The notes under the pieces are model-generated. The model saw only the letters and a list, made by a program, of their open reading frames with translations. It did not search any database and had not been told where the DNA came from. A program made the translations under genes and the position numbers. From an uncultured Pelagibacteraceae bacterium (lineage in GTDB: Bacteria; Pseudomonadota; Alphaproteobacteria; Pelagibacterales; Pelagibacteraceae), in NCBI GenBank assembly GCA_902521005.1, contig CABYPZ010000004.1:1-64000 (forward strand): DNA of 64,000 nt. The letters run 5' to 3'. Below are positions 1-64,000 of the stretch, piece after piece; the first letter of the stretch is position 1, and each line of letters opens with the position of its first letter.

Positions 1-606
1 ATTTTTTTCTTTTAGGTAAGAACTTATTCCTCCAATTGTTCCTCCTGTTCCTGATGCACATACAAATCCATCAATTTTACCATCTGTTTGTTCCCATATT
101 TCAGGACCAGTTGTTTCATAATGACCTTTAGCATTTGCTATATTGTCAAATTGATTTGCCCAAACGACACCATGGTTATTAGAACTTTTTAATTCTTTAG
201 CTAGTCTTCCTGCAACTTTTACATAATTACCATCATCTTTATAAGGTTTTGCAGGCACTAATCTTAAATCTGCTCCAATATTTTTTAGAGTATCTTTTTT
301 TTCTTGTGTTTGATTATCATTCATTACAATAATTGTTTTATAACCAAGTGAATTACCAAGTAAGCACAAACCTATACCCGTATTACCAGCTGTTCCTTCA
401 ACAATAGTTCCACCCTTAGATATTAATTTTTTATTTTCAGCATCCTTTATAAGTGCAAGTGCTGCCCTATCTTTCACTGATCCACCAGGATTTAAATATT
501 CTGCTTTACCAAAAATATTACAACCTGTTATCTCAGAGGCTGCTTTAAGTTTTATTAACGGTGTATTACCTATCGATTGTAAAAAATCATTATGATATTT
601 TTTCAT
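1..606 (-). CDS. cysK: Cysteine synthase A (partial, C-terminus off the window)
   Basis: PLP-dependent O-acetylserine (thiol)-lyase that makes cysteine from O-acetylserine and sulfide in the cytoplasm. This ORF is not in the supplied track because it runs off the left edge; about 202 N-terminal residues are visible. They include SIGNTPLIKL near residue 11, the PLP-lysine motif NPGGSVKDRAA (Lys about 45), the substrate loop EGTAGNTGIGL, and a glycine-rich SGTGG phosphate-binding loop at the cut end. EGTAGNTG in place of EPTSGNTG is, from memory, typical of the longer alphaproteobacterial CysK form. The start codon overlaps the cysE stop by one base (TAATG on the minus strand), so the two are translationally coupled and form the end of the sqr-PDO-cysE-cysK gene string. 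Identity is secure; substrate preference within the beta-family (cystathionine beta-synthase is an alternative) is not proven. Confidence 0.9.
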   Translation of the reverse strand, partial: MKKYHNDFLQSIGNTPLIKLKAASEITGCNIFGKAEYLNPGGSVKDRAALALIKDAENKKLISKGGTIVEGTAGNTGIGLCLLGNSLGYKTIIVMNDNQTQEKKDTLKNIGADLRLVPAKPYKDDGNYVKVAGRLAKELKSSNNHGVVWANQFDNIANAKGHYETTGPEIWEQTDGKIDGFVCASGTGGTIGGISSYLKEKN

Positions 607-1181
607 TAATCACTTTCCTTACTTTCTTCAGTTACGGCGTAAGGTTTAAATTCTTCAGTTGTGGTTCCAACATTTCTTGCAGGTATACCAATCATAACTG
701 CATTCTCAGGAACATCTTTAGTTACAACAGCGTTTGATCCGATCTTAGCGTTCTTTCCAACTTCAATTGGACCCAAAACTTGTGCACCAGAACCAACTAC
801 AACATTATCTTTTAAAGTTGGATGTCTTTTTACATGCCTTTGTTCGTTTGAATTTATGCTTGGTGAAATTCCACCGAGTGTAGCATTATGATAAATAGTT
901 ACGTTATCTCCAATCTCTGAAGTTTCTCCAATCACAACTCCCATTCCATGATCTATAAATAAATTTTTTCCAATTTTTGCAGCAGGATGTATTTCTATCC
1001 CAGTAATAAACCTTGCTAACTGAGAAATCATTCTTGCCACTAAATAAAATTTTGCTACAGAAAAAAAATTAGCAATCTTATATAAAAAAACTGCTTTAAC
1101 CCCAGGGTAAGTCAGAATTATACTTAGCTTTGACTTTGCTGCAGGATCTCTATCAATAATAGATTGTAAGTAGCTGTTCAT
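606..1181 (-). CDS. cysE: Serine O-acetyltransferase
   Basis: Transfers acetyl from acetyl-CoA to serine, giving the O-acetylserine used by CysK. The 191-residue protein has a short helical N-terminal part and a C-terminal left-handed beta-helix of hexapeptide repeats ([30 protein letters not shown]). The His/Gly-rich active-site stretch [11 protein letters not shown] and the C-terminal GIPAR motif are present. It is shorter than the E. coli enzyme (about 270), matching the short EpsC-like class that lacks the long N-terminal domain. It lies between a sulfide-oxidising pair and cysK, so sulfide handling and cysteine synthesis are grouped. The C-terminal tail after GIPAR is long enough to form the usual CysK-interaction peptide, but the classical terminal Ile is not seen (it ends ESD). 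Confidence 0.93.
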
Positions 1182-1217
1182 GACGGTTTATATAGTGATT
1201 TATTTAAAAAATTAAAC

Positions 1218-1913
1218 CTAATTTATTTGATCTAAAGTGAGACCTTTTACGTTAGCTGGTACTGCGACATCCATCATTTTAGGATTTGCTAAATTAAGAT
1301 TATCCATTATTTCTGCATACTGATCTGGTGAAGATACTTGTAATCTTGGATTATTTTTTTTCTCATTCTCGATACTTGAAAATTTTTTACCATTATAATC
1401 ATGAGCTGGATAAACTAAGGTTTTTTCTGGGAGTTTTAACAACTTATTAAACAATGAATTATAAGCATCATATGCATTTCCATTTTGAAAGTCTGTTCTT
1501 CCTGTCCCATTTATTAGAAGCGTGTCACCAGTAAAAACTCTATCGTTCATTAAATAACTATATGAACAGTCGGTATGGCCTGGAGTATACAAAGCTCTGA
1601 GTTTTATATTTTCTACTTCAATCTCATCATCCTCTTTAATTTTAATATCAATGACCTCAGATTTAGATTTTTCACCCATTATTCTTGAACAATTAGTTCT
1701 TTTATTTAATTCATTCATTGCAGTAATATGATCTGCATGTATATGAGTATCAATAACTTTAACTAACTTAAGATCCAATTTGTTAAGTAAATTTGTATAA
1801 TCTTCTACATTATCAATAACTGGATCAATAATTAATGCTTCTCTTCCTTTGCCACTTGAAATTACATAAGTGTAAGTTGATGATTTGTTATCAAAAAGTT
1901 GTTCGAATATCAT
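1218..1913 (-). CDS. Persulfide dioxygenase-like metallo-beta-lactamase-fold hydrolase (ETHE1 family)
   Basis: Predicted non-heme iron persulfide dioxygenase that oxidises glutathione persulfide to sulfite, the step after sulfide:quinone oxidoreductase. The 231-residue protein carries the MBL metal motif THIHADH (residues 56-62), a further His in YTPGHTD (about 113), the TGDT Asp (about 130) and YPAHDY (His about 171). The run GTGRTDFQNG and the C-terminal EKKNNPRL are diagnostic of the ETHE1/PDO group and differ from glyoxalase II. There is no fused rhodanese domain. It starts 23 bp after the sqr stop on the same strand, the usual SQR-PDO pairing. The alternative, a general glyoxalase II-like hydrolase, is less likely given context and motif. 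Confidence 0.85.
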   Translation of the reverse strand: MIFEQLFDNKSSTYTYVISSGKGREALIIDPVIDNVEDYTNLLNKLDLKLVKVIDTHIHADHITAMNELNKRTNCSRIMGEKSKSEVIDIKIKEDDEIEVENIKLRALYTPGHTDCSYSYLMNDRVFTGDTLLINGTGRTDFQNGNAYDAYNSLFNKLLKLPEKTLVYPAHDYNGKKFSSIENEKKNNPRLQVSSPDQYAEIMDNLNLANPKMMDVAVPANVKGLTLDQIN

Positions 1914-1936
1914 AAGGTAATATTATTTACCTAAGA

Positions 1937-3169
1937 TTATTTTTCAAGAGATTTATGATTTGGTTTTGCCCACTCTTTTCCTTTAAACATTACATTCCAT
2001 TGTAACCACGGAAAAAGTTTAGATTTCATCTGCCAATATAAAGAGCTAGGTTTTGTAGGATCAAATGGAAAACTAGGTGTGACTTTACCACCATAACAAA
2101 ATTCAGCTAACATTACTTTTCCATAAGCTACAGTCAAAGGACATGCCCCATAACCATCATAATTTCTATAATCTTCAGAAGATTTATTAATATCTTTGAC
2201 AATATTATGAGCAACTATAGGAGCTTGTTTTCTTACAGCTGCGCCTGTTTTTGCATTTGGTGCATTCATAACATCACCTAAGCTATAAACATTTTCGTAT
2301 TTTGTATGTCTTAAAGTTCCAACTTTATGATCTACATCAACCCAACCTCCAGCATCAGCTAAAGGACTGTTTTTAATAAAATCTGGAGAAGTTTGTGGAG
2401 GTGTAACATGTATAAAATCAAATTTTTTAGTTACTTCTTTAGAGTTGCCATCTTTATCAGATTGCTTAAATACAGCTTCCTTCGCTTGTCCATCTATAGA
2501 AATTAAATTATGTTGGAAACTTCTTTGAATTCCATAAGAGTCACATATTTCATTAAGTGGACCTTGAAAGTGTGGTACTCCAAATATAACTGGTTTAGCA
2601 CAAAGAAATTCTAAATGGCTATCATTAAGTTTACCTTTTTTCTTTAAATGATCAGCAGCTAAATATGCAATTTTTTGTGGAGCTCCAGCACATTTAATTG
2701 GCATTGGTGGCTCAGTAAACAATAACGTACCACCATCTAAATTTTTTAAGCATTCCCAAGTATATGTTGCCATTTCAGCAGAATAATTTGTACATACATT
2801 ATTTTTACCAAGACTTTCTTTTAACCCTGCAACACCATCAAAATTCAATTTTAAACCAGGACAAACAACTAAATAATCATACGTATAAGTATTGCTGTTT
2901 GTTTTAACTGAGTTTGAATCAGGCATAAACTCTTCTGCATGTTCTTTAATCCATTTAACATAACTAGGCATTACTTCAGACATTGGTTTTATTGTATTAC
3001 CTACATCATAAGCTCCTGCTCCAACCAAGGTCCAGGCAGCTTGATATAATGATTTTTCTGAAGGTTCTATTATTGAAATACTTAAATCTGATTTTAAACT
3101 ATTAATTCTTGACGCAACTGTTATCCCTGCACAACCACCACCAACAATAAGAACATTTGAGTGTTCCAT
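1937..3169 (-). CDS. sqr: Sulfide:quinone oxidoreductase, mitochondrial SQOR-like type
   Basis: FAD enzyme at the inner membrane that oxidises sulfide to persulfide or polysulfide and passes electrons to quinone. The 410-residue protein begins with an FAD-binding VLIVGGGCAG (6-15). Two cysteines sit where the redox pair of the human-type SQOR lies: Cys160 in PIKCAGAPQK and Cys343 in GYGACPLTVAYG. A YSLGDV motif near 296-300 matches the second FAD contact of this flavoprotein family. The C-terminal region (FPWLQWNVMFKG) is hydrophobic and amphipathic, suiting membrane attachment. It is first in a gene string leading to PDO, cysE and cysK. Alternatives such as flavocytochrome c sulfide dehydrogenase are disfavoured by the CAGAPQK and ACPL motifs. 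Confidence 0.88.
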   Translation of the reverse strand: MEHSNVLIVGGGCAGITVASRINSLKSDLSISIIEPSEKSLYQAAWTLVGAGAYDVGNTIKPMSEVMPSYVKWIKEHAEEFMPDSNSVKTNSNTYTYDYLVVCPGLKLNFDGVAGLKESLGKNNVCTNYSAEMATYTWECLKNLDGGTLLFTEPPMPIKCAGAPQKIAYLAADHLKKKGKLNDSHLEFLCAKPVIFGVPHFQGPLNEICDSYGIQRSFQHNLISIDGQAKEAVFKQSDKDGNSKEVTKKFDFIHVTPPQTSPDFIKNSPLADAGGWVDVDHKVGTLRHTKYENVYSLGDVMNAPNAKTGAAVRKQAPIVAHNIVKDINKSSEDYRNYDGYGACPLTVAYGKVMLAEFCYGGKVTPSFPFDPTKPSSLYWQMKSKLFPWLQWNVMFKGKEWAKPNHKSLEK

Positions 3170-3242
3170 AATAATAAAAGACTAACATCTTTTAAAATAA
3201 TAGATATACATCCTAATAGTTGTCTTTGATTTTCAAATATCG

Positions 3243-3270
3243 TTGATAAATCTAACTAATTATTTATAAT
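3243..3270 (+). promoter_or_regulatory. Candidate sigma70 promoter for the peroxiredoxin gene
   Basis: TTGATA (3243-3248) and a perfect TATAAT (3265-3270) are separated by 16 bp. The -10 box ends 24 bp before the ATG, which is preceded by the Shine-Dalgarno AAGGAG. Assigned by inspection only; in such AT-rich DNA chance matches are frequent, but the perfect -10, spacing and position agree. Confidence 0.5.
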
Positions 3271-3294
3271 CATTCTAAAAAAAAGGAGAATTAA

Positions 3295-3957
3295 ATGACT
3301 TTAAAAATTAATACTATGGCACCTGACTTTAAAGCCAAAACTCAACTAGGCGATATATCTTTTCATGATTGGTTGGGTGATAGCTGGGGTGTTTTATTTT
3401 CACATCCAAAAGATTTCACACCAGTTTGTACTACTGAACTTGGAGCATTAGCAAAAATGAAACCAGAATTTGACATAAGAAATGTTAAAGTAATTGGTTT
3501 AAGTGTAGACCCAGTAGATGACCATGTAAAATGGTTAAATGATATTACTGATGTTTGTGGAATGAAACCTGAGTATCCAATAATAGCAGATGAGAAATTA
3601 GAAGTTGCAAAACTTTATAATATGCTAGAAGGAGATGCAGGTGTTACATCAATGGGTAGAACTGCTGTAGATAACGAAACTGTTAGAACAGTCTACGTTA
3701 TTAGACCAGATAAAAGAATTGGACTATTTTTGACTTATCCAATGACAACTGGAAGAAATTTTGCGGAAATTTTGAGAGCAATAGACTCAATGCAGAGAAC
3801 TGCTAAGCATAAAATTGCAACTCCTGCAGATTGGCAACCAGGGGAAAAGGTTATTATTATACCCAAGGTTACCAATGAGGAAGCAAAGAAAATTTATCCA
3901 GATGGTTGGGAAACAGTAAAACCTTATTTACGAAAAGTTCCAGATCCACAAAAATAG
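3295..3957 (+). CDS. 1-Cys peroxiredoxin (Prx6 family)
   Basis: Thiol peroxidase that reduces hydrogen peroxide or alkyl hydroperoxides in the cytoplasm. The 220-residue protein has an AhpC/TSA fold with the peroxidatic Cys45 in FTPVCTTELGAL and the conserved Arg in RTVYVIRPDKR. There is no resolving cysteine in the usual 2-Cys C-terminal VCP motif, and the extended C-terminal domain (IIIPKVTNEEAKKIYPDGWE) is the Prx6-type signature. An AAGGAG ribosome-binding site precedes the ATG. It diverges from the sqr operon across a 125-bp intergenic region, so the two could share control. A methyltransferase follows after one base. Confidence 0.92.
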   Translation: MTLKINTMAPDFKAKTQLGDISFHDWLGDSWGVLFSHPKDFTPVCTTELGALAKMKPEFDIRNVKVIGLSVDPVDDHVKWLNDITDVCGMKPEYPIIADEKLEVAKLYNMLEGDAGVTSMGRTAVDNETVRTVYVIRPDKRIGLFLTYPMTTGRNFAEILRAIDSMQRTAKHKIATPADWQPGEKVIIIPKVTNEEAKKIYPDGWETVKPYLRKVPDPQK

Positions 3958-3958
3958 T

Positions 3959-4615
3959 TTGGATACAAAAGTTTTAAACCAACAATCTCAGCATTGGGAA
4001 AAAAATTTCTCAAATAAGCCTGAGATGTTTGGTTTAGAGCCAAGTCTATCTGCCAAAAAATCCTTAGAAATTTTTAAAAAAAATAAAATTACAAATATAT
4101 TAGAGCTTGGTGCAGGTCTTGGAAGAGATACTATTTTTTTTGCTCAAAACTCTATTCAAGTCCATGCTCTTGATTATAGCCCTTCAGGGATAAAGGTAAT
4201 AAAAGAAAAGGCTAAAAAATATAATTTAGATCATTTAATTACAGCTGAAATTTTTGACATTAGAGACTCATTTAAAATAAATAATAAATTTTTTGATGCG
4301 TGTTATTCTCATATGCTTTATTGCATGGCTTTATCAACTTTGGATTTAATTAAAATAAATGCTGAAATTAATAGAGTTTTAAAGCAAGGAGGATTGAATA
4401 TTTATACTGTTAGAAATGACATTGATGGAGATTATAAAAATGGAATACATAGAGGTGAAGATATGTATGAAGCAAATGGATTTATTGTTCATTTTTTTAC
4501 AAAAGAAAAAATAAATAGCCTGTTAAATGGCTTTGATAATTTAATATTAGAGCAATTTGACGAAGGTAATTTTCCAAGAAAACTATACTTTGTAGTAAAT
4601 AAAAAAAATAATTAA
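3959..4615 (+). CDS. Class I SAM-dependent methyltransferase
   Basis: The 218-residue protein has a Rossmann-type SAM-binding motif ILELGAGLGRDTIFFA (about 45-60) followed by an acidic VHALDYSP strand end. The N-terminal pattern HWEKNFSNKPEMFGLEPS recalls TehB/thiopurine-type methyltransferases, but the substrate cannot be read from sequence. The start is TTG, one base after the peroxiredoxin stop; the next Met (in PEMFG) would remove the conserved N-terminal region, so TTG is preferred. The tight spacing makes it part of the peroxiredoxin transcript. It converges on the racemase gene with a 4-bp overlap. Confidence 0.75.
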   Translation: MDTKVLNQQSQHWEKNFSNKPEMFGLEPSLSAKKSLEIFKKNKITNILELGAGLGRDTIFFAQNSIQVHALDYSPSGIKVIKEKAKKYNLDHLITAEIFDIRDSFKINNKFFDACYSHMLYCMALSTLDLIKINAEINRVLKQGGLNIYTVRNDIDGDYKNGIHRGEDMYEANGFIVHFFTKEKINSLLNGFDNLILEQFDEGNFPRKLYFVVNKKNN

Positions 4616-5310
4616 GTAGATTTATATTTTTTCATACAAATTTCAGCTAAAAGTAAGTTTGGATCAATAAAAGTCTTAGACTCCTTCGCTTTCTTAAATG
4701 ATTTGTATGCAAATATTGCTATAGGTAGCTCAGTACATCCAAGGATTATTTTTTTACATTTTTTCCTTATTAAGAAGTTTACAGAAGATTTGATAGCTTT
4801 TTCAGCATCTTTAACTCTTCCCATTTTAACCAATTTAATTGCTTTATTAACTGATTTTTTTTGAATATTTTTACTAGGACTTATCAATTGAAAATTTCTA
4901 TCAAAATAGTTGTTATAGATTTTCGTTTTCAAAGTAGCCTCTGTACATAAAATTCCAATTTTTGAATTTTTTTTACATGTTTTGCTTGTGTAATTATAAA
5001 CCTCTTTTGGCATACTGATCAGCGGAACATTTATTTTTTTTTGTATATCGGCGTGCCAGTAGTGAGCTGTGTTACATGGCATGACAATAAATTTACATTT
5101 ATTTTTTTGCAACATTTTGCAACCAGCTACTAGTTCTTTTAAAACATTAGTATATTTTTTTAAGTTTTCTGGTCTTTTAGGTGTGTTAGATTTGTTATAA
5201 AGTATAAACATAGGATACTTTTGATCCATTTTTCCTCTATTCAATTTTGCAAGCTTATTACAAAAATCTAAACCTGCTTGTGTTCCCATTCCTCCTAAAA
5301 TTCCAATCAT
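4612..5310 (-). CDS. Aspartate/glutamate racemase family protein
   Basis: PLP-independent amino-acid racemase fold. The 232-residue protein starts with MIGILGGMGTQAGLDF and has the two expected active-site cysteines in MPCNTAHYWH (about 80) and ILGCTELPI (about 190). These two motifs define the RacX/YgeA/aspartate racemase group rather than cell-wall MurI, which has a different N-terminus. The substrate is uncertain: Asp, Glu or broad-spectrum. It stands alone, convergent with the methyltransferase and divergent from an MFS exporter gene. Confidence 0.8.
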   Translation of the reverse strand: MIGILGGMGTQAGLDFCNKLAKLNRGKMDQKYPMFILYNKSNTPKRPENLKKYTNVLKELVAGCKMLQKNKCKFIVMPCNTAHYWHADIQKKINVPLISMPKEVYNYTSKTCKKNSKIGILCTEATLKTKIYNNYFDRNFQLISPSKNIQKKSVNKAIKLVKMGRVKDAEKAIKSSVNFLIRKKCKKIILGCTELPIAIFAYKSFKKAKESKTFIDPNLLLAEICMKKYKST

Positions 5311-5449
5311 AAATCGATAAATTATTTTAATAAGTTAAAAAATATATATCCAATTTATTAACATTAAAATCAATGATTAATTACCCTTAGGTATCTGTCT
5401 AGCTAATTTAAGTTATCAAAGGCTATAAAAAAGGAGTATAGATCTCTTA

Positions 5450-6619
5450 ATGAATAAAAATCTAGTTATACTGACTTTGAGTCAAATTTTTAGTTTTACT
5501 GCTGCACCAGTAACAGTTTTTTTAAGTGGAATTATTGGCTCTCAAATCAGTCCATTGAAATCACTATCAACACTACCAATGTCTATATCTGTTGTTGGTA
5601 TAGCAATAGGCGCAATCTTTGCCACTAAGGTAATGAGTATGTTTGGAAGAAAAGCAGGATTTATATCTGCATCTATAGGAAATTCTCTAATTTCATTACT
5701 AGCTGCCTTTGCGATAATGCAACAGAGTTTTTATTTATTTTGCTTTGCTAATTTTTTTATTGGTGTTGGTATGGCATTTACACATCAATACCGTTTTGCT
5801 GCAGCTGAAAGTGTAGAAAAGGATAAAGTACCCAAAGCAATTTCTATAATATTATTAGGTGGAATTGTATCAGCGTTTTTAGGACCAGGCATTGCAAATT
5901 ATGCTAAAGATATTGTAAGTGAAAATTTATATGTTGGATCTTATCTTGCACTTTCAATTTTAACAATTATTCCGGTAATTTTCTTTTTATTTTACGAGAA
6001 TACATCAGAAGTAGTTTCTAATGTTACAAACTCAGGAAGAAGTTATTTTGAATTAATTTCACAACCAAGATTTTTACAAGCAATAGTGGCAGCAGCATTT
6101 GGTTATGCAATAATGACATTTTTGATGACCGCTACCCCTTTAAGTATGCATGTAATGGACAATATGAGTCTAAGCAAAACAAGCATTGTTATACAATTTC
6201 ATGTAGCTTCAATGTTTTTGCCTTCCTTAGTAACTGGTCATCTAGTTAAAAAATTTGGTCATAGTAAAATAATGTATGCAGGAGTATTTCTTTATAGCAT
6301 TACAATAATAGCTAGTTTCTTTGAGCAAACTTTTAATAATTATATGTTTGCATTAATTTTTTTAGGATTGGGATGGAATTTTTTATTTATATCTGGAACG
6401 AGTTTGCTTGTTTTAACTTATAGAGAGGAAGAAAAATTCAGAGCCCAAGGATTAAATGATTTTATTGTATATTCAATCCATGCTACAGGAAGTTTATCAG
6501 CTGGAATTTTAATAGCACTTTCAAACTGGAAGACTATGAATATTATATGTATTCCTTTAATGATTTTAATTATTTTAACTACTTTAAGAGCAGATATTCT
6601 TAGTAAAAAAAATAAATGA
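5450..6619 (+). CDS. Major facilitator superfamily transporter
   Basis: The 389-residue integral membrane protein has about 12 hydrophobic segments and MFS-like loop motifs (FGRKAGFI between TM2 and TM3; KKFGHSK in the second half). Substrate unknown. The ATG follows an AAGGAG site at optimal distance. The stop overlaps the next gene by 4 bp (ATGA); that gene encodes a LysE-type exporter, so the pair may both export small molecules. Being next to an amino-acid racemase hints at amino acids, but that is inference. Confidence 0.82.
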   Translation: MNKNLVILTLSQIFSFTAAPVTVFLSGIIGSQISPLKSLSTLPMSISVVGIAIGAIFATKVMSMFGRKAGFISASIGNSLISLLAAFAIMQQSFYLFCFANFFIGVGMAFTHQYRFAAAESVEKDKVPKAISIILLGGIVSAFLGPGIANYAKDIVSENLYVGSYLALSILTIIPVIFFLFYENTSEVVSNVTNSGRSYFELISQPRFLQAIVAAAFGYAIMTFLMTATPLSMHVMDNMSLSKTSIVIQFHVASMFLPSLVTGHLVKKFGHSKIMYAGVFLYSITIIASFFEQTFNNYMFALIFLGLGWNFLFISGTSLLVLTYREEEKFRAQGLNDFIVYSIHATGSLSAGILIALSNWKTMNIICIPLMILIILTTLRADILSKKNK

Positions 6620-7230
6620 GCTTCTTAGCACTTGGTTTTTTGACAGGTTTAAGTTTAATTTTGGCTATTGGTGCTCAAAATATATTTGTAATGGAGCAAG
6701 GTTTAAAAAAACAATATATTTTTATAGTCTGTTTAATTTGCTCTATATCAGATCTAATCTTAATTTTTTTTGGAATTTTTTTATTTGAATATTTTAGAGA
6801 GTTTTTTACAAAAAGTATCGAGTTAACTTTAAATATATTATTATTTATTTTCTTAGTTTATTTTATTTATAATAAAATAAGATCACTTTATAAAAAATCT
6901 GATCTAAACTTTGGTAACGACATATTATCTTTAAAAAATATAATAATTAAAACATTAGGATTTACATATTTAAATCCACATGTTTATTCAGATACTGTAT
7001 TTTTTTTAGGCAATTTTTCAAAAAACTTTATAATAAATGATAAGATTCTTTTTGGTTTGGGCGCTTCATTAGCATCCTTCTTATTTTTTTTCTCTTTAGG
7101 ATATTTAGCAAAGTTTTTTTCTAGTTACTTGATTGATTCAAAAACATGGAAAACAATAAATTTTTTTATTATTATGTTTATGACTGTTTTATCTAGCTAT
7201 GTATTTTTAGATATTATAGATTTAGTTTGA
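6616..7230 (+). CDS. LysE/ArgO-family amino acid exporter
   Basis: The 204-residue membrane protein has about six hydrophobic segments and the N-terminal family signature GFLTGLSLILAIGAQNIFVMEQGL, with the GAQN motif typical of LysE/ArgO. The second half retains LNPHVYSDT, equivalent to the LNPHVYLDT motif of ArgO. Likely exports basic amino acids by proton exchange. Start and stop overlap (ATGA) with the MFS gene, so they are translationally coupled. Confidence 0.85.
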   Translation: MSFLALGFLTGLSLILAIGAQNIFVMEQGLKKQYIFIVCLICSISDLILIFFGIFLFEYFREFFTKSIELTLNILLFIFLVYFIYNKIRSLYKKSDLNFGNDILSLKNIIIKTLGFTYLNPHVYSDTVFFLGNFSKNFIINDKILFGLGASLASFLFFFSLGYLAKFFSSYLIDSKTWKTINFFIIMFMTVLSSYVFLDIIDLV

Positions 7231-7264
7231 CAGCGACATAGATAAATTAATAAGATAAATATTT

Positions 7265-8320
7265 ATGTCTAATATTGAGTTTTCAAATCTTAATAAGTCT
7301 TTTGGAAAAAATAAGATTATAACTAATTTTAATCTCAAAGGAAAAGAAGATGAATTCTTAGTTTTGGTAGGTCCTTCTGGTTGTGGAAAATCAACCCTAC
7401 TAAGAATGATAGCAGGATTAGAAAAGATAGATGAAGGAGAAATTAAAATAAATAATCAGATAATAAACGATCTTCATCCATCAAAGAGACAAACTGCAAT
7501 GGTTTTTCAATCTTATGCATTATATCCTCATATGAATGTATATGAGAATATGTCTTTTGGACTCAAAATAGAAAAAAAATCAAAAGAAGAAATACAAAAT
7601 AAAGTTCTAAATGCTGCAAAGATTCTTAAAATAGAAGAGCTTCTCGAGAGGAGACCAAAGGAATTATCAGGAGGGCAAAGACAAAGGGTTGCAATAGGAA
7701 GAGCTATTACACGTAATCCTAAAATTTTTTTATTTGATGAACCTTTGTCTAATTTAGATGCAGCTTTAAGAGCTGAAATGAGAGTAGAGATATCAAAACT
7801 ACATCAACAAATAAAAACAAACATGATCTATGTAACCCACGATCAAGTAGAAGCTATGACTTTAGCTGATAGAATAGTTATTTTAAACAAAGGTAATATT
7901 GAGCAAGTAGGTACTCCCGATGAAATTTATAAGGATCCAGATAATATTTTTGTCGCCCAATTTATTGGGACTCCAAAAATGAATATTTTAGAAATTGAAC
8001 CTAAAAATGTTTTATCTAACAAAATCCTAAAAGTATTAGGAAATGAAATATCATTTAATGAATTAAATTTTGATAAAAAAAAATATTTTATTGGCATTAG
8101 ACCAGAAAATTTTGATCTAAGTGATAATTCTGAATATAAATTTTCACCTAAAATTGAATTAATTGAAAATCTTGGAAACGAAAAGATTATATATATGAGA
8201 TTAGATGAACATCAATTAAGTGCAAAAATTTCAACTGAAATTAAAATTAATAAATCGTTTGGTTTTTCTCTTAAAAATATCTTTATTTTTGATGAAAATG
8301 GTCAAAGGATAAGATCTTAA
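7265..8320 (+). CDS. ABC transporter ATP-binding protein, MalK/UgpC type
   Basis: Energises import of a sugar or polyol through the permeases encoded downstream. The 351-residue protein has Walker A GPSGCGKST (about 37-45), a Q-loop in VFQSYALYPHM, signature LSGGQRQRVAIGRA, Walker B IFLFDEPLSNLDA and H-switch THDQVEAMTLADR. A C-terminal extension after residue 240 (GTPKMNILEIEP, IGIRPENFDL) is the MalK-type regulatory OB/TOBE domain. It is followed by a 164-bp gap and then the binding-protein gene, unlike the other genes of the cluster, which nearly touch. Confidence 0.93.
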   Translation: MSNIEFSNLNKSFGKNKIITNFNLKGKEDEFLVLVGPSGCGKSTLLRMIAGLEKIDEGEIKINNQIINDLHPSKRQTAMVFQSYALYPHMNVYENMSFGLKIEKKSKEEIQNKVLNAAKILKIEELLERRPKELSGGQRQRVAIGRAITRNPKIFLFDEPLSNLDAALRAEMRVEISKLHQQIKTNMIYVTHDQVEAMTLADRIVILNKGNIEQVGTPDEIYKDPDNIFVAQFIGTPKMNILEIEPKNVLSNKILKVLGNEISFNELNFDKKKYFIGIRPENFDLSDNSEYKFSPKIELIENLGNEKIIYMRLDEHQLSAKISTEIKINKSFGFSLKNIFIFDENGQRIRS

Positions 8321-8484
8321 TACAACTAAAAATTGACTATTTATAAAATTATTAGTTATTTTATAACGTTTCTAACTTAGACATTTACTTTGAACTAATT
8401 GATTTCTTTTATTGAAAATCATTCGCATTTATTATTTAATTAAGAATTAAGAGAGTAGACACTAAAATATAAGAGAGGGGATAT

Positions 8485-9810
8485 ATGAGAAAAATAATAT
8501 CAATATTTAGTGTAATAGCATTTTTATTTTCAAGTGTTGCTTACGCAGATATTAAATTCTGGACTACAGAAGTTCAGCCAGCCAGAATGGCAAAACAAGA
8601 AGAGATGGCTAAATCCTTTGAAGCTAAAACAGGAATTAAAGTTGAAGTAATTCCAATAGAAGAAAAAGATTTAGGAACTAGAGCAACTGCAGCCGCAGCT
8701 GCTGGAGATCTACCAGATGTAATTTACCATACTTTGCAATACGTGTTACCATGGGCAGAAGCTGGAATACTAGATGTCGATGCAAATAATGATGTTGTAA
8801 AAGAATTAGGTAAAAAAACATTTGCACCTGGTGCATTAAACATGGCTAAAAAAGGATCAAAGATTGCAGCTGTTCCAGTTGATGGTTGGACCCAGATGGT
8901 AGTGTATAGAAAAGATCTTTTTGAAGCAGCTGGTTTACAGCCACCAACAAATTATGCAAATATCACTAAAGCAATACAAACTTTATCAAGTGATAATATG
9001 TATGGATTTGTAGCAGCTACAAAAACTGACGAAAATTTTATGAGTCAGGTTTTAGAGCATGTTCTTTTAGCAAATGGTGTAAATATAGTAAAAAAAGGTG
9101 GAACAAAAAAACAAGGAAAAGCTTTAAAAAATTCACTTGAATTTTATAAAGTATTAGCAAAAGCAAGTCCTCCAGGAGAACTTTACTGGAAACAATCAAG
9201 AGCTCTGTATTTTGCAGGACGTACACCAATGATAATTTGGTCTCCATTTATTATGGATGAATTAGCAGGATTAAGAGACTCAGCGCCACCAACTTTCAAC
9301 GTTGATCCAACATCAAACGAATTAGCTCAAAAAACTGGTTTTATTACCAATTTTAGTGGTCCTAATAATAAAAAAGGAGCAGCTTGGGCAGATATTAGAT
9401 ACTTTGGAATAACTGCTGATGCAGATACAGATGAAGCAAAACAATTCATCATGTACTCAATGGATGAAGGTTATACGAGTACTTTATCTATCGCGCCTGA
9501 AGGTAAATTTCCTGTAAGAAGAGGAAATTCAAGTGATGCAAATGCATTTACAAAAGCTTGGAGTAAATTACCGGTTGGAGTTGATAGAAAAGCTCCTTTA
9601 ACAGATCTATACTCTCCAGATGTTATTAATAACATAGTAGCAGGATTAGATACTGCAAGCAGATGGGGTGTTAAAGAAGGAGAGCTATCAAGAGCATCAA
9701 AAATTATTAACGCTCAGTTTATAAACAGAATCGCTAGAGAATATATAGACGATCAAATCTCTGTTGATGAAGCTGTTGATAAAATTAATGCTGAATTAGC
9801 TAAATTCTAA
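8485..9810 (+). CDS. ABC sugar transporter periplasmic substrate-binding protein
   Basis: Extracellular solute-binding protein family 1 (maltose/trehalose/glycerol-phosphate type), 441 residues. It has a signal peptide with a basic start and hydrophobic core ending SVAYA before DIKFW, so it is soluble and periplasmic with no lipobox cysteine. Family-like stretches are AAAAAGDLPDVIYHTL and PVDGWTQMVVYRKDLFEAAG. A strong AGAGGGG ribosome-binding site sits before the ATG. A hairpin with U-run follows the stop, before the permease genes, which should keep the binding protein in excess. The sugar is not determined; the GH63-like enzyme at the operon end suggests an oligosaccharide or glycosyl osmolyte. 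Confidence 0.9.
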   Translation: MRKIISIFSVIAFLFSSVAYADIKFWTTEVQPARMAKQEEMAKSFEAKTGIKVEVIPIEEKDLGTRATAAAAAGDLPDVIYHTLQYVLPWAEAGILDVDANNDVVKELGKKTFAPGALNMAKKGSKIAAVPVDGWTQMVVYRKDLFEAAGLQPPTNYANITKAIQTLSSDNMYGFVAATKTDENFMSQVLEHVLLANGVNIVKKGGTKKQGKALKNSLEFYKVLAKASPPGELYWKQSRALYFAGRTPMIIWSPFIMDELAGLRDSAPPTFNVDPTSNELAQKTGFITNFSGPNNKKGAAWADIRYFGITADADTDEAKQFIMYSMDEGYTSTLSIAPEGKFPVRRGNSSDANAFTKAWSKLPVGVDRKAPLTDLYSPDVINNIVAGLDTASRWGVKEGELSRASKIINAQFINRIAREYIDDQISVDEAVDKINAELAKF

Positions 9811-9830
9811 TAATTTAAATTTTTAAAAAA

Positions 9831-9862
9831 AGCGGATAATATATTTTATCCGCTTTTTTTTT
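9831..9862 (+). terminator. Intrinsic terminator/attenuator between binding protein and permease genes
   Basis: AGCGGATAA (9831-9839) pairs perfectly with TTATCCGCT (9846-9854) around a 6-nt loop, followed by a run of nine T. Flanking A and T runs can extend the stem. The next ATG (9863) lies immediately after the U-run, so partial read-through is needed for permease expression. Confidence 0.85.
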
Positions 9863-11122
9863 ATGAAAAATAAATTATTATCCACCGAAAAGAGGACTGC
9901 TTATCTATTAACTCTTCCAGCAGTTTGTTTAGTATTTGCAATAATATTATTTCCAATATTTGCAAATATTTGGATAAGTTTTAAAGAGGTTGAGTTAAAA
10001 GATATAAGAATTCCAGAACCTAGAGCAAAAAAAATTGTTAAATCTATTTCTGGTGAAGATAACAAAATAAAATTCCTTTACAAATTAAGAAATAGTTCAT
10101 TATTACAAGAAATAAGAAATGTAAAATTCGAAGATAAATTTACAAAAAACTTAAAACCATTAGATTTAGATCAAAGATGTATATATAAAAAAAATAAGAT
10201 AAAATGTGATTTTGGTACCTGGCCAGCTAAATATAAAGAAAATTTTGAGATCATTTTTGAGATAGCAGATAATTCAAAGATAAATAAAAAAGAATTAAAA
10301 TCCATTAAGCCCAAATTAGATGGTGATTCAGATAATATATTATTAAATACTAATTTTACCTTAAAAAATTTTAAAAAAGTTATTTTTGAAAACGAATTTT
10401 TAGATTTATTACTTACTACATTTTATTATACATTTTTTGGAACTGTAGGTTCTATTGTTTTTGGGATATTAACTGCACAAATGGTTAATCAAAAATTTTA
10501 TGGTAGAACCTTTATGAGAAGTGTTTTGTTATTTCCGTATGTTGCTCCAGTTGTAGCTTTAGCTTATACATGGGAACTTCTTCTTGATCCAAATAGTGGA
10601 ACTTTAAATAGTTTATTGTTAAATTATCAGATAATTGAAACCCCAATTAATTTGTTAGGTCAAAAGTATATAGATATCAATATTTTGGGTTTTGATTTAA
10701 AATTAAGACTTGCTCTAACTACTGTAATAATATTTGAAATATGGAGATATTTTCCCTTAGCTTTTCTATTTATTCTTGCAAGACTTCAAGCAATCCCTAA
10801 AGAATTATACGAAGCTGCAGATGTTGATGGCGCTAGTCCTTTCCAAAAGTTCTTTAAAATAACTCTCCCTCAAATAACAGCCGTAATCTCTATACTTTTC
10901 ATGATTAGATTTATTTGGAACTTTAACAAGTTTGAAGATGTATTTTTACTTACTGGGGGTGCATCAGGAACAAGAACTTTACCTATAAATGTATATCAAC
11001 AAGGGTTTGCAATATCTGATATTGGAATGGGATCAGCTGTTTCAATTGTAATTGTAATTCTTTTACTTTTATTCATGTTTTTCTATTTTAAACTTTTAGG
11101 AAAGAGGGTGGATGAAAATTAA
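9863..11122 (+). CDS. ABC sugar transporter permease, MalF/UgpA type, with periplasmic insert
   Basis: Inner-membrane permease subunit, 419 residues. TM1 (about 13-32) is followed by a hydrophilic insert of roughly 130 residues (about 35-165, KELKSIKPKLDGDSD), probably periplasmic, before the core transport domain. The core carries the ABC-permease EAA loop EAADVDGASPFQKFFKITLP that contacts the ATPase. Typical UgpA/MalF-like permeases of about 290-320 residues lack the insert; E. coli MalF has a comparable but unrelated-looking P2 domain. It starts directly after the terminator T-run with no visible Shine-Dalgarno sequence. The 3' end overlaps the next permease by 11 bp. Confidence 0.88.
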   Translation: MKNKLLSTEKRTAYLLTLPAVCLVFAIILFPIFANIWISFKEVELKDIRIPEPRAKKIVKSISGEDNKIKFLYKLRNSSLLQEIRNVKFEDKFTKNLKPLDLDQRCIYKKNKIKCDFGTWPAKYKENFEIIFEIADNSKINKKELKSIKPKLDGDSDNILLNTNFTLKNFKKVIFENEFLDLLLTTFYYTFFGTVGSIVFGILTAQMVNQKFYGRTFMRSVLLFPYVAPVVALAYTWELLLDPNSGTLNSLLLNYQIIETPINLLGQKYIDINILGFDLKLRLALTTVIIFEIWRYFPLAFLFILARLQAIPKELYEAADVDGASPFQKFFKITLPQITAVISILFMIRFIWNFNKFEDVFLLTGGASGTRTLPINVYQQGFAISDIGMGSAVSIVIVILLLLFMFFYFKLLGKRVDEN

Positions 11123-12305
11123 AAATATTATTATATTTTCTATTATTTCTTCTTTACTACTAGTAAGTTTAATTGCTATTTGGAAAATCCTTTCGACTTT
11201 GCAAGGTATAAAATTAAATAGTTTAAATATTCAGATTATTTTTTTTATAGGATTCTTCATAACTTTATTAAATACAATTATTTCTAATAAAATTAATTTA
11301 ATAATTAGATTTTTAATATTTGCATCCATTTTTATATATATCGATGGATATTTAATTCAGTCTTTACCAGTTTGGTACAACATAGGAAATTTTTTAATTA
11401 TTTATTTATATTTTGTTAAAATTGAAAAATATAATAATAATTTTTTCGTAAATGAGCATTCTACACAAACAATAATATTTGATTTTCTAACTTTGTTTGG
11501 AATAGTTCTATTTTCGTTTGTTATTTTATTTCCATTTTATATGATGTTAGTGACAAGTTTTAAAACTCAAATAGCTCTACTGGTTAATCCTTTAGATTTC
11601 TCTATAAATTTTGGACAAGATCTTAAAGATTTATTTAAATCTTATTTTGTAATTTTTAAATCATACAAATTTGGAAAATATATTTTAACTAGTACCATCG
11701 TATCTTTAGGAACAGTCTTTATTACCTTATTATTTGCTATTCCAGCCGCATATGCAATTGCCAGATTAAATTTTTTTGGGAAAACTTTTATGTCTACTTC
11801 AATACTAATTATATATATGTTTCCAGCGATCGTTTTAGTAATACCACTTTATACTGTTTTTAGTCAGCTAGGTTTAAGAAATTCAATATCTGGATTACTC
11901 ATTGTTTATACTGCAACGACACTTCCAGTTGCTATATATATGTTACAAGGATATTTTAAAAGTATACCTAAAGAGCTAGAAGAGGCAGCAATATTAGATA
12001 AACTAAGCTGGTTCGGTATTATTGTTAAGATTATATTGCCATTAAGTATCCCAGCAATTTCATCCGTTGCACTTTACGTATTTATGATAGCTTGGAATGA
12101 GTTTTTATTCTCTTTAATGTTTTTAGATAATCCAAATTCTTTTACATTGTCTAGAGCAATACAGTATTTAAGTGGAGATGCTGAAACACCAAGACAATAT
12201 TTAATGGCTGGCTCAGTGATTGTAACATTGCCAGTTTTATTTATATTTGTTTATTTTGAAAAATATTTAGTTAGTGGATTAACCGCAGGAAGTGTTAAGG
12301 GCTAG
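11112..12305 (+). CDS. ABC sugar transporter permease, MalG/UgpE type, with extra N-terminal membrane module
   Basis: Second permease subunit, 397 residues. The MalG-type domain begins near residue 125 (LTLFGIVLFSFVILFPFYMMLVTSFK) and contains the EAA loop EEAAILDKLSWFGIIVKIILP and the C-terminal GSVKG ending typical of the family. Residues 1-115 form about three or four additional hydrophobic segments not found in ordinary MalG proteins of about 280 residues. It overlaps its neighbours by 11 bp upstream and one base downstream. Confidence 0.88.
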   Translation: MKIKNIIIFSIISSLLLVSLIAIWKILSTLQGIKLNSLNIQIIFFIGFFITLLNTIISNKINLIIRFLIFASIFIYIDGYLIQSLPVWYNIGNFLIIYLYFVKIEKYNNNFFVNEHSTQTIIFDFLTLFGIVLFSFVILFPFYMMLVTSFKTQIALLVNPLDFSINFGQDLKDLFKSYFVIFKSYKFGKYILTSTIVSLGTVFITLLFAIPAAYAIARLNFFGKTFMSTSILIIYMFPAIVLVIPLYTVFSQLGLRNSISGLLIVYTATTLPVAIYMLQGYFKSIPKELEEAAILDKLSWFGIIVKIILPLSIPAISSVALYVFMIAWNEFLFSLMFLDNPNSFTLSRAIQYLSGDAETPRQYLMAGSVIVTLPVLFIFVYFEKYLVSGLTAGSVKG

Positions 12306-13567
12306 TGACAGCATATATAAAAAAAGCAAAAAAAGTTTTATTAGGCAATAGAAAAAAGGGTTATACTTTGCCTACAAATAGTAAATTATATCCTGCTCAA
12401 TGGAACTGGGACTCTGCATTTATTGCATTGGGGTACTCTTATTTTAATTTAAATTTTGCTTTAGATGAAATTAGTACTTTATTGAAGGGTCAATGGAAAG
12501 ATGGCATGGTTCCACATATTCTTTTCCATGATAAAAATACAAATTATTATCCTAATTATTCCGTATGGAATTGCGGTAACAGAATTAGCTCATCAGGAAT
12601 AACTCAACCACCAATAATGACCAGTATATTAAAAAAGATTGTAGATAAGAATAAATTTAATAAAAAACAGAAGTCAAAAGTAACTAAAATTATTAAAGAT
12701 CTAAAAAGATACCATGAATGGTTTATAAAATTTAGAGATCCAAATAAATCAGGTTTAGTCTCAATTCTTCATCCTTGGGAAAGTGGATATGACAACTCAC
12801 CTTTATGGGACATACCAATGAACAAAGTAAAACTTGAAAAAAATTTAAAGTACAAAAGAGGTGATATTAAAGTTGTTAACCCTAAATATAGGCCACTTGA
12901 TATTGATTATGATAGATATGTAACTATTAAAAATTTTTTAAAAAAAAATAAATATAATACAAAAAAAATTTATAAATTATCCTTATTTAATGTAGTAGAT
13001 GTAGGTTTTAACTCTATATTCTTAAAAGCAAACAAAGATCTTTTGATTTTACTTAAAAAATTTAATTTAAATTTTTCTAATATTAAAAAATACATTGAAT
13101 TAACTGAGACAAAGATCGTAAAATTATATAATCAAAAAAATAATACATTTATTTGCAAAGATTTAAAGAATAGAAAAAAAATTAGAATTCCATCGATTAC
13201 TAATTATTTCCTACTATATGCAGACTTAAATAATGAATTGATAAACAAAAAAATAATTAAAAGTTTAAAAAGTTATAGCAAAAATGAAAAATATATTTTT
13301 TCTTCTATTAATCCAAATCATCAAAGTTTTGAAGAAAAAAGATATTGGCGTGGACCTGTTTGGATAAATTGTAATTGGATTATTTACCAAGGTTTAAAAA
13401 ATAAAGATAAATTATTTTCTGAGTTTGTAAAACAAAAGACTATAAACATAGTTGAGAAGAAAGGCTTTCATGAATATTATAGTTGTAAAAGTGGAAAGCC
13501 TATGGGCGCAAATAATTTCTCTTGGTCTGCGGCTTTGTATTTAGACTTGGTGTTAAATAATCGTTAG
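12305..13567 (+). CDS. GH63/MGH1-like glycoside hydrolase, cytoplasmic
   Basis: Predicted (alpha/alpha)6-barrel glycosidase, 420 residues, beginning at a GTG that overlaps the permease stop codon. Motifs shared with the mannosylglycerate hydrolase/alpha-glucosidase group are QWNWDSAFIALGY (about 35), LHPWESGYDNSPLWD (about 155) and KRYWRGPVWINCNW (about 345). The Asp in WDS and the acidic residues near YWRGP fit the family's catalytic positions. There is no signal peptide, so it acts on imported substrate. As last gene of the sugar ABC operon it probably cleaves what the transporter brings in, for example glucosyl- or mannosyl-glycerate/glycerol; the precise substrate is inference. Confidence 0.75.
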   Translation: MTAYIKKAKKVLLGNRKKGYTLPTNSKLYPAQWNWDSAFIALGYSYFNLNFALDEISTLLKGQWKDGMVPHILFHDKNTNYYPNYSVWNCGNRISSSGITQPPIMTSILKKIVDKNKFNKKQKSKVTKIIKDLKRYHEWFIKFRDPNKSGLVSILHPWESGYDNSPLWDIPMNKVKLEKNLKYKRGDIKVVNPKYRPLDIDYDRYVTIKNFLKKNKYNTKKIYKLSLFNVVDVGFNSIFLKANKDLLILLKKFNLNFSNIKKYIELTETKIVKLYNQKNNTFICKDLKNRKKIRIPSITNYFLLYADLNNELINKKIIKSLKSYSKNEKYIFSSINPNHQSFEEKRYWRGPVWINCNWIIYQGLKNKDKLFSEFVKQKTINIVEKKGFHEYYSCKSGKPMGANNFSWSAALYLDLVLNNR

Positions 13568-14850
13568 TTTGAATAACCATATTTTCTTAGTCTAACATCA
13601 CCAGTTCTAGCATGCGCTTCCATACCTTCGTATCTTGATATTCTCGCAGCAGCTGCTCCAACTTCTTTCGTAGACTCTTTAGTCATTCTTTGAAAACTTA
13701 AAGTTTTAATAAATTTTCCAACAAAAAGTCCACCAGTATACTTGCCTGCACCTTTTGTAGGAAGAATATGATTTGTACCTGAGCATTTATCTCCATATGC
13801 TACAGTTGTCTCTTCTCCAATGAATAATGATCCATAATTTTTTAATCTTTCATGGAACCATTTATCTTTTTTTGTTTGAACCTCTAAATGTTCTGGAGCG
13901 TATTCATCACTGATTGAAGCCATCTCTTCATCGTTATCACATAAAATTACTTCACCATAATCTCTCCAAGCAGCTTCAGAACTTGTTCTAGGTAGTTCTG
14001 GTAAATCAGCGATTAATTCTGGAACTCTTTTAATAACTTCATCAGCAAGTTTCTGGCTTGTTGTAAAAAGCCAAGCTGGTGAATTGTATCCATGTTCCGC
14101 TTGTCCAACTAAATCAAAAGCGACTATTTCTGGATCAGCAGTTTCGTCAGCTATTACAGCTATTTCTGTGGGGCCAGCAAATAAATCTATACCAACTTTA
14201 CCAAATAAAATTCTTTTTGCTTCAGCAACAAATTGATTTCCTGGTCCAACAAGTATATCCGCAGCCTTATTTCCAAACATACCATATGTCATTGCAGCAA
14301 TTGCTGGTACACCACCTAAATTAAGGATTACGTCAGCACCACAAAGGTTAGCAGTATAAATTATCGCTGGGTGAGCACCCACTTCTGCTTTTGGGGGACT
14401 ACAAGCAATTATATTTTTTACACCAGCAACTTTTGCAGTAGTAACACTCATTACAGCAGAAGCTATATGAGCATATCTTCCACCAGGTATATAACAGCCT
14501 GCCGTATTTACTGGAATTAATTTTTGTCCTGCATACAAGCCTTTTGAAAGTTCAACTTCAAAATCTTGTCCATAATTTTTTAATTGTGCTTCAGCAAATT
14601 TCCTCACTCTATCGTATGAAAATTTAATATCATCTTTTGTTTTCTGATCTAAAGATTTTGTTATTTCATCGATTTTTTCTTTTGTGACAATTATTTCTCC
14701 TTCATACTTATCAAATTTTTTTGTTAACTCTTTACAACCATCTTCTCTAGATTTTTCTAAATCATTTAATAATCCTTGAACAATTTCTCTAGTTTTTGTG
14801 TCATCTGTCGAGGAAGTTTTTGGAGATTTTTTAAGATATTTTATTGTCAT
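13564..14850 (-). CDS. Histidinol-dehydrogenase-family enzyme, sulfopropanediol 3-dehydrogenase (HpsN)-like
   Basis: Zinc- and NAD-dependent dehydrogenase of the HisD fold, 428 residues. Zn ligands and catalytic pair are visible: Gln and His in GQAEHGYNSPAW, Glu-His in DEYAPEHLEVQ, Asp in YGDKCSGTNHILPT, and His in EAHARTGDVRLRKYG. Differences from biosynthetic HisD (AEHGYNSPAW rather than AEHGPDSQA; YTGGLFVGKFIKTLSFQ; N-terminal YLKKSPKT) match the paralogous group that includes HpsN, which oxidises 2,3-dihydroxypropane-1-sulfonate to sulfolactate. No other his gene is nearby. It is followed on the same strand, upstream, by a phosphate acyltransferase gene 25 bp away. The HpsN assignment is inference; an amino-alcohol or diol substrate is possible. 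Confidence 0.72.
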   Translation of the reverse strand: MTIKYLKKSPKTSSTDDTKTREIVQGLLNDLEKSREDGCKELTKKFDKYEGEIIVTKEKIDEITKSLDQKTKDDIKFSYDRVRKFAEAQLKNYGQDFEVELSKGLYAGQKLIPVNTAGCYIPGGRYAHIASAVMSVTTAKVAGVKNIIACSPPKAEVGAHPAIIYTANLCGADVILNLGGVPAIAAMTYGMFGNKAADILVGPGNQFVAEAKRILFGKVGIDLFAGPTEIAVIADETADPEIVAFDLVGQAEHGYNSPAWLFTTSQKLADEVIKRVPELIADLPELPRTSSEAAWRDYGEVILCDNDEEMASISDEYAPEHLEVQTKKDKWFHERLKNYGSLFIGEETTVAYGDKCSGTNHILPTKGAGKYTGGLFVGKFIKTLSFQRMTKESTKEVGAAAARISRYEGMEAHARTGDVRLRKYGYSN

Positions 14851-14875
14851 AATTTTTGAACTTTTAAATCATTAA

Positions 14876-15787
14876 TTAATCTAATGCAACAACTGCTGCA
14901 GCCATCGAAGCTAATCTGGCTCTTGCTTCGTCAGATCTACTTGTTATTACCACAGGAACTTTTCCACCAATCACCACTCCCGCAGCACAAGCACCCATAA
15001 AATAGATCATCATTTTTACTAATCCATTTCCAGTTTCTACCGATGGTACCAAAAGAATATCAGCTTGACCAGCAACAGTATTTTTTATTCCTTTAATGTC
15101 AGCAGATTTTTTTGAAATACTATTATCAAATGCCAAAGGTCCAAAAACTTCTGCATTTAAATTTTCTTTTTTAGCTAACTCAGTTATTTCTTTAGCATCT
15201 AATGAGCTTTGAACACTATCTAAAACCTCTTCAGTTGCAGATAATATAGCAACTTTTGGTCTTTCTATTCCTATTCTGTGTGAAAAATTCACTACATTTT
15301 TTAAAATATGCATTTTTGTTTTTACATTAGGCATTACATTTAAAGCACCGTCAGTGATAATCAGTGGAGAATCTTCTTTATCCAAAGTCATATGCCATAT
15401 ATGGCTTAGGCGTGTTTTTCCTAATAAATTATATTCTCTTTTTAAAACTTCCTTCATCAAAACATCAGTATGGATATGTCCTTTAACTATTATCTTTATT
15501 TTTCCTTCAGAAGCTAATTTGGCTGCAATTTTTGCGGTATTATTTTCTACTGGTTCATGAATTATTTCAAATTTAGAAATATCAAATTTTAAATCATCAG
15601 CACACTTTTGAATATCATTCTTATCTCCAATTAAAATTGGAATTATTAAATTTTCATGAACAGCATCCATTACAGAGAGCATAGGAAGTGGTTTTCCTGC
15701 GTTAACAATTCCTACAACGGCTCCTTTTTTTTTATGAGCTACGTTTAAAAGATTGTTTGGACAGATTATTTCTTTATCTGAAAGCAT
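14876..15787 (-). CDS. Phosphate acetyl/butyryltransferase family protein
   Basis: Converts acyl phosphate plus CoA to acyl-CoA and phosphate (or the reverse). The 303-residue protein contains the Pta/Ptb-type core: SPLIITDGALNVMPNVKTKM, PKVAILSATEEV, FGPLAFDNSISKKSADIKGI and GKVPVVITSRSDEARARLAS. It is a single-domain enzyme without the N-terminal DRTGG-type region of long Pta. In sulfonate degraders such an enzyme turns the acetyl phosphate made by sulfoacetaldehyde acetyltransferase (Xsc) into acetyl-CoA. No xsc is in this window, but taurine genes lie about 10 kb away. It forms a two-gene minus-strand unit with the HpsN-like gene. Confidence 0.82.
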   Translation of the reverse strand: MLSDKEIICPNNLLNVAHKKKGAVVGIVNAGKPLPMLSVMDAVHENLIIPILIGDKNDIQKCADDLKFDISKFEIIHEPVENNTAKIAAKLASEGKIKIIVKGHIHTDVLMKEVLKREYNLLGKTRLSHIWHMTLDKEDSPLIITDGALNVMPNVKTKMHILKNVVNFSHRIGIERPKVAILSATEEVLDSVQSSLDAKEITELAKKENLNAEVFGPLAFDNSISKKSADIKGIKNTVAGQADILLVPSVETGNGLVKMMIYFMGACAAGVVIGGKVPVVITSRSDEARARLASMAAAVVALD

Positions 15788-15860
15788 TTTCTAGTTTTTT
15801 GTATATATAAATATTATTAAAATTATAGTAAAATAGATATGAACAGATAATGTCATCTTT

Positions 15861-16709
15861 ATGGAGATAGTAACAAAAATAGCCCCTATAGCCTTAGCAC
15901 TGATAATGCTAGGTTTAGGTCTAGGTTTAACAACTCAAGATTTCACAAGGGTTTTAAGAAATCCTAAGGATTTCTTAGTTGGTTTTATTTCTCAACTAAT
16001 AATTTTACCGATAGTTGCATTTCTATTAATAAAAATACTTAATACTCCAACTGAAATTGCATTAGGAGTTATGATAATTGCTGCTGCTCCAGGTGGAATT
16101 ACTTCAAACGTATTAACTAAATTTGCCAAAGGTGATGTTGCTCTATCAGTATCATTAACAGCTATTGTTAGCATTATTAGCATCATAACTGTTCCATTAA
16201 TTGTTTTTACTTCTGCAGATATTTTAGGAGTAGATTTAGCATCACAAGATATTAACTTAACAGGTACTGCTCTAAAAATGGCAGGTGTTGTGGCTGTACC
16301 AGTTATTTTAGGAATGATAATAAGAAAATTTGCGGATAATTTTATTTCATCAAAAATTTCTTTTATAGATAAAATAACAGGTTTTTTATTTTTAATTGTG
16401 TTTATAGCAATTTGGATTGAAGAAAGAGAAAATATATTTGAATATTTATCCCAAGCAGGTTTAATAGTATTAATATTAAATGTGGTTATGATGTTGATAG
16501 CTTACAATATTGCTAAAATTTTTGCATCTGGCACAGAACAAAAAAAATGCATTGCTATAGAGTGTGGATTACAAAATGGTACACTTGCAGTTTTTGTTGC
16601 TACACAAATTTCAAATGAAATTGTTTACTTAATTCCTACAGCAGCTTATGCATTAATTATGTATATAACAGGGTTTTTATTTATTTATTTTTTGAGAAAT
16701 AAAATTTAA
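15861..16709 (+). CDS. Bile acid:sodium symporter (BASS) family transporter
   Basis: The 282-residue membrane protein has about nine or ten hydrophobic segments. The BASS/SBF signature is seen in LGLTTQDFTRVLRNPKDFLVGF, the sodium-site-like stretch AAPGGITSNVLTKFAKGDVALSVSLTAI and a late ECGLQNGTLAVFVA motif. Probably a sodium-coupled organic-acid importer; the substrate may be a keto acid or sulfonate but cannot be read from sequence. It is divergent from the phosphate acyltransferase and converges on dhaK with a 4-bp overlap. Confidence 0.85.
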   Translation: MEIVTKIAPIALALIMLGLGLGLTTQDFTRVLRNPKDFLVGFISQLIILPIVAFLLIKILNTPTEIALGVMIIAAAPGGITSNVLTKFAKGDVALSVSLTAIVSIISIITVPLIVFTSADILGVDLASQDINLTGTALKMAGVVAVPVILGMIIRKFADNFISSKISFIDKITGFLFLIVFIAIWIEERENIFEYLSQAGLIVLILNVVMMLIAYNIAKIFASGTEQKKCIAIECGLQNGTLAVFVATQISNEIVYLIPTAAYALIMYITGFLFIYFLRNKI

Positions 16710-17701
16710 TTATTCCAAAAAGGACATTCGCTATTAGCAAGTAAATACTTCTTTAAATTATCATTTAATTTTAAAGTTGTTATAGACATTCCAGCCATCT
16801 CCATAGAAGTTGCATATCTTCCAACATATGTTTTAGTATTGTTAATTTTGGAATTTGTTAAATTTTCATTCACTCTTTTTGATATTATATATAGTTCTTC
16901 AAGAGGTGTTGCTCCCAAACTATTTATCATAACAGCTATATTATCGTTAATTGTTAATTTAGAATCTTCCAAAATTCTTTTATATAAGTCATCAACTAAT
17001 TCGTTTGCTGGCCTTAATTTTTCTCTTTTTATCCCAGGTTCTCCATGTATTCCCATACCTATTTCAATTTCGTCATCACTAATTTCAAAAGTAGGTTTTC
17101 CTGCCTCAGGTAGAATACAGGGCGATACTGCTACGCCAAGAGTTCTAATATTGTTATTTGCATCGATTGCTATTTTAAAAACCTCTTCAAGAGATGCTCC
17201 AGTTTCTGCAATAGCACCTGCAATTTTGAATACAAATATCATACCGGCTATTCCTCTTCTCTTTTCTTTTTCTACTTCACTTGCGCTTGCAATATCATCT
17301 GCGACTATTACTTTTTTGGTTTTAATTCCTTCAGCTTCTACGATTTCACACGCCATTTCAAAATTCATTACATCCCCACCGTAATTACCAATTATACATA
17401 ATACCCCATTGCCATTATCAGCATTTTTTATAGCTGAAACCATTTGTTCTACTGAAGGAGAGGCAAAAACGGATCCAATAGCACAAGCATCTAAAAATCC
17501 TTTACCGATATATCCAGTAAAAACTGGTAAATGCCCAGACCCACCTCCAGTTACTAATCCTACTTTATTTGAGGATTTTTTAGCTCTTGTAACTACTCTT
17601 TCATTATCTTTTGCTAAAGCATAAACATTTGGGTGTGATTTAATAAGTCCATCAATTGACTCTTCTACAAAATTACTTGGATTATTAATTATTTTTTTCA
17701 T
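16706..17701 (-). CDS. dhaK: Dihydroxyacetone kinase subunit DhaK
   Basis: Substrate-binding subunit of a two-part dihydroxyacetone kinase, 331 residues. TGGGSGHLPVFTGYIG (about 51-66) is the DhaK glycine-rich motif, and IGMGIHGEPG carries the His that covalently binds the ketone as a hemiaminal. It is full length for the family. Its partner DhaL is encoded about 2.2 kb away, beyond a block of plus-strand genes, instead of adjacent as usual. No DhaM/PTS subunit is present, so the kinase would use ATP through DhaL. Erythrulose-type kinases share this fold, so the sugar could be a C4 ketose. Confidence 0.9.
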   Translation of the reverse strand: MKKIINNPSNFVEESIDGLIKSHPNVYALAKDNERVVTRAKKSSNKVGLVTGGGSGHLPVFTGYIGKGFLDACAIGSVFASPSVEQMVSAIKNADNGNGVLCIIGNYGGDVMNFEMACEIVEAEGIKTKKVIVADDIASASEVEKEKRRGIAGMIFVFKIAGAIAETGASLEEVFKIAIDANNNIRTLGVAVSPCILPEAGKPTFEISDDEIEIGMGIHGEPGIKREKLRPANELVDDLYKRILEDSKLTINDNIAVMINSLGATPLEELYIISKRVNENLTNSKINNTKTYVGRYATSMEMAGMSITTLKLNDNLKKYLLANSECPFWNN

Positions 17702-17744
17702 AACTATTTTATATTTTAAATATTTAAATATATATACTAATAAA

Positions 17745-18884
17745 ATGATAAAATCTTTTAAAGTAGAGATTTCAAATGAAATTCTTCAAAATATAAATTC
17801 AAAAGTAAAAAACTATCAATGGCATGAAATGCCTGATGATGGAGGTTGGGATTATGGAACAAATTTAGATTATATGAAAGAATTTGCTGAATATTGGAGC
17901 AGTAAGTTTGATTGGAAAAAAACTGAAGAAAAAATAAATAAATTTAAAAATTTTAAAACTAATATTGATGGAATTGATATTCATTTCATCCATGAAAAAG
18001 GAAGTGGATCAAATCCTAAACCTTTATTATTAAATCATGGTTGGCCAGGATCAATAGTAGAATTTTTGGACATTATAGATCAACTAGCACATCCAGAAAA
18101 TTACGGAGGTAATATACAGGATGGTTTTGATGTAGTTGCACCTTCGCTTCCTGGTTATGGATTTTCAGGTCGACCTTCAAGACCTATAGGTCCAAGAAAA
18201 ATGGCATCAATATTTAATTCACTCATGACAAATTCTCTTGGTTATGAAAAATATATCTCACAAGGAGGAGACTTTGGTGGAACCATCTGTACTTGGTTAG
18301 CATACGACTTTCCAGAAAGTTTATTAGGAATTCATATAAATATTTTAATTATAAGACACCCAGATGGTCCTCAAACAAAAGAAGAAATTGAATGGCAGGA
18401 TAGATTTAAGTTGGAACAAAGAATTGAAGATGGATATAGAACTCAGCAATCTACAAAACCACAAACATTAAGTTATGCAATGATGGATAGTCCAGTTGGT
18501 GTTGCAGCCTGGATGATTGAAAAAATGCGGGGATGGTCTGATATTAAAGATGGAAACATTGAATCTGTTTATTCAAAAGATATTTTATTATCAAATATTA
18601 TGCTTTATTTAGTAACTAAAACATTCAATACTTCAACTTGGATTTATTATGGAAGAAGAGAAGAGGGGGGAAGATCACTTCCTAAAGACCATTTACCACT
18701 AAAAGTTCCAACAGCTATAGCTAAATTTCCAAAAGAATATTTAGAATGGGCTCCAAGATCTTATGTTGAAAGGATATATAATGTAAAACAATGGACAAAT
18801 ATGCCTGCTGGTGGTCATTTTGCAGCTTTAGAAAAACCAGATTTATTGATAAAAGATATTATAGAATTCGGAAAAAAATTATAA
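17745..18884 (+). CDS. Epoxide hydrolase (alpha/beta-hydrolase with EHN domain)
   Basis: The 379-residue protein has the N-terminal epoxide-hydrolase domain (ISNEILQNINSKVKNYQWHEMPD) followed by an alpha/beta-hydrolase core. Recognisable motifs are the oxyanion-hole NHGWPGSIVEF, the nucleophile elbow SQGGDFGGTICTWLA (Asp), PGYGFSG, and the catalytic His in AGGHFAALEKPD near the C-terminus. Likely opens epoxides to diols; the natural substrate is unknown. Its stop codon overlaps the ATG of the PsiE-like gene (TAATG). Confidence 0.85.
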   Translation: MIKSFKVEISNEILQNINSKVKNYQWHEMPDDGGWDYGTNLDYMKEFAEYWSSKFDWKKTEEKINKFKNFKTNIDGIDIHFIHEKGSGSNPKPLLLNHGWPGSIVEFLDIIDQLAHPENYGGNIQDGFDVVAPSLPGYGFSGRPSRPIGPRKMASIFNSLMTNSLGYEKYISQGGDFGGTICTWLAYDFPESLLGIHINILIIRHPDGPQTKEEIEWQDRFKLEQRIEDGYRTQQSTKPQTLSYAMMDSPVGVAAWMIEKMRGWSDIKDGNIESVYSKDILLSNIMLYLVTKTFNTSTWIYYGRREEGGRSLPKDHLPLKVPTAIAKFPKEYLEWAPRSYVERIYNVKQWTNMPAGGHFAALEKPDLLIKDIIEFGKKL

Positions 18885-19264
18885 TGGAAAAAATTACAAA
18901 ATATTTACAGCTTACTTTACTGTCAATAATACTTCTTAGTACAGTAATTGCTGTAGGCATTGAAATTAGAACAATGTTTATAAATCAATCTGTTACTTTA
19001 GCAGATCTTCTATTAATGTTTCTTTATTTAGAAGTTTTGGCAATGGTAAGAGTATTTTGGGATCAACAATCAATCAGTATAACTTTACCATTATTAATAG
19101 CTATTACAGCGCTAGCTAGATTTATTATTCTTCAAGGTAAAGAAATGAACCCTTCAGGATTAGTATATGAAGCAGTAGCTATACTTCTAATAGCTGGAGC
19201 AATTGTAGTTTTAAGACTACGACATAGTGAAAAATTGGGACTTAAAAAAAATAAAAAAAGGTAA
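18884..19264 (+). CDS. PsiE-like membrane protein
   Basis: The track begins this ORF at 18791, but the real start is the ATG at 18884, which overlaps the epoxide hydrolase stop by one base and gives 126 residues; the upstream extension is the hydrolase read in another frame. The protein has four hydrophobic helices (LTLLSIILLSTVIAVGIEI, LLLMFLYLEVLAMVRVF, ITLPLLIAITALARFII, VYEAVAILLIAGAIVVL) ending in a basic tail, matching the phosphate-starvation-inducible PsiE family in length and topology. Function of the family is unknown. Confidence 0.78.
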   Translation: MEKITKYLQLTLLSIILLSTVIAVGIEIRTMFINQSVTLADLLLMFLYLEVLAMVRVFWDQQSISITLPLLIAITALARFIILQGKEMNPSGLVYEAVAILLIAGAIVVLRLRHSEKLGLKKNKKR

Positions 19265-19278
19265 TTTTTAAAATTAAA

Positions 19279-19455
19279 ATGAATTTAAGTCTTTTAGCAA
19301 TAATTATATACGCTACAGGAATTTTATTTGGAGCTTTTTTCCTAGATATTTGGGGAGCAGAGACAACAATTTTAAAAGGAATTATAGGATTAGTTTGGAC
19401 AGCAATTTTTTTAATTACATTATTTTATGCAGAAAAAAAGAACAACAAAAACTGA
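19279..19455 (+). CDS. Small membrane protein, 58 residues
   Basis: Too short for the ORF track. ATG at 19279 encodes MNLSLLAIIIYATG... ending YAEKKNNKN, with two hydrophobic segments (residues about 3-22 and 32-50) around a short acidic loop (DIWGAETT). It starts 14 bp after the PsiE-like stop on the same strand, which supports real translation. No known family recognised. Confidence 0.6.
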   Translation: MNLSLLAIIIYATGILFGAFFLDIWGAETTILKGIIGLVWTAIFLITLFYAEKKNNKN

Positions 19456-19555
19456 GAGTATTCCTAAAGGATTCGCAAGGAAATATATAAAATATTATTA
19501 TGGGGTTTTCTGGACCATTTTAATAATATTTTTAATTTTCAAACTATCAAATTGA
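19427..19555 (+). CDS. Small basic single-span membrane protein, 42 residues
   Basis: Too short for the ORF track. ATG at 19427 overlaps the 58-residue gene by 29 bp in another frame. The product begins MQKKRTTKTESIPKG, then a basic amphipathic stretch ARKYIKYYYG, and one hydrophobic segment VFWTILIIFLIFKL. The positive-inside charge distribution and lack of another gene here make it plausible. Its TGA touches the Fur-box palindrome. Not recognised. Confidence 0.45.
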   Translation: MQKKRTTKTESIPKGFARKYIKYYYGVFWTILIIFLIFKLSN

Positions 19556-19572
19556 TAATGATTATCATTATT
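19554..19572. promoter_or_regulatory. Fur-box-like operator
   Basis: GATAATGATTATCATTATT matches the classical 19-bp Fur consensus GATAATGATAATCATTATC at 17 positions and contains a perfect 17-bp palindrome, ATAATGAT-T-ATCATTAT (19555-19571). It lies about 97 bp before the ATG of the cysteine-rich gene and just after the stop of the 42-residue ORF. Confidence 0.75.
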
Positions 19573-19604
19573 GAAAATAATCAAGAAAAAAAAATTTATT
19601 TTTT

Positions 19605-19623
19605 GAGAATGATAATCAATAAA
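19605..19623. promoter_or_regulatory. Second, weaker Fur-box-like site
   Basis: GAGAATGATAATCAATAAA agrees with the Fur consensus at about 15 of 19 positions, including the core AATGATAATCA. It lies 51 bp after the first site (start to start) and 46 bp before the cysteine-rich ATG, so the two could bind cooperatively. Confidence 0.5.
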
Positions 19624-19668
19624 ACACTTATTTATTGATTAAATTTTTTAAATCCATATTTATTAATT

Positions 19669-19848
19669 ATGGAAACTCAAACTTATAACTGTAAAAAATG
19701 TGGACTTACAATTTCATCTACTTGTTCAAAGTGTGATAAAGTTGTTGATGTAAAAGTTTTAGATGATGGTTGCATTGTTCAATTAACAAAATGTTTTGAT
19801 TGTGCTAATGTGCCAGTAATAAAAGATATTTGTACTGAAGTTAAGTAA
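19669..19848 (+). CDS. Cysteine-rich 59-residue protein, putative metal binder under Fur-type control
   Basis: Too short for the ORF track. ATG at 19669 to TAA at 19848. The product has eight cysteines in 59 residues: three CxxC pairs (Cys8/11, Cys19/22, Cys42/45) plus Cys35 and Cys55. C8/C11/C19/C22 resemble a zinc-ribbon or rubredoxin-like knuckle set. No signal peptide or membrane segment, so cytoplasmic. Two Fur-like boxes lie directly upstream, suggesting induction by iron (or another metal) limitation; it could store, deliver or sense metal. I do not recognise a named family. It converges on dhaL with 22 bp between. Confidence 0.7.
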   Translation: METQTYNCKKCGLTISSTCSKCDKVVDVKVLDDGCIVQLTKCFDCANVPVIKDICTEVK

Positions 19849-19870
19849 AAAACTTATTTAACGAATTTTT

Positions 19871-20458
19871 CTAAAATTTACTGCATAATAAATATAAAGC
19901 ATACATACCTGGATCATCAATATCTTTAGTTTTATCTTCAAACATTCTAGCTCTACCAATTTTAATTTTTCTTCCTTTAAAATCATTTAAAGCCTCTGCA
20001 GTTGCTTCTTTTATTGCATCCGTATAATTTTTTTCATTTTGAAGTTTTTTTACAATTGAATTCAAACTATCAGCAATTGTTTTATCGCCTAAATTTGTTT
20101 TTCCTCTTTCTAATATTGTGCTTAAACCTGTTTCAAATATTTTAATAATCTCAGCATGATTACAAGAATTTTTACCTTTTAATAATTTAGAAATATTCAT
20201 AAAAGAAAAAGCAACTAAAGTTCCAAAGCTTGAACCAGATTTTTTTACAAATGCTTGAGAACAGATCATAAAATTATTACCCATATCTGCTGAAAACTTA
20301 TCAAAATTAAGATTAATTTCTTCCAATCCATGTAATATCGTTATTCCAAGATCTCCATCACCAATTTTTCCATCTATTGCATTTAATTCATCATGGGCTT
20401 TTTTAGCTTCATCCAATAATTTTCTGAATATTTGGATTAAAATATCTTTATTAAGCAT
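19871..20458 (-). CDS. dhaL: Dihydroxyacetone kinase subunit DhaL
   Basis: ADP/ATP-binding phosphoryl-transfer subunit, 195 residues, normal length. The Mg-binding aspartates are in NAIDGKIGDGDLGITILHG (about 26-44), followed by the helical barrel with KSGSSFGTLVAFSF and DKTIADSL, and the C-terminal GRARMFEDKTKDIDDPG motif. It overlaps the Ldh2-family gene by 8 bp at the end of the taurine-type transporter operon, so its expression is tied to that transporter, whereas dhaK lies apart. Without DhaM it would phosphorylate with ATP. Confidence 0.87.
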   Translation of the reverse strand: MLNKDILIQIFRKLLDEAKKAHDELNAIDGKIGDGDLGITILHGLEEINLNFDKFSADMGNNFMICSQAFVKKSGSSFGTLVAFSFMNISKLLKGKNSCNHAEIIKIFETGLSTILERGKTNLGDKTIADSLNSIVKKLQNEKNYTDAIKEATAEALNDFKGRKIKIGRARMFEDKTKDIDDPGMYALYLLCSKF

Positions 20459-21476
20459 CTAGTTTTTTTAAATCCTTGGCTATATTAAAAGGAATATTTA
20501 TTTGTTTATTAAGATTTTTTTTATACCTTCGATGTTTTCTTTGACCAGGATATAAAATTTCTTTAACACCTTTTATTTTAGGTAATCTTTTTACTCTTTT
20601 GATGTTTTCTTTTATTCTTTTACTGTAATTTCCAACAAACAAATTAGACTTCATAACTAAAAATAAATGACCAATATTTTGTGGACCTGAGAAATCATCA
20701 AAAGGATCCTTTACTCTTCCACCGTGATTTCCACCTGTAAATACTCCACTTAATATATCTACCATCCAGGCAAGTCCCGAACCTCTAAAACTAGAAATAG
20801 GCAATTGAACACCAGCTAATGCTTTCTTTGCATTAGTAGTTGGTTTACCAAATTTATCTAAAGCAACACCTTCAGGAATTTTTTTACCTGCTCGTTCAGC
20901 AACTCTAATTTTACCTCTATTAATTACTGATACAGATGTATCTAAAATAAATGGAACTTTAGAAGATGTGGGAGTACCAAAACAAACAGGATTAGTCCCA
21001 AATAAACTCTTTCTTGCCCCATAAGGAGCAATTGCAGGAGGAGCGTTAGTAAAACAAAAAACAATTAGGTTTTTCTTAACAGCTTGTTCTGCATAATAGC
21101 CAGACATTCCATAGTGCCCACTTTTTTTGATTCCAACTAGACCGATTCCAGTTTTTTTTGCATTTTTTATTGCTTCTTTTATTGCAATGTCTGCTGCAAC
21201 AAAACCTATACTATTATCAGCATCAATTTGAGAAATAGATTGTGAAATTTTTTTAATCTTTATTTTTGGTCTTGGATTAATTAATTTTTTATTAATTCTA
21301 TCACAGTACATTTTTAATCTTGATAATCCATGAGTAGGAGCATCAACTAATTCTGCATTAATTATTGCATTTGCACATATTAATGCATGTTCATTACTTA
21401 ATTTATATTTTTTGAAAATTTTAATGATTTTACTTTTTAAAACCTTATGGTTCACTTTTAACCTTTGCCACGCCAA
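20451..21476 (-). CDS. Ldh2/MDH2-family NAD(P)H-dependent oxidoreductase
   Basis: Member of the malate/L-lactate dehydrogenase type 2 fold, which includes ureidoglycolate dehydrogenase, sulfolactate dehydrogenase (ComC) and diketogulonate reductase. The 341-residue protein has the signature residues THGLSRLKMYCDRI (about 53), KSGHYGMSGYYAE, APYGARKSLFGTNPVCFGTP and INRGKIRVAERAGKKIP. It interconverts a 2-keto and a 2-hydroxy acid; which one is not readable. The start lies inside the taurine-type permease gene (19-bp overlap), so it is in the transport operon. A C3-sulfonate such as sulfolactate would fit the HpsN-like gene 7 kb away, but that is inference. Confidence 0.8.
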   Translation of the reverse strand: MAWQRLKVNHKVLKSKIIKIFKKYKLSNEHALICANAIINAELVDAPTHGLSRLKMYCDRINKKLINPRPKIKIKKISQSISQIDADNSIGFVAADIAIKEAIKNAKKTGIGLVGIKKSGHYGMSGYYAEQAVKKNLIVFCFTNAPPAIAPYGARKSLFGTNPVCFGTPTSSKVPFILDTSVSVINRGKIRVAERAGKKIPEGVALDKFGKPTTNAKKALAGVQLPISSFRGSGLAWMVDILSGVFTGGNHGGRVKDPFDDFSGPQNIGHLFLVMKSNLFVGNYSKRIKENIKRVKRLPKIKGVKEILYPGQRKHRRYKKNLNKQINIPFNIAKDLKKLDA

Positions 21477-23383
21477 GGGATTGTTTTATCAATTATTTTT
21501 CTTAGAGTTACATCAAATAGCAATCCAAGCATTCCCATTATAAAAATTGTTATCCAAATAACTTCATATTGGAAATATTTTTTTGCAACATTTTCTACAA
21601 ATCCAATACCTGTAGTACCTGCTAAAAATTCTGCTGCAACTAATGTCCCCCAACACATACCAACTGCAACTCTTATACCAGTTAAAATTTCTGGTAATGA
21701 ATTTGGAAAAATAACATATCTAAGTATTTGTCTATTTGACGCTCCTAATGAGTGAGCAGCATGAATTTTAGATAACTGTGTACCCGAAGCTCCAGCTCTA
21801 GCAGAAATAATCATAATTGATAATGAAACCATAAATAATAAAAATACTTTTCCTGTATTATCAATTCCCAAAACTGAAATAATTAAAGGAGCCCAAGCTA
21901 AAGGAGGAACAGGTCTATAAAGTTCAATCAAAGGATCAAAAAAACCCTTCGCAAATCTATTTAAACCCATAAATAAACCAAGTGGCACACCTATAATTAT
22001 CCCAAATACCAATCCAAGGAATACCCTTAAAAAAGAATCCCAAATATGACCATAGGGAACAGGTATTTTAAATAATTTAAAATCTCCTGTGACTATCTTT
22101 AGAACTTTTCCTTTAAAATTCTGTTTAACAACTCCATCGCTACTGTGTATTGGATATTCTCCAGGAATGACATCAGCTATCCAATCAGGTAAAATAAATC
22201 CAACAATTTTACTTACATCCATCATGTCGATCCAAAGCAAAGGTATATTTTTGTAACCAACGCTAGGTTTTGACATTAAGATAAATTTATTGAGTGTATC
22301 AGATGGTTTTGGCAACCATCTTCCAGAACCTTGTTCAGAGCAACTTGTACCACTTGAAACAATTGTTCCAGCAGGGAATAAAAGCAAATCAATTAATCTA
22401 AGACCACCTTGTTCAGACTTTTGAAGATTCTCAAATTCAATAATTGCTTTTTGCATTTTATTTAAAGCATTAGGGGGATATATACTTGCAAATTCAATTC
22501 TTCTTGTAATTTTTGCAATATTTTTTGCATAATCTGATGCTATTTCCTCCGAGTCTTTTAAACTTGCTCTATAAGCTTTTATTTCATCTTTTATTTTTTT
22601 AACTGAATTTTTGAATTGTGGATTATGATTTCTTAATTTAAAAAATTCCTCATCAATAATTTTTAGTTCTTCTGCGGCAGCATTAAATTTTAAACCTTTA
22701 TCTGTTGAAGGAATTAATGGAACTTCAAAGGTATTTTCTATTGTACCAGTCCCTGCGCTTACTGTAGTAATACCCCAATCACCTTGTTCTTTAACTGCTT
22801 GAAGCCTTTTATTTAATTCTTCCTCTGTTTCAAATGGATAATCTGGTTTTTTGAAGTTTTCTATTAAAAGATTTATTTTTTCAGTTATTCCATCTATTTT
22901 TTGTTTTGTTTCCATCTCCATTAAATTATCTTTAGTAAGTAGAGGAATTAATTGACCAGTTTTATTTAAAAAACCAATCAAAACCGTCTTTTGTTGGCTG
23001 TTTAAATCTTGTGAATTCTGAATTTCAATTGATATCTTTTCTATGTTTTTATTTTCAATTTTTATTATTGAGGTACTTTTAAATTCTCTTTCCTCAATTG
23101 GAAATTGATATTTTAATCCTAATAAAGACTCGTTTATTTTAGCCACCTGACACAATTCATTAGCTGACTTAGGATAAAAACCTTTAGCAATATCCCATGA
23201 GTAATAAAGCCAAATTAATAAGATTGCACTACTTCCAACAATTACCCAGTGTGTTCCACCTTTTGCTCTTTCAGGGTTTCCAAATACAGCATCAATTTTT
23301 TCAGTTTTTATTAATTTTCTGCCATAAAGAACACATCCAACAATTGATACTAGAATTAATATAGTAATTATTTGGGTTAACAT
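21458..23383 (-). CDS. tauC: Taurine-type ABC transporter permease with large N-terminal extension
   Basis: Inner-membrane permease, 641 residues, more than twice the usual TauC/SsuC length (about 250-280). The C-terminal part from about residue 450 (IWDSFLRVFLGLVFGIIIGVP) is a standard BPD_transp_1 domain with its EAA-like loop AAHSLGASNRQILRYVIFP. The N-terminal 440 residues have two hydrophobic helices (about 3-20 and 46-63), then a long charged, helix-rich, probably extracytoplasmic region (EELNKRLQAVKEQ, FENLQKSEQGG) and a further hydrophobic stretch near 340 (LLLFPAGTIVSSG). No frameshift is visible; the ORF is continuous. It directly abuts the ATPase gene. Confidence 0.85.
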   Translation of the reverse strand: MLTQIITILILVSIVGCVLYGRKLIKTEKIDAVFGNPERAKGGTHWVIVGSSAILLIWLYYSWDIAKGFYPKSANELCQVAKINESLLGLKYQFPIEEREFKSTSIIKIENKNIEKISIEIQNSQDLNSQQKTVLIGFLNKTGQLIPLLTKDNLMEMETKQKIDGITEKINLLIENFKKPDYPFETEEELNKRLQAVKEQGDWGITTVSAGTGTIENTFEVPLIPSTDKGLKFNAAAEELKIIDEEFFKLRNHNPQFKNSVKKIKDEIKAYRASLKDSEEIASDYAKNIAKITRRIEFASIYPPNALNKMQKAIIEFENLQKSEQGGLRLIDLLLFPAGTIVSSGTSCSEQGSGRWLPKPSDTLNKFILMSKPSVGYKNIPLLWIDMMDVSKIVGFILPDWIADVIPGEYPIHSSDGVVKQNFKGKVLKIVTGDFKLFKIPVPYGHIWDSFLRVFLGLVFGIIIGVPLGLFMGLNRFAKGFFDPLIELYRPVPPLAWAPLIISVLGIDNTGKVFLLFMVSLSIMIISARAGASGTQLSKIHAAHSLGASNRQILRYVIFPNSLPEILTGIRVAVGMCWGTLVAAEFLAGTTGIGFVENVAKKYFQYEVIWITIFIMGMLGLLFDVTLRKIIDKTIPWRGKG

Positions 23384-24181
23384 TTAGTTATCTTTCCCCA
23401 TAATTTCTTCCTCCATGTTCCAAATCATGGACAAAATTTCTTCTCTTTTAGATGAAAATTCTTTATCTTTTTTAATTTCTCTTAAATCTTCTTTAAGTCC
23501 CATTTCTGCAAAAGGAAGATTATATTCCTTATGGATTCTACCAGGTCTTGGTGCCATTACGTACAATCTTTCTCCAAGCAACAAAGCTTCTTCTACAGAG
23601 TGAGTAATTAAAATAATTGTCTTTCCTGTTTCTTTCCAAATTTTTAAAACCAATGACTGCATTTTTTCTCTAGTTAATGCATCAAGCGCTCCTAACGGTT
23701 CATCCATTAGAATTAGATCTGGATCATTAATTAAACATCTTGCAAGGGCTACTCTTTGTTGCATACCCCCTGATAATTGATAAGTAGGAGTATTACCAAA
23801 TCCTTTTAGACCAACTATATCTAACCACTCATCAACTTTTTTTGCAGTTTTAATTGGATCATCTTTTTTCATTCTTAATCCAAAGTTGACATTTTCAGAA
23901 ACTGTTAACCATTCAAATAAAGCACCTTGTTGAAAAACCATACCTCTATCAACTCCAGGTCCATTAATTTCATTATTTCCCAAGGTTATAGTTCCAGATG
24001 TTGGTCTTATAAAACCTGCTGCAATATTTAATAAAGTTGTTTTTCCACAACCTGAAGGACCTAAAACAGTTAAAAGCTCACCTTTTTTTATAGTAAAATT
24101 TAAATCTTTTAATGCATGAACAGTTTCTCCCTTAGGAGATTTAAAAATCATATTTAGATTTTGAGAAACTAGATCACTCAT
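23384..24181 (-). CDS. tauB: Taurine-type ABC transporter ATP-binding protein
   Basis: ATPase of the TauB/SsuB group, 265 residues. Walker A GPSGCGKTT (about 38-46), Q-loop VFQQGALFEW, signature LSGGMQQRVALARCL, Walker B LILMDEPLGALD and H-switch THSVEEALLLGERLYVMAPRPGRI are all present; the RPGRI ending is typical for nitrate/sulfonate/taurine ATPases. It sits between the binding protein and permease genes, one base from the permease. A hairpin in the 87-bp gap upstream should lower its level relative to the binding protein. Confidence 0.92.
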   Translation of the reverse strand: MSDLVSQNLNMIFKSPKGETVHALKDLNFTIKKGELLTVLGPSGCGKTTLLNIAAGFIRPTSGTITLGNNEINGPGVDRGMVFQQGALFEWLTVSENVNFGLRMKKDDPIKTAKKVDEWLDIVGLKGFGNTPTYQLSGGMQQRVALARCLINDPDLILMDEPLGALDALTREKMQSLVLKIWKETGKTIILITHSVEEALLLGERLYVMAPRPGRIHKEYNLPFAEMGLKEDLREIKKDKEFSSKREEILSMIWNMEEEIMGKDN

Positions 24182-24213
24182 TAGACGCCTTTATATTAAA
24201 ATTTTAATAAAAA

Positions 24214-24248
24214 AAATAGGCACCAATTAATAAAATTGGCGCCTATTT
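24214..24248 (-). terminator. Intrinsic terminator/attenuator after tauA
   Basis: On the minus strand AAATAGGCGCCAAT pairs with ATTGGTGCCTATTT (one G-U pair) around a 7-nt loop, followed by a T-rich run. On the plus strand the same position is an A-C mismatch, so the structure favours the minus-strand transcript. Confidence 0.8.
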
Positions 24249-24268
24249 AAATCTTTAATACCTTTAGA

Positions 24269-25210
24269 TTATAAAGGTAAGAAACTAGTATCTACATTTC
24301 CTTTTGGTGTTCCCATACCATCTAGGAACCCTTTAAGATTTCCACTTTCCATAGATTGTTTAGTTTCTTCTGGCGAAAGAAATTTAAATCCACTTAAAGT
24401 TTCTTTCATATCAGCAACTTTCATTTCTGAAGCTTTAGCCATAGAATTCATGTCAGCTTTACCAGCTTTATATCTAGAGTTAGCTTCATGTGTTACTTCT
24501 ATAAAAGTTCTAAGCATTCCAGGATTTTCTTTCATAAACTTTGTAGTTACAGAAGTAATATCTATACCCAAGATACCAGCATCTCTAGCTTCTTGAACTG
24601 ATAGTAATCTAGATCCAATAGCTGTAGCAGCTTTGATAGAGTTACCTCCAAATAGACATGCCATTACTACATCACCACTTACTAAAGCAGCAGCTCCTTC
24701 TTCAGGATCCATTTGAATTATATCCATCTTACTTCTATCAGCACCAACAACTTTCATACTTTCATCGAATACGTATTCAGCCATAGTACCAAGAGGTACT
24801 GCAACTTTTTTTCCTTCAAGTTCAGTAGCATTTGCTTTTGTAATTCCGGAAGCATTAGAAGTTACACAAGTTGTTCCTCCCATTCCATATTCCATAGCGA
24901 TGTCTACTAATTTAATAGGTGCTTTTGATTTAACTGCATTAATAAATGGAACCAGACCTTGAGAATAAGAAATATCTATATCCCCAGCTAACATAGCATC
25001 AGTCATTGCTCCACCATTTGTAAAGTTTGTCCATTTTACTGGAACTCCTAGTGCTTTAGCGAAATTTTTTTTCTGCATATCCTCTAAATTTGGACTAGGC
25101 CATTCTAGAAAGTAAGCAACTCTAACTTCATTTGCAGCTGAATTGGCAACTGAAATACTTAAGTTTAGTGCAACAAAACATCCAAGAATAAAACTAATTA
25201 TTTTTTTCAT
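24269..25210 (-). CDS. tauA: Taurine-type ABC transporter substrate-binding protein
   Basis: Periplasmic binding protein, 313 residues, with a signal peptide ending SVANSA and the mature start NEVRVAYFLEWPSPN. The internal pattern TNGGAMTDAMLAGDIDISYSQGL and ELEGKKVAVPLGTMAEYVF is that of TauA/SsuA proteins. The neighbouring ATPase and permease and a divergent taurine-type aminotransferase favour taurine or a related aminosulfonate. A GAGGAGAATG-like Shine-Dalgarno (GGAGAA) precedes the ATG. A hairpin after the stop separates it from the ATPase gene. Confidence 0.88.
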   Translation of the reverse strand: MKKIISFILGCFVALNLSISVANSAANEVRVAYFLEWPSPNLEDMQKKNFAKALGVPVKWTNFTNGGAMTDAMLAGDIDISYSQGLVPFINAVKSKAPIKLVDIAMEYGMGGTTCVTSNASGITKANATELEGKKVAVPLGTMAEYVFDESMKVVGADRSKMDIIQMDPEEGAAALVSGDVVMACLFGGNSIKAATAIGSRLLSVQEARDAGILGIDITSVTTKFMKENPGMLRTFIEVTHEANSRYKAGKADMNSMAKASEMKVADMKETLSGFKFLSPEETKQSMESGNLKGFLDGMGTPKGNVDTSFLPL

Positions 25211-25404
25211 TCATTCTCCTCTTGTTTTTTAAATTTAAAAACCCAATTTAATTAGAAAATTTGAGACTTGTAAATGATAGTTTATTAGAACTCTTCTCAT
25301 TAATAAATAGCTTGCAACTTGAGATTGAAGTATATAATTAAGATTTATATAGAGAGGATTTAAAAATTAGTCTAAGTAATTAAAGATAATAAAAATTAAA
25401 AAAT
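25211..25404. promoter_or_regulatory. Divergent control region between tauA and the aminotransferase operon
   Basis: The 194-bp AT-rich gap is the longest in the window and drives both the transporter (minus) and the catabolic operon (plus). An imperfect direct repeat is visible, TTGAGACTTG (25261) and TTGAGATTG (25319), about 58 bp apart, which might be regulator sites. No TauR-like gene lies adjacent. No ORF is apparent in it. Confidence 0.4.
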
Positions 25405-26751
25405 ATGAGTTCAGAAAATAAGTTTAAAATGCCCAATTCTCTTAATGAGCATTGGATGCCTTTTACAACAAACAAAGAATTTAAAGAAAACCCTAGACTT
25501 ATTACAGAAGCCAAAGGGGTTTACATGAAAAATCATAATGGACAAACTTTAATAGATGCTAGTTCAGGATTATTCTGTAACCCATTAGGACATGGAAGAA
25601 AAGAAATTATTAATGCTATTACTAAACAATTAGAAACTTTGGATTATTGCCAACCATTTCAACAAGGTTTTGGTGGATCATTTGAACTTGCAACAAGAAT
25701 TTCAAAACATACACCTGGAAATTTAAATAGAATTTTTTATACAATTTGTGGATCCACAGCAGTTGAAACAGCAATCAAAATTGCAGTTGCTTATCATAAA
25801 GCAAGAGGAGAAGGAAATAGGTTTAGATTTGTTGGAAGAGAAAGAGCTTACCATGGAATGAATATAGGTGCTACTTCAGTTGGAGGAATGGTTAATAATG
25901 TAAAAACATTTGCAAGTATTTTAATGCCTGGTGTCGTTCATATGAGACATACACATTTACCTGAGCATAAGTTTATCTCTGGTCAACCTGAAACTGGAAT
26001 AGAATTAGCAGAGGATCTTGAAAGAATTTGTGCAAATTTTGGAGCAGAAAATATTGCAGCATGTATAGTTGAACCAGTTGCAGGTTCTACAGGAACACTT
26101 GTGCCGCCAAAAGGTTATTTACAAAGATTGAGAGAAATTTGTGACAAACATGGGATACTATTAATTTTTGATGAAGTAATTACAGGTTGGGGCAGAATGG
26201 GATCTGCTTTTGGAGCACAAGAATTTGGTGTTACACCAGATATAATGACAATGGCAAAAGCTACAACAAATGGAATAGTTCCAATGGGCGTGGTTGCATG
26301 TAAGGAAGAAATTTACGATGCAATTATGGATGGCTCTCCAAAAGGTACAATAGAACTATTTCATGGTTACACTTATTCTGGAATTCCTATTTCAGTTGCG
26401 GCTGCTTTAGCAGTACAAGATATTTTTGAAAAAGAAGATATCTTTAATAGATCAAAAGAAATGTCATCTTATTTTCAAGAAGCACTTTTTTCATTAAAAG
26501 ATATTGATGCAGTTGATAATATTAGGGGATACGGAATGATGGGTGGTGTAGATATGAAAATGGATAAAAAACCTGGAGTAGCAGGATTTACTTGTTTTAA
26601 ACATTGTTATGAAGCAGGTGTAAACTTTAAAGCCACAGGAGATTGTTTAATAATAGCTCCAATGTTTATTTCTGAAAAAAAACATATAGACGAAATTATT
26701 GAAAAATTAAGAACTGGAATAACAAATTATTCGAAATCAAAAAAAAATTAG
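25405..26751 (+). CDS. tpa: Taurine:pyruvate-type class III aminotransferase
   Basis: PLP-dependent omega-aminotransferase, 448 residues. Family motifs are LNEHWMPFTTN (about 13), YHGMNIGATSVGG, the PLP-contact IFDEVITGWGRMG (about 254-266) and the PLP lysine in TMAKATTNG (Lys285). HWMPFT is shared by taurine:pyruvate and beta-alanine:pyruvate aminotransferases. Predicted to move the amino group of taurine to pyruvate, giving sulfoacetaldehyde and alanine. It is first in an operon with alanine dehydrogenase and divergent from a taurine-type ABC transporter, which is the basis for choosing taurine; beta-alanine or another omega-amino acid is the alternative. Confidence 0.78.
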   Translation: MSSENKFKMPNSLNEHWMPFTTNKEFKENPRLITEAKGVYMKNHNGQTLIDASSGLFCNPLGHGRKEIINAITKQLETLDYCQPFQQGFGGSFELATRISKHTPGNLNRIFYTICGSTAVETAIKIAVAYHKARGEGNRFRFVGRERAYHGMNIGATSVGGMVNNVKTFASILMPGVVHMRHTHLPEHKFISGQPETGIELAEDLERICANFGAENIAACIVEPVAGSTGTLVPPKGYLQRLREICDKHGILLIFDEVITGWGRMGSAFGAQEFGVTPDIMTMAKATTNGIVPMGVVACKEEIYDAIMDGSPKGTIELFHGYTYSGIPISVAAALAVQDIFEKEDIFNRSKEMSSYFQEALFSLKDIDAVDNIRGYGMMGGVDMKMDKKPGVAGFTCFKHCYEAGVNFKATGDCLIIAPMFISEKKHIDEIIEKLRTGITNYSKSKKN

Positions 26752-26757
26752 TTCTTT

Positions 26758-27873
26758 ATGAAAATCGGAGTACCTAGAGAAATCAAACCTCAAGAAAATA
26801 GAATAGGTCTCACCCCAGAAAGTGTAAAATCATTAGTCTCGAATGGTCACGAAGTTTTGATAGAAAGTAATGGTGGTTTTGAAGCTGGATTTGATAACGA
26901 TCAATACAAATCAGCTGGAGCAAAAATAGTAGAAAATGCAGCTGATATTTTTAATGATGCTGAAATAATAGTTAAAGTTAAAGAACCATTATCAAATGAA
27001 GTAAAAATGATAAGAGAAAATCAAATTGTTTTTACTTATCTTCACTTAGCAGCAGCAAAAGAATTAACTCAAGGATTAATAAATTCAAAAGCAATTTGTA
27101 TTGCATACGAAACAGTAACAGACAACAATGGAAGGCTACCATTATTAGCTCCTATGAGCGCAGTTGCTGGAAGAATGTCAGTTCAGGCTGGTGCGCATTG
27201 TTTGGAAAAAAATCAAAATGGAAGAGGGCTTTTATTAGGAGGAGCACCAGGAGTGGAAGGCGGTACAGTAGTTATTTTAGGCGGCGGTGTAGTTGGAGAG
27301 AATGCAGCAACGATCGCTACAGGTATGCAAGCAAAGGTTCATATTGTAGATAAATCAGAAAAAAGATTAAAACAATTAGTTGATATTTTTGGAAACAAAA
27401 TTATTCCTGAACAAAGTGACAATGTTGATCTTAAAAAACTTATTTCAAAAGCAGATTTACTAGTTGGCGGAGTTTTAATACCAGGAGCTGAAGCTCCAAA
27501 GCTAGTTACAAAAGATATGTTAAAATTAATGAAAAGAGGTTCTGTCATCGTTGATGTTGCAATTGATCAAGGTGGATGTGTAGAAACAAGCAAACCCACA
27601 ACTCATGCTGATCCAACTTATATAGTTGATGATGTAGTCCATTATTGTGTAGCAAACATGCCAGGTGGAGTTCCAAGAACATCTACTTTAGCTCTTAATA
27701 AAGCAACATTACCATTTTTATCAAGACTTGCAAAAGATGGATATAAAAAAGCATTAAATGATGATCATAATTTCTTAGCAGGTCTAAATGTACATAAAGG
27801 TAATGTGACACATAAAGCTGTTGCGGATACTTTTGGTCATAAGTATATTTCTCCAAACGAGGTATTAATATAA
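26758..27873 (+). CDS. ald: Alanine dehydrogenase
   Basis: NAD-dependent oxidative deaminase of L-alanine, 371 residues, full length. N-terminal MKIGVPREIKPQENRIGLTPE, the substrate-site KVKEP and FTYLHLAA stretches, and the nucleotide-binding VVILGGGVVGENAA are visible, plus HADPTYIVDDVVHYCVANMPG. It lies 6 bp after the aminotransferase gene and would recycle pyruvate from the alanine that enzyme makes while releasing ammonium, as in the taurine pathway of many bacteria. Its stop overlaps the SET-domain gene start (TAATG). Confidence 0.93.
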   Translation: MKIGVPREIKPQENRIGLTPESVKSLVSNGHEVLIESNGGFEAGFDNDQYKSAGAKIVENAADIFNDAEIIVKVKEPLSNEVKMIRENQIVFTYLHLAAAKELTQGLINSKAICIAYETVTDNNGRLPLLAPMSAVAGRMSVQAGAHCLEKNQNGRGLLLGGAPGVEGGTVVILGGGVVGENAATIATGMQAKVHIVDKSEKRLKQLVDIFGNKIIPEQSDNVDLKKLISKADLLVGGVLIPGAEAPKLVTKDMLKLMKRGSVIVDVAIDQGGCVETSKPTTHADPTYIVDDVVHYCVANMPGGVPRTSTLALNKATLPFLSRLAKDGYKKALNDDHNFLAGLNVHKGNVTHKAVADTFGHKYISPNEVLI

Positions 27874-28313
27874 TGTACAGACCACTTCCTGATGGATTAA
27901 CAATCAAAAACTCTCCTATTGAAGGACTTGGTTTATTTACAAATATTGATATTAAAAAAAATACTTTTATTGGAATTACCCATATTAGGGACGAACAGTT
28001 TGAAAATAAATATATAAGAACCCCATTAGGTGGTTTTTACAATCATTCAAATGAACCAACAATTATAAGGATGGTAACTGATGTTTTGCCTAAATTGAAA
28101 TTTGGTGATCAAATAGATTTAAACGCAACGGTTAAAAAATTTGAAGATGGGGACAAAACAGGTCAAAATTTATTTTATAACCTTCATGAAAAAAGTGATG
28201 CCAAATATTTCTTTATGGTCGCTACAAGAGATATTAAAGCTGATGAGGAATTGACTGCAAACTACAATTTATATACCTACCCAAAAACTGGTGTAGGAAT
28301 TCAAATGATATAA
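27873..28313 (+). CDS. SET-domain protein, putative protein-lysine methyltransferase
   Basis: The 146-residue protein is a minimal SET domain: N-terminal GLGLFTNIDIKKNTFIGI (about 17-34), the NHS motif in FYNHSNEPTI (about 54) and the C-terminal RDIKADEELTANYNLY (about 117-132). These correspond to the SAM-binding and knot-forming motifs. There is no pre-SET or post-SET cysteine cluster. The start overlaps the ald stop and the next gene starts right after its stop, so it is embedded in a catabolic operon. SET proteins are uncommon in bacterial metabolic operons; the target is unknown. Confidence 0.78.
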   Translation: MYRPLPDGLTIKNSPIEGLGLFTNIDIKKNTFIGITHIRDEQFENKYIRTPLGGFYNHSNEPTIIRMVTDVLPKLKFGDQIDLNATVKKFEDGDKTGQNLFYNLHEKSDAKYFFMVATRDIKADEELTANYNLYTYPKTGVGIQMI

Positions 28314-30752
28314 ATGAATGAACTTCCAAATACAGCAAAAGTTGTTGTAATTGGTGGAGGAGTTGTAGGAACTTCAACTGCATATCATTTAGCAAAATTT
28401 GGATGGAAAAATACAATCCTGCTAGAAAGAGATCAATTAACATCAGGAACTACCTGGCACGCAGCAGGTCTTGTAAGTCAATTGGGACCTTCAGCTGCAA
28501 TTACTAAAATAAGAAAGTATTCTTTAGAATTATACAAAGAACTTGAAAAAGAAATTGATTTTTCTAGTGGTTTAAAACTCAATGGAGCTTTATCAATTGC
28601 AACGACAGAAGGAAGGTGGCAAGAGCTTAAAAGACAAGCAACTACCGCACAGTTGTATGATGTAAATGTAGAAGTATTAAATATTAATGAAGTAGAAAAA
28701 ACTTATCCAATAATAGACAAAAAAGACATATTAGGCGGTATTTTTATGCCGGGTGATGGTCAAGCAGATCCAATTGGAGTTACAAATTTATTAGCAAAAG
28801 CTGCAAGGAAAGAAGGGGTCAAGATCTTTGAACAATGTCCAGTAGAAAAAATTTTAAAAAAAAATGGAAGGGTTGCAGGAGTAAAAGTTAATGGGCAAAC
28901 TATTGAATGTGAATATATTGTTTTAGCTACAGGTATGTGGTCCAGACAAATTGGAGAAGATATGGGATTTAGCATTCCATTATATCCAGCAGAACACTTT
29001 TATGTAATCACAGAAGCAATAAACGAATTGCCAAAAAATATTCCTGTTCTAAGAGACTTTAATGATAGTTTATATTTAAAAGAAGATGCTGGAAAAATGT
29101 TAATAGGAATTTTTGAACCAAAATCAATTCCTGCATTTAGAGAAACTAATAGAGTTCCAGGTGACTTTTCTTATGGTGAATTTCCAGAAAATTTTGAACA
29201 TTTTGAACCTTTTTTAGAAGCTGCTTTAAAAAGGGTTCCAATATTAGAGAAAGTAGGAATTAGAAAATTTTTTTCAGGCCCAGAGTCTTTTACTCCAGAT
29301 ACTAATACATTATTAGGTGAAGTTCCTGATTTTAAAAATTTATTTGCATGCTGTGGATTAAACAGTATTGGGATTGGCAGTGGAGGAGGTGTTGGCAAGG
29401 TTACAGCTGAGTGGTTAATGAATGGTCATATAAATGAAGATTTATTTATATATGATATTAAAAGATTTCAAAATTTCCACTCAGGAATAAACTTTATTAA
29501 AGAAAGGGTTACTGAAAGTTTAGGTGATTTATATGGTATGCATTGGCCCTTCAAACAACACAAAACTTCTAGAGATAAAAAATTACTTCCTTATCATGAG
29601 GAATTAAAAAAAGTTGGAGCTTGCTTTGGTGTATCAGGAGGATATGAAAGACCAATGTGGTATTCTTTAAATGGAAAAAATCCTGAATATAAATATTCAT
29701 ATAATTATCAAAACTGGTTTCCATCTGCAGAGTATGAAACTAAAAATACAAGAGAAAATGTCGGTCTTTTTGAATTAACTCCTTTTTCTAAATATGATTT
29801 AAAAGGTGAGAATGTATATGAAGATTTACAAAGAATTTGTACAGCAAATATAAAAAAAGAAGTAGGAAAATGTACATATACTCAAATGTTAAATAGTGAT
29901 GGAGGAATTGAGACAGATTTAACAGTGATTTGTTTTAATGAAAACCATTTTAGAATAATTACAGCAGCAGCAAATAGAGAAAGAGATAAATTTCATATTA
30001 AAAAGCATATTTCAGAAAACACAAAATTGTCTGATGTGACGGACGAATTTTGTGTAATAGGTTTATTTGGTCCTAAAAGTAGAGATCTATTAAAAGGTTT
30101 AAGTAATGACGATTTTACAAACTCAAATTTTAAATTTGGTACAGGTAAAAATATAAATATTAAAAATATTGAGATTTGGGCTCAAAGATTGTCCTATGTT
30201 GGTGACTTGGGATATGAACTCTATATAAAAATATCAGACGCTAAAGAAATATATAATTTGATTGTAGATGAGGGTAAAAAATTCAATTTAAGCCATTGTG
30301 GAGTTCATGCAATGGATATTATGAGAATGGAAAGTGGATTTCTACATTGGGGACATGATATTTCTCCAGAAGAAAATCAATATGAAGCCAATCTAGATTT
30401 TACAATAAGTTATAAAAAAAATATTGAATTTTTAGGAAAGAAAGCTTTAGAAGACATCAAATTAAATAAATTAAATAAAAAATTTGTAATGTTAACATTA
30501 AAAGATAGTGAGCCTGGTAAACCGTTAATGCTTCATGACGAACCTATTTTTTTAAATAATAAAATTATTGGAAGGACTACATCAGCCAATTATTCTTTTA
30601 GCTATAATAAAAATCTAGCGTTTGGTTACGTGAGTTCCGATTGCACTAAAGAGTTGAATGATGGTAATTTAGAAATAGAGATTGAAAAAATTAGATATAA
30701 AGCAGATTATTTAGATAAAAAACTTAATCAAAAAGATTATAAATCAATATAA
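28314..30752 (+). CDS. Dimethylglycine/sarcosine dehydrogenase-like flavoprotein with GcvT domain
   Basis: Bidomain N-methyl-amine oxidising enzyme, 812 residues. The N-terminal DAO domain has FAD-binding VVVIGGGVVGTSTAYHL (10-26) and SGTTWHAAG (44-52), with His49 where the family attaches FAD covalently. The C-terminal half (from about 430) is a folate-binding GcvT-type domain (TYTQMLNSDGGIETDL, LSYVGDLGYELYI, MRMESGFLHWGHDI), which captures the released C1 unit on tetrahydrofolate. Substrates of relatives are dimethylglycine and sarcosine. In this operon with taurine-type aminotransferase and Ald, an N-methylated aminosulfonate such as N-methyltaurine is an attractive but unproven alternative. 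Confidence 0.85.
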   Translation: MNELPNTAKVVVIGGGVVGTSTAYHLAKFGWKNTILLERDQLTSGTTWHAAGLVSQLGPSAAITKIRKYSLELYKELEKEIDFSSGLKLNGALSIATTEGRWQELKRQATTAQLYDVNVEVLNINEVEKTYPIIDKKDILGGIFMPGDGQADPIGVTNLLAKAARKEGVKIFEQCPVEKILKKNGRVAGVKVNGQTIECEYIVLATGMWSRQIGEDMGFSIPLYPAEHFYVITEAINELPKNIPVLRDFNDSLYLKEDAGKMLIGIFEPKSIPAFRETNRVPGDFSYGEFPENFEHFEPFLEAALKRVPILEKVGIRKFFSGPESFTPDTNTLLGEVPDFKNLFACCGLNSIGIGSGGGVGKVTAEWLMNGHINEDLFIYDIKRFQNFHSGINFIKERVTESLGDLYGMHWPFKQHKTSRDKKLLPYHEELKKVGACFGVSGGYERPMWYSLNGKNPEYKYSYNYQNWFPSAEYETKNTRENVGLFELTPFSKYDLKGENVYEDLQRICTANIKKEVGKCTYTQMLNSDGGIETDLTVICFNENHFRIITAAANRERDKFHIKKHISENTKLSDVTDEFCVIGLFGPKSRDLLKGLSNDDFTNSNFKFGTGKNINIKNIEIWAQRLSYVGDLGYELYIKISDAKEIYNLIVDEGKKFNLSHCGVHAMDIMRMESGFLHWGHDISPEENQYEANLDFTISYKKNIEFLGKKALEDIKLNKLNKKFVMLTLKDSEPGKPLMLHDEPIFLNNKIIGRTTSANYSFSYNKNLAFGYVSSDCTKELNDGNLEIEIEKIRYKADYLDKKLNQKDYKSI

Positions 30753-30845
30753 TCCTCAAACTGAACGTTAATCTTTTGTTACAAACCCAATTTGGACAAG
30801 TTTTTCATTGTCTGCATATTATATGTATGGTTAAATATAATTTAT

Positions 30846-31058
30846 ATGAGTGGAGAGCAGATAACTAATAATTCAGTTGAGACCCAAAATTATGAAGGAG
30901 AACTTCACTCATCAAAGAATTCAACAAAAAGAGTAGATATAAATACTCTACTAAACAAAGTTAGAGCTAATCAAAAAAAAGAGAAATTAGAATCTACAAT
31001 TTTTTTTAGTTTAGTTGCAGCAATTATCGTTGTAACAGGAATAATAATTTCAATTTAA
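30846..31058 (+). CDS. Small C-terminally anchored protein
   Basis: The track starts at 30792, but the ATG at 30846 (MSGEQITNNS) is more likely: the extra 18 residues are a hydrophobic run with no support, and the 70-residue form has a clean layout. It has a polar, Asn/Ser-rich N-terminal part, a short basic helix (INTLLNKVRANQKKEKLE) and one C-terminal transmembrane segment (FFSLVAAIIVVTGIIISI). No family recognised. It converges on the HTH gene with a 4-bp overlap. Confidence 0.55.
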   Translation: MSGEQITNNSVETQNYEGELHSSKNSTKRVDINTLLNKVRANQKKEKLESTIFFSLVAAIIVVTGIIISI

Positions 31059-32026
31059 TTATCAATAACAATATTGTTAAAGCTTGCAATTGTATTAGAT
31101 AGTTTTTCTACATTTTGCATTCTTATTTCATTAAATTTTTTCATTAATGGACCATCTTTAAATGAATAAAGGTTATTTTTATCTTTAATTACATTTTTTT
31201 CCTTCATAAGTAATTTTAATTTCCTAATAACGGTTGGTCTAGGTATACCTGTTAGATCACATATGGTCATTGCGCTTATACCTTTTTTATCTCCCATATG
31301 AATTATGTCATTCCACCATTCATCTCTAAAATGATTAGATTTACCATTTTTTTTCATGAACAAATTTTGATTGTAAACTAGTGAACCAAAGATATGAAAC
31401 ATTATAATATCATTATTTAGTAAATTTGACCTTTGAACTATGTAATCTATTTGATAATCTAAAAATATACCCCATACTTGTGTGAATTTACTTTTAATTC
31501 CTTTTACGTAATGTTGTTTTTCATATTTTTTTTTTGTAATTTTATTCTTACATAATAATTCTGACATTGACGCCAAAAGTCTTGAAAAGCTTTTGATACT
31601 ATCATCAGGTCTTTGAATACTAAAAGCATCAAAATTCAACCAAATAATTTTTTTATTTTTTTGGATAACTCCAGCATTTTCCATTTCAATCACTTTCCTC
31701 CTTGCTGTTTCTTTTGATAATTTTAATTCCTTGGAGATTTCAATAATATTAAATTTTTCTACTTCTAATACTTTATTTGAAAAGAACTGATCAAACGTAA
31801 TAACTTTAAATAATTCTGAATAGGAAAAAAATGTTTTTCTAAAAAGATAGGCTAATATCATGTATTTATCAAAATCTTTAAAGGCAGCATATGCTCTGTT
31901 TAGCCAATCAAATTGAAATTCAAAAAATTCAGTATTAAGTCTTTGGTAATTTTTTGTAAAAAGATCGATAACAATTGTGTTTGAAACTCTTTCAGGTTTA
32001 TTTAAATCAATTCTAGAAATTTCCAT
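31055..32026 (-). CDS. Putative transcription regulator with two helix-turn-helix regions
   Basis: The 323-residue protein shows one HTH in the first half (IEISKELKLSKETARRKVIEMENAGVI, about 95-122) and a second near the C-terminus (ISAMTICDLTGIPRPTVIRKLKLLMKEKNVI, about 255-285), each with a winged-helix look and a following IWLNFDAF or YSFKDGP strand. Between them is a helical region without clear ligand motif. No membrane segment. It is 21 bp downstream of guaC on the same strand. Family name not known to me; the function as DNA-binding regulator is inferred from the two HTH stretches. Confidence 0.6.
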   Translation of the reverse strand: MEISRIDLNKPERVSNTIVIDLFTKNYQRLNTEFFEFQFDWLNRAYAAFKDFDKYMILAYLFRKTFFSYSELFKVITFDQFFSNKVLEVEKFNIIEISKELKLSKETARRKVIEMENAGVIQKNKKIIWLNFDAFSIQRPDDSIKSFSRLLASMSELLCKNKITKKKYEKQHYVKGIKSKFTQVWGIFLDYQIDYIVQRSNLLNNDIIMFHIFGSLVYNQNLFMKKNGKSNHFRDEWWNDIIHMGDKKGISAMTICDLTGIPRPTVIRKLKLLMKEKNVIKDKNNLYSFKDGPLMKKFNEIRMQNVEKLSNTIASFNNIVIDN

Positions 32027-32047
32027 TTTAAAAATAATTTTAAAAGA

Positions 32048-33082
32048 CTATTTGGTAAACGTATCATTAAATTGTTTAGCAACTCTTACAAAAGTTGTAC
32101 ATTTGCTCAGTTGTTTTAACGATGGAGCACCTACATATGTACAACTACTTCTCACACCACCTAAAATATTTAAAACTGTATCTTTAATGTTTCCTCTGTA
32201 TTTTACTCTTACCGTTCTTCCTTCGCTGCTTCTATAATCTGATAATCCCCCATAATGTTTTTTATTTGCTACATCTGAACTGGATCCATAAAATTCTATA
32301 TATTTAGAACCATTAATTTTTACCACTTTACCTTTACCTTCATCATGACCAGCTAACATTCCTCCTAACATTACAAAATCAGCTCCCCCACCAAAACCTT
32401 TTGCTACATCACCTGGGCAAGTACATCCGCCGTCCGCAATGATGTGAGCACCTAATCCATGTGCAGCATCTGCACATTCTATTACTGCACTTAATTGAGG
32501 ATAACCCACCCCAGTTTGAATTCTTGTTGTACAAACGCTTCCAGGACCAATTCCAACTTTAACTATATCAGCTCCACTTAAAACTAGTTCTTGTGTCATG
32601 TCTGCTGTTACAACATTTCCAGCTATAATTGTTTTTGTTGGGTACTTATCTCTCACAGATTTAACAAATGATGTGAAATGTTCAGAATAACCATTGGCAA
32701 CATCGATACAAATAAACTTAAAAAAACCAAATTCTTTTAATACTTTATCTAAATTTTCAAAATCCTCTTTTTTAATACCAACACTTAAAGCAATATTAGG
32801 ATGAATTTTTTTTATATTTTTAAATTGTTTAATTTTTTTAACGTCATGTTGCTTAGTTAAACAAGTTATCATTTCATACTCATGTAATTTATCAGCTATT
32901 CCAAGCTCACCAACACCATCCATATTTGCAGCCATAATAGGTATTCCTGACCATTCATTATTACTGTATTTGAATTTATATGTTCGAAGAAGGTTTACAT
33001 CTTTTCTACTTTTTAATGTGCTCCGTTTAGGTCTAAACAAAACATCTGAATAATCTAATTTAAGTTCTTCTTCTATTCTCAC
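32048..33082 (-). CDS. guaC: GMP reductase / IMP dehydrogenase-family protein
   Basis: Converts GMP to IMP with NADPH. The 344-residue barrel has LDYSDVLFRPKRSTLKSR at the N-terminus, the catalytic cysteine loop IGPGSVCTTRIQTGVGYPQLSAV, and HIIADGGCTCPGDVAKGFGGGADFVMLGGM for phosphate binding. It lacks the CBS domains of IMP dehydrogenase, and its length and the CTTR loop context agree with GuaC. The end SSCTYVGA is also GuaC-like. It precedes the two-HTH gene. Confidence 0.87.
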   Translation of the reverse strand: MRIEEELKLDYSDVLFRPKRSTLKSRKDVNLLRTYKFKYSNNEWSGIPIMAANMDGVGELGIADKLHEYEMITCLTKQHDVKKIKQFKNIKKIHPNIALSVGIKKEDFENLDKVLKEFGFFKFICIDVANGYSEHFTSFVKSVRDKYPTKTIIAGNVVTADMTQELVLSGADIVKVGIGPGSVCTTRIQTGVGYPQLSAVIECADAAHGLGAHIIADGGCTCPGDVAKGFGGGADFVMLGGMLAGHDEGKGKVVKINGSKYIEFYGSSSDVANKKHYGGLSDYRSSEGRTVRVKYRGNIKDTVLNILGGVRSSCTYVGAPSLKQLSKCTTFVRVAKQFNDTFTK

Positions 33083-33135
33083 AAAGGTGAAGATATACAG
33101 AGCATGATATAAAATTCAAATTAAATTTGCTTTAT

Positions 33136-33810
33136 TTAGTACTTTTCTTTGAACTCTGAGAAAGAAATAGGTCTCATATACTCCTCATGATTGTAGTAAA
33201 AGTCTTTAAACTTCAAATCTGAAATTTTTTTGCCAATTTTAAGTGTATTTGAATTTTTTTTATTCTGAATTACCGCAATTCCTTCATCAGCAAGACATGT
33301 AAAAATTTCTAAATTAGGATCTCTCCTTAAATCAACAATTGCTTTCCATACATCACCATTCCAATTAAATCTATATCTTGGAACTGCCTGAGCAGATAAA
33401 GATCTAGGCAAACAATCATGAACTAAGATAAAACCATTTTCACTTAAGCATTTTGATGAATTAACTATATCTCTTTTCACTTGGTCGTAAATATGTAAAC
33501 CATCTATAAATACACAGTCATAATTTTTTTTATTCTGCACGAAAAAATCATCACTTGTAATTTTCATGTTTCCCCCAATTACAGGATCAATCCCAATCTT
33601 ATTTTTAATTTTTATTTTTGAGAAAAGTTCATCATCATTGCAACCTACCTCAAGGTAGTTGGAGAACTTATATTTATTATCAAGATACTCTATCAAATCC
33701 CATCTAAACACATTATCAAATTTGAAATCTATTTTTTTTGAAAATCTTTCTTTAAACAAAAAATAATAAATTTTATAAAGCTTTTTTGAAATAGGATTTA
33801 GTTTTTCCAT
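33136..33810 (-). CDS. Class I SAM-dependent methyltransferase of the polysaccharide region
   Basis: The 224-residue protein resembles the Methyltransf_24-type enzymes found among sugar and surface-polysaccharide genes: FSNYLEVGCNDDELFSKI (SAM motif I), VFIDGLHIYDQVKRDIVNSSKCLSENGFILVHDC (motifs III-IV) and a C-terminal Trp/Lys-rich portion (NWNGDVWKAIVDLR). Its gene overlaps the RmlD-like gene by 13 bp, so it is part of the rmlC-rmlD-like transcript, and may methylate a sugar or glycan. Exact acceptor unknown. Confidence 0.72.
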   Translation of the reverse strand: MEKLNPISKKLYKIYYFLFKERFSKKIDFKFDNVFRWDLIEYLDNKYKFSNYLEVGCNDDELFSKIKIKNKIGIDPVIGGNMKITSDDFFVQNKKNYDCVFIDGLHIYDQVKRDIVNSSKCLSENGFILVHDCLPRSLSAQAVPRYRFNWNGDVWKAIVDLRRDPNLEIFTCLADEGIAVIQNKKNSNTLKIGKKISDLKFKDFYYNHEEYMRPISFSEFKEKY

Positions 33811-34508
33811 AATATTTTTTTTAATTTTTTTAGGTTCATAGTTTGATTAAGCGGTAGTGAAGAGCTTTTCTTTCCAGAAATTCTTTTTATGTTTTTTTTT
33901 GTTTTTTTTGCAAAATTAAATACCGATTGAGTAGGGCCACCAACGTTAAGTATGCCTTTTTGGTTTATTATTTTGGGTAAAATTTTAACAAGATCCTCAT
34001 GGAACATAAAATTACTTTTTAAGTCGTAAAAAGCTTTATTATATGGAAATGGTTTTTCAATCATAGTTATTCTTAAAATTAAAGAATTTTTATACATAGA
34101 TACAGCACACTCACCACCTAATTTTGATAAACCATAATTATTAAAAGGTTTTGTTCCATCATTTTCAGAATAATTTCCTTTAGATCCGTTATAAACATAT
34201 CCAGTTGAAAAATAGATTAATTTTATTTTTTTTCTTTTACAAGCTTTTACGATGTTCGCAGTGCCGATGATATTAGCATCAATACTTTTTTCAATATTCT
34301 TTTCATGAATACTCATAGGTCTAGAAAGTCCTGCGCAATGGAAAATTATTTTTGGCTTTACCTTTTTAATTATTTTGTCAATTGAACTATTATTTAAGAT
34401 GTTACATTCTTTTTTGCTAGCAAAGTACAAGTTTAATTTACGATTATATTTTGAAAGAACTTTCGCAAATCTTCCATCACCACCAGTAACTAAAATTTTA
34501 CTTTTCAT
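33798..34508 (-). CDS. RmlD-like NAD(P)-dependent sugar reductase/epimerase
   Basis: Short-chain dehydrogenase fold, 236 residues, shorter than ordinary RmlD (about 285-300). KILVTGGDGRFAKVL is the nucleotide site, IIFHCAGLSRP and FSTGYVYNGSKGNYSEND follow the dTDP-4-dehydrorhamnose reductase pattern, and YGLSKLGGE supplies the YxxxK catalytic pair. With rmlA, rmlB and rmlC in the same region it is the best candidate for the last step of dTDP-rhamnose synthesis, though another deoxysugar is possible because it is truncated relative to RmlD. It overlaps rmlC by 4 bp. Confidence 0.7.
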   Translation of the reverse strand: MKSKILVTGGDGRFAKVLSKYNRKLNLYFASKKECNILNNSSIDKIIKKVKPKIIFHCAGLSRPMSIHEKNIEKSIDANIIGTANIVKACKRKKIKLIYFSTGYVYNGSKGNYSENDGTKPFNNYGLSKLGGECAVSMYKNSLILRITMIEKPFPYNKAFYDLKSNFMFHEDLVKILPKIINQKGILNVGGPTQSVFNFAKKTKKNIKRISGKKSSSLPLNQTMNLKKLKKILWKN

Positions 34509-35047
34509 TTAAAATTCTTATTTTTATACTCAGCAAACCCCATAGCGACCTTATCCCTTTTTGAAATAATTGGATTTTTATATGGCCATTTAATTTTTAA
34601 ATCTTTATCGTTAAATTTTATTGATTTTTCAGATTTTAAATTTCTATATTTTGTACAGCTGTAAAGAACATAATTTTCCTTATCTAAAGTCATAAAGCCA
34701 TGAGCAAAACCTGCTGGAATATATAATGATTTAAAATTTCTTTCACTTAAAACGCATGAAAAATATTTTCCAAAAGTGTTAGAATTCTTTCTCAAATCAA
34801 CTGCTACATCAAAAATTTTACCTTTTAAAACAGAAATATATTTGCCTTGTGGATTTTTTGTTTGGAAATGTAAACCCCTCAATACTTTTTTTTTGGAATA
34901 TGAAAGAATTGAGAGAACGAATTTCTTTTTTAATTTATTCTCCTTTAACAATTCCTTAAGGTATCCCCTTTTATCTTTATAGGGTTTGTTAATATGAACT
35001 ACTAAATCTTTAAATTTTGTTTTTTTAATCATTTTTAATATTTTCAA
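34505..35047 (-). CDS. rmlC: dTDP-4-dehydrorhamnose 3,5-epimerase
   Basis: Cupin epimerase of 180 residues. Motifs DKRGYLKELLKEN, VLRGLHFQTKNPQGKYISVLKG (catalytic His in RGLHFQ), GKIFDVAVDLRKNSNTFGKY and LYIPAGFAHGFMTL are those of RmlC. Acts after RmlB in deoxysugar nucleotide synthesis. The start is MKILKM or the Met six residues later. It is the first gene of a minus-strand set running rmlC, RmlD-like, methyltransferase, and is divergent (57 bp) from a GT2 gene. Confidence 0.92.
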   Translation of the reverse strand: MKILKMIKKTKFKDLVVHINKPYKDKRGYLKELLKENKLKKKFVLSILSYSKKKVLRGLHFQTKNPQGKYISVLKGKIFDVAVDLRKNSNTFGKYFSCVLSERNFKSLYIPAGFAHGFMTLDKENYVLYSCTKYRNLKSEKSIKFNDKDLKIKWPYKNPIISKRDKVAMGFAEYKNKNFK

Positions 35048-35104
35048 ATTTAATGATAATTTTTTTTACAATAATCACTTGTTTAAGTATACTTATTTTT
35101 CTTA

Positions 35105-35959
35105 ATGGATATAAATATAGAAAATACAACATTTATAATAGTTACTTACAAAAGTGAAAAAATTGTTCACGGTTGTATCGATACATTACCAGAAAATTCT
35201 AATAAGATTGTAATAGAAAATTCACAAAATTTACAATTGAAGAAAAATTTAGAAAGTACATACAAAAATTTAAAAGTTATAATAAATGAAAATTCAGGCT
35301 TTGGAGCATCAAATAATTTAGGCATTAAAGAATGCAATACTCAATTTGCATACATTCTTAACCCAGATGTTACATTTAATAAAGATACTTTTGACAATCT
35401 TTGTAAGTCTTGTTTAGATATTTCTGATTTCTCAATAGTCTCGCCTATTCATAGCGATAAAAATTATCCAAATTATAAAATTAAAAAAAAATATAATTTT
35501 ATAAGCGATAATATCATTGAAGTAGATGACTTAGATGGTTTTTCAATGTTAGTAAATAAAAATAATTTTGATGAAAGTGATTATTTTGATGAAAACTTCT
35601 TTCTGTATCTTGAAAATAATGATTTATGCCTGAGAGTAAAAAAAAACAATCGAAAAATTTATGTTATTAAAAATTCTATTATCGAACATAGGGGTGGAGC
35701 TTCATCAGATCCTGACTTTTCTCAAATAGAATATTTAAAAAATTGGCACTGGATGTGGTCAAAATTTTACTACCACCATAAACATGATAGTTATCTTTAC
35801 GCTTTTATGAAAATATTTAAAAATTTAATTTCAGCATTTATTAAAACAATTTTTTATACAATTTTGAGAAACAACAAAAAAAAAGACTTCTATAAAGCTA
35901 GATTAAGTGGATGTATTAATGGATTGTTATTAAAAAAATCTTGGTACAGAATTGATTGA
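35105..35959 (+). CDS. Family 2 glycosyltransferase, rhamnosyltransferase-like
   Basis: GT-A fold transferase, 284 residues: N-terminal FIIVTYKSEKIVHGCIDTLPE, IINENSGFGASNNLGIKE, the DxD-like YILNPDVTF and a C-terminal FFLYLENNDLCLRVKKN with a following HRGGASS, the pattern of WbbL-type rhamnosyltransferases. A hydrophobic stretch near the end (FMKIFKNLISAFIKTIFYTIL) may touch the membrane. Its position beside dTDP-rhamnose genes supports a role in adding a deoxysugar to a surface glycan. The tRNA promoter overlaps its stop codon. Confidence 0.82.
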   Translation: MDINIENTTFIIVTYKSEKIVHGCIDTLPENSNKIVIENSQNLQLKKNLESTYKNLKVIINENSGFGASNNLGIKECNTQFAYILNPDVTFNKDTFDNLCKSCLDISDFSIVSPIHSDKNYPNYKIKKKYNFISDNIIEVDDLDGFSMLVNKNNFDESDYFDENFFLYLENNDLCLRVKKNNRKIYVIKNSIIEHRGGASSDPDFSQIEYLKNWHWMWSKFYYHHKHDSYLYAFMKIFKNLISAFIKTIFYTILRNNKKKDFYKARLSGCINGLLLKKSWYRID

Positions 35960-35983
35960 AACAAATTTTAAAAGTAGTATAAA
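35956..35983 (+). promoter_or_regulatory. Candidate promoter for the tRNA gene
   Basis: TTGAAA (35956-35961) and TATAAA (35978-35983) with a 16-bp spacer lie just before the tRNA, with predicted initiation near 35990. The -35 box overlaps the TGA of the upstream glycosyltransferase gene. Confidence 0.5.
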
Positions 35984-36002
35984 CCAACAATAATAATTAA
36001 GT

Positions 36003-36079
36003 GGCGGGGTAGCTCAGTTGGTTAGAGCGCGGGACTCATAAGCCCGAGGTCAGTGGTTCGATCCCACTTCCCGCTACCA
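36003..36079 (+). tRNA. tRNA with CAT anticodon (elongator Met likely; Ile2 possible)
   Basis: A 77-nt cloverleaf can be folded: 7-bp acceptor GGCGGGG/TCCCGCT with G-U at both ends, D-arm GCTC...GAGC, anticodon loop CTCATAA, T-arm AGTGG/CCACT with TTCGATC loop, discriminator A and an encoded CCA. It is not the initiator, which has a C1-A72-type mismatch and three G-C pairs closing the anticodon stem. Positions 31 and 39 are A and G, an unpaired base of the anticodon stem. Met versus lysidine-modified Ile cannot be settled by eye. The 3' end is only 4 bp from the stop codon of the convergent GNAT gene. Confidence 0.93.
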
Positions 36080-36083
36080 AAAT

Positions 36084-36638
36084 TTATTTATATTCAAAGT
36101 TTTGTGTATTTTCATTAACACTTACTAGTTTTGCTCCATTTCGAAGATGAAAATTTTTTGCCATTTCTGTAAGTGGCGAAAGTGTAACTAATCTATTTAA
36201 GTGATTTGATTTTTTTATCATTTTAAAAACTTCTTTAACTATTAATTTGCCTCCACCTTTTTTTTTAGACCATACAGTATATGCCACTGCAATCTGTCCA
36301 ACTTTTTGGCCTCTTAAAGCACTCTGTAAAAAAGCATCTTGGCTTAATTTATCTAAATCATTAACAGATTTTGGGATTTTATTTGTAAACGCGAAACACA
36401 TCACTGCATGTATTTGATCTTTGTATTTTACACCGTAAATTTTTCTTCCGTAAGAGGTTCTAAATTTATTGTCTAATTCTGGTCTAACAGGATCCTCTGA
36501 AGTATCACATTCATCAAGATCTACCAATTCAGCCCCTCTAACCCAGTGAAAAAAATTTTTTAGTTCTTTTTTAAAAATCTCTTTGTTTTTTTTGATGCTT
36601 TCTTTTATTCTAGGTTTAATTGTACTAATATTTTTCAT
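36084..36638 (-). CDS. GNAT-like acetyltransferase-fold protein
   Basis: The 184-residue protein has the core GNAT pattern in its second half: IYGVKYKDQIHAVMCFAF (beta strand with acceptor region), VGQIAVAYTVWSKKKGGGKLIVKEVFKMIK (the pyrophosphate-binding loop, KKGGGK) and a late ATP/CoA-fold strand RLVTLSPLTEMAKNFHLRNGAKLV. The N-terminal 40 residues are very basic and helical. Acceptor unknown; nearby surface-sugar genes suggest a link but there is no direct sign. It converges on the tRNA gene. Confidence 0.55.
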   Translation of the reverse strand: MKNISTIKPRIKESIKKNKEIFKKELKNFFHWVRGAELVDLDECDTSEDPVRPELDNKFRTSYGRKIYGVKYKDQIHAVMCFAFTNKIPKSVNDLDKLSQDAFLQSALRGQKVGQIAVAYTVWSKKKGGGKLIVKEVFKMIKKSNHLNRLVTLSPLTEMAKNFHLRNGAKLVSVNENTQNFEYK

Positions 36639-36703
36639 ATCCTCTTAATATAATTTAAATTAGATTAAAGAAATGTTAATTATGAAGCATAGGTATGCAG
36701 TAA

Positions 36704-38137
36704 ATGAATTTATATATGATTAAATCTAATTCTATTCTAAATTTTGTTTTAATTCTTTCATTAATAACTGGAGTATTTTTAAGATTATATAACATAAACC
36801 ATGATAATCTTTGGATAGATGAAATGGCTACTTTTTGGGTTACTGATCCATCTATTTCATTTAAAGAAATGCTAGACAGACATAGTGCAACTGAACTTGC
36901 ACCCCAATTTTACTATATTTTAATTTATTTCATTCATAATATTTTTGGTTATAGCCCAGATATTGCAAGATATTTTTCATCCGTAACAGGAATATTAAGC
37001 ATCTTTACTATTGGATACTTGGTTAAAATATTGAAAGATAATGGTTCTTTTAAACTAAGTATTTTTTTAGTTAGTTTTAATGTTTTTTTGATTTCTTATT
37101 CTATGGAGATGAGAACATATATGTTGATGTTTTTTATTTCATCACTCTCTTTAATATTTATATTGAAATATTTTAAAACTAAAAAAAATTATTTTTTATT
37201 ATTATTTTTTATCACTCAAGTTTGTTCAACATTTACTCATCCTTTTTCTGTTATTGTATTTGCCTCAATAGCAATTTTACCATTTTACCAATATATATTA
37301 AGACGTACCTATGAAAAAAATTTTATTATTACTCTAGTTTTTACTGGTATCTCAGTCTTAGTAATCATTTTTATATATTATTTTAATTTAAAAATAAGTA
37401 GTGATTATCTATGGAACGAACAGCCTACTTTTAAATTTTTTACAAACTTATATTTTTCTCAGTATTTTGGCTCTAGAGCTCTTGGAATAATACATTTAAT
37501 TATTTTATTATTTCTTATATTTAAATTTAGAATTAAAATTTTGAAAAATGATTTTCTATTCATTTTACTGATACTATTTATTTTATCTTACTTTATTCCT
37601 CTTATATATGGATTATATAAACCGATAATAACTTCAAAATATATAATATTTGTTTTAATACCAATAATAGTTTTAATATCAGTCTTAGTTAATGAATTGG
37701 AAAATAAAATCTTAAAAAATTTTTTAATTTCATTAATTATATTGACAACTATTGGTAATCAATTTACTGAGCAAAATTTCAAGCAATTTTTTGAAAATAG
37801 GAAACATTTTAAACCTCAGTATGATTTAGCCTTAAAATATATAAATGAATCGAACTATAAAAATTTCTACGTAGATCTTAATTTTGCAAAAACTGACAAT
37901 TTAAAAAGAAATTATTTATTAATGTATAAAAATTATTTAGAATTTATGTCAAAAAAAAATAATTATAATGAGATACAATATGCTCAAAAGGATCAAAATT
38001 ATAACTCAAGTCAGGTATGGATTTTATGCTCACATATAGTTTATGGAGATAATTGTAAAAAATCATTAGTCAATCAAACAATTTTAGAAGAAAGACAGTT
38101 TCAAAACCTCTATTTAACATTAGTAACAATTGATTAA
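36704..38137 (+). CDS. GT-C-type membrane glycosyltransferase (ArnT/PMT-like)
   Basis: Integral membrane protein, 477 residues, with about ten or more hydrophobic segments. The first loop has NHDNLWIDEMATFWV with acidic residues (DE) and HSATELAPQFYYILIY, typical of lipid-linked-sugar transferases of the dolichyl-phosphate-mannose mannosyltransferase/ArnT class. The C-terminal soluble part (about 360-477) is polar. Start ATG at 36704; a Met four residues later is an alternative. Between the two rml blocks it may transfer a sugar in the periplasm. Confidence 0.75.
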   Translation: MNLYMIKSNSILNFVLILSLITGVFLRLYNINHDNLWIDEMATFWVTDPSISFKEMLDRHSATELAPQFYYILIYFIHNIFGYSPDIARYFSSVTGILSIFTIGYLVKILKDNGSFKLSIFLVSFNVFLISYSMEMRTYMLMFFISSLSLIFILKYFKTKKNYFLLLFFITQVCSTFTHPFSVIVFASIAILPFYQYILRRTYEKNFIITLVFTGISVLVIIFIYYFNLKISSDYLWNEQPTFKFFTNLYFSQYFGSRALGIIHLIILLFLIFKFRIKILKNDFLFILLILFILSYFIPLIYGLYKPIITSKYIIFVLIPIIVLISVLVNELENKILKNFLISLIILTTIGNQFTEQNFKQFFENRKHFKPQYDLALKYINESNYKNFYVDLNFAKTDNLKRNYLLMYKNYLEFMSKKNNYNEIQYAQKDQNYNSSQVWILCSHIVYGDNCKKSLVNQTILEERQFQNLYLTLVTID

Positions 38138-39004
38138 TTAAATTAATTTTTTTAAATATTTTGAATATTCACAATTACCATAAAACTTAATAGAAGCATT
38201 AATGTGTTTTTTTGATATCCATTTATTTTTAAGAGCAATTTCTTCTAGACAAGCAACATTTTTTTTACTTTTTTGCTGAATTGATGAAACAAATTTATTA
38301 GTTTTATAATAATCATCTATTGAACCAGCATCAAACCAATATGTACCTTTTCCTGTTGAAGTAGCATAAAGTTCTTTTTTGTTTAGGTACATTTTAAGTA
38401 AATCAGTAATCTCAAGCTCTCCTCTAGTTGAGGGTTTTAATTTTTTTGAAAATTCAACAACCCTACTATCAAAAAAATACAAACCAGTAATCGCAAGGTT
38501 TGAGTACTTTTTTTTTGGTTTTTCTTTAATTCCTAATATCTGATTTTTAGAGTTTGTCTTGGCTACACCAAACAAATGTGGATTTTTAACTTTATGCAAG
38601 AAAACTTCAGCACCATTTTTTAATTGATTTGAGTTTTTAAGTTTTCTATTTAAAGAATTTCCATAAAAAAAATTATCTCCTAAAATCAAAGCTACATTAT
38701 TTTTTCCTATAAATTTTTTTCCTAAAATAAAAGCATCTGGCAAACCTTTTGGATAGGATTGTTCCTTGTATTTAATTTTAATACCTAAGTTTTTTCCATT
38801 TGGTAAAAGTTTTTTATAAGTCTTTGTCTCTCCTTTATTAACTATAATTAAAATATCTTTTATTTTAGCCATCATTAAAATCGATAATGAGTAATAAATT
38901 ATAGGTTTGTCATAAATTGGTAAAAGTTGTTTATTTACTGATTTTGTTAAAGGACTCATTCGTGTTCCGTGACCACCAGACAAAACTATTCCTTTATTGA
39001 TCAT
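38138..39004 (-). CDS. rmlA: Glucose-1-phosphate thymidylyltransferase
   Basis: Makes dTDP-glucose from dTTP and glucose-1-phosphate. The 288-residue protein has the nucleotidyltransferase motif LSGGHGTRMSPLTKSVNKQLLP (about 8-29), YKEQSYPKGLPDAFILGKKFI, LILGDNFFYG (metal Asp) and TGLYFFDSRVVEFSKKLKPSTRGELEITDLL. It overlaps rmlB by 4 bp. Length and motifs are normal for RmlA. It ends one base after the convergent GT-C gene. Confidence 0.93.
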   Translation of the reverse strand: MINKGIVLSGGHGTRMSPLTKSVNKQLLPIYDKPIIYYSLSILMMAKIKDILIIVNKGETKTYKKLLPNGKNLGIKIKYKEQSYPKGLPDAFILGKKFIGKNNVALILGDNFFYGNSLNRKLKNSNQLKNGAEVFLHKVKNPHLFGVAKTNSKNQILGIKEKPKKKYSNLAITGLYFFDSRVVEFSKKLKPSTRGELEITDLLKMYLNKKELYATSTGKGTYWFDAGSIDDYYKTNKFVSSIQQKSKKNVACLEEIALKNKWISKKHINASIKFYGNCEYSKYLKKLI

Positions 39005-40023
39005 TTGGTAATACCTAGTCTTCTAAGAATATCTTTTTTGTTCAATTTAGCGAAATATTTATAATTATTTTGGTACCATTCAAATGTTTCATTAAGACCT
39101 TTATTGATATTTGTTTTTGGTTTCCATTTTAGTGAATTCATAATTTTACTACTATCTAATGAATATCTAGTGTCATGACCTGGTCTGTCTTTAACAAATT
39201 TAATTTTTACATTTTTGCCAATATTTATTTTACTTTTTGCTAATTTAACTAGTTTTAAAACCAATAATTTATTTTTTAAAATATTACCTGAACCAATATT
39301 ATAAAAATTTCCTATGGAACCTTGTTTATAAATTTTAAATAGAGCTTCACAATGATCTTTTACGTATATCCACTCTCTTTCATTGATACCACGACCATAG
39401 ATCGGAAGATTTCTATTATTAAAAATATTATAAATTATTTTTGGAATTAGTTTTTCAGGATGTTGCTTCGGTCCATAATTATTTGAACAATTTGTAATTA
39501 TACCTGGAAAATCAAATGTTCTTATATAAGAATAAACTAAATGATCTGAAGACGCCTTAGATGCAGCATATGGTGAACTTGGTTTGTAAGAATCTTTTTC
39601 TTTCGATTTTCCTTTTATTTTATCTCCGTAGACTTCATCAGTTGAAATATGTACGAATTTAAATTTTTTATTCTTTTTTGTGTAATTTTTACAAACTTGC
39701 AGTAAAGAAAAAACACCAGTTATATTACTTGAGATAAAATGTTTTGCATTATCAATAGATCTGTCTACGTGAGTTTCTGCAGCTAAATTAAAGACACAAA
39801 CTGGTTTATATTTATTTAAAATTTTTGAAATTTTAGATTGGTTATTTATATCACATTTAATAAATTTATAATTCTTATTATCTTTAAAATCTTTTGTATT
39901 ATAAAAATTAGAGGAATAACTAACTTTATCTATATTAATTACTTTACAATTATTTTTTAACAGTAGCTCAATTAAATTACTTCCTATAAAACCAAGACCA
40001 CCAGTGACTAATAATGTTTTCAT
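39001..40023 (-). CDS. rmlB: dTDP-glucose 4,6-dehydratase
   Basis: Extended short-chain dehydrogenase, 340 residues. TGGLGFIGSNLIELLL binds NAD, FKFVHISTDEVYGD contains the active-site Thr-Asp-Glu triad, and SPYAASKASSDHLVYSY gives the YxxxK pair; NCSNNYGPKQHPEKLIP is the substrate loop. Produces dTDP-4-keto-6-deoxyglucose for RmlC/RmlD. It begins the rmlB-rmlA unit; 45 bp separate it from the apt gene upstream on the same strand. Confidence 0.94.
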   Translation of the reverse strand: MKTLLVTGGLGFIGSNLIELLLKNNCKVINIDKVSYSSNFYNTKDFKDNKNYKFIKCDINNQSKISKILNKYKPVCVFNLAAETHVDRSIDNAKHFISSNITGVFSLLQVCKNYTKKNKKFKFVHISTDEVYGDKIKGKSKEKDSYKPSSPYAASKASSDHLVYSYIRTFDFPGIITNCSNNYGPKQHPEKLIPKIIYNIFNNRNLPIYGRGINEREWIYVKDHCEALFKIYKQGSIGNFYNIGSGNILKNKLLVLKLVKLAKSKINIGKNVKIKFVKDRPGHDTRYSLDSSKIMNSLKWKPKTNINKGLNETFEWYQNNYKYFAKLNKKDILRRLGITK

Positions 40024-40068
40024 TATAATTATTTTACAATAGCTATTTTTAGTTCCTAAACAACAACT

Positions 40069-40596
40069 CTAATGGCCAGGAAATTCAATTAAATTCTCAA
40101 TTTTATATCCTTCTTTAATCAAATCATCGCATCCGCCTAAGTCAAAAAGATTTATAACAAATATAAACGCTGAAATGTTTCCTTTTGACATTTCAATAAG
40201 TTTTGCAGCAGCTTTTGCTGTTCCTCCAGTAGCAATTAGATCGTCAATAATTAATACAGAGTCATTTTCATCTATAGAATCTTTATGCATTTCGATTGTT
40301 GCTGTTCCATACTCAAGTTCAAAATCTACAGAATAAGTATCTGCAGGTAATTTATTTTTTTTTCTTAATAATATAAATGGTTTTTTTAATAAATAGGAAA
40401 CAGCAGAAGCAAAAACAAATCCCCGGGATTCGATTGCTGCAATTTTATCAATTTTATAATTTTTTGATCTTTGCACAATTTGATTTATTGTTTCAGCAAA
40501 TGCAGTTTCATTTTTGATTAAAGTTGTAATGTCCCTAAATAAAATACCTTTTTTTGGATAGTCTGGAATTGATCTAATATATTCTTTTAAATCCAT
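40069..40596 (-). CDS. apt: Adenine phosphoribosyltransferase
   Basis: Salvages adenine to AMP with PRPP. The 175-residue protein has IPDYPKKGILFRDITTLI (about 10-27), IAAIESRGFVFASAVSYLL, the KKPFILLRKKNKLPADTY flexible loop and the PRPP motif VLIIDDLIATGGTAKAAAKLI (about 118-138). It is divergent from mtnP with a 40-bp gap. MtnP releases adenine, so the divergent pair makes functional sense as a single salvage module. Confidence 0.94.
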   Translation of the reverse strand: MDLKEYIRSIPDYPKKGILFRDITTLIKNETAFAETINQIVQRSKNYKIDKIAAIESRGFVFASAVSYLLKKPFILLRKKNKLPADTYSVDFELEYGTATIEMHKDSIDENDSVLIIDDLIATGGTAKAAAKLIEMSKGNISAFIFVINLFDLGGCDDLIKEGYKIENLIEFPGH

Positions 40597-40636
40597 AAAT
40601 TTTTGAGTTATAAATAATTAAATCATTTTAAATAAT

Positions 40637-41506
40637 ATGACAAACAAATTAGCTATAATTGGTGGAAGTGGGTTGTATGACGTTGAAGATTTTAAAGATA
40701 GGGAGTTTTTAGATATCAAAACACCCTGGGGATCTCCCTCAGATCAAATATTAAAAACAAAATTTAATGAAAAAGAAGTTTTTTTTCTTCCTAGACATGG
40801 GAAAGGTCATTTTATATCCCCTTCAAAAATAAATTTTAGAGCAAATATAGATGCACTTAAACAATTGGGAGTTACTGATATTGTATCAGTCTCTGCCGTA
40901 GGGTCTTTAAAAGAAGATTTGCCCCCAGGAAAATTTGTAATTATTGATCAATTTATTGATAGAACTTTTGCAAGAAACAAAACTTTTTTTGATGACGAAA
41001 TAGTTGCTCATGTATCAATGGCTCATCCTACCTCAGTTGGATTAATGAATGCATGTGAAGAGTCAATTAAAAAAGAAAATATATCTTATCAAAGAGGGGG
41101 GACTTATGTTGTTATGGAGGGACCTCAATTTTCAACATTAGCAGAGTCTAATCTTTATAGATCCTGGAAAGCAGATGTAATTGGAATGACAAATATGCCT
41201 GAAGCAAAATTAGCTAGAGAATCTGAAATAAGATATGCATCAGTATCTATGGTAACTGATTATGATTGTTGGCACCCTGATCATGAAAATGTTGATGTAC
41301 AATCAGTAATAAAAGTCTTGTTAGGCAATGCTCAAAAAGCAAAAAATATGATTAAAAACCTAATTGAAAATTTTGAAAATCATATTGATCCAAAAGATCC
41401 TACAAATAATTGTTTAGATGTTGCAATTATTACAGCCCCAGAAAAAAGAACTCAAAAAACAAAAAATAAACTTAAAACTGTAGCTGGAAGAGTTTTAAAT
41501 AAATGA
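40637..41506 (+). CDS. mtnP: 5'-methylthioadenosine phosphorylase
   Basis: Cleaves MTA with phosphate to adenine and 5-methylthioribose-1-phosphate. The 289-residue protein shows LAIIGGSGLYDVEDF, PRHGKGHFISPSKINFRANIDAL, VSVSAVGSLKEDLPPG and EGPQFSTLAESNLYRSW, then GMTNMPEAKLARE, all as in MTAP-type trimeric phosphorylases rather than PNP. The start of a five-gene string joined by ATGA overlaps. MTA would come from the spermidine synthase encoded at the end of the same string. Confidence 0.94.
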   Translation: MTNKLAIIGGSGLYDVEDFKDREFLDIKTPWGSPSDQILKTKFNEKEVFFLPRHGKGHFISPSKINFRANIDALKQLGVTDIVSVSAVGSLKEDLPPGKFVIIDQFIDRTFARNKTFFDDEIVAHVSMAHPTSVGLMNACEESIKKENISYQRGGTYVVMEGPQFSTLAESNLYRSWKADVIGMTNMPEAKLARESEIRYASVSMVTDYDCWHPDHENVDVQSVIKVLLGNAQKAKNMIKNLIENFENHIDPKDPTNNCLDVAIITAPEKRTQKTKNKLKTVAGRVLNK

Positions 41507-41955
41507 GGAAAAATAATGTTTTAAATGGAACTTGTGGTTGTGGAAATGTAAAATATAAAATTATTGGTAAACCTTTATTTACCCAAGCATGTCACTGCAA
41601 GGACTGCAAAAAATCAACTGGATCTTCATTTGTTATTCATACTATGGTTCTTGAAAATGATTTTCAGGTAAATGGAGATATTGCATCAATAGAATTACCA
41701 ACAGGTAGTGGAAAAGGTGTTAATGCTTATTTCTGTATTATTTGTGGTGTGTATTTATTCTGTAAATATAATATATCGAAAGGTAGAGTTGCTGTCAGAA
41801 CTCAAACCTTAGAAAATTCAATTGAACCTCAAGCACATATTTTTGTAAAAGATAAAGACCCATGGATTCAAATTACAAACAAAGAAATTTGTCATGATAA
41901 AATGTATGACAGGGAAAAAACTTGGCCAAATGAAAGTCTTGAGAGGATCAAATGA
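41503..41955 (+). CDS. GFA-family (glutathione-dependent formaldehyde-activating/CENP-V-like) zinc protein
   Basis: The 150-residue beta-rich zinc protein has the family cysteines: GTCGCGNVKYKI (about 9-20), the ACHCKDCKKSTGSSF motif (about 31-45) and a later FCIICGVYLF pair. Relatives include the formaldehyde-activating Gfa and proteins of unknown role. It overlaps mtnP (ATGA) and mtnA (ATGA), so it is translated as part of the MTA salvage operon. A role in handling a small aldehyde is a reasonable inference because the pathway may yield methylthioacetaldehyde. Confidence 0.83.
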   Translation: MRKNNVLNGTCGCGNVKYKIIGKPLFTQACHCKDCKKSTGSSFVIHTMVLENDFQVNGDIASIELPTGSGKGVNAYFCIICGVYLFCKYNISKGRVAVRTQTLENSIEPQAHIFVKDKDPWIQITNKEICHDKMYDREKTWPNESLERIK

Positions 41956-43022
41956 AAATAGAGGGTAAAGAATACCATACAATTTGGTTTGAAAATTATA
42001 CTGTTAAAATTATTGATCAAACAAAGCTTCCACATAAATTTTTAATTAAAGATCTTAAAACAGTAAAAGATTCAATAAATGCAATTAAAACAATGGAGGT
42101 GAGGGGTGCTCCTTTAATTGGGGCCACAGCTGCTTACGGAATGGTTCTTGCAATCATTGAAAATAACGATCAGTCTTTTTTAAAAACATCAGCAAGAGAA
42201 TTAATAAATTCTAGACCAACAGCAATAAATTTGAAGTGGGCTGTAGATAGAATGATGAATAAGCTTTCAGGTTTAAATAGTGATAAAATTTTAGAAATAG
42301 CATTAAATGAAGCACAATTGATCTGTAAAGAGGATATTTCATTTTGTGAAAGTATAGGTATCAATGGACTAAAGGTAATTGAGGAAATTTATAATAAAAA
42401 AAAAGATACAGTAAATATTTTAACACATTGTAACGCAGGCTGGCTTGCAACAATTGATTGGGGTACTGCGACATCTCCAATTTATCATGCACACAAAAAA
42501 GGCATTCCAGTTCATGTTTGGGCAGATGAAACTAGACCAAGAAATCAAGGTGCAAATTTAACTTCATATGAACTAAATGAAGAGGGAATTAAGAATACAA
42601 TTATTGCAGATAATACTGGTGGCATTTTAATGCAAAGAGGTGATGTAGATATGTGTATTGTAGGAACAGATAGAACTTTAGCTAACGGTGATGTATGCAA
42701 TAAAGTTGGAACATATCTTAAAGCACTAGCAGCACATGATAATAATATTCCTTTCTATGTTGCTTTGCCAAGCTCAACTATAGATTGGAATACCAAAAAT
42801 TATAAAGATATTCCAATTGAAAAAAGAAATTCAGAGGAACTTTCACAAATTGAAGGTTTAGATGAAAACGGGAATATAAAAAAAGTACAAATATACCCAA
42901 AAAAAAGTAAAGCAATGAACTTGGCTTTTGACGTAACTCCAGCAAAATATGTTACTGGTTTGATTACTGAAAAAGGAATTTGTGAAGCATCTGAGAAAGG
43001 ATTGAAAAATCTTTTTAAATGA
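41952..43022 (+). CDS. mtnA: S-methyl-5-thioribose-1-phosphate isomerase
   Basis: Isomerises methylthioribose-1-phosphate to methylthioribulose-1-phosphate. The 356-residue protein has MEVRGAPLIGATAAYGM (about 50-66), the catalytic Cys in NILTHCNAGWLAT (about 160), HVWADETRPRNQGANLTSYEL and the Asp in CIVGTDRTLANGDVCNKVGTY. These distinguish MtnA from eIF2B-like proteins. Full length. It overlaps GFA and aldolase genes by 4 bp each. Confidence 0.94.
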   Translation: MKIEGKEYHTIWFENYTVKIIDQTKLPHKFLIKDLKTVKDSINAIKTMEVRGAPLIGATAAYGMVLAIIENNDQSFLKTSARELINSRPTAINLKWAVDRMMNKLSGLNSDKILEIALNEAQLICKEDISFCESIGINGLKVIEEIYNKKKDTVNILTHCNAGWLATIDWGTATSPIYHAHKKGIPVHVWADETRPRNQGANLTSYELNEEGIKNTIIADNTGGILMQRGDVDMCIVGTDRTLANGDVCNKVGTYLKALAAHDNNIPFYVALPSSTIDWNTKNYKDIPIEKRNSEELSQIEGLDENGNIKKVQIYPKKSKAMNLAFDVTPAKYVTGLITEKGICEASEKGLKNLFK

Positions 43023-43678
43023 AAAATTTAGATTATAGAAAAAAAATTATTGAATTTTCATTGAAACTTAACACGACTAATCTTTCACCTCTCAGATCTG
43101 GAAATATTTCTATTCGTATAAATGAGGATGATGAAGACGGATATTTAATTACTCCATCAGGAAAAAAATATGAAAATTTAAAACCCGAGGATATTGTATT
43201 TATGCCTTTTAATAAAAAAAACGAATCCTTTGATGAAAAAGATAAAAATCCCTCTTCTGAATGGAGATTTCACCATGATATTTATAAAAATAAAAAAGAA
43301 GCTAAAGCTATAGTCCATGCGCATTCACCAAATGCTACCGCAGTTTCATCACATGGAAAACCTGTTCCACCTTTTCATTACATGGTAGCATTAGCAGGCG
43401 GTGAAGATATTAAATGTGCAAACTACGCAACTTTTGGAACTAAAGAGCTGTCTAATAATGTTATTAAGGCTTTAGAAAATAGAAAAGCATGTCTAATGTC
43501 AAATCACGGACAGGTTGCTTTTGGAAATAATTTAGAAGAAGCTTTTGAACTAGCATTAGAGATAGAAAATATTTGCCATCAATATGTTATTGCTCTAAAA
43601 ATAGGAGATCCAAAGATTCTTTCGTTTAAAGAAATGAAAAAAGTTTTGGAAAAAGCTAAAAATTATAAAAAAGAGTAA
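43019..43678 (+). CDS. Class II aldolase/adducin-family protein of the MTA salvage operon
   Basis: The 219-residue protein has the zinc site of class II aldolases: GNISIRINEDD, AIVHAHSPNATAVSS (His-x-His), the glycine-rich KACLMSNHGQVAFGNNLEEAFELALEIE with the third His. Size and fold fit fuculose-phosphate-type aldolases, MtnB dehydratases and the aldolase of the DHAP shunt. Being tied to mtnA by an ATGA overlap, its substrate is probably methylthioribulose-1-phosphate: either dehydration (MtnB) or retro-aldol cleavage to DHAP and methylthioacetaldehyde. No mtnC, mtnD or mtnK gene is seen nearby, which favours the second. Confidence 0.8.
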   Translation: MKNLDYRKKIIEFSLKLNTTNLSPLRSGNISIRINEDDEDGYLITPSGKKYENLKPEDIVFMPFNKKNESFDEKDKNPSSEWRFHHDIYKNKKEAKAIVHAHSPNATAVSSHGKPVPPFHYMVALAGGEDIKCANYATFGTKELSNNVIKALENRKACLMSNHGQVAFGNNLEEAFELALEIENICHQYVIALKIGDPKILSFKEMKKVLEKAKNYKKE

Positions 43679-43681
43679 TTT

Positions 43682-44722
43682 ATGATTAAAGTTGGGGAGC
43701 ATGTTACCTTAGATATTATTGGAACAAGAAAAGAGTATGATCCTTCTTTTTATGAAGGTCTGGTACATAAAATTGCAGACAAAGCAAAAGTTACTGTCTT
43801 AAATATAGCGAAATATAAATTCGAACCTCAAGGTTTTACTTTGGTAGCTTTATTAGCTGAAAGTCATATTAGTTTTCACACTTATCCAGAAAAAGGAATA
43901 ATCAGTTTTGATTTTTATACATGTGGAACTGTTTCGCCATCAATCGCATTGGAAGTCTTAAAAAAAGAAATTGACCATAAAAGAATTATTAAAAAAGAAT
44001 TAAATAGAGATACAATTTCCTTTTATCATGATCTTACTAGTACAAAAGGTTTAAAGAAGAATTATCTTGTAAAAGAAGTCTTAGAGGATTTTACATCAAA
44101 AGTAGGACAACATGTTGAAATCCTAGATCTAGTTGAGTATGGAAAATCTTTATTTATAGATAATGATTTACAGGTTGCTGAAAAAGATGAACATATTTAC
44201 AGCGGTACTTTTGTAAATTCTGCACTTAAATTAAACAATAGCAAAGATAGCGCTGCAATTATCGGAGGTGGAGATGGTGGAGTTGCAAGAGAGTGTATTT
44301 CAAAAGGTTTTGGTTTCATTGATTGGTACGAATTGGATCCTGAAGTTGTTGAAGTTTGCAAAAAACATATTGGCTCTATAGGAAAAAATGCAACAGAAAA
44401 AAATTCTGTTAAATGTGTATGGGGCGATGCTTTTGAAAGTATAAAAAAAGTTGACGATGATAGTTATGATAAAATATTTATTGACCTAAATGATGATCAG
44501 TTTTGTATTGATCTTGCAGCAAAAAACATGAACTCTTTGGTTAGAATTCTAAAACCAAATGGGGTTATAACGGCTCAAGTAGGAAGCCAAGATAAAAAAC
44601 CTAAACAAGTAGAAAATTGGCTAAAAGTGTTTAACAAAAATTTTGGTAATGCTACCTTAGATAGAGTTTATATTCCAAGTTTTGATAGTTCCTGGAATTT
44701 TTACTCATCAATAAATCATTAA
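43682..44722 (+). CDS. speDE: Fused S-adenosylmethionine decarboxylase-spermidine synthase
   Basis: Two polyamine enzymes in one 346-residue chain. Residues 1-115 are a class 1B AdoMet decarboxylase: EPQGFTLVALLAESHISFHTYPE, where Ser61 after Glu60 should self-cleave to the pyruvoyl cofactor, plus DFYTCG. Residues 120-346 are a SpeE aminopropyltransferase with IIGGGDGGVAREC (about 193-205), WYELDPEVVEVCKKH and FIDLNDDQFC. The linker near 118-130 is short. Self-cleavage would release a small beta chain. The by-product MTA feeds mtnP at the head of the operon. Fusions of this type are reported in some bacteria as I recall. It starts 3 bp after the aldolase stop. Confidence 0.9.
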   Translation: MIKVGEHVTLDIIGTRKEYDPSFYEGLVHKIADKAKVTVLNIAKYKFEPQGFTLVALLAESHISFHTYPEKGIISFDFYTCGTVSPSIALEVLKKEIDHKRIIKKELNRDTISFYHDLTSTKGLKKNYLVKEVLEDFTSKVGQHVEILDLVEYGKSLFIDNDLQVAEKDEHIYSGTFVNSALKLNNSKDSAAIIGGGDGGVARECISKGFGFIDWYELDPEVVEVCKKHIGSIGKNATEKNSVKCVWGDAFESIKKVDDDSYDKIFIDLNDDQFCIDLAAKNMNSLVRILKPNGVITAQVGSQDKKPKQVENWLKVFNKNFGNATLDRVYIPSFDSSWNFYSSINH

Positions 44723-44790
44723 TTTATCTTTTTAAATCTTAAAATTTGTGGAATAATATAATTATATTAATATTAATACGGGGGAAAATA

Positions 44791-45654
44791 ATGAAATTTA
44801 AAAAAATTATATTAAGCGTTTTTGCTTCTTTAATTCTTTTTACTTCAACCCTATCTGCAGACACTATTAGAATTGCAACCGAAGGTGCTTACCCTCCATG
44901 GAATTCTAAATCAGAAGATGGAAAGCTTGTAGGATTTGAAGTTGAACTTGCAAACTGGCTATGTATTTACATGGAAAGAAATTGCAAAATCGTTGAACAA
45001 GATTGGGATGGAATGATTCCAGCTTTAAGAATGAGAAAATACGATGCTATTATGGCAGGTATGTCTATTACAGATGAAAGAAAGAAAGTAATAACTTTTT
45101 CACAAGGATATGCTGATGAAGTTGCTTCTTTAGCAGTTATGAAAGGTTCAGATCTTGAGGCAATGGACACTCCAGAAGGTATAAATTTATCTTTAGGTGG
45201 TAAAGATGTTAAGTCAGCTCTTAAAACTATTACAGGAGCTTTAGCTGGCAAAACTGTTTGTACTCAAACTGGAACAATTCACCAAAACTTTTTAGAATCT
45301 GGAGATGTAGGCTCAGTTAATGTTAGAACTTACAAAACTCAAGATGAAGTAAACTTAGATTTAGCAGCAGGAAGATGTGATGCAGCATTAGCAGCAGCAG
45401 TAGCATTTACTGATTATGCTGATAAATCTGGAAAAGATGTTGTATTAGTTGGACCAACTTTTTCAGGCGGACACTTTGGAAACGGAGTAGGTGTTGGCCT
45501 TAGACAAGACGCTCAATTTGGTTCAGACTCAGCTCTTGGTAAAAGAGATGCTCAACTACTTGTAGATTTCAATAAAGCCATTGATAAAGCAAGAAGTACA
45601 GGAAAAATTAGTGAACTTGCAACTAAGTGGTTTGGCTTTGACGCATCAATGTAA
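44791..45654 (+). CDS. Polar amino acid-type ABC substrate-binding protein
   Basis: The track begins at 44746, but the ATG at 44791 is right: it follows GGGGGAAA and opens a signal peptide (MKFKKIILSVFASLILF) ending TLSA before DTIRIATEGAYPPWNS, the classic family 3 binding-protein start. The mature protein has FEVELANWLC, DWDGMIPALRMRKYDAIMAGMSITDERKK and CTQTGTIHQNFL, as in lysine/arginine/ornithine or octopine-type binding proteins. 287 residues, no lipobox. Just after the polyamine operon, so a basic amino acid or polyamine precursor is a plausible ligand (inference). A terminator hairpin follows. Confidence 0.9.
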   Translation: MKFKKIILSVFASLILFTSTLSADTIRIATEGAYPPWNSKSEDGKLVGFEVELANWLCIYMERNCKIVEQDWDGMIPALRMRKYDAIMAGMSITDERKKVITFSQGYADEVASLAVMKGSDLEAMDTPEGINLSLGGKDVKSALKTITGALAGKTVCTQTGTIHQNFLESGDVGSVNVRTYKTQDEVNLDLAAGRCDAALAAAVAFTDYADKSGKDVVLVGPTFSGGHFGNGVGVGLRQDAQFGSDSALGKRDAQLLVDFNKAIDKARSTGKISELATKWFGFDASM

Positions 45655-45665
45655 ATTTAATATTT

Positions 45666-45693
45666 AAAAGGCGGTTAATTATAACCGCCTTTT
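45666..45693 (+). terminator. Intrinsic terminator/attenuator after the amino acid binding-protein gene
   Basis: AAAAGGCGGTTA (45666-45677) pairs perfectly with TAACCGCCTTTT (45682-45693) around the loop ATTA. The next ATG (45697) begins 4 nt later, so the permease leader is inside the hairpin. Confidence 0.85.
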
Positions 45694-45696
45694 ATT

Positions 45697-46389
45697 ATGG
45701 AACTAATATCATTTGGAGACAAAGGTTGGGGTGATGAGCTTTTTGTAGCTACACTCATGACAATTGCTGTTGCAATTACGGCAATGTTAATTGGTTTTTT
45801 ATTTGCATTAATATTTACTCCATTAAAACTCTCAAAATATAAAATATTAAACTTAATTGCTAATTCATACACTACAGTTGTTAGAGGTGTTCCAGAGCTT
45901 TTAGTTATTTACCTTTTCTTTTTTGGAGGAAGTGGAGCAATAATGTATGTTGCTCAAATATTTGGTTATTATGATTATATTGAAATTAATGCTTTTTTAA
46001 CTGGTGCAATTTCAATTGGAATCATTTCTGGAGCTTATTCTACTGAAGTATTTAGAGGAGCTATTCAATCTATAGACAAAGGTCAGTTTGAAGCTTGTCG
46101 TGTTTTAGGTTTAAAAAAATATATTTATTTTTTAAAAGTTATAATACCTCAGATGTTAAGGTTGGCCATACCAAATCTGAGTAATGTTTGGCAAATAACT
46201 TTAAAAGATACATCTTTGATATCTGTTACTGGATTAGTAGAAATTATGAGACAATCTTATATTGCAGCAGGATCTACTAGAGATCCACTGTTCTTTTACT
46301 CATTTGCAGCACTTTTATATCTATTACTTACTTATTTAAGTATGAAATTTATTAACAAATTAGAAAAAAATTATAGCAGAGGATATTAA
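45697..46389 (+). CDS. Polar amino acid ABC permease, HisQ/OccQ-like
   Basis: The 230-residue permease has about five hydrophobic segments and the His/Glu/Gln/Arg-type permease pattern: VATLMTIAVAITAMLIGF, ANSYTTVVRGVPELLVIYLFFFGG (with the RGVPELL signature), and the EAA loop FEACRVLGLKKYIYFLKVIIPQMLRLAIPNL. It shares a one-base overlap with the next permease. No Shine-Dalgarno is apparent; the hairpin occupies the leader. Confidence 0.9.
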   Translation: MELISFGDKGWGDELFVATLMTIAVAITAMLIGFLFALIFTPLKLSKYKILNLIANSYTTVVRGVPELLVIYLFFFGGSGAIMYVAQIFGYYDYIEINAFLTGAISIGIISGAYSTEVFRGAIQSIDKGQFEACRVLGLKKYIYFLKVIIPQMLRLAIPNLSNVWQITLKDTSLISVTGLVEIMRQSYIAAGSTRDPLFFYSFAALLYLLLTYLSMKFINKLEKNYSRGY

Positions 46390-47063
46390 TGGATTTAGAA
46401 TTAATAATCACAAGTTTTCCAAAATTACTCAGCGCAACTTTGATAACTTTAAAACTTTTATCTGCATCATTATTTTTTGGTTTGTTGTTAGGTTTGTTTT
46501 TTGCAATTTTAAGATTAAATCAAAGTAAATTAATTAGAGGTTTTGCATATGGTTATTCATATGTTTTCAGAGGAACACCACTTTTGGTTCAGATATTTAT
46601 TATTTATTTTGGTCTTGGACAAATTGAATATTTAAGAACAACTTTTTTATGGGTTATTTTAAAAGAACCTTACTGGTGTGCTATAATTGCATTTTCTTTA
46701 AACACTGGAGCGTATACTTCAGAAATATTGAGATCAGCATTTGAAACTATAAAACCTGGTATAGTTGAAGCTGGCAGAAGTTTAGGATTAAATAAAATGT
46801 CTATTTTTACAAAAATTCAAATTCCAATCGCAATAAAACAATCATTACCAGCATACGGTAATGAAATAATATTAATGCTTAAAGGAACATCCCTTGCAAG
46901 TACAGTAACACTTATGGATATAACTGGAGTTGCAAAATTTATAATTTCAACAACATTTAGACCAATAGAAGTATTTATTGTAGCTGGAAGTATTTATTTA
47001 TTTATTACTTTTCTTATTCACAATTTGATTAAATATTTAGAAAAAAAATATAGATATCAATAA
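46389..47063 (+). CDS. Polar amino acid ABC permease, HisM/OccM-like
   Basis: The 224-residue permease shows the family features LLSATLITLKLLSASLFFGLL, FRGTPLLVQIFIIYFGLGQ (RGTPLLVQ signature) and the EAA loop VEAGRSLGLNKMSIFTKIQIPIAIKQSLPAYGNE. Together with its partner it should form the heterodimeric channel. No ABC ATPase gene is found next to it or in the following genes; the ATPase must be elsewhere or shared. Confidence 0.9.
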   Translation: MDLELIITSFPKLLSATLITLKLLSASLFFGLLLGLFFAILRLNQSKLIRGFAYGYSYVFRGTPLLVQIFIIYFGLGQIEYLRTTFLWVILKEPYWCAIIAFSLNTGAYTSEILRSAFETIKPGIVEAGRSLGLNKMSIFTKIQIPIAIKQSLPAYGNEIILMLKGTSLASTVTLMDITGVAKFIISTTFRPIEVFIVAGSIYLFITFLIHNLIKYLEKKYRYQ

Positions 47064-47446
47064 TTAGTATATTCTTTAATTTCTTTAATTTTTGAACCTG
47101 TATATTTATTTATCTCAAGTTTAATTTTTGCTCTATTGTCATTTAAAAAATGTACATCTCTAGAAAGCTTGATAAACTTTTCTCCAAAGTCTTTGTTTTT
47201 TTCGCACATTCTTTTGTCATCCTCTATGACCCAAAGTTTAGCATTAATTTCTTTAAGTGATTTAAAAAGATTTGATAAACTGTCATCATTTTTAATATTT
47301 TTGTCTAATTCAGCTTTTAAAACATTATATTCATCATTGATGAATTTAAGATTTTCAGGATCTTTAATTTTTTCTTGTTTGATTTCTAAAATTGAAATTT
47401 TATCTAAAAGCTCACCAACTGACACTTCTACTAGAATTTTATTCAT
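47057..47446 (-). CDS. DUF6165-like protein
   Basis: The 129-residue, soluble, helix-rich protein starts MNKILVEVSVGELLDKISILEIKQEKI, which matches the conserved opening of a small alphaproteobacterial family of unknown function that I associate with DUF6165. The rest is long charged helices (NVLKAELDKNIKN, INAKLWVIEDDKRMCEKN). It is convergent with the HisM-like gene and divergent from a heptosyltransferase-type gene; family members often lie by glycosyltransferases. The plus-strand ORF 47136-47474 across it is a shadow. Confidence 0.65.
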   Translation of the reverse strand: MNKILVEVSVGELLDKISILEIKQEKIKDPENLKFINDEYNVLKAELDKNIKNDDSLSNLFKSLKEINAKLWVIEDDKRMCEKNKDFGEKFIKLSRDVHFLNDNRAKIKLEINKYTGSKIKEIKEYTNY

Positions 47447-47478
47447 AAAGTTTTATAGTATGTTAAGTTGTTAAAAAT

Positions 47479-48429
47479 ATGTCTAATATTTTAATCATAA
47501 AACACGGATCTTTAGGAGATATAGCCCAAGCTTGTGGTGCAATTCAAGATATATATGAAAACCACAATAATGATCAAATATACTTATTAACAACTAAGCC
47601 ATACTTTGAACTTTTTAAAAAAAATCCTTATTTAACAGATGTAATATTAGATAAAAGATTATCGAGATTTAACTTAATTTATCTTTATTCTTTAATGAGA
47701 AGAATAAAAAAACTAAAAATTTCCAAAGTCTATGATTTGCAAAATTCATCAAGAACAAGCTTTTATAAAAAAATCTTATTCCCAAGTTCAAATTTAAATA
47801 TCTGGTCATCATCAGAAACAACACTTCCAAATGATAAAACAAAAGATGAATTTGATAAAATATCAGTATTAGAAAGATTTAAACATCAGTTAGAAACTTC
47901 AAATATAAATACTAATTATACAATGTCTCCTGATTTTTCCTGGAGCTGTGATGATATTTCAAAAATAAAATCTGATTATAAATTAGAAAAATATATTATT
48001 TTATTTCCATTCTGTTCACCTCATCTTACTAATAAAAAGTGGCCTTATTACAATGAATTAATAGATAAAATTAAAAATAAATATAACAAACAATTAAAAA
48101 TAATTATAGCTCCAGGTCCTAATGAAATAAGTCAAGCGAAAGATATTAATGCTTTATGTATTCTAGATAACAATAAAGCTTTAAATATTTCTCAGCTTTC
48201 TTCTTTAATAAAAGACAGTTCCTTTGTTATCGCTAATGATACAGGTCCAGCTCATATGTCAGCACATTTAGGAGCAAAAGGTATTACTTTATTTGGTTCT
48301 CATACAACAGCTTACAAAGTTAGCATTGAAAGAGAAAATTTTAAACCTATTCAAGTTACAGATTTAAATAAATTAAGTGCTGAAAAAGTTTTTGAAAAAA
48401 TCGATTTAAATAATATAAATTTTATCTGA
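47479..48429 (+). CDS. Family 9 glycosyltransferase (heptosyltransferase-like)
   Basis: GT-B fold transferase, 316 residues, of the ADP-heptose:LPS type: N-terminal ILIIKHGSLGDIAQACGAIQDI (about 3-24), KVYDLQNSSRTSFY, the C-terminal nucleotide-sugar loop IIAPGPNEISQAKDI, FVIANDTGPAHMSAHLGAKGITLFG (the DTGPAH motif) and no membrane segments. Adds a heptose or similar sugar to lipopolysaccharide core. It starts 32 bp divergently from the DUF6165 gene and its 3' end overlaps a convergent membrane-protein gene by 24 bp. Confidence 0.87.
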   Translation: MSNILIIKHGSLGDIAQACGAIQDIYENHNNDQIYLLTTKPYFELFKKNPYLTDVILDKRLSRFNLIYLYSLMRRIKKLKISKVYDLQNSSRTSFYKKILFPSSNLNIWSSSETTLPNDKTKDEFDKISVLERFKHQLETSNINTNYTMSPDFSWSCDDISKIKSDYKLEKYIILFPFCSPHLTNKKWPYYNELIDKIKNKYNKQLKIIIAPGPNEISQAKDINALCILDNNKALNISQLSSLIKDSSFVIANDTGPAHMSAHLGAKGITLFGSHTTAYKVSIERENFKPIQVTDLNKLSAEKVFEKIDLNNINFI

Positions 48430-48825
48430 TAAACCGTAGCAAAGAATTCCACTTAATATCAATAAAATAAATGGAACAATAATTCCTTCACCCGTAAATT
48501 TATCTGTTACACCAAGCTTACTTATATTTTTAGAATAGTAGTTAGTTATAGTAACAATCAAGTGAGTAATAAATATTAGGTTAAAAAATGACCATGTTCC
48601 CTCAACACCATTTGGTCTTACAAACATTATGTATAATGCCATTAATATCCAACCTAGAAAAAAAGCTCCTAAAAACCTGATCATGAAAGCAGCAGTATGA
48701 TCGATAGCAAATTTATCCATGAATTTTCTTGTTCCAACTAATAATTGACCAGCATAGAATGCTAGCATTCCAAAGTGAATTATGAAAATTACCAGATAAA
48801 TTATTCCATTAAATTTTTCGATCAT
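48406..48825 (-). CDS. Four-helix membrane protein of unknown function
   Basis: The 139-residue protein has four hydrophobic segments (IIYLVIFIIHFGMLAFYAGQLLV, FMIRFLGAFFLGWILMALYIMF, FNLIFITHLIVTITNYY, IIVPFILLILSGILCYGLS) with conserved-looking polar loops. No family recognised. It overlaps the 3' end of the GT9 gene by 24 bp on the other strand and follows a GT4 gene 14 bp upstream on its own strand. Confidence 0.65.
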   Translation of the reverse strand: MIEKFNGIIYLVIFIIHFGMLAFYAGQLLVGTRKFMDKFAIDHTAAFMIRFLGAFFLGWILMALYIMFVRPNGVEGTWSFFNLIFITHLIVTITNYYSKNISKLGVTDKFTGEGIIVPFILLILSGILCYGLSDKIYII

Positions 48826-48839
48826 TATTTGTATTTATA

Positions 48840-49922
48840 CTATAAAATTCTTAAATATTCTTTAATTATATTGCCCCAATCAAATTTAGACGAATATTCT
48901 TTAGCTTTTTTACCCATTTCTAAATATGAATTATTTTTTATTATTAAATCAATACTAGAATAAATATCTTCTAAGCTATTTCCATCGCAAATGATTCCTG
49001 TTTCATTATGTTTTATAGCATCAGACGCTCCACCATCTTTTCCACCAATTGAAGGTACTCCAAGTTGAGCTGCTTCTACATATGCAATACCAAATCCTTC
49101 AACTGAAGTTTTATGAATTATTGATGGCATAACAAAAACGTTAGATTTATATACAAGAGCATTTTTAAGATCTTGCGGTATATTTTTTAAAAAAGTTACT
49201 TGTTCATCTAGTTTAAGTTCTTTCACAAGGCTTTTAATGTTTTCTTCCTCATCTCCATAGCCAATACAAGTATATGTAATTTTTGGATAGATTTGCTTTA
49301 AGTTTCTTAAAGCCATTATAATTTTTTCATGATTTTTTCTTTTATCAAATCTTGAAACAGTTATTAATCTTGGACTTTTATCCTTTAGTATTTTTTCTGC
49401 TTCTTTTACTGTTAATTTATCAAATTCTTTTGTTGGAAATACTCCTGGATTAATAACTACAATTTTATTTTCATCTAAACCTATTTCAATAGCAAGGTTT
49501 TTTGTAAATTGAGAATTAGCTATGATTTGATCTATATTTTTAAAGGCTTTTATTATTCTTCTATTTGAAAAAGAACCTTTCTTAAAATTAATTTCTTTTG
49601 AGTGGATTAAACAAATCTTTTTTTTAGAAGTTTTAACTAATTCAATACTTTTCCAATGATCTGCTATTACACATTTAATATTTTTGTTATTTTTTATAAA
49701 TTCATTTATTAAATATGCTTTTCTGTGTTTTCTTAGTAATTTAATTCCCCCAACTCTATCAATAGAAAATGAAACATTTTTATCATGTTCCTTATAGTTA
49801 TCATGATGATCAGCAAAGACTTTTACCAAAACATATTTAGCAAGAGAGTAAGTTAACCCCCACATTAAATTTTGCATTCCCCCAATTTCTGGTGGAAAAG
49901 ATCTTGTTACAATCAAATACAT
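48840..49922 (-). CDS. Family 4 glycosyltransferase
   Basis: Retaining GT-B transferase, 360 residues. N-terminal VTRSFPPEIGGMQNLMWGL (acceptor domain glycine loop), VINPGVFPTKEF, RLITVSRFDKRKNHEKII at the start of the nucleotide-sugar domain, and the E-x7-E motif EGFGIAYVEA with GGASDAIKHNETGIICDG. Builds a surface glycan or glycolipid; acceptor unknown. Its start codon overlaps the stop of the redoxin gene (TAATG). Confidence 0.87.
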   Translation of the reverse strand: MYLIVTRSFPPEIGGMQNLMWGLTYSLAKYVLVKVFADHHDNYKEHDKNVSFSIDRVGGIKLLRKHRKAYLINEFIKNNKNIKCVIADHWKSIELVKTSKKKICLIHSKEINFKKGSFSNRRIIKAFKNIDQIIANSQFTKNLAIEIGLDENKIVVINPGVFPTKEFDKLTVKEAEKILKDKSPRLITVSRFDKRKNHEKIIMALRNLKQIYPKITYTCIGYGDEEENIKSLVKELKLDEQVTFLKNIPQDLKNALVYKSNVFVMPSIIHKTSVEGFGIAYVEAAQLGVPSIGGKDGGASDAIKHNETGIICDGNSLEDIYSSIDLIIKNNSYLEMGKKAKEYSSKFDWGNIIKEYLRIL

Positions 49923-50479
49923 TAACTATTAAACCACTTTATATTACAGCCCATACTTGGAATTTGATCTTTTGGTCCGTTACCGGTTTCCGAAATTTGC
50001 TTCATTGCAGTAAATAGATCACTTTCACCGTCTCTAACAGGTTTTAAATCTTTAAGCTCTCTTATTCTTCCCCTGTACTGCAATTCCAATTTGCCATTGT
50101 ATCCAAAGAAGTCTGGAGTACATACAGCATTATAAGTTTTTGCAACACTTTGGGTTTCGTCAATCAAATAAGGAAAGTGAAAATTATTATTTTTTGAAAA
50201 ATTGATCATATTCTCAAATGAGTCTTCTGGATAATTTTTTACATCATTTGAACAAATAGCTACTGATTTAATTCCAATTTTTTCTAATTCTCTACAATCA
50301 TCTACTATATCTTTGATTACCGCTTTTACATAAGGACAATGGTTGCAAATAAACATTATTAAAGTTCCTCTTTCCCCTTTAATATTATTTAGTTCAATTT
50401 GTTTATTATCTGTAGATAAAAGCTTAAAAGGATCTGCTTTTTTACCGAAATCACATATTGGCGTTTTTGTAAGTGTCAT
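49922..50479 (-). CDS. Thioredoxin-fold redoxin, AhpC/TSA-like
   Basis: The 185-residue protein has the thioredoxin-fold motif MFICNHCPYVKAVIKDIVDD (a CxxC pair, CNHC, about 45-48), AKTYNAVCTPDFFGYNG with the cis-Pro loop, and an FPYLIDETQSVA stretch, as in thioredoxin-family proteins of unknown substrate. It is cytoplasmic, with no signal peptide. The gene is divergent from the gamma-carbonic anhydrase gene with only a 19-bp gap between starts. Confidence 0.85.
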   Translation of the reverse strand: MTLTKTPICDFGKKADPFKLLSTDNKQIELNNIKGERGTLIMFICNHCPYVKAVIKDIVDDCRELEKIGIKSVAICSNDVKNYPEDSFENMINFSKNNNFHFPYLIDETQSVAKTYNAVCTPDFFGYNGKLELQYRGRIRELKDLKPVRDGESDLFTAMKQISETGNGPKDQIPSMGCNIKWFNS

Positions 50480-50498
50480 GTTAAATTGTTTATAAATT

Positions 50499-51011
50499 AT
50501 GTTCTACGATTTAAAAGATAAAAAACCAAATAATTCTGGTGATAATTGGGTAGCACCTAATGCTGTTGTAATAGGAGACGTTACATTGGAAAAAAATACA
50601 AGTATTTGGTTTAATGCAACTTTAAGAGGAGACGTAGAAAATATTCATATTGGCGAAGGATCAAATGTTCAAGATGGCAGTGTTTTACATACTGACCCAG
50701 GTTATCCATTGAAGGTTGGTAAGAATGTAACCATAGGCCATATGGTAATGCTTCATGGGTGTACGATAGGGGACAATAGTTTAATTGGAATAGGTGCTGT
50801 CATTCTAAATAACGCTAAGATTGGAAAAAATTGTATAATAGGCGCAAAAGCATTAATTACTGAAAATAAAGAAATTCCAGATAACTCTTTAGTAATTGGT
50901 TCTCCAGGAAAAGTTGTAAGAGAAGTTACTGAAGAAGAAAAAAAAGCTATTACTGAAAATACCAAACATTATCAAGATAACTGGAAAAAATACTCTAAAT
51001 CAATTTTTTAA
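50499..51011 (+). CDS. Gamma-carbonic-anhydrase family protein
   Basis: Left-handed beta-helix trimer, 170 residues. Hexapeptide repeats run from [22 protein letters not shown] to IIGAKALI. Zinc-binding His positions are in SVLHTDPG and [16 protein letters not shown]. The C-terminal helix ([21 protein letters not shown]) is usual. Whether it hydrates CO2 or acts as an acyltransferase (PaaY-type) is not clear from sequence. 11 bp before the DUF1330 gene on the same strand. Confidence 0.88.
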
Positions 51012-51022
51012 TAGGTAAATTT

Positions 51023-51313
51023 ATGTCATCAGGCTACGTCATTGCTCAATTGAAAGTCACTAATCCTGAGAATTATAAAGAGTATGTATCTAAAGTTACA
51101 GAAGTAGTAAAAAAATACGGAGGTGAATACATCGTTAGAAATGGCGAATATAAAGTTGTTGAAGGTGAAGACAATTTTCCAAGAATAGTTGTTATAAAAT
51201 TCCCATCTTATGAAAAAGCTTTAGAGTGGTACCATTCAGATGAGTATAAACCTATTAAAGATATACGTCTTAACAATGCAGAAGGTAGCAATATTATTGT
51301 GAAAGGAATTTAA
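51023..51313 (+). CDS. DUF1330-family protein
   Basis: Small dimeric alpha/beta-barrel (ferredoxin-like) protein, 96 residues: SGYVIAQLKVTNPENYKEYV, GGEYIVRNGEYKVVEGE and FPSYEKALEWYHSDEYKPIKDIR are the family's consensus motifs. Function of DUF1330 proteins is not established. It ends 4 bp into the convergent FMN-oxidase-like gene. Confidence 0.88.
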   Translation: MSSGYVIAQLKVTNPENYKEYVSKVTEVVKKYGGEYIVRNGEYKVVEGEDNFPRIVVIKFPSYEKALEWYHSDEYKPIKDIRLNNAEGSNIIVKGI

Positions 51314-51909
51314 GGAACTAACCATTCATCCTTTGCATTTTCTAAATCAAACTTAGCTCTTCGATGTCCTTTAGCTGCAAGATATAACCATTCAATAGAT
51401 TTAATTTTACATTTAATAACAGTAAAATTTTTATATCCTTCTTCACTTTGTTCCATTGTATAATCGAAATCCTCTAGTTTAGATATCATTCCAGATGTAG
51501 GATTTTCTGATGAGTTTCCAGGAGGACTATCTGTTAAATAGCAACGTCTACTTATATGTTGAGTTTTTTTCCAAGATTCCTCTGTAATAGAATTTTGATT
51601 ATTTATTTCACATTCGACTTTAACCCTTAGTTGGATTTTTTCTTCTTTATCATAGAAAAGTAAAGAAGCTTTATTATTTTTTTTTATAATTTGAACTTTA
51701 GGTGATCTAAGATCAGTATGAAATTGTAATAAACTATTTTCTCTATCTGATTTGCGTAAAACAACAATTCTCCCATCAACCTCATCTTGATGAGCACAAA
51801 TAAATACAGGAATTCTAAATTGTGATCCTCTGTTGGTCACAGCATCATCAAGCATAGACCAGTACTTATTTTGAATCTCTTCTAAATTATCATAGTATGC
51901 TGGTTGCAT
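51310..51909 (-). CDS. Pyridoxamine 5'-phosphate oxidase-like FMN-binding protein
   Basis: The 199-residue protein has the split beta-barrel FMN pattern: IPVFICAHQDEVDGRIVVLRK (about 32-52), LQFHTDLRSPKVQIIKKNNKASLLFYDKE and a C-terminal SIEWLYLAAKGHRRAKFDL. The RxxL-Arg-phosphate motif in LYLAAKGHRRA is typical of this group, but specific PLP-synthesis residues cannot be confirmed. It lies 6 bp after the beta-hydroxyacid dehydrogenase gene on the same strand. Confidence 0.78.
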   Translation of the reverse strand: MQPAYYDNLEEIQNKYWSMLDDAVTNRGSQFRIPVFICAHQDEVDGRIVVLRKSDRENSLLQFHTDLRSPKVQIIKKNNKASLLFYDKEEKIQLRVKVECEINNQNSITEESWKKTQHISRRCYLTDSPPGNSSENPTSGMISKLEDFDYTMEQSEEGYKNFTVIKCKIKSIEWLYLAAKGHRRAKFDLENAKDEWLVP

Positions 51910-51915
51910 ACAATA

Positions 51916-52785
51916 TTACTTTCTAAATCTTCTTATTAAACTTGATGTATCCCAACGGTTACCACCCATTTCTTGAACCTCACCATAATATTTATCTACA
52001 AGCTCAGTTATAGGTAACAATGAACCATTATTCTTAGCTTCATCCATAGCAATTTTTAAATCTTTTCTCATCCAATCAACTGCAAATCCAAATTCAAATT
52101 TATCATCAATCATCGTTTTATATCTATTTTCCATTTGCCATGATTGAGCAGCACCTTTAGAAATAACCTCAATTACATCTTCCATCTTCAAACCTGCTTT
52201 AATTCCAAAATTAATACCTTCAGATAAAGCTTGAACTAGTCCACCAATACAAATTTGATTGACCATTTTTGCTAACTGGCCACTACCTGTTGGACCTAGT
52301 AATTTCATTTTTTTGCTATAACATTTAATTTTATCTTTGGCTTTATCAAAGTCTGCCTGATCTCCACCAACCATTACAGTGAGTGCTCCATTTTCTGCAC
52401 CTGCTTGACCTCCTGATACTGGGGCGTCTAATGCACCAAAACCATTTTTTTTTGCATAATCATAAATCTCTCTTGCTATAGTTGCTGAAGCTGTAGTGTT
52501 ATCTATATAAACAGAATCTTTTTTAATTGTTTTAAAAATTCCACTATCTCCAAAAGTAACTTCTCTTAAGTCATTATCGTTTCCGACGCATGTGAATATG
52601 TATTCAGCGCCTGCAGCAGCTTTAGCTGGTGTATCAGCCATATTACCTTTGTATTCGCTGATCCATTTTTCTGCCTTTGATTTAGTTCGATTAAAAACAG
52701 TTACATTGTGACCACCTTTTGATATATAACCAGCCATTGGGTAACCCATTACACCAAGACCTATGAAAGCAACATTACAAGTCAT
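51916..52785 (-). CDS. 3-hydroxyisobutyrate dehydrogenase-family beta-hydroxyacid dehydrogenase
   Basis: NAD(P)-dependent dehydrogenase, 289 residues. Rossmann start VAFIGLGVMGYPMAGYI, VFNRTKSKAEKW, the substrate-binding DAPVSGGQAGAENGALTVMVGG, and the catalytic Lys in GSGQLAKMVNQICIGG (about 170). Members act on 3-hydroxyisobutyrate, tartronate semialdehyde or succinic semialdehyde. The exact substrate is unknown. Its start is only 8 bp from the divergent MFS start. Confidence 0.88.
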   Translation of the reverse strand: MTCNVAFIGLGVMGYPMAGYISKGGHNVTVFNRTKSKAEKWISEYKGNMADTPAKAAAGAEYIFTCVGNDNDLREVTFGDSGIFKTIKKDSVYIDNTTASATIAREIYDYAKKNGFGALDAPVSGGQAGAENGALTVMVGGDQADFDKAKDKIKCYSKKMKLLGPTGSGQLAKMVNQICIGGLVQALSEGINFGIKAGLKMEDVIEVISKGAAQSWQMENRYKTMIDDKFEFGFAVDWMRKDLKIAMDEAKNNGSLLPITELVDKYYGEVQEMGGNRWDTSSLIRRFRK

Positions 52786-52793
52786 TATTTTTT

Positions 52794-54002
52794 ATGTTTA
52801 AAAGTTTAAGTTTTAAAGTAATTATATTTGGATTTATCTTTACATTTTTTTCTAGCTTTGGACAGAGTTTTTTTTTAGGATTATTTAATTCTAGTATTAG
52901 AAATGAATTATCGATTACCCATGGACAATTTGGCACAATATATGCATCTGCCACACTACTAAGTAGCTTATTACTAATTTGGGTAGGAAAAAAGATTGAT
53001 GATATTAATATTTCTAAGTTTGCTTTCTTTGTAATAATCTTACTTTCATTTTCTTGTTTCTTTTTTTCAAAAATAAATTCAATAGCACTATTATTTATCT
53101 CAATATTTCTAATGAGATTTTCTGGTCAGGGAATGATGTCTCACACTGCTACTACCACTATCTCTAGGTATTTTACTAAATCTAGAGGTAAAGCATTAAG
53201 CACTGGTTGGTTTGGATTATCTACTGCTGAATTTATTCTACCTGTTTCAATTATTTATCTTTTAACTATCATTGATTGGAGAGATATTTGGATCACAATA
53301 TCCATTGTTGTTATAGTTTTTTTACCTTTAGCCTCATTCCTTTTAGTTAAAAACTTAAATTTAGACTCTAGAGAAAAAACAAATGAAAATGACCTACAAA
53401 ACACAAATATAAAAAATTGGAAGAGAATAGAAGTTTTGAAGGATTATAGATTTTATGTAATTTGTTCAAACATGTTAGCTATGCCCTGGATTGCTACAGG
53501 AGTTTTTGTTTATCAGTCATTCATACTTTCTTCTAAAGACTGGGGTCCTTTTGTAATAGCTCAATCTTTTATGGCTTATTCAATTTTATCTGTAGTTACT
53601 TTATTTATTTCTGGATTTTTAATAGATAAATTTACAAGTAGAAAATTATTAATTTATATGAACATACCTCTATTGTTATCAGTGTTTGTTTTAATCTTTT
53701 TTGACCAGTCATTCACTGCATTTATTTTTTTAGGTTTAATTGGAATTTCTAACGGACTTGCCAATGTTCTTGGTTCGTCTACTTGGGCTGAAATTTATGG
53801 TGTAAAATATATAGGTTCTATAAAAGCCTTAACTACAGCCTTAATGGTTTTTGCAACTGCTTTTGGAACAGCTCTATTTGGTATTTTGATTGATCGGGGC
53901 TTTTCTATTGAAGCAATAGCTGTTGTTTCTGGGGTTTATATATCTATTTCTTTAATTTCTCTTTTTATTATCAGAAATAATCTTAATCCAATTAAATTAT
54001 AA
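52794..54002 (+). CDS. Major facilitator superfamily transporter
   Basis: Integral membrane protein, 402 residues, with about 12 hydrophobic segments. The first half has ITHGQFGTIYASATLLSSLLL and FTKSRGKALSTGWFG, the second half has VKYIGSIKALTTALMVFATAFGTALFG, resembling oxalate/formate- or monocarboxylate-type antiporters of the MFS. Substrate unassigned. The ATG is 8 bp from the start of the dehydrogenase gene on the other strand, so its promoter must overlap that gene. Confidence 0.8.
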   Translation: MFKSLSFKVIIFGFIFTFFSSFGQSFFLGLFNSSIRNELSITHGQFGTIYASATLLSSLLLIWVGKKIDDINISKFAFFVIILLSFSCFFFSKINSIALLFISIFLMRFSGQGMMSHTATTTISRYFTKSRGKALSTGWFGLSTAEFILPVSIIYLLTIIDWRDIWITISIVVIVFLPLASFLLVKNLNLDSREKTNENDLQNTNIKNWKRIEVLKDYRFYVICSNMLAMPWIATGVFVYQSFILSSKDWGPFVIAQSFMAYSILSVVTLFISGFLIDKFTSRKLLIYMNIPLLLSVFVLIFFDQSFTAFIFLGLIGISNGLANVLGSSTWAEIYGVKYIGSIKALTTALMVFATAFGTALFGILIDRGFSIEAIAVVSGVYISISLISLFIIRNNLNPIKL

Positions 54003-54044
54003 AAAAATCTTGATTTTAATCAGAACGGAGTATAAATACCTCGC

Positions 54045-54581
54045 ATGGCTAGAGTAACAGTAGAAGATTGTATAGATAAAGTAGACAGTCCTTATGAACT
54101 TGTTTTAGTAGCAAAGGAAAGAGCTACACAATTAAACTCAGGTTTAGAACCTACTATCGATAGAGATAACGACAAAAATACAGTTGTATCATTAAGAGAA
54201 ATTGCAGATGAAAAAATTCAAGTAAAAGACTTAGTCGAGAGTGCAGTATATAAATTAAGAAAACATGTAGAACAAGTTGACGATACATCAGATGAAGATG
54301 AAGTAGTGGGCGATGACTTTGAGAATTTATACAAGGGAGAAATTTCAAAAAGTGGAGTTCCTATATTACCTTCTAAAAGAGCAAGAAAAATTCCAGAAAA
54401 AATTCAAGTATCCCAAGAAGATTTGGCAGAGATCCAAAACTCTCCAGAAGATCAAAAAATTGAAAGTGAGCCAGCTGTAATCGAATCTGAAGAAGAGGGA
54501 CAAGATGTTTCTTTAGATAATCTTAAAGATGAAGAAATAGCTAGTGCAGACCAGGAAGATTCGGACACTTCAAATAGTTAA
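54045..54581 (+). CDS. rpoZ: RNA polymerase omega subunit with acidic C-terminal extension
   Basis: Assists assembly of the RNA polymerase core. Residues 1-90 are the omega domain: [30 protein letters not shown] and the [15 protein letters not shown] segment. Residues 95-178 are a low-complexity acidic tail ([22 protein letters not shown]) longer than in common omega proteins of about 70-130 residues. A GGAG site precedes the ATG. The tail may contact RelA-type or polymerase partners; unknown. Confidence 0.92.
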
Positions 54582-54606
54582 TTAAATAATATAACATTCT
54601 TATATT

Positions 54607-55590
54607 ATGATTAGAAAAGTATCAGTTGCCCCGATGATGGATTGTACTGATCGTCATGAAAGATATTTTTTAAGATTAATCAGTAAAAATATTCTTCTAT
54701 ATACTGAAATGATTGTTTCAGAGGCAATCGATAGAGGTGATAAAAAAAAATTACTTTCTTTTAATATTAATGAGAAACCAGTAGCACTACAATTAGGTGG
54801 ATCATCACCTAAACTTTTAGCTAATGCTGCTAAACTTGGAGAAGAATTTGGTTATGATGAAATTAATTTAAATTTAGGTTGTCCAAGCAAAAAAGTCCAA
54901 AAAAATAGATTTGGTGCATGCTTGATGAAAGAGCCAGATCTAGTAGCTGAATGTTTAGTTGAAATGCAAAACAAAACAAATCTACCAGTTACAATAAAAA
55001 CTAGAATTGGTTATGACGATATAGATGATTATGAAAATTTACATAACTTTATTACTAAACTTAAAAATACTGGAGTAAGTACCTTCATCATTCATGCAAG
55101 AAAAGCCGTACTAGGTAAATTTACACCTAAACAAAATTTAAACATCCCACCTTTAAAATATGACATTGTTTACAATTTAAAAAATGATTTTAAAGACGAT
55201 AATATAGTAATTAATGGCGGAATAACATCCACAGACCAAATCAAAGAACATTTAACTAAAGTTGATGGAGCAATGATTGGTAGAGCAGTATATCATTCAC
55301 CTTATTTTTTAGCAGAAATCGAAAAAAATATTTTTAATAATAATAATATTCCAACAAGACAGGAAGTAATCGAAAGTCTTATTCCATATATAAAAAATGA
55401 AACTGAAAAAGGAACTCAATTAAATCAAATTATGAGGCATACACTTGGATTATTTCATGGCCAAACAGGATCAAGTTTTTGGAAAAGATACCTAAGCGAA
55501 AATTTGTGTGTAAGAGATGCTGATATAAAAAAAATAGATCATATTATGGATAAAGTAAAATTAGCACCTCAAGCACATTCAGCAGGTTAA
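54607..55590 (+). CDS. dusA: tRNA-dihydrouridine synthase
   Basis: FMN-dependent reductase of uridines in the tRNA D-loop, 327 residues. Motifs are VSVAPMMDCTDRHERYFLRLI (about 4-24), LQLGGSSPKLLANAAKLGEEFGYDEINLNLGCPSKKVQ (catalytic Cys in GCPS), IKTRIGYDDIDDY and FIIHARKAVLGKFTPKQN. The TDRHxR start and the length indicate the DusA subgroup rather than DusB/C. It begins 25 bp after rpoZ. Confidence 0.93.
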   Translation: MIRKVSVAPMMDCTDRHERYFLRLISKNILLYTEMIVSEAIDRGDKKKLLSFNINEKPVALQLGGSSPKLLANAAKLGEEFGYDEINLNLGCPSKKVQKNRFGACLMKEPDLVAECLVEMQNKTNLPVTIKTRIGYDDIDDYENLHNFITKLKNTGVSTFIIHARKAVLGKFTPKQNLNIPPLKYDIVYNLKNDFKDDNIVINGGITSTDQIKEHLTKVDGAMIGRAVYHSPYFLAEIEKNIFNNNNIPTRQEVIESLIPYIKNETEKGTQLNQIMRHTLGLFHGQTGSSFWKRYLSENLCVRDADIKKIDHIMDKVKLAPQAHSAG

Positions 55591-55591
55591 A

Positions 55592-56425
55592 TTGATTAGT
55601 TCTATTTTATCAAACGAATATTCTTTATTTATACTCTTAATGGTAATAACTGCATTTCCAGTAGGATACTTCGCTGGTCTATTTGGTATTGGGGGTGGGT
55701 TGATAACTGTACCATTTCTTTTTTTTATATTTGAAACATTCAATATAGATAAAAATTATATAATGCATTTAGCTGTAGGAACTTCATTTTCTATTATTAT
55801 TCCAACTTCTATAGTTTCTGTACTAACGCATAGAAAGAATAAATTTGTAGATGCTAACATAATCAAAACTTATGGAATTTTCGTAGTTATAGGAGTTTTA
55901 ACAGGAACAATTTTTGCTGCCCTGATGCAAACAAAGACATTAGTTTTGTTTTTCTCTTTAGTGGTATATTTTTTAGGTACTTATCTTTTGTTAAACGCAG
56001 ATACAGCTCAAAATTCACAAAAGAAATTTACCATTATTCCAAGAATAGTTTTTGGGTTTATATCTGGATTTGTTTCAGCACCTATGGGCATAGGTGGAGC
56101 TGTAATGAACGTCCCAGTTCTAAAATATTTTGGATACCCTATTAAAAAAGCAATTGGTAGTGCTGCTGCAATTGGATTTATTATTGCACTTTTTGGTGCT
56201 GTAGGTTTTATGATATCTGGATCTTATTTAAATGTTAATTTACCCTTTAGCGTCGGTTTTATAAATATTCCAGCATTCTTAATTTTTATTCCAATTACCA
56301 TATTAATGGCGAGAGTAGGGGCTAATACTTTTCGCAAAATAAATAAGTCAAAAGTTCAAACACTTTTTGGGATTTTTTTATTTGTTGTGGGAACTACTTT
56401 TATTTACAGATACTTAAATTTATAA
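55592..56425 (+). CDS. TauE/SafE-family sulfite/anion exporter
   Basis: The 277-residue membrane protein has about eight hydrophobic segments and two copies of the TauE/SafE-type motif: GYFAGLFGIGGGLITVPFLFF and FVSAPMGIGGAVMNVPVL. Probably exports sulfite, sulfoacetate or another anion. It starts with TTG one base after the dusA stop. In a genome that may release sulfite from taurine, such a pump would be useful; the location next to dusA gives no direct evidence. Confidence 0.87.
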   Translation: MISSILSNEYSLFILLMVITAFPVGYFAGLFGIGGGLITVPFLFFIFETFNIDKNYIMHLAVGTSFSIIIPTSIVSVLTHRKNKFVDANIIKTYGIFVVIGVLTGTIFAALMQTKTLVLFFSLVVYFLGTYLLLNADTAQNSQKKFTIIPRIVFGFISGFVSAPMGIGGAVMNVPVLKYFGYPIKKAIGSAAAIGFIIALFGAVGFMISGSYLNVNLPFSVGFINIPAFLIFIPITILMARVGANTFRKINKSKVQTLFGIFLFVVGTTFIYRYLNL

Positions 56426-56461
56426 AAAAAAGAGGCGGCTTCAGTCTCCCTCTACCGCCCC
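56424..56461 (-). terminator. GC-rich hairpin with U-run downstream of the DmdA-like gene
   Basis: On the minus strand GGGGCGG pairs with CCGCCTC (one G-U pair) across a 16-nt loop, followed by eight T. On the plus strand one pair is an A-C mismatch and no U-run follows, so it serves the minus-strand transcript. An alternative helix AGAGG/CCTCT competes with the main stem. It is far richer in G+C than the surrounding DNA. Confidence 0.65.
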
Positions 56462-56555
56462 TTAATATTCTTTTACTTGATTCTCTTAAAAAATTTTAAC
56501 ACGTAATAATTGTAATTAATTATCTTAAGATGAAATATGTGTATAAAATTTAAAG

Positions 56556-57704
56556 TTAAATTTTTCCTGATGCTATTTTCTTTTTTGGATCAAAAAATGG
56601 TTTTTCAACAATAGTACCTTTAATTACAGAGCTTGATGTTTTAACATCAATAATATTACCAATTTTACTTTCTTCAATTGAAATAATAGCTAATGCAATG
56701 TTTTTTTTAAGTCTCGGTGAATAAACTGCCGATGTAACTTTACCTATAATTTTGTTATCCTTTATTATTTCCCAAAATGTAGTATTTGGGCCTTTTAATG
56801 GGTCACAATCAAGAATTAATCCAATTTGTTTTCTTTTGATTCCTTCTTTTTTTATTTTCTTTAAAGCTTCTTTCCCAACATAATCGATATCAGTGTCAAA
56901 ACTTACCAATCTATCTAAACCGACTTCAAAAGGATTTGTATGTATATCAGCATCAGCATGATAAGATAGCATTGCCCCTTCAATTCTTCTAATTGATGAA
57001 GTATGTCCTGGTTTTAATCCAAAATCTTTACCTGCTGCCATTATTTTTTCCCAAAGCAAATCACCTTTAGATCCATCTCTTAAAAATAATTCGTAGCCAA
57101 ATTCACTAGACCATCCTGTTCTTGAAACTACCAAAGGAATATTTTCTAATTCTATTTCTCTTAACCAATAATATTTAAGATCTAGAATTTCATCACCGAA
57201 TAGATTTTGCATAATTTTTGCTGAGTTAGGTCCTTGGAGTTGAAGAGGTGAAACGTCTGGTTCATTTATTTTAACATTTAAACCTGAATTAACAGCAACT
57301 CCTTGTGCCCATAAAAGAATATCACTATCACCTAAAGATAACCAAAAATGGTTTTCTCCAAGCCTTAATAAAACTGGATCATTTAAAATTCCACCTTCAT
57401 TATTAACAATTAGAACATATTTACATTGACCAATTGAAATTTTTGTAAGATCTCTTGGAGTTAGTAACTGAACAAATTTATATGCATCAGGTCCAGTTAT
57501 TTCCACTTGTCTTTCTACAGATACGTCACAAAGTATTGCTTCATTAATTAAATTATGAAAATTTTGCTCAGGATCTCCAAAATCACGAGGTATATACATA
57601 TGATTATATACCGAAAAATCTTTCGCTCCCCATCTTACAGTTGCATCAAAATATGGAGATTTGCGTATTTGTGTACCGAAACCAAAATCTTTTTTATCTT
57701 TCAT
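56556..57704 (-). CDS. GcvT/DmdA-like tetrahydrofolate-dependent methyltransferase
   Basis: The 382-residue protein belongs to the folate-binding GcvT fold and is closer to DMSP demethylase DmdA than to glycine-cleavage T protein: ILCDVSVERQVEITGPDAYKFVQLLTPRDL, NEGGILNDPVLLRLGENHFWLS, LQGPNSAKIMQNLFG, VVSRTGWSSEFGYELFL and an ERVEGG-like RRIEGAMLSYHAD. The DVSVERQ and NEGGILNDP motifs are shared with DmdA as I recall it. Whether it demethylates DMSP or another methylated substrate cannot be decided here. No glycine-cleavage H or P gene is adjacent. Confidence 0.78.
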   Translation of the reverse strand: MKDKKDFGFGTQIRKSPYFDATVRWGAKDFSVYNHMYIPRDFGDPEQNFHNLINEAILCDVSVERQVEITGPDAYKFVQLLTPRDLTKISIGQCKYVLIVNNEGGILNDPVLLRLGENHFWLSLGDSDILLWAQGVAVNSGLNVKINEPDVSPLQLQGPNSAKIMQNLFGDEILDLKYYWLREIELENIPLVVSRTGWSSEFGYELFLRDGSKGDLLWEKIMAAGKDFGLKPGHTSSIRRIEGAMLSYHADADIHTNPFEVGLDRLVSFDTDIDYVGKEALKKIKKEGIKRKQIGLILDCDPLKGPNTTFWEIIKDNKIIGKVTSAVYSPRLKKNIALAIISIEESKIGNIIDVKTSSSVIKGTIVEKPFFDPKKKIASGKI

Positions 57705-57787
57705 TATCTCGCTGTAATAAAGTAGTCTTTACAAGATACAAGAAAATAACCCATTGAAAATTTGAATAAATTAAATAAATACATCTT

Positions 57788-58228
57788 ATGGAAACAACAG
57801 CAAATTTTAATTGGAATTGTAAACATACATGGAAAACAAGTGCAAAAAATACTGCTTGGTGTGTTTTAGGCTGTGCGATAGGTGATTTTGGGACAATCTT
57901 ATTTTTCCAGATATCAAAAATCCCTTTTCCAGTATTAGGAATTATGACCTTAGCAATTATAAATGGTTTAATTACAAGCATAATACTTGAAACAATTGTT
58001 CTTATGAGGCAAAAATTTGATTTTTCAAAAGCCATCAGAACTGCACTTGGGATGAGTTTTATTTCAATGATAAGTATGGAAATAGCTATGAATTTAACTG
58101 ACTATATCTTAACTGGTGGAGCCATTTTAACTTGGTGGGTTGTTCCTATAATGTTAATTGTTGGTTTTTTAACACCTTGGCCATATAATTATTGGAGACT
58201 AAAAAAATTTAATCAAGCTTGTCACTAA
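57788..58228 (+). CDS. DUF4396-like membrane protein
   Basis: The 146-residue protein starts with a short Trp/His-rich region (NWNCKHTWKTSAKNTAWCVLGCAIGDFG) followed by four hydrophobic helices ending WWVVPIMLIVGFLTPWPYNYWRL. Its opening AKNTAWCVLGCAIGDF and ending are those I associate with DUF4396. Function unknown; it may bind metal with the N-terminal Cys/His residues. The minus-strand ORF 57694-58035 is its shadow. It is divergent (83 bp) from the DmdA-like gene. Confidence 0.68.
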   Translation: METTANFNWNCKHTWKTSAKNTAWCVLGCAIGDFGTILFFQISKIPFPVLGIMTLAIINGLITSIILETIVLMRQKFDFSKAIRTALGMSFISMISMEIAMNLTDYILTGGAILTWWVVPIMLIVGFLTPWPYNYWRLKKFNQACH

Positions 58229-58229
58229 C

Positions 58230-59684
58230 TTATAGTTTTTGGTCATATTCGCCAATTTTTCCAGTTTTCTGAAGCATACCATCTATAAATTCAAAAATCT
58301 TTTTCTTTCTATCATTAGATGTTGGGCTTTCGGTAACAACTACTAAAGAAGGTTTGTTAGATGAAGCTCTTATTAACCCCCACGACCCATCATTAAAAGA
58401 AAATCTTATACCGTTTACAGTTAAGACATCTGTAATTTCTTGATTATCTATTTTAATCTTATTTTTTTTAATTTCTTGAACTTGATTAACCAATTCTTCT
58501 ACAACATCATATTTCTCTTCATCTTTACAAAAAGGTGCCATAGTGGGTGATTGGAAAGTTTCTGGTAAATCTTTTATAATTTCACTCATTTTTTTATTTT
58601 GATTTTCTAATAGATGACACACTTGAATTGCTGAATTAATTCCATCATCATAACCATAACCTAAAGGCTGATTAAAAAAGAAATGACCACTTTTCTCAAA
58701 ACCTGCTAAGGCTTTTTCCAAATTTACTTTTCTTTTAATATGTGAATGTCCTGTTTTCCAATATATCGTTTTACAATTATTTTCTGCCAAAACATTATCA
58801 GTATTAAATAAGCCAGTAGATTTTACATCTACAATAAACTTTGAATTTGCATGTTTTGTTGACAAATTCCTAGCAATTAATAATCCAATTTTATCTGAAA
58901 ATATTTCTTTGCCCTCATTATCAATTACACCGCAACGATCTCCATCGCCATCAAATCCGAAACCTATATCAGCGTTATTATTTTTAACAGCATCACTTAT
59001 AGCTTTCAACATTTTCATATCCTCAGGATTGGGATTGTATTTTGGAAAAGACCAATCTAAATTACAATCTAATTCAATTACTTCACAGCCAATTCCTCTT
59101 AATATATCTGGTGCAAATATTCCAGCTGTACCATTTCCACAGGCAACTACAGCTTTAATCTTTTTATTAATTTTATTTTTATTAATTAAATCTTCTTTAT
59201 AAATCTCTTGAAAATTATCTATTTTTTTCTCAGATCCTATACCTTCAATAAATCTTTTGTTTAACGTGATATCCTTTAATTCTTTCATTTCCTCTGGTGC
59301 ATGAGTTAAACCTTTCTTGATACCCATTTTAACTCCTGTCCATCCATTTTCATTATGACTTGCTGTTACCATTGCAATAGCGTCCGCATTTAACTTAAAC
59401 TGTGAAAAATAAACCATAGGTGAAAGTGATAAACCTATATCTTCTACTTGGCATCCTGTTGTTATCAAACCTTCTTTGAGTGCAGTTTTTATCTTCTCAC
59501 TATATGATCTATAATCGTGACCAACTATAATTCTAGGGTTATTTTTTCCAGTATTTTTTACTATCTGTGTCCCAAGGCCCTTGCCTAAATTTTTGATTCC
59601 ACCTAAATTGATATCTTTTTCGAATATCCATCTTGCGTCATATTCTCTAAACCCAAAGGGATCGATTTTTAATGAATCTATCAT
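58230..59684 (-). CDS. Phosphomannomutase/phosphoglucomutase
   Basis: Alpha-D-phosphohexomutase, 484 residues: FGFREYDARWIF at the N-terminus, the phosphoserine loop MVTASHNENGWTGVKMG (about 112-128), the metal loop IGFGFDGDGDRCGVID and a sugar-binding FEKSGHFFFN. Supplies glucose-1-phosphate or mannose-1-phosphate for polysaccharide nucleotides such as the dTDP-glucose made by RmlA. PMM versus PGM preference cannot be told. Converges on the DUF4396 gene (1 bp between). Confidence 0.9.
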   Translation of the reverse strand: MIDSLKIDPFGFREYDARWIFEKDINLGGIKNLGKGLGTQIVKNTGKNNPRIIVGHDYRSYSEKIKTALKEGLITTGCQVEDIGLSLSPMVYFSQFKLNADAIAMVTASHNENGWTGVKMGIKKGLTHAPEEMKELKDITLNKRFIEGIGSEKKIDNFQEIYKEDLINKNKINKKIKAVVACGNGTAGIFAPDILRGIGCEVIELDCNLDWSFPKYNPNPEDMKMLKAISDAVKNNNADIGFGFDGDGDRCGVIDNEGKEIFSDKIGLLIARNLSTKHANSKFIVDVKSTGLFNTDNVLAENNCKTIYWKTGHSHIKRKVNLEKALAGFEKSGHFFFNQPLGYGYDDGINSAIQVCHLLENQNKKMSEIIKDLPETFQSPTMAPFCKDEEKYDVVEELVNQVQEIKKNKIKIDNQEITDVLTVNGIRFSFNDGSWGLIRASSNKPSLVVVTESPTSNDRKKKIFEFIDGMLQKTGKIGEYDQKL

Positions 59685-59760
59685 GTTGATATATGTACAT
59701 TTTTTTTATTTTTTTATTGATATTTATTTTACTTGTTCTATAAATGTTCTATTGATTTCA

Positions 59761-59806
59761 TATTTATATAGTATATTAAAGAAATCTACATACAACATAT
59801 AGTTGT
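59761..59806. promoter_or_regulatory. Paired NrdR-box-like operator upstream of nrdA
   Basis: ACAACATATAGTTGT (59792-59806) is a palindrome resembling the NrdR box. The core ATATAGT recurs exactly 31 bp upstream (59766-59772 and 59797-59803), three helical turns, the spacing usual for NrdR box pairs. The second site is 31 bp before the nrdA ATG. Assigned by inspection. Confidence 0.6.
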
Positions 59807-59836
59807 TTTACAAAAAAAACCTATAAAAGGGAGCAA

Positions 59837-61774
59837 ATGAACAAAGTACTTTCTCAAGCCATCAAACAAGCTGTCTCTGAATTTACACCTCATAATCAAG
59901 ATTTAAATAAAGAAAAAAGACCAGATTTATTCTCTCTAAACAATAACACAGAACTATTCCAAAATTCCAAAGGCATAACTATCAAAATCGATAGATCTAG
60001 AGATGAAAATTTAACTGATTTTGGTAGAGCAACATTGAGCGATAGATACTTAGGTGAAAACGAGTCTTTTCAAGATCTATTTGCCAGAGTTGCTAGTCAT
60101 TATGCAGATGACAACTTACATGCTCAAAGATTATACAACTATATTAGTAACTTATGGTTTATGCCAGCTACACCTGTTTTATCAAACGGTGGAACAAATA
60201 GAGGTTTGCCTATTTCATGTTTTTTAAATGAAGCTAATGATAGCCTAAATGGTATTTTAGATTTATGGAGTGAGAATGTTTGGTTGGCAGCAAGAGGAGG
60301 TGGTATAGGTAGCTATTGGGGAAATTTAAGATCTATTGGAGAAAAAATTGGGAGAGTAGGAAAAACTTCTGGAATAATTCCTTTTATAAAAGTTATGGAC
60401 TCTTTAACAATGGCAATTAGCCAAGGCTCACTAAGGAGAGGCTCAGCTGCATGTTATCTACCAATTGATCACCCAGAAATAGAAGAATTTATTGAAATGA
60501 GAAGACCAACAGGTGGTGACCCAAATAGAAAAGCTTTAAATTTACACCACGGAGTTTTAGTTTCAGATGCTTTTATGAGAGCTGTGGAAACAGATGAGCA
60601 ATGGGCTTTAAAAAGTCCAAAAGATGGTGCGGTACAATCAACTGTTTCAGCAAGAAATCTATGGATAAGATTATTAACTGCTAGAATTGAAACAGGCGAA
60701 CCTTATATAATTTTTATTGATACCGTTAATAGACAAATTCCACAACATCATAAACTTGCTGGTTTAACTGTTAAAACATCTAACTTATGTAGTGAAATTA
60801 CTTTACCAACTGGTTTAGATAAGGAAGGCAGAGACAGAACCGCTGTTTGTTGTTTATCTTCTTTAAACATAGAAAAGTATGATGAATGGAAAGATGATGA
60901 AAACTTTATATCAGATGTTATGAGATTTTTAGATAATGTGCTAACAGACTTTATTGATAATGCACCTGAAGAATTTAGTGATGCAACTTATTCAGCAATC
61001 AGAGAAAGAAGTGTAGGATTAGGAGTTATGGGTCTTCATTCTTATTTTCAAAAAAAGATGGTTCCACTAGAATCTGTTATGAGCAAAGTTTGGAATAAAA
61101 AAATATTTGAGAATATTCAAAAGAAAGTTGATCAATCATCAAAAGATCTAGCTGAAGAAAGAGGCCCGTGTTTAGATGCTGAGGAATATGGAATTAAAGA
61201 AAGATTTTCAAACAAAACTGCTATAGCACCAACCGCATCAATTTCTATAATTTGCGGTGGCACATCCCCAGGTGTAGAGCCAATTGCTGCCAATAGTTAC
61301 ACTCACAAAACTCTATCTGGCTCATTTAATGTTCGAAATAAATATCTCAAAGAATTGCTAGCAAAACACAACAAAGACAATGATGAAACATGGTCTACTA
61401 TTACCACAAACCAAGGCTCAGTATCACATTTGGATTTTTTAACAAAAGAAGAAAAAGATGTGTTCAAAACAGCTTTTGAGCTAGATCAAAAATGGATTGT
61501 AGAATTAAGTGCTGATAGAACACCACATATTTCTCAAGCACAATCTATAAATATCTTTTTACCAGCAGATGTTCACAAAAAAGAACTTCATCAAATACAT
61601 TATCAGGCTTGGAAGAAAGGATTAAAGAGCCTTTATTATTGTAGATCTAAATCTATTCAAAGGGCAGAAAATGTTAATGATGCTAATTCAACAGATATTA
61701 CAGCTAATGTATATAAATCAAAAAAACAACAAGAAAACCAACCAGAATACGAGGAGTGCTTATCATGTCAGTAA
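59837..61774 (+). CDS. nrdA: Class I ribonucleotide reductase alpha subunit
   Basis: Reduces ribonucleotides to deoxyribonucleotides. The 645-residue protein has WFMPATPVLSNGGTNRGLPISCFLNE (first redox Cys), ENVWLAARGGGIGSYWG, KTSNLCSEITLPTG (thiyl-radical Cys), TAVCCLSSLNI (second redox Cys) and the C-terminal tail EECLSCQ (CxxC for re-reduction). The N-terminus lacks the usual ATP-cone, consistent with the short length compared with E. coli NrdA (761). Preceded by a GGGAGC site. The gene overlaps nrdB by 10 bp. Confidence 0.94.
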   Translation: MNKVLSQAIKQAVSEFTPHNQDLNKEKRPDLFSLNNNTELFQNSKGITIKIDRSRDENLTDFGRATLSDRYLGENESFQDLFARVASHYADDNLHAQRLYNYISNLWFMPATPVLSNGGTNRGLPISCFLNEANDSLNGILDLWSENVWLAARGGGIGSYWGNLRSIGEKIGRVGKTSGIIPFIKVMDSLTMAISQGSLRRGSAACYLPIDHPEIEEFIEMRRPTGGDPNRKALNLHHGVLVSDAFMRAVETDEQWALKSPKDGAVQSTVSARNLWIRLLTARIETGEPYIIFIDTVNRQIPQHHKLAGLTVKTSNLCSEITLPTGLDKEGRDRTAVCCLSSLNIEKYDEWKDDENFISDVMRFLDNVLTDFIDNAPEEFSDATYSAIRERSVGLGVMGLHSYFQKKMVPLESVMSKVWNKKIFENIQKKVDQSSKDLAEERGPCLDAEEYGIKERFSNKTAIAPTASISIICGGTSPGVEPIAANSYTHKTLSGSFNVRNKYLKELLAKHNKDNDETWSTITTNQGSVSHLDFLTKEEKDVFKTAFELDQKWIVELSADRTPHISQAQSINIFLPADVHKKELHQIHYQAWKKGLKSLYYCRSKSIQRAENVNDANSTDITANVYKSKKQQENQPEYEECLSCQ

Positions 61775-62772
61775 TTAAACAAGTTAAACAAGAAATTATT
61801 CAACCAAAAAAAATGGGTCTCCTTGTCGAGAACCCAGTTTATAAACCATTTAGATATCCTTGGTGTTATGATGCATGGTTAACCCAACAAAGAATTCACT
61901 GGTTACCGGAAGAAGTACCTCTTGGAGATGATGTTAGAGATTGGCAAAAAAACCTAACTCAATCAGAAAAAAATTTATTAACACAAATTTTTAGATTTTT
62001 TACCCAAGCTGATGTTGAAGTTAATAACTGTTATTTGCGACACTACACAACTGTATTTAAACCTACAGAAGTTTTAATGATGATGACAGCTTTTGCTGCA
62101 ATGGAAACTGTTCATATAGCAGCTTATTCACATTTACTTGATACAATTGGTATGCCCGAGTCAGAGTATTCAGCCTTCATGAAATATAAAGAAATGAAAG
62201 ATAAATACGATTACATGCAAGGCTTTAATGTAAATTCAAAAGAAGACATTGCTAAAACAGTTGCAGTTTTTAGTGCCTTTACCGAAGGCTTACAATTATT
62301 TGCAAGTTTTGCAATTCTATTAAATTTTCCTAGGCATAATAAAATGAAAGGAATGGGTCAGATTGTTACTTGGTCAGTAAGAGATGAAACTTTACATTGC
62401 AACTCTATGATTAGACTATTTAAAGAATTCATAAATGAGAATCCTCAAATATGGACACCAAAACTTAAAAAAGAATTATATGAATCTTGCAGAACTATAA
62501 TAGAGCACGAAGACGCTTTTATTGATTTAGCATTTGAAATGGGCCCTATGGAAGGTTTGACAGCTCAAGAGGTTAAAGATTATATAAGATTTATTGCAAA
62601 TAGAAGATTAACGCAATTAGGTTTACAGCCTATATACAAAGTAGATAAAAATCCTTTAACTTGGCTTGATACAATGCTTAATGCAGTTGAGCACATGAAC
62701 TTCTTTGAAGGAAGAGCAACTGAGTATTCAAAAGCATCTACACAAGGTAATTGGACAGAAGCTTTTAGTTAA
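61765..62772 (+). CDS. nrdB: Class I ribonucleotide reductase beta subunit
   Basis: Metal-radical subunit; the track start (GTG at 61756) is unlikely because ATG at 61765 follows GAGGAG at normal spacing, giving 335 residues. Ligand and radical positions are present: an Asp in FFTQADVEVN, METVHIAAYSHLL (Glu, His and the radical Tyr), TEGLQLFASF (Glu) and VRDETLHCNSM (Glu, His). The Tyr makes a Tyr-radical class Ia/Ib-type enzyme likely. No N-terminal ATP-cone. Translation is coupled with nrdA. Confidence 0.93.
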   Translation: MSVIKQVKQEIIQPKKMGLLVENPVYKPFRYPWCYDAWLTQQRIHWLPEEVPLGDDVRDWQKNLTQSEKNLLTQIFRFFTQADVEVNNCYLRHYTTVFKPTEVLMMMTAFAAMETVHIAAYSHLLDTIGMPESEYSAFMKYKEMKDKYDYMQGFNVNSKEDIAKTVAVFSAFTEGLQLFASFAILLNFPRHNKMKGMGQIVTWSVRDETLHCNSMIRLFKEFINENPQIWTPKLKKELYESCRTIIEHEDAFIDLAFEMGPMEGLTAQEVKDYIRFIANRRLTQLGLQPIYKVDKNPLTWLDTMLNAVEHMNFFEGRATEYSKASTQGNWTEAFS

Positions 62773-62779
62773 TATTAGT

Positions 62780-63904
62780 TTATCTCTGATTTAATTTAAT
62801 AACTTTTCGATACTTGCTGCCATTGTAACTTGCAAGTGGTCTTATCAATTTATTTGCAGCAAGTTGTTCCATGATATGAGCTGACCAACCAGTAATCCTA
62901 GACATGACAAAAATAGGTGTAAAAAAATCGGTATCAAAACCCATTAAATGGTAAGTTGGGCCAGTAGGGTAGTCAACATTAGGATGAATATTTTTACGAT
63001 CAATCATAACCTTTTCAACAATATCGTAGATTTTCTCAAATTTTTTATCCTTTTTAATCTTAGCAACTTTGCCAAAATATTCTCTCATTGTAGGAACTCT
63101 AGAGTCCCCACTTTTGTAAACTCTGTGACCAAAACCCATAACAACATCTTTATTATCTAAAGCTTTATTTATCCATTTAAGTGCATTTTCAGGTTTTTTT
63201 ATTTTATTCATCATATTCATAACCTCTTCATTTGCTCCACCATGAAGTGGACCTTTTAAACTAGCGATCGCTCCAGTAATTGCTCCATGTATATCTGATA
63301 AACTACTAGTTATTGTTCTAGCAGTAAAAGTTGAAACATTAAAACTGTGTTCTGCATAAAGTATTAAAGAAACGTCAAATGCTTTTACAATTTCTTTATC
63401 TGGAACTTTGCCAAAGCACATATGAAAAAAATTCTCTGAGAAAGATAACTTTTTTTTGGGAGGTATAATTTTTTTTCCTTTTCTTGATCTATAGAAAGCT
63501 GCAAGTGCAACAGGTGTTTTAGCAAAAATTCTCATTACTTTTCGCATATTAGCTTTTAAAGAATTGTCTTTAGTTTCCTTATCTTCAAGACCCATAATAC
63601 TAACTGCAGTTCTTGCTGCGTCCATAGGATGTGCTTTTCTTGGAAACTTCTTAATGTCCTCTAGTAAAGTTTTAGAAAGCATTCTTTCTTGTTTTTCTTG
63701 TTTTTCAAAATCTTTCAATTGTTTTTTAGTTGGTAGTTCACCATTTAAAATAAGATAAGCAACTTCTTCAAATTTACAATTAGCACACAAATCTTGAGCT
63801 GCGTATCCTCTATAAGTTAAAGAATTAATCTCCGGCATTACTTTTGATATTGATGTTTCATCAACAGTTACACCCATCAAACCCTTTTTTATATCTTCAC
63901 TCAT
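62780..63904 (-). CDS. prpC: 2-methylcitrate synthase (citrate-synthase family)
   Basis: The 374-residue protein is the short form typical of 2-methylcitrate synthase, smaller than alphaproteobacterial GltA (about 430). It shows LTYRGYAAQDLCANC, AEHSFNVSTFTARTITSSLSDI, LKGPLHGGANEEVMNM, VMGFGHRVYKSGDSR (catalytic His) and the Asp in PTGPTYHLMGFDTDFFTP. It overlaps the prpB stop (TAATG), which makes propionyl-CoA oxidation the likely role; citrate synthase activity as a side function is possible. Confidence 0.88.
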   Translation of the reverse strand: MSEDIKKGLMGVTVDETSISKVMPEINSLTYRGYAAQDLCANCKFEEVAYLILNGELPTKKQLKDFEKQEKQERMLSKTLLEDIKKFPRKAHPMDAARTAVSIMGLEDKETKDNSLKANMRKVMRIFAKTPVALAAFYRSRKGKKIIPPKKKLSFSENFFHMCFGKVPDKEIVKAFDVSLILYAEHSFNVSTFTARTITSSLSDIHGAITGAIASLKGPLHGGANEEVMNMMNKIKKPENALKWINKALDNKDVVMGFGHRVYKSGDSRVPTMREYFGKVAKIKKDKKFEKIYDIVEKVMIDRKNIHPNVDYPTGPTYHLMGFDTDFFTPIFVMSRITGWSAHIMEQLAANKLIRPLASYNGSKYRKVIKLNQR

Positions 63905-64000
63905 TACTCGTGTCCTTCTGAACTAAAATTATAAATTTTTTCGTCTAAACTGTTATATTTTTCGTAATCAACAAGTTCGTATAAACGTTTTCTGGACTGC
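63904..64000 (-). CDS. prpB: 2-methylisocitrate lyase (partial, C-terminal end only)
   Basis: Only the last 31 codons lie in the window. The minus-strand frame reads RKRLYELVDYEKYNSLDEKIYNF before the stop, like the C-terminal helix of PrpB (RxxLYxxxxYxxYexxLD). The stop codon overlaps the prpC ATG, as in the usual prpBC order. Not in the ORF track because it is cut by the window edge. Confidence 0.7.
   Translation of the reverse strand, partial: QSRKRLYELVDYEKYNSLDEKIYNFSSEGHE

Follow-up and report, generated by a model that had tools for sequence, protein, structure and literature searches.

A conserved eight-cysteine mini-protein gene of SAR11 bacteria preceded by paired Fur-type boxes

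The gene described here maps to positions 19669–19848, forward strand, of a 64,000-nucleotide stretch of Pelagibacteraceae DNA (hereafter the window) and encodes a small, probably cytoplasmic protein of 59 residues. The protein contains eight cysteines, arranged as C-x2-C-x7-C-x2-C-x12-C-x6-C-x2-C-x9-C, six of which form three CxxC pairs (CKKC, CSKC and CFDC). On one side the gene is flanked by a 58-residue ORF, itself adjacent to psiE, and on the other by a dhaL-like gene in convergent orientation. The region at 18884–19455 accommodates the PsiE-family membrane protein and, directly upstream of the gene, the 58-residue ORF, which is also predicted to encode a membrane protein.

A first-pass annotation had described this locus as an unannotated, cysteine-rich ORF of 59 codons, and the reading frame, the eight cysteines and the three CxxC pairs are all found as described. 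On comparative grounds the ORF is a real gene, because homologues (the gene itself or its sister family B, see below) are present in 125 of 297 Pelagibacteraceae genomes (protein search, E ≤ 1e-3), the median pairwise dN/dS of about 0.09 indicates purifying selection, and an alignment of 17 homologues from five genera shows no substitution at any of the eight cysteines. With eight invariant thiols, the protein very likely binds metal. A literature search retrieved no earlier account of the gene, nor of any Fur regulon in SAR11.

A scan of GTDB genomes identified 318 related stretches. The best 80 of the 318 are all from Pelagibacteraceae, and nearly all come from single-cell genomes. The copy of the nearest relative (AG-908-E21) is 98% identical. 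The gene is not confined to a single streamlined genome, being widespread in the family; about one in two near-complete genomes of the genus does not have it, so that it is accessory. At the class level, a clear homologue of the same type (family A) was found in only one genome outside Pelagibacteraceae. This 59-residue homologue (L165, G553) belongs to another alphaproteobacterial family and is not preceded by a Fur box. A phage origin was rejected, as no match was found in phage records and none was confirmed in viral contigs.

Searches of Pfam, NCBIfam, PHROGs and the PDB yielded no match above cut-off for the 59-residue protein. The desulforedoxin model (TIGR00319) remained under its cut-off (E = 0.66), rubredox_RCKP gave its best value, also below cut-off, on sister family B (E = 0.015), and the x7 spacing of the 59-residue protein departs from the CxxC...CC or long CxxC-CxxC arrangement of those proteins. 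For bacterial metallothioneins, no Pfam or NCBIfam profile matched the protein. Desulforedoxins, rubredoxins and zinc-ribbon proteins share CxxC knuckles with the protein, but the spacing is different and no curated cut-off is exceeded. Bfd ferredoxin and the FbpA/B/C proteins of B. subtilis are also tiny, and are Fur-regulated, but no sequence match to them was found; Bfd carries four cysteines, differently spaced, and a [2Fe-2S] cluster, and FbpA/B/C are basic and not cysteine-based. An AlphaFold model obtained with 28 homologues (pLDDT 59, pTM 0.34) was too poor for a fold search.

Family B proteins (63 residues, with a range of 61–64) are homologous to family A over their full length and share with it C8, C11, C19, C22, C42 and C55, but lack C35, feature a C-terminal CCG and are encoded in a different neighbourhood. 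In the sampled genomes, family B is found in place of family A. Proteins of this type (L044–L073, L078–L082; MATYECSKCGMSVNATCxKC...SPLCCGQDMSC) are present in many SAR11 genera and in a few other marine proteobacteria, and belong to no named family; the third CxxC is often changed to CPxxH. None of the family B copies inspected is preceded by a Fur box.

These data bear on the notion that the protein has no part in metal homeostasis and is instead a small adaptor or nucleic acid-binding ribbon with zinc as a structural ligand of its cysteines, the partner of which is unrelated to iron, with Fur control being incidental. The best weak matches of the 59-residue protein are indeed zinc ribbons (Pfam DZR, E = 0.002, 18.6 bits, under the cut-off of 27.3), and the frequent replacement of cysteine by histidine in family B (KCPDDHGK), the inspected copies of which have no Fur boxes, is typical of zinc ligands. 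However, the deep conservation of the family A Fur boxes and the irr/katG/peroxiredoxin surroundings described below make this a very improbable account.

The distal box, GATAATGATTATCATTATT (19554–19572), starts 115 bp before the ATG and matches the Fur consensus GATAATGATAATCATTATC at 17 of 19 bases, with an 8+1+8 palindrome spanning 17 bp, in line with what had been claimed. It is the best match to the consensus in the 1.0-Mb assembly, featuring a single mismatch when W is allowed at the centre. The next-best places in the genome have three mismatches each, and a reversed control pattern has no match at all, so that chance does not account for the site. When a looser pattern is used, nearly all other matches genome-wide fall inside genes, with few exceptions, and tandem intergenic pairs of boxes were found only before this gene and before sfuC. 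The proximal box, GAGAATGATAATCAATAAA (19605–19623), starts 64 bp before the ATG. A second, weaker site 51 bp on had been reported, and a site starting at 19605 is present; yet it is this supposedly weaker box that is conserved, at the same position in most homologues across genera, whereas the strong distal site at −115 varies more among relatives.

Alignment on the box of 52 non-redundant upstream sequences revealed that the element at −64/−65 stands out against diverged flanks, and its conservation across genera is well above that of a shuffled null. One genus (L040, L041) has this box at −85 instead. A second box was identified in 43 of 46 non-redundant upstreams, versus 0.1% in shuffled sequence, at offsets of 22 (n = 2), 30–31 (n = 19), 41 (n = 5), 49–51 (n = 15), 62 (n = 1) or 87 (n = 1) upstream of the proximal one. 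All spacings but 87 are close to 2, 3, 4, 5 or 6 helical turns (~10.3 bp), a pattern suggestive of helical phasing of the paired boxes in what is a tree-free count over few independent lineages. Conservation of both box and cysteines in SAR11 relatives, on which the initial proposal had been made to depend, is evident from homologue alignments and upstream regions, and the original observation is correct and stronger than first claimed.

The predicted −35 element, TTGATT (19635–19640, forward strand; family consensus TTGAAA), is part of a signal conserved in all homologues, TTG being found at −34/−35 in 79/79. Among the 52 non-redundant upstreams, its first three bases are conserved in 50 (T), 51 (T) and 48 (G) sequences; the conserved TTGA(AA) begins about 11 bp past the end of the box, and TA occurs at −12. 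A weak −10 element, TATTTA (family TATTTT/TAATTT), is predicted at 19657–19662 on the same strand, after a 16-bp spacer. This spacer length is the best one in 63 of 79 homologues, with a mean −10 score barely above that of shuffled sequence, and TAnnnT is found at −12/−13 in 62 of 79. Because the TTG is present at −34/−35 in every homologue and a Shine-Dalgarno-like sequence in just 2 of 79 loci, the transcript is probably leaderless, with a start site that is predicted. An alternative promoter in which TTGA at the edge of the box would act as −35 was rejected, as some homologues have C instead of the upstream T and a −10 to go with it is not conserved.

SAR11 bacteria outnumber all other marine heterotrophs and frequently experience iron stress; what is known of their Fur regulon comes mainly from sfuC. 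The sfuC gene (SAR11_1238), encoding an iron(III) ABC transporter binding protein, is induced 16-fold under iron limitation, and suf genes about 2-fold (PMC2864753). A Fur motif identical in type to that described here is found in 27 of 29 SAR11 sfuC upstreams, usually as a pair 22 bp apart. The two loci are alike in motif, tandem arrangement, intergenic location and family-wide conservation. In contrast to those of the 59-residue protein gene, the sfuC boxes are 22 or 27 bp apart and appear to overlap the promoter, and sfuC is preceded by a leader that frequently includes a Shine-Dalgarno sequence. In 19 of 24 sequences box 1 contains TTGATA, a plausible −35, and the expected −10 position falls within box 2; sfuC consequently exhibits a repressor geometry, matching its induction under iron limitation. 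A conserved TGCGAC is also found in sfuC upstreams (L169–L195), about 11–13 bp 5′ of the first Fur box.

In most relatives of the genus, the gene is found in a cluster of the type irr - katG - oxygenase-like - DUF2061-like - 59-residue protein gene, and in 17 of 79 loci the convergent downstream neighbour is a peroxiredoxin-like gene (gene names in both cases were assigned by eye from sequence). katG is present in 53 of the 54 genus genomes carrying the gene, versus 10 of at least 26 genomes lacking it, the number of gene-negative genomes being a lower bound (Fisher p ~3e-9; the statistic ignores relatedness, and katG and the gene are often physically linked). The association also holds where the two genes sit on different contigs. 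For instance, in the genome to which the window belongs, irr and katG map to another contig and not beside the gene. A fixed operon with katG was rejected, since the gene is served by a conserved promoter of its own and is not consistently partnered with any one gene in the different genera.

Three Fur-family proteins are encoded in the genome, namely L001 (Fur, beside a miaB-like gene), L002 (Irr-like, beside katG) and L003 (Zur, beside znu genes). The boxes are palindromes located in the promoter region, are conserved beyond background and share their motif with iron-responsive sfuC. Taken together, these sequence features make membership of the Fur regulon highly probable, in agreement with the Fur control initially claimed, and binding of both boxes by Fur would be the most economical reading. 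Zur control was rejected on motif and is unlikely, because the znuA/znuC intergenic region bears a distinct GTTATATTATAAC box, which differs from the boxes described here. The two GTTATATTATAAC-like palindromes found between the divergent znuA and znuC genes (L225, G000:C1) are probable SAR11 Zur boxes. Control might also be exerted by another Fur-family protein, either Irr or a manganese-sensing Fur (Mur), in which case heme, manganese or peroxide, and not iron itself, would be the signal. Alphaproteobacterial Fur may act as a manganese regulator, irr belongs to the same cluster in many relatives, and the genome has three Fur-family proteins to choose from. We consider this improbable nonetheless, as the motif is a classical Fur box common to iron-responsive sfuC, and the Zur box at znu is a different one.

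The position of the boxes may bear on the sign of control. Both lie upstream of the conserved −35 and overlap neither the −35 nor the −10 in the homologues examined. Taking the ATG as +1, box centres are near −55 and mostly at −77 to −106. E. coli Fur sites have a median position of −20 when repressing and −74 when activating (PMC10219339). The zitB gene of Streptomyces coelicolor is activated by Zur, whose box there is 8 nt upstream of the −35 and whose oligomer footprint reaches as far as −138 (PMC5472717). zitB resembles the SAR11 gene in having a Fur-family box just 5′ of the −35 (8 nt versus ~11 bp here) and more binding upstream; it differs in the metal sensed, in lacking a conserved second box and in its product, a zinc exporter. 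Activation, proven at zitB, is inferred for the 59-residue protein gene, as are Fur as the binder, metal binding and function. The role as an iron-limitation factor suggested by the first-pass annotation is not supported by this arrangement, since boxes upstream of the −35 conform to the geometry reported for Fur- and Zur-activated genes (PMC5472717, PMC10219339). The protein may thus be produced under iron-replete conditions. Activation and repression are nearly even, activation by iron-loaded Fur being slightly favoured, and a role under iron limitation is one of two nearly equal readings.

If iron-loaded Fur represses the gene, the protein would be made under iron limitation, serving in metal buffering or re-routing or as an iron-sparing replacement. 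Repression could be achieved by blocking the region contacted by the RNA polymerase alpha subunit (UP region), or by looping between phased dimers. Fur is mainly a repressor. Strong palindromic boxes such as these, which resemble those of iron-limitation-induced sfuC, usually mediate repression, and cooperative repression would also be compatible with tandem sites in helical phase. Moreover, activating Fur sites of E. coli are weaker and not palindromic (PMC10219339). Unlike at sfuC, however, the conserved −35 and −10 are free of boxes in the homologues examined, and the repressing sites of E. coli centre near −20 (PMC10219339). We regard repression as a serious possibility, somewhat short of an even chance.

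Our preferred reading, which is itself tentative and falls a little below even odds, is that of a Fur-activated, metal-holding mini-protein involved in iron/peroxide homeostasis. The gene would belong to a Fur regulon that is very small in SAR11. Dimers of Fur would occupy two boxes set approximately whole helical turns apart, directly 5′ of the −35 of a weak, probably leaderless promoter; iron-loaded Fur would contact RNA polymerase and stimulate transcription under iron sufficiency, in the manner of Zur at zitB. Because neither box covers the promoter, Fur would most likely activate here, and the same Fur, placed over the sfuC promoter, would repress there. The product would hold one or two metal ions via its eight cysteines, and could function in metal buffering or as a redox carrier. 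SAR11 cells are reported to lack ferritin. The more specific proposal that iron-loaded Fur, through two helically phased boxes 5′ of a leaderless promoter, directly activates the mini-protein, which would buffer or safely carry iron or another metal at high iron or peroxide as a minimal, ferritin-independent response to iron sufficiency, is rather unlikely in this full form.

The 59-residue protein is probably an overlooked part of SAR11 iron management. Its gene would represent a second strong, conserved Fur target in SAR11, missed because of its small size, and could serve as a marker of iron status in metatranscriptomes. The two-box geometry leads to a clear prediction as to the sign of Fur control in SAR11.

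A single, weaker Fur-like site, GATATTGATTATTGTTCTC, was also identified at G000:C12:22279-22297 (L220), in the intergenic region upstream of an IscR/Rrf2-like gene. Genes of the IscR type usually head the suf operon, and the site may provide a possible link between Fur and suf genes.

Follow-up and report, generated by a model that had tools for sequence, protein, structure and literature searches.

Stand-alone class 1b AdoMet decarboxylases (SpeD) and spermidine synthases (SpeE) carry out, as two separate proteins of which SpeE has its full-length C-terminus, the same reactions that are combined in one polypeptide in SpeD-SpeE fusions. Other bacterial fusions of this kind are said to have been described by Green et al. 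in 2011. The fusion of the SAR11 bacteria has itself been known since at least 2011, judging from the passages of PMC12803844 that cite Green et al. and of PMC8437039 that refer to their result. Two of its representatives, the AdoMet decarboxylase-aminopropyltransferase (APT) fusions of Candidatus Pelagibacter ubique HTCC1062 (WP_011282223) and Candidatus Pelagibacter sp. HTCC7211 (WP_008544956), were expressed and restored spermidine in E. coli lacking speD, which demonstrates that their SpeD part works. In cells lacking speE, they yield spermine and thermospermine, and norspermidine is formed from diaminopropane (PMC11107197). A study of SAR11 physiology likewise regards the enzyme as the product of a gene fusion, ascribes a broad substrate range to it and proposes its reversal (PMC8437039). 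Further fusions with the same domain order and logic are found in delta-proteobacteria and Krumholzibacteria (PMC12803844), and independent fusion origins have been reported. Human spermine synthase (PDB 3c6k), which descends from a bacterial fusion of the SpeD-APT sort, has the same two-domain layout; its N-terminal domain no longer decarboxylates AdoMet and mediates dimerization (PMC12803844).

The gene considered here lies in a stretch of 64,000 nucleotides (the window; 29% G+C) from an uncultured Pelagibacteraceae bacterium, whose genome of about 1.0 Mb is 86% complete. It is a single uninterrupted ORF of 346 codons with an ATG start, located exactly where the first-pass annotation had placed an AdoMet decarboxylase fused to a spermidine synthase; the opposite strand beneath it is full of stops (Table 1). 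The SpeD part is matched by Pfam AdoMet_dc (E 2.8e-26) and by TIGR03330 (adenosylmethionine decarboxylase), and residues 170-343 are matched by Pfam Spermine_synth (E 6.1e-22; 78.5 versus 22.9 bits), while a match of Spermine_synt_N to residues 120-167 is weak and below cut-off. Both domains share one reading frame, as they do in the relatives. The claimed fusion of SpeD with an APT is thus borne out, and we put the probability that the gene is the SAR11 orthologue of the known bifunctional SpeD-aminopropyltransferase at roughly 93%. The window protein and the fusions from HTCC1062 and HTCC7211, which belong to the same family of bacteria and equally consist of a class 1b SpeD and a C-terminal APT, are almost certainly orthologous, with only sequence-level divergence to be expected. 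The enzyme is already known; the observation is correct and no discovery. The main added value, modest in both respects, is the conserved, swappable MTA-removal context of the gene and the truncation of its transferase.

Table 1. Coordinates of the speDE gene, its functional elements and its neighbours in the window.
Feature	Position	Strand	Basis and remarks
apt, adenine phosphoribosyltransferase, divergent	40069..40596	-	TIGR01090, 198.7 bits (cut-off 185.85)
mtnP, MTA phosphorylase	40637..41506	+	PRK08931, 446.6 bits (cut-off 437); TIGR01694, 308.1 (cut-off 274.85)
GFA-family gene (gfa) between mtnP and mtnA	41503..41955	+	Pfam GFA; in a minority of relatives (8 related loci)
mtnA, methylthioribose-1-phosphate isomerase	41952..43022	+	TIGR00512, 417.9 bits (cut-off 279)
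Class II aldolase	43019..43678	+	Pfam Aldolase_II; no NCBIfam model above cut-off
speDE fusion, class 1b AdoMet decarboxylase proenzyme and APT, 346 aa	43682..44722	+	ORF, domain matches, SAR11 orthologues
SpeD domain, about residues 1-112	43682..44017	+	TIGR03330, residues 4-109; AdoMet decarboxylase structures PDB 2iii, 1tlu and 1vr7 over residues 2-120
Ser61 codon, predicted self-cleavage/pyruvoyl site (Glu60-Ser61)	43862..43864	+	Invariant in 109 SAR11 fusions; T. maritima S63 (PMC10407285)
His66 codon, processing residue	43877..43879	+	Invariant; T. maritima H68
Cys81 codon, processing and catalytic residue	43922..43924	+	Invariant; T. maritima C83
APT domain, about residues 123-346, lacking the ~50 residues of the canonical C-terminus	44048..44719	+	Alignment to solved spermidine synthases over residues 123-336
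GGGDGG decarboxylated-AdoMet binding loop, residues 195-200	44264..44281	+	Invariant
DLND motif, Asp268 and Asp271, corresponding to the catalytic DxxD of spermidine synthases	44483..44494	+	Aligned to Plasmodium spermidine synthase; invariant
Polar amino-acid type ABC substrate-binding protein	44746..45654	+	SBP_bac_3; specificity models below cut-off; adjoins speDE in 101/101 loci
Two ABC permease genes, same transporter	45697..47063	+	TIGR01726 above cut-off for both; conserved in 99/101 loci

The window protein was aligned with 111 others, of which 108 are SAR11 fusions and the remaining three are fusions of other proteobacteria. Across the resulting 109 SAR11 proteins, the three SpeD residues, whose spacing matches that in T. 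maritima (PMC10407285), as well as the GGGDGG loop and both aspartates of the DLND motif do not vary, and they are equally unvaried in the three other proteobacterial fusions. On the sequence level, this conservation of domains and active sites is far above chance. The cut that had been predicted before Ser61 finds its counterpart in the Glu60-Ser61 site, and the catalytic aspartate of the SpeE part, which the first-pass annotation had singled out, is retained. The proenzyme would hence cut itself between Glu60 and Ser61, with the short N-terminal beta chain remaining bound to the long alpha chain, and the latter would bear the pyruvoyl group together with the entire transferase. AlphaFold geometry was considered as support for the channelling of decarboxylated AdoMet that had been proposed on this basis and was rejected: the model is moderate (mean pLDDT 66, pTM 0.55), which makes the domain arrangement unreliable, and residues 106-127 between the domains fall below pLDDT 50. 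With this moderate model as query, human spermine synthase was the top Foldseek match (about 350 aligned columns).

Conceivably, the SpeD part could have turned into a pyruvoyl-dependent decarboxylase of arginine or ornithine, like the SpeD homologues of pelagiphages; such changes do occur in phages that infect SAR11 and in numerous bacteria (PMC9992855, PMC10407285). For the window protein, this is very improbable. A proline near the cleavage site is, according to the literature, fully conserved in true AdoMet decarboxylases but not in the arginine group; taken to be that of the H-T-x-P-E motif, it is invariant here (Pro69). Moreover, the SpeD domain passes the cut-off of TIGR03330 (92.8 bits, cut-off 75.65), and the rescue of the speD mutant by the orthologues (PMC11107197) equally argues for AdoMet as the substrate to be decarboxylated.

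With regard to the transferase, the NCBIfam SpeE equivalog models remain far under their cut-offs (TIGR00417, 93.7 versus 249.55 bits; PRK00811, 116.9 versus 260 bits), which points to a strongly diverged and shortened enzyme. Judged by these scores, the window APT is a member of the aminopropyltransferase superfamily and not a strict SpeE equivalog. Counted from the GGGDG loop up to the stop codon (44264-44722 in the window), the SAR11 copies examined have only 152 residues, whereas 200-206 residues are kept in one stand-alone SpeE and in three other bacterial fusions (L120, L121 and L123) that share domain order and logic with the window protein. The canonical C-terminal segment (YYNxxxH...FALP), which L121 and L123 possess and of which L120 and L129 have a similar form, is absent from the SAR11 copies examined. 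All 109 SAR11 fusions measure 346-349 residues, and the SAR11 APT ends about 50 residues before the other fusions and stand-alone SpeE.

By analogy with the close orthologues, for which both activities and the product range were shown by others, the window enzyme would decarboxylate AdoMet and transfer the aminopropyl group to putrescine to form spermidine, and then to spermidine to form spermine and thermospermine, with release of MTA. Of the earlier designation as a spermidine synthase, the aminopropyltransferase assignment therefore stands, but the implied strict specificity does not, since the product range of the tested orthologues makes this label too narrow; the norspermidine alternative that had also been raised is already answered for them, as they make this triamine when given diaminopropane (PMC11107197). 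Putrescine would most likely be supplied from arginine through the action of an arginine decarboxylase of the ODC-like type and an enzyme of the agmatinase family. The genome harbors, in a row, an alanine-racemase-fold ODC-like gene, a deoxyhypusine-synthase-like gene (labelled SpeY by position and by PMC9992855) and an arginase/agmatinase-family gene. The same run of arginine decarboxylase-like, SpeY-like and agmatinase-like genes has been published for Pelagibacter, whose corresponding ODC-like enzyme acts on arginine, not ornithine (PMC9992855). Taken together, a route from arginine via agmatine to putrescine is the likely diamine supply. A second Orn_Arg_deC match (L131) looks like LysA by sequence reading.

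The closest named loci all stem from uncultured Pelagibacteraceae or Candidatus Pelagibacter (75-99% identity). Nearly the whole family carries the same fusion at 57-99% identity, i.e. 109 of its approximately 123 genomes among the 148 genomes of the order that were searched, a count that omits two weak non-fusion matches and includes partly incomplete genomes. The fusion can be lost, given that it is missing from the near-complete genome G049 of another genus (single contig, 99% complete). Within the phylum, at least seven fused frames, those of the own family included, could be read from a search of 398 genomes, and three of these were confirmed to hold the SpeD site and the GGGDG loop within one frame. 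The statement of the first-pass annotation that such fusions are rare thus applies to the phylum but not to the own family, where the fusion is near-universal and has been on record since 2011 or earlier; it is uncommon in general and standard in SAR11. Split or unfused forms among the relatives were considered and dismissed, as the short matches in G127, G141, G178, G119 and G152:C21 stop at contig ends and represent truncated assemblies. In G152:C17 (L106, 401-1576), an unrelated N-terminal part that reads like an IMP/GMP dehydrogenase-family protein runs in frame into the C-terminal half of the fusion, which is possibly a misassembly.

The functional tie to MTA salvage that had been seen in the position of the gene is likewise confirmed, and is stronger than was apparent at the time: speDE closes an overlapping run of mtnP, gfa, mtnA and aldolase genes that all share its strand; neighbouring genes overlap by 4 bases at each of the three junctions up to the aldolase, and 3 bases separate the latter from speDE. 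We infer that the run from mtnP to speDE is co-transcribed. Its products may convert the released MTA into adenine, to be salvaged by Apt, as well as DHAP and a methylthio-aldehyde. This would correspond to the DHAP shunt in its mtnP variant, which has been described elsewhere (PMC10986504). MtnP, encoded by the only PNP_UDP_1 gene found in the 86% complete genome, and MtnA exceed their model cut-offs, while the aldolase is assigned by Pfam family only; from its context, it is most likely an Ald2-like methylthioribulose-1-phosphate aldolase. ARD/MtnD was not found in the genome at this completeness, a partial literature search yielded nothing that joins the DHAP shunt and Pelagibacter, and an Rfam search of the whole window, which covered riboswitches, gave no family except one tRNA.

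Across the loci, the order apt, mtnP, mtnA, aldolase, speDE and ABC transporter recurs. In one variant, an aldolase/short-chain dehydrogenase of 677 residues, encoded on the other strand, stands in for the small aldolase, and in another the whole mtnP-mtnA-aldolase set gives way to a nucleosidase-like gene of about 175 residues, whose presumed MTA specificity has to be read with its scores below all NCBIfam cut-offs in mind. Such alternative MTA-removal genes upstream of speDE are represented by the window (40069-43678) and by L013, L027, L057, L070, L100, L101, L115, L117 and L118. Among the 148 genomes, mtnP occurs in 98, the nucleosidase-like gene in 13 and both in none; the chance of this under random draw is about 2e-7, a figure that is too small owing to the relatedness of the genomes. 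The nucleosidase-like gene adjoins speDE in all nine genomes having both, and of the 90 genomes with mtnP and speDE on one contig, 87 have them within 7 kb of each other. At L084, L068, L074 and L087, no mtnP or mtnA is found near speDE; other catabolic genes lie upstream instead, which read as FAD monooxygenase-like and TRAP-type binding protein-like.

These neighbourhoods could be a mere product of genome streamlining without functional meaning; genes are compactly ordered in SAR11, and the downstream ABC transporter is as constant as any MTA gene. Yet, the differing replacements upstream of speDE all fit MTA removal, and phosphorylase and nucleosidase-like genes occur together in none of the 148 genomes, which renders this explanation unlikely. 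Tentatively, and at somewhat less than even odds, the SAR11 speDE locus may be regarded as an MTA-disposal slot, the upstream site of which is filled by different lineages with mutually exclusive sets: phosphorylase, isomerase and aldolase; phosphorylase and isomerase plus a bifunctional aldolase/dehydrogenase; or else a short gene resembling MTA nucleosidases. The choice would set whether the carbon of MTA is recovered as DHAP or lost, and would affect which way a possibly reversible transferase runs. Growth and metabolite data from SAR11 have been taken to suggest that the enzyme mainly runs in reverse in the cell to break down imported spermidine and norspermidine, with synthesis being secondary (PMC8437039), and the prominence of polyamine uptake in these bacteria would fit this view. 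This proposal derives from the physiology of one strain and is unclear in the other; moreover, reversal needs MTA, whereas MTA removal by the neighbouring genes would pull synthesis, in line with the fused SpeD. We thus consider predominant reversal improbable and favor the forward direction.

The gene context is tidy and possibly undescribed, a partial literature search having found no published account of a swappable MTA-removal context at SAR11 speDE. SAR11 bacteria rank with the most abundant bacteria on Earth, and polyamines account for a notable share of the substances they take up; a coupling of polyamine synthesis to MTA disposal suggests how their streamlined cells handle this by-product. 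The aldolase route would give a methylthio-aldehyde, which raises the question of the fate of its sulfur in the ocean. On the far side of apt, nucleotide-sugar genes (dTDP-glucose type, by reading of the translations) adjoin the locus at 38138-40023 of the window, suggesting a nearby surface-polysaccharide region.
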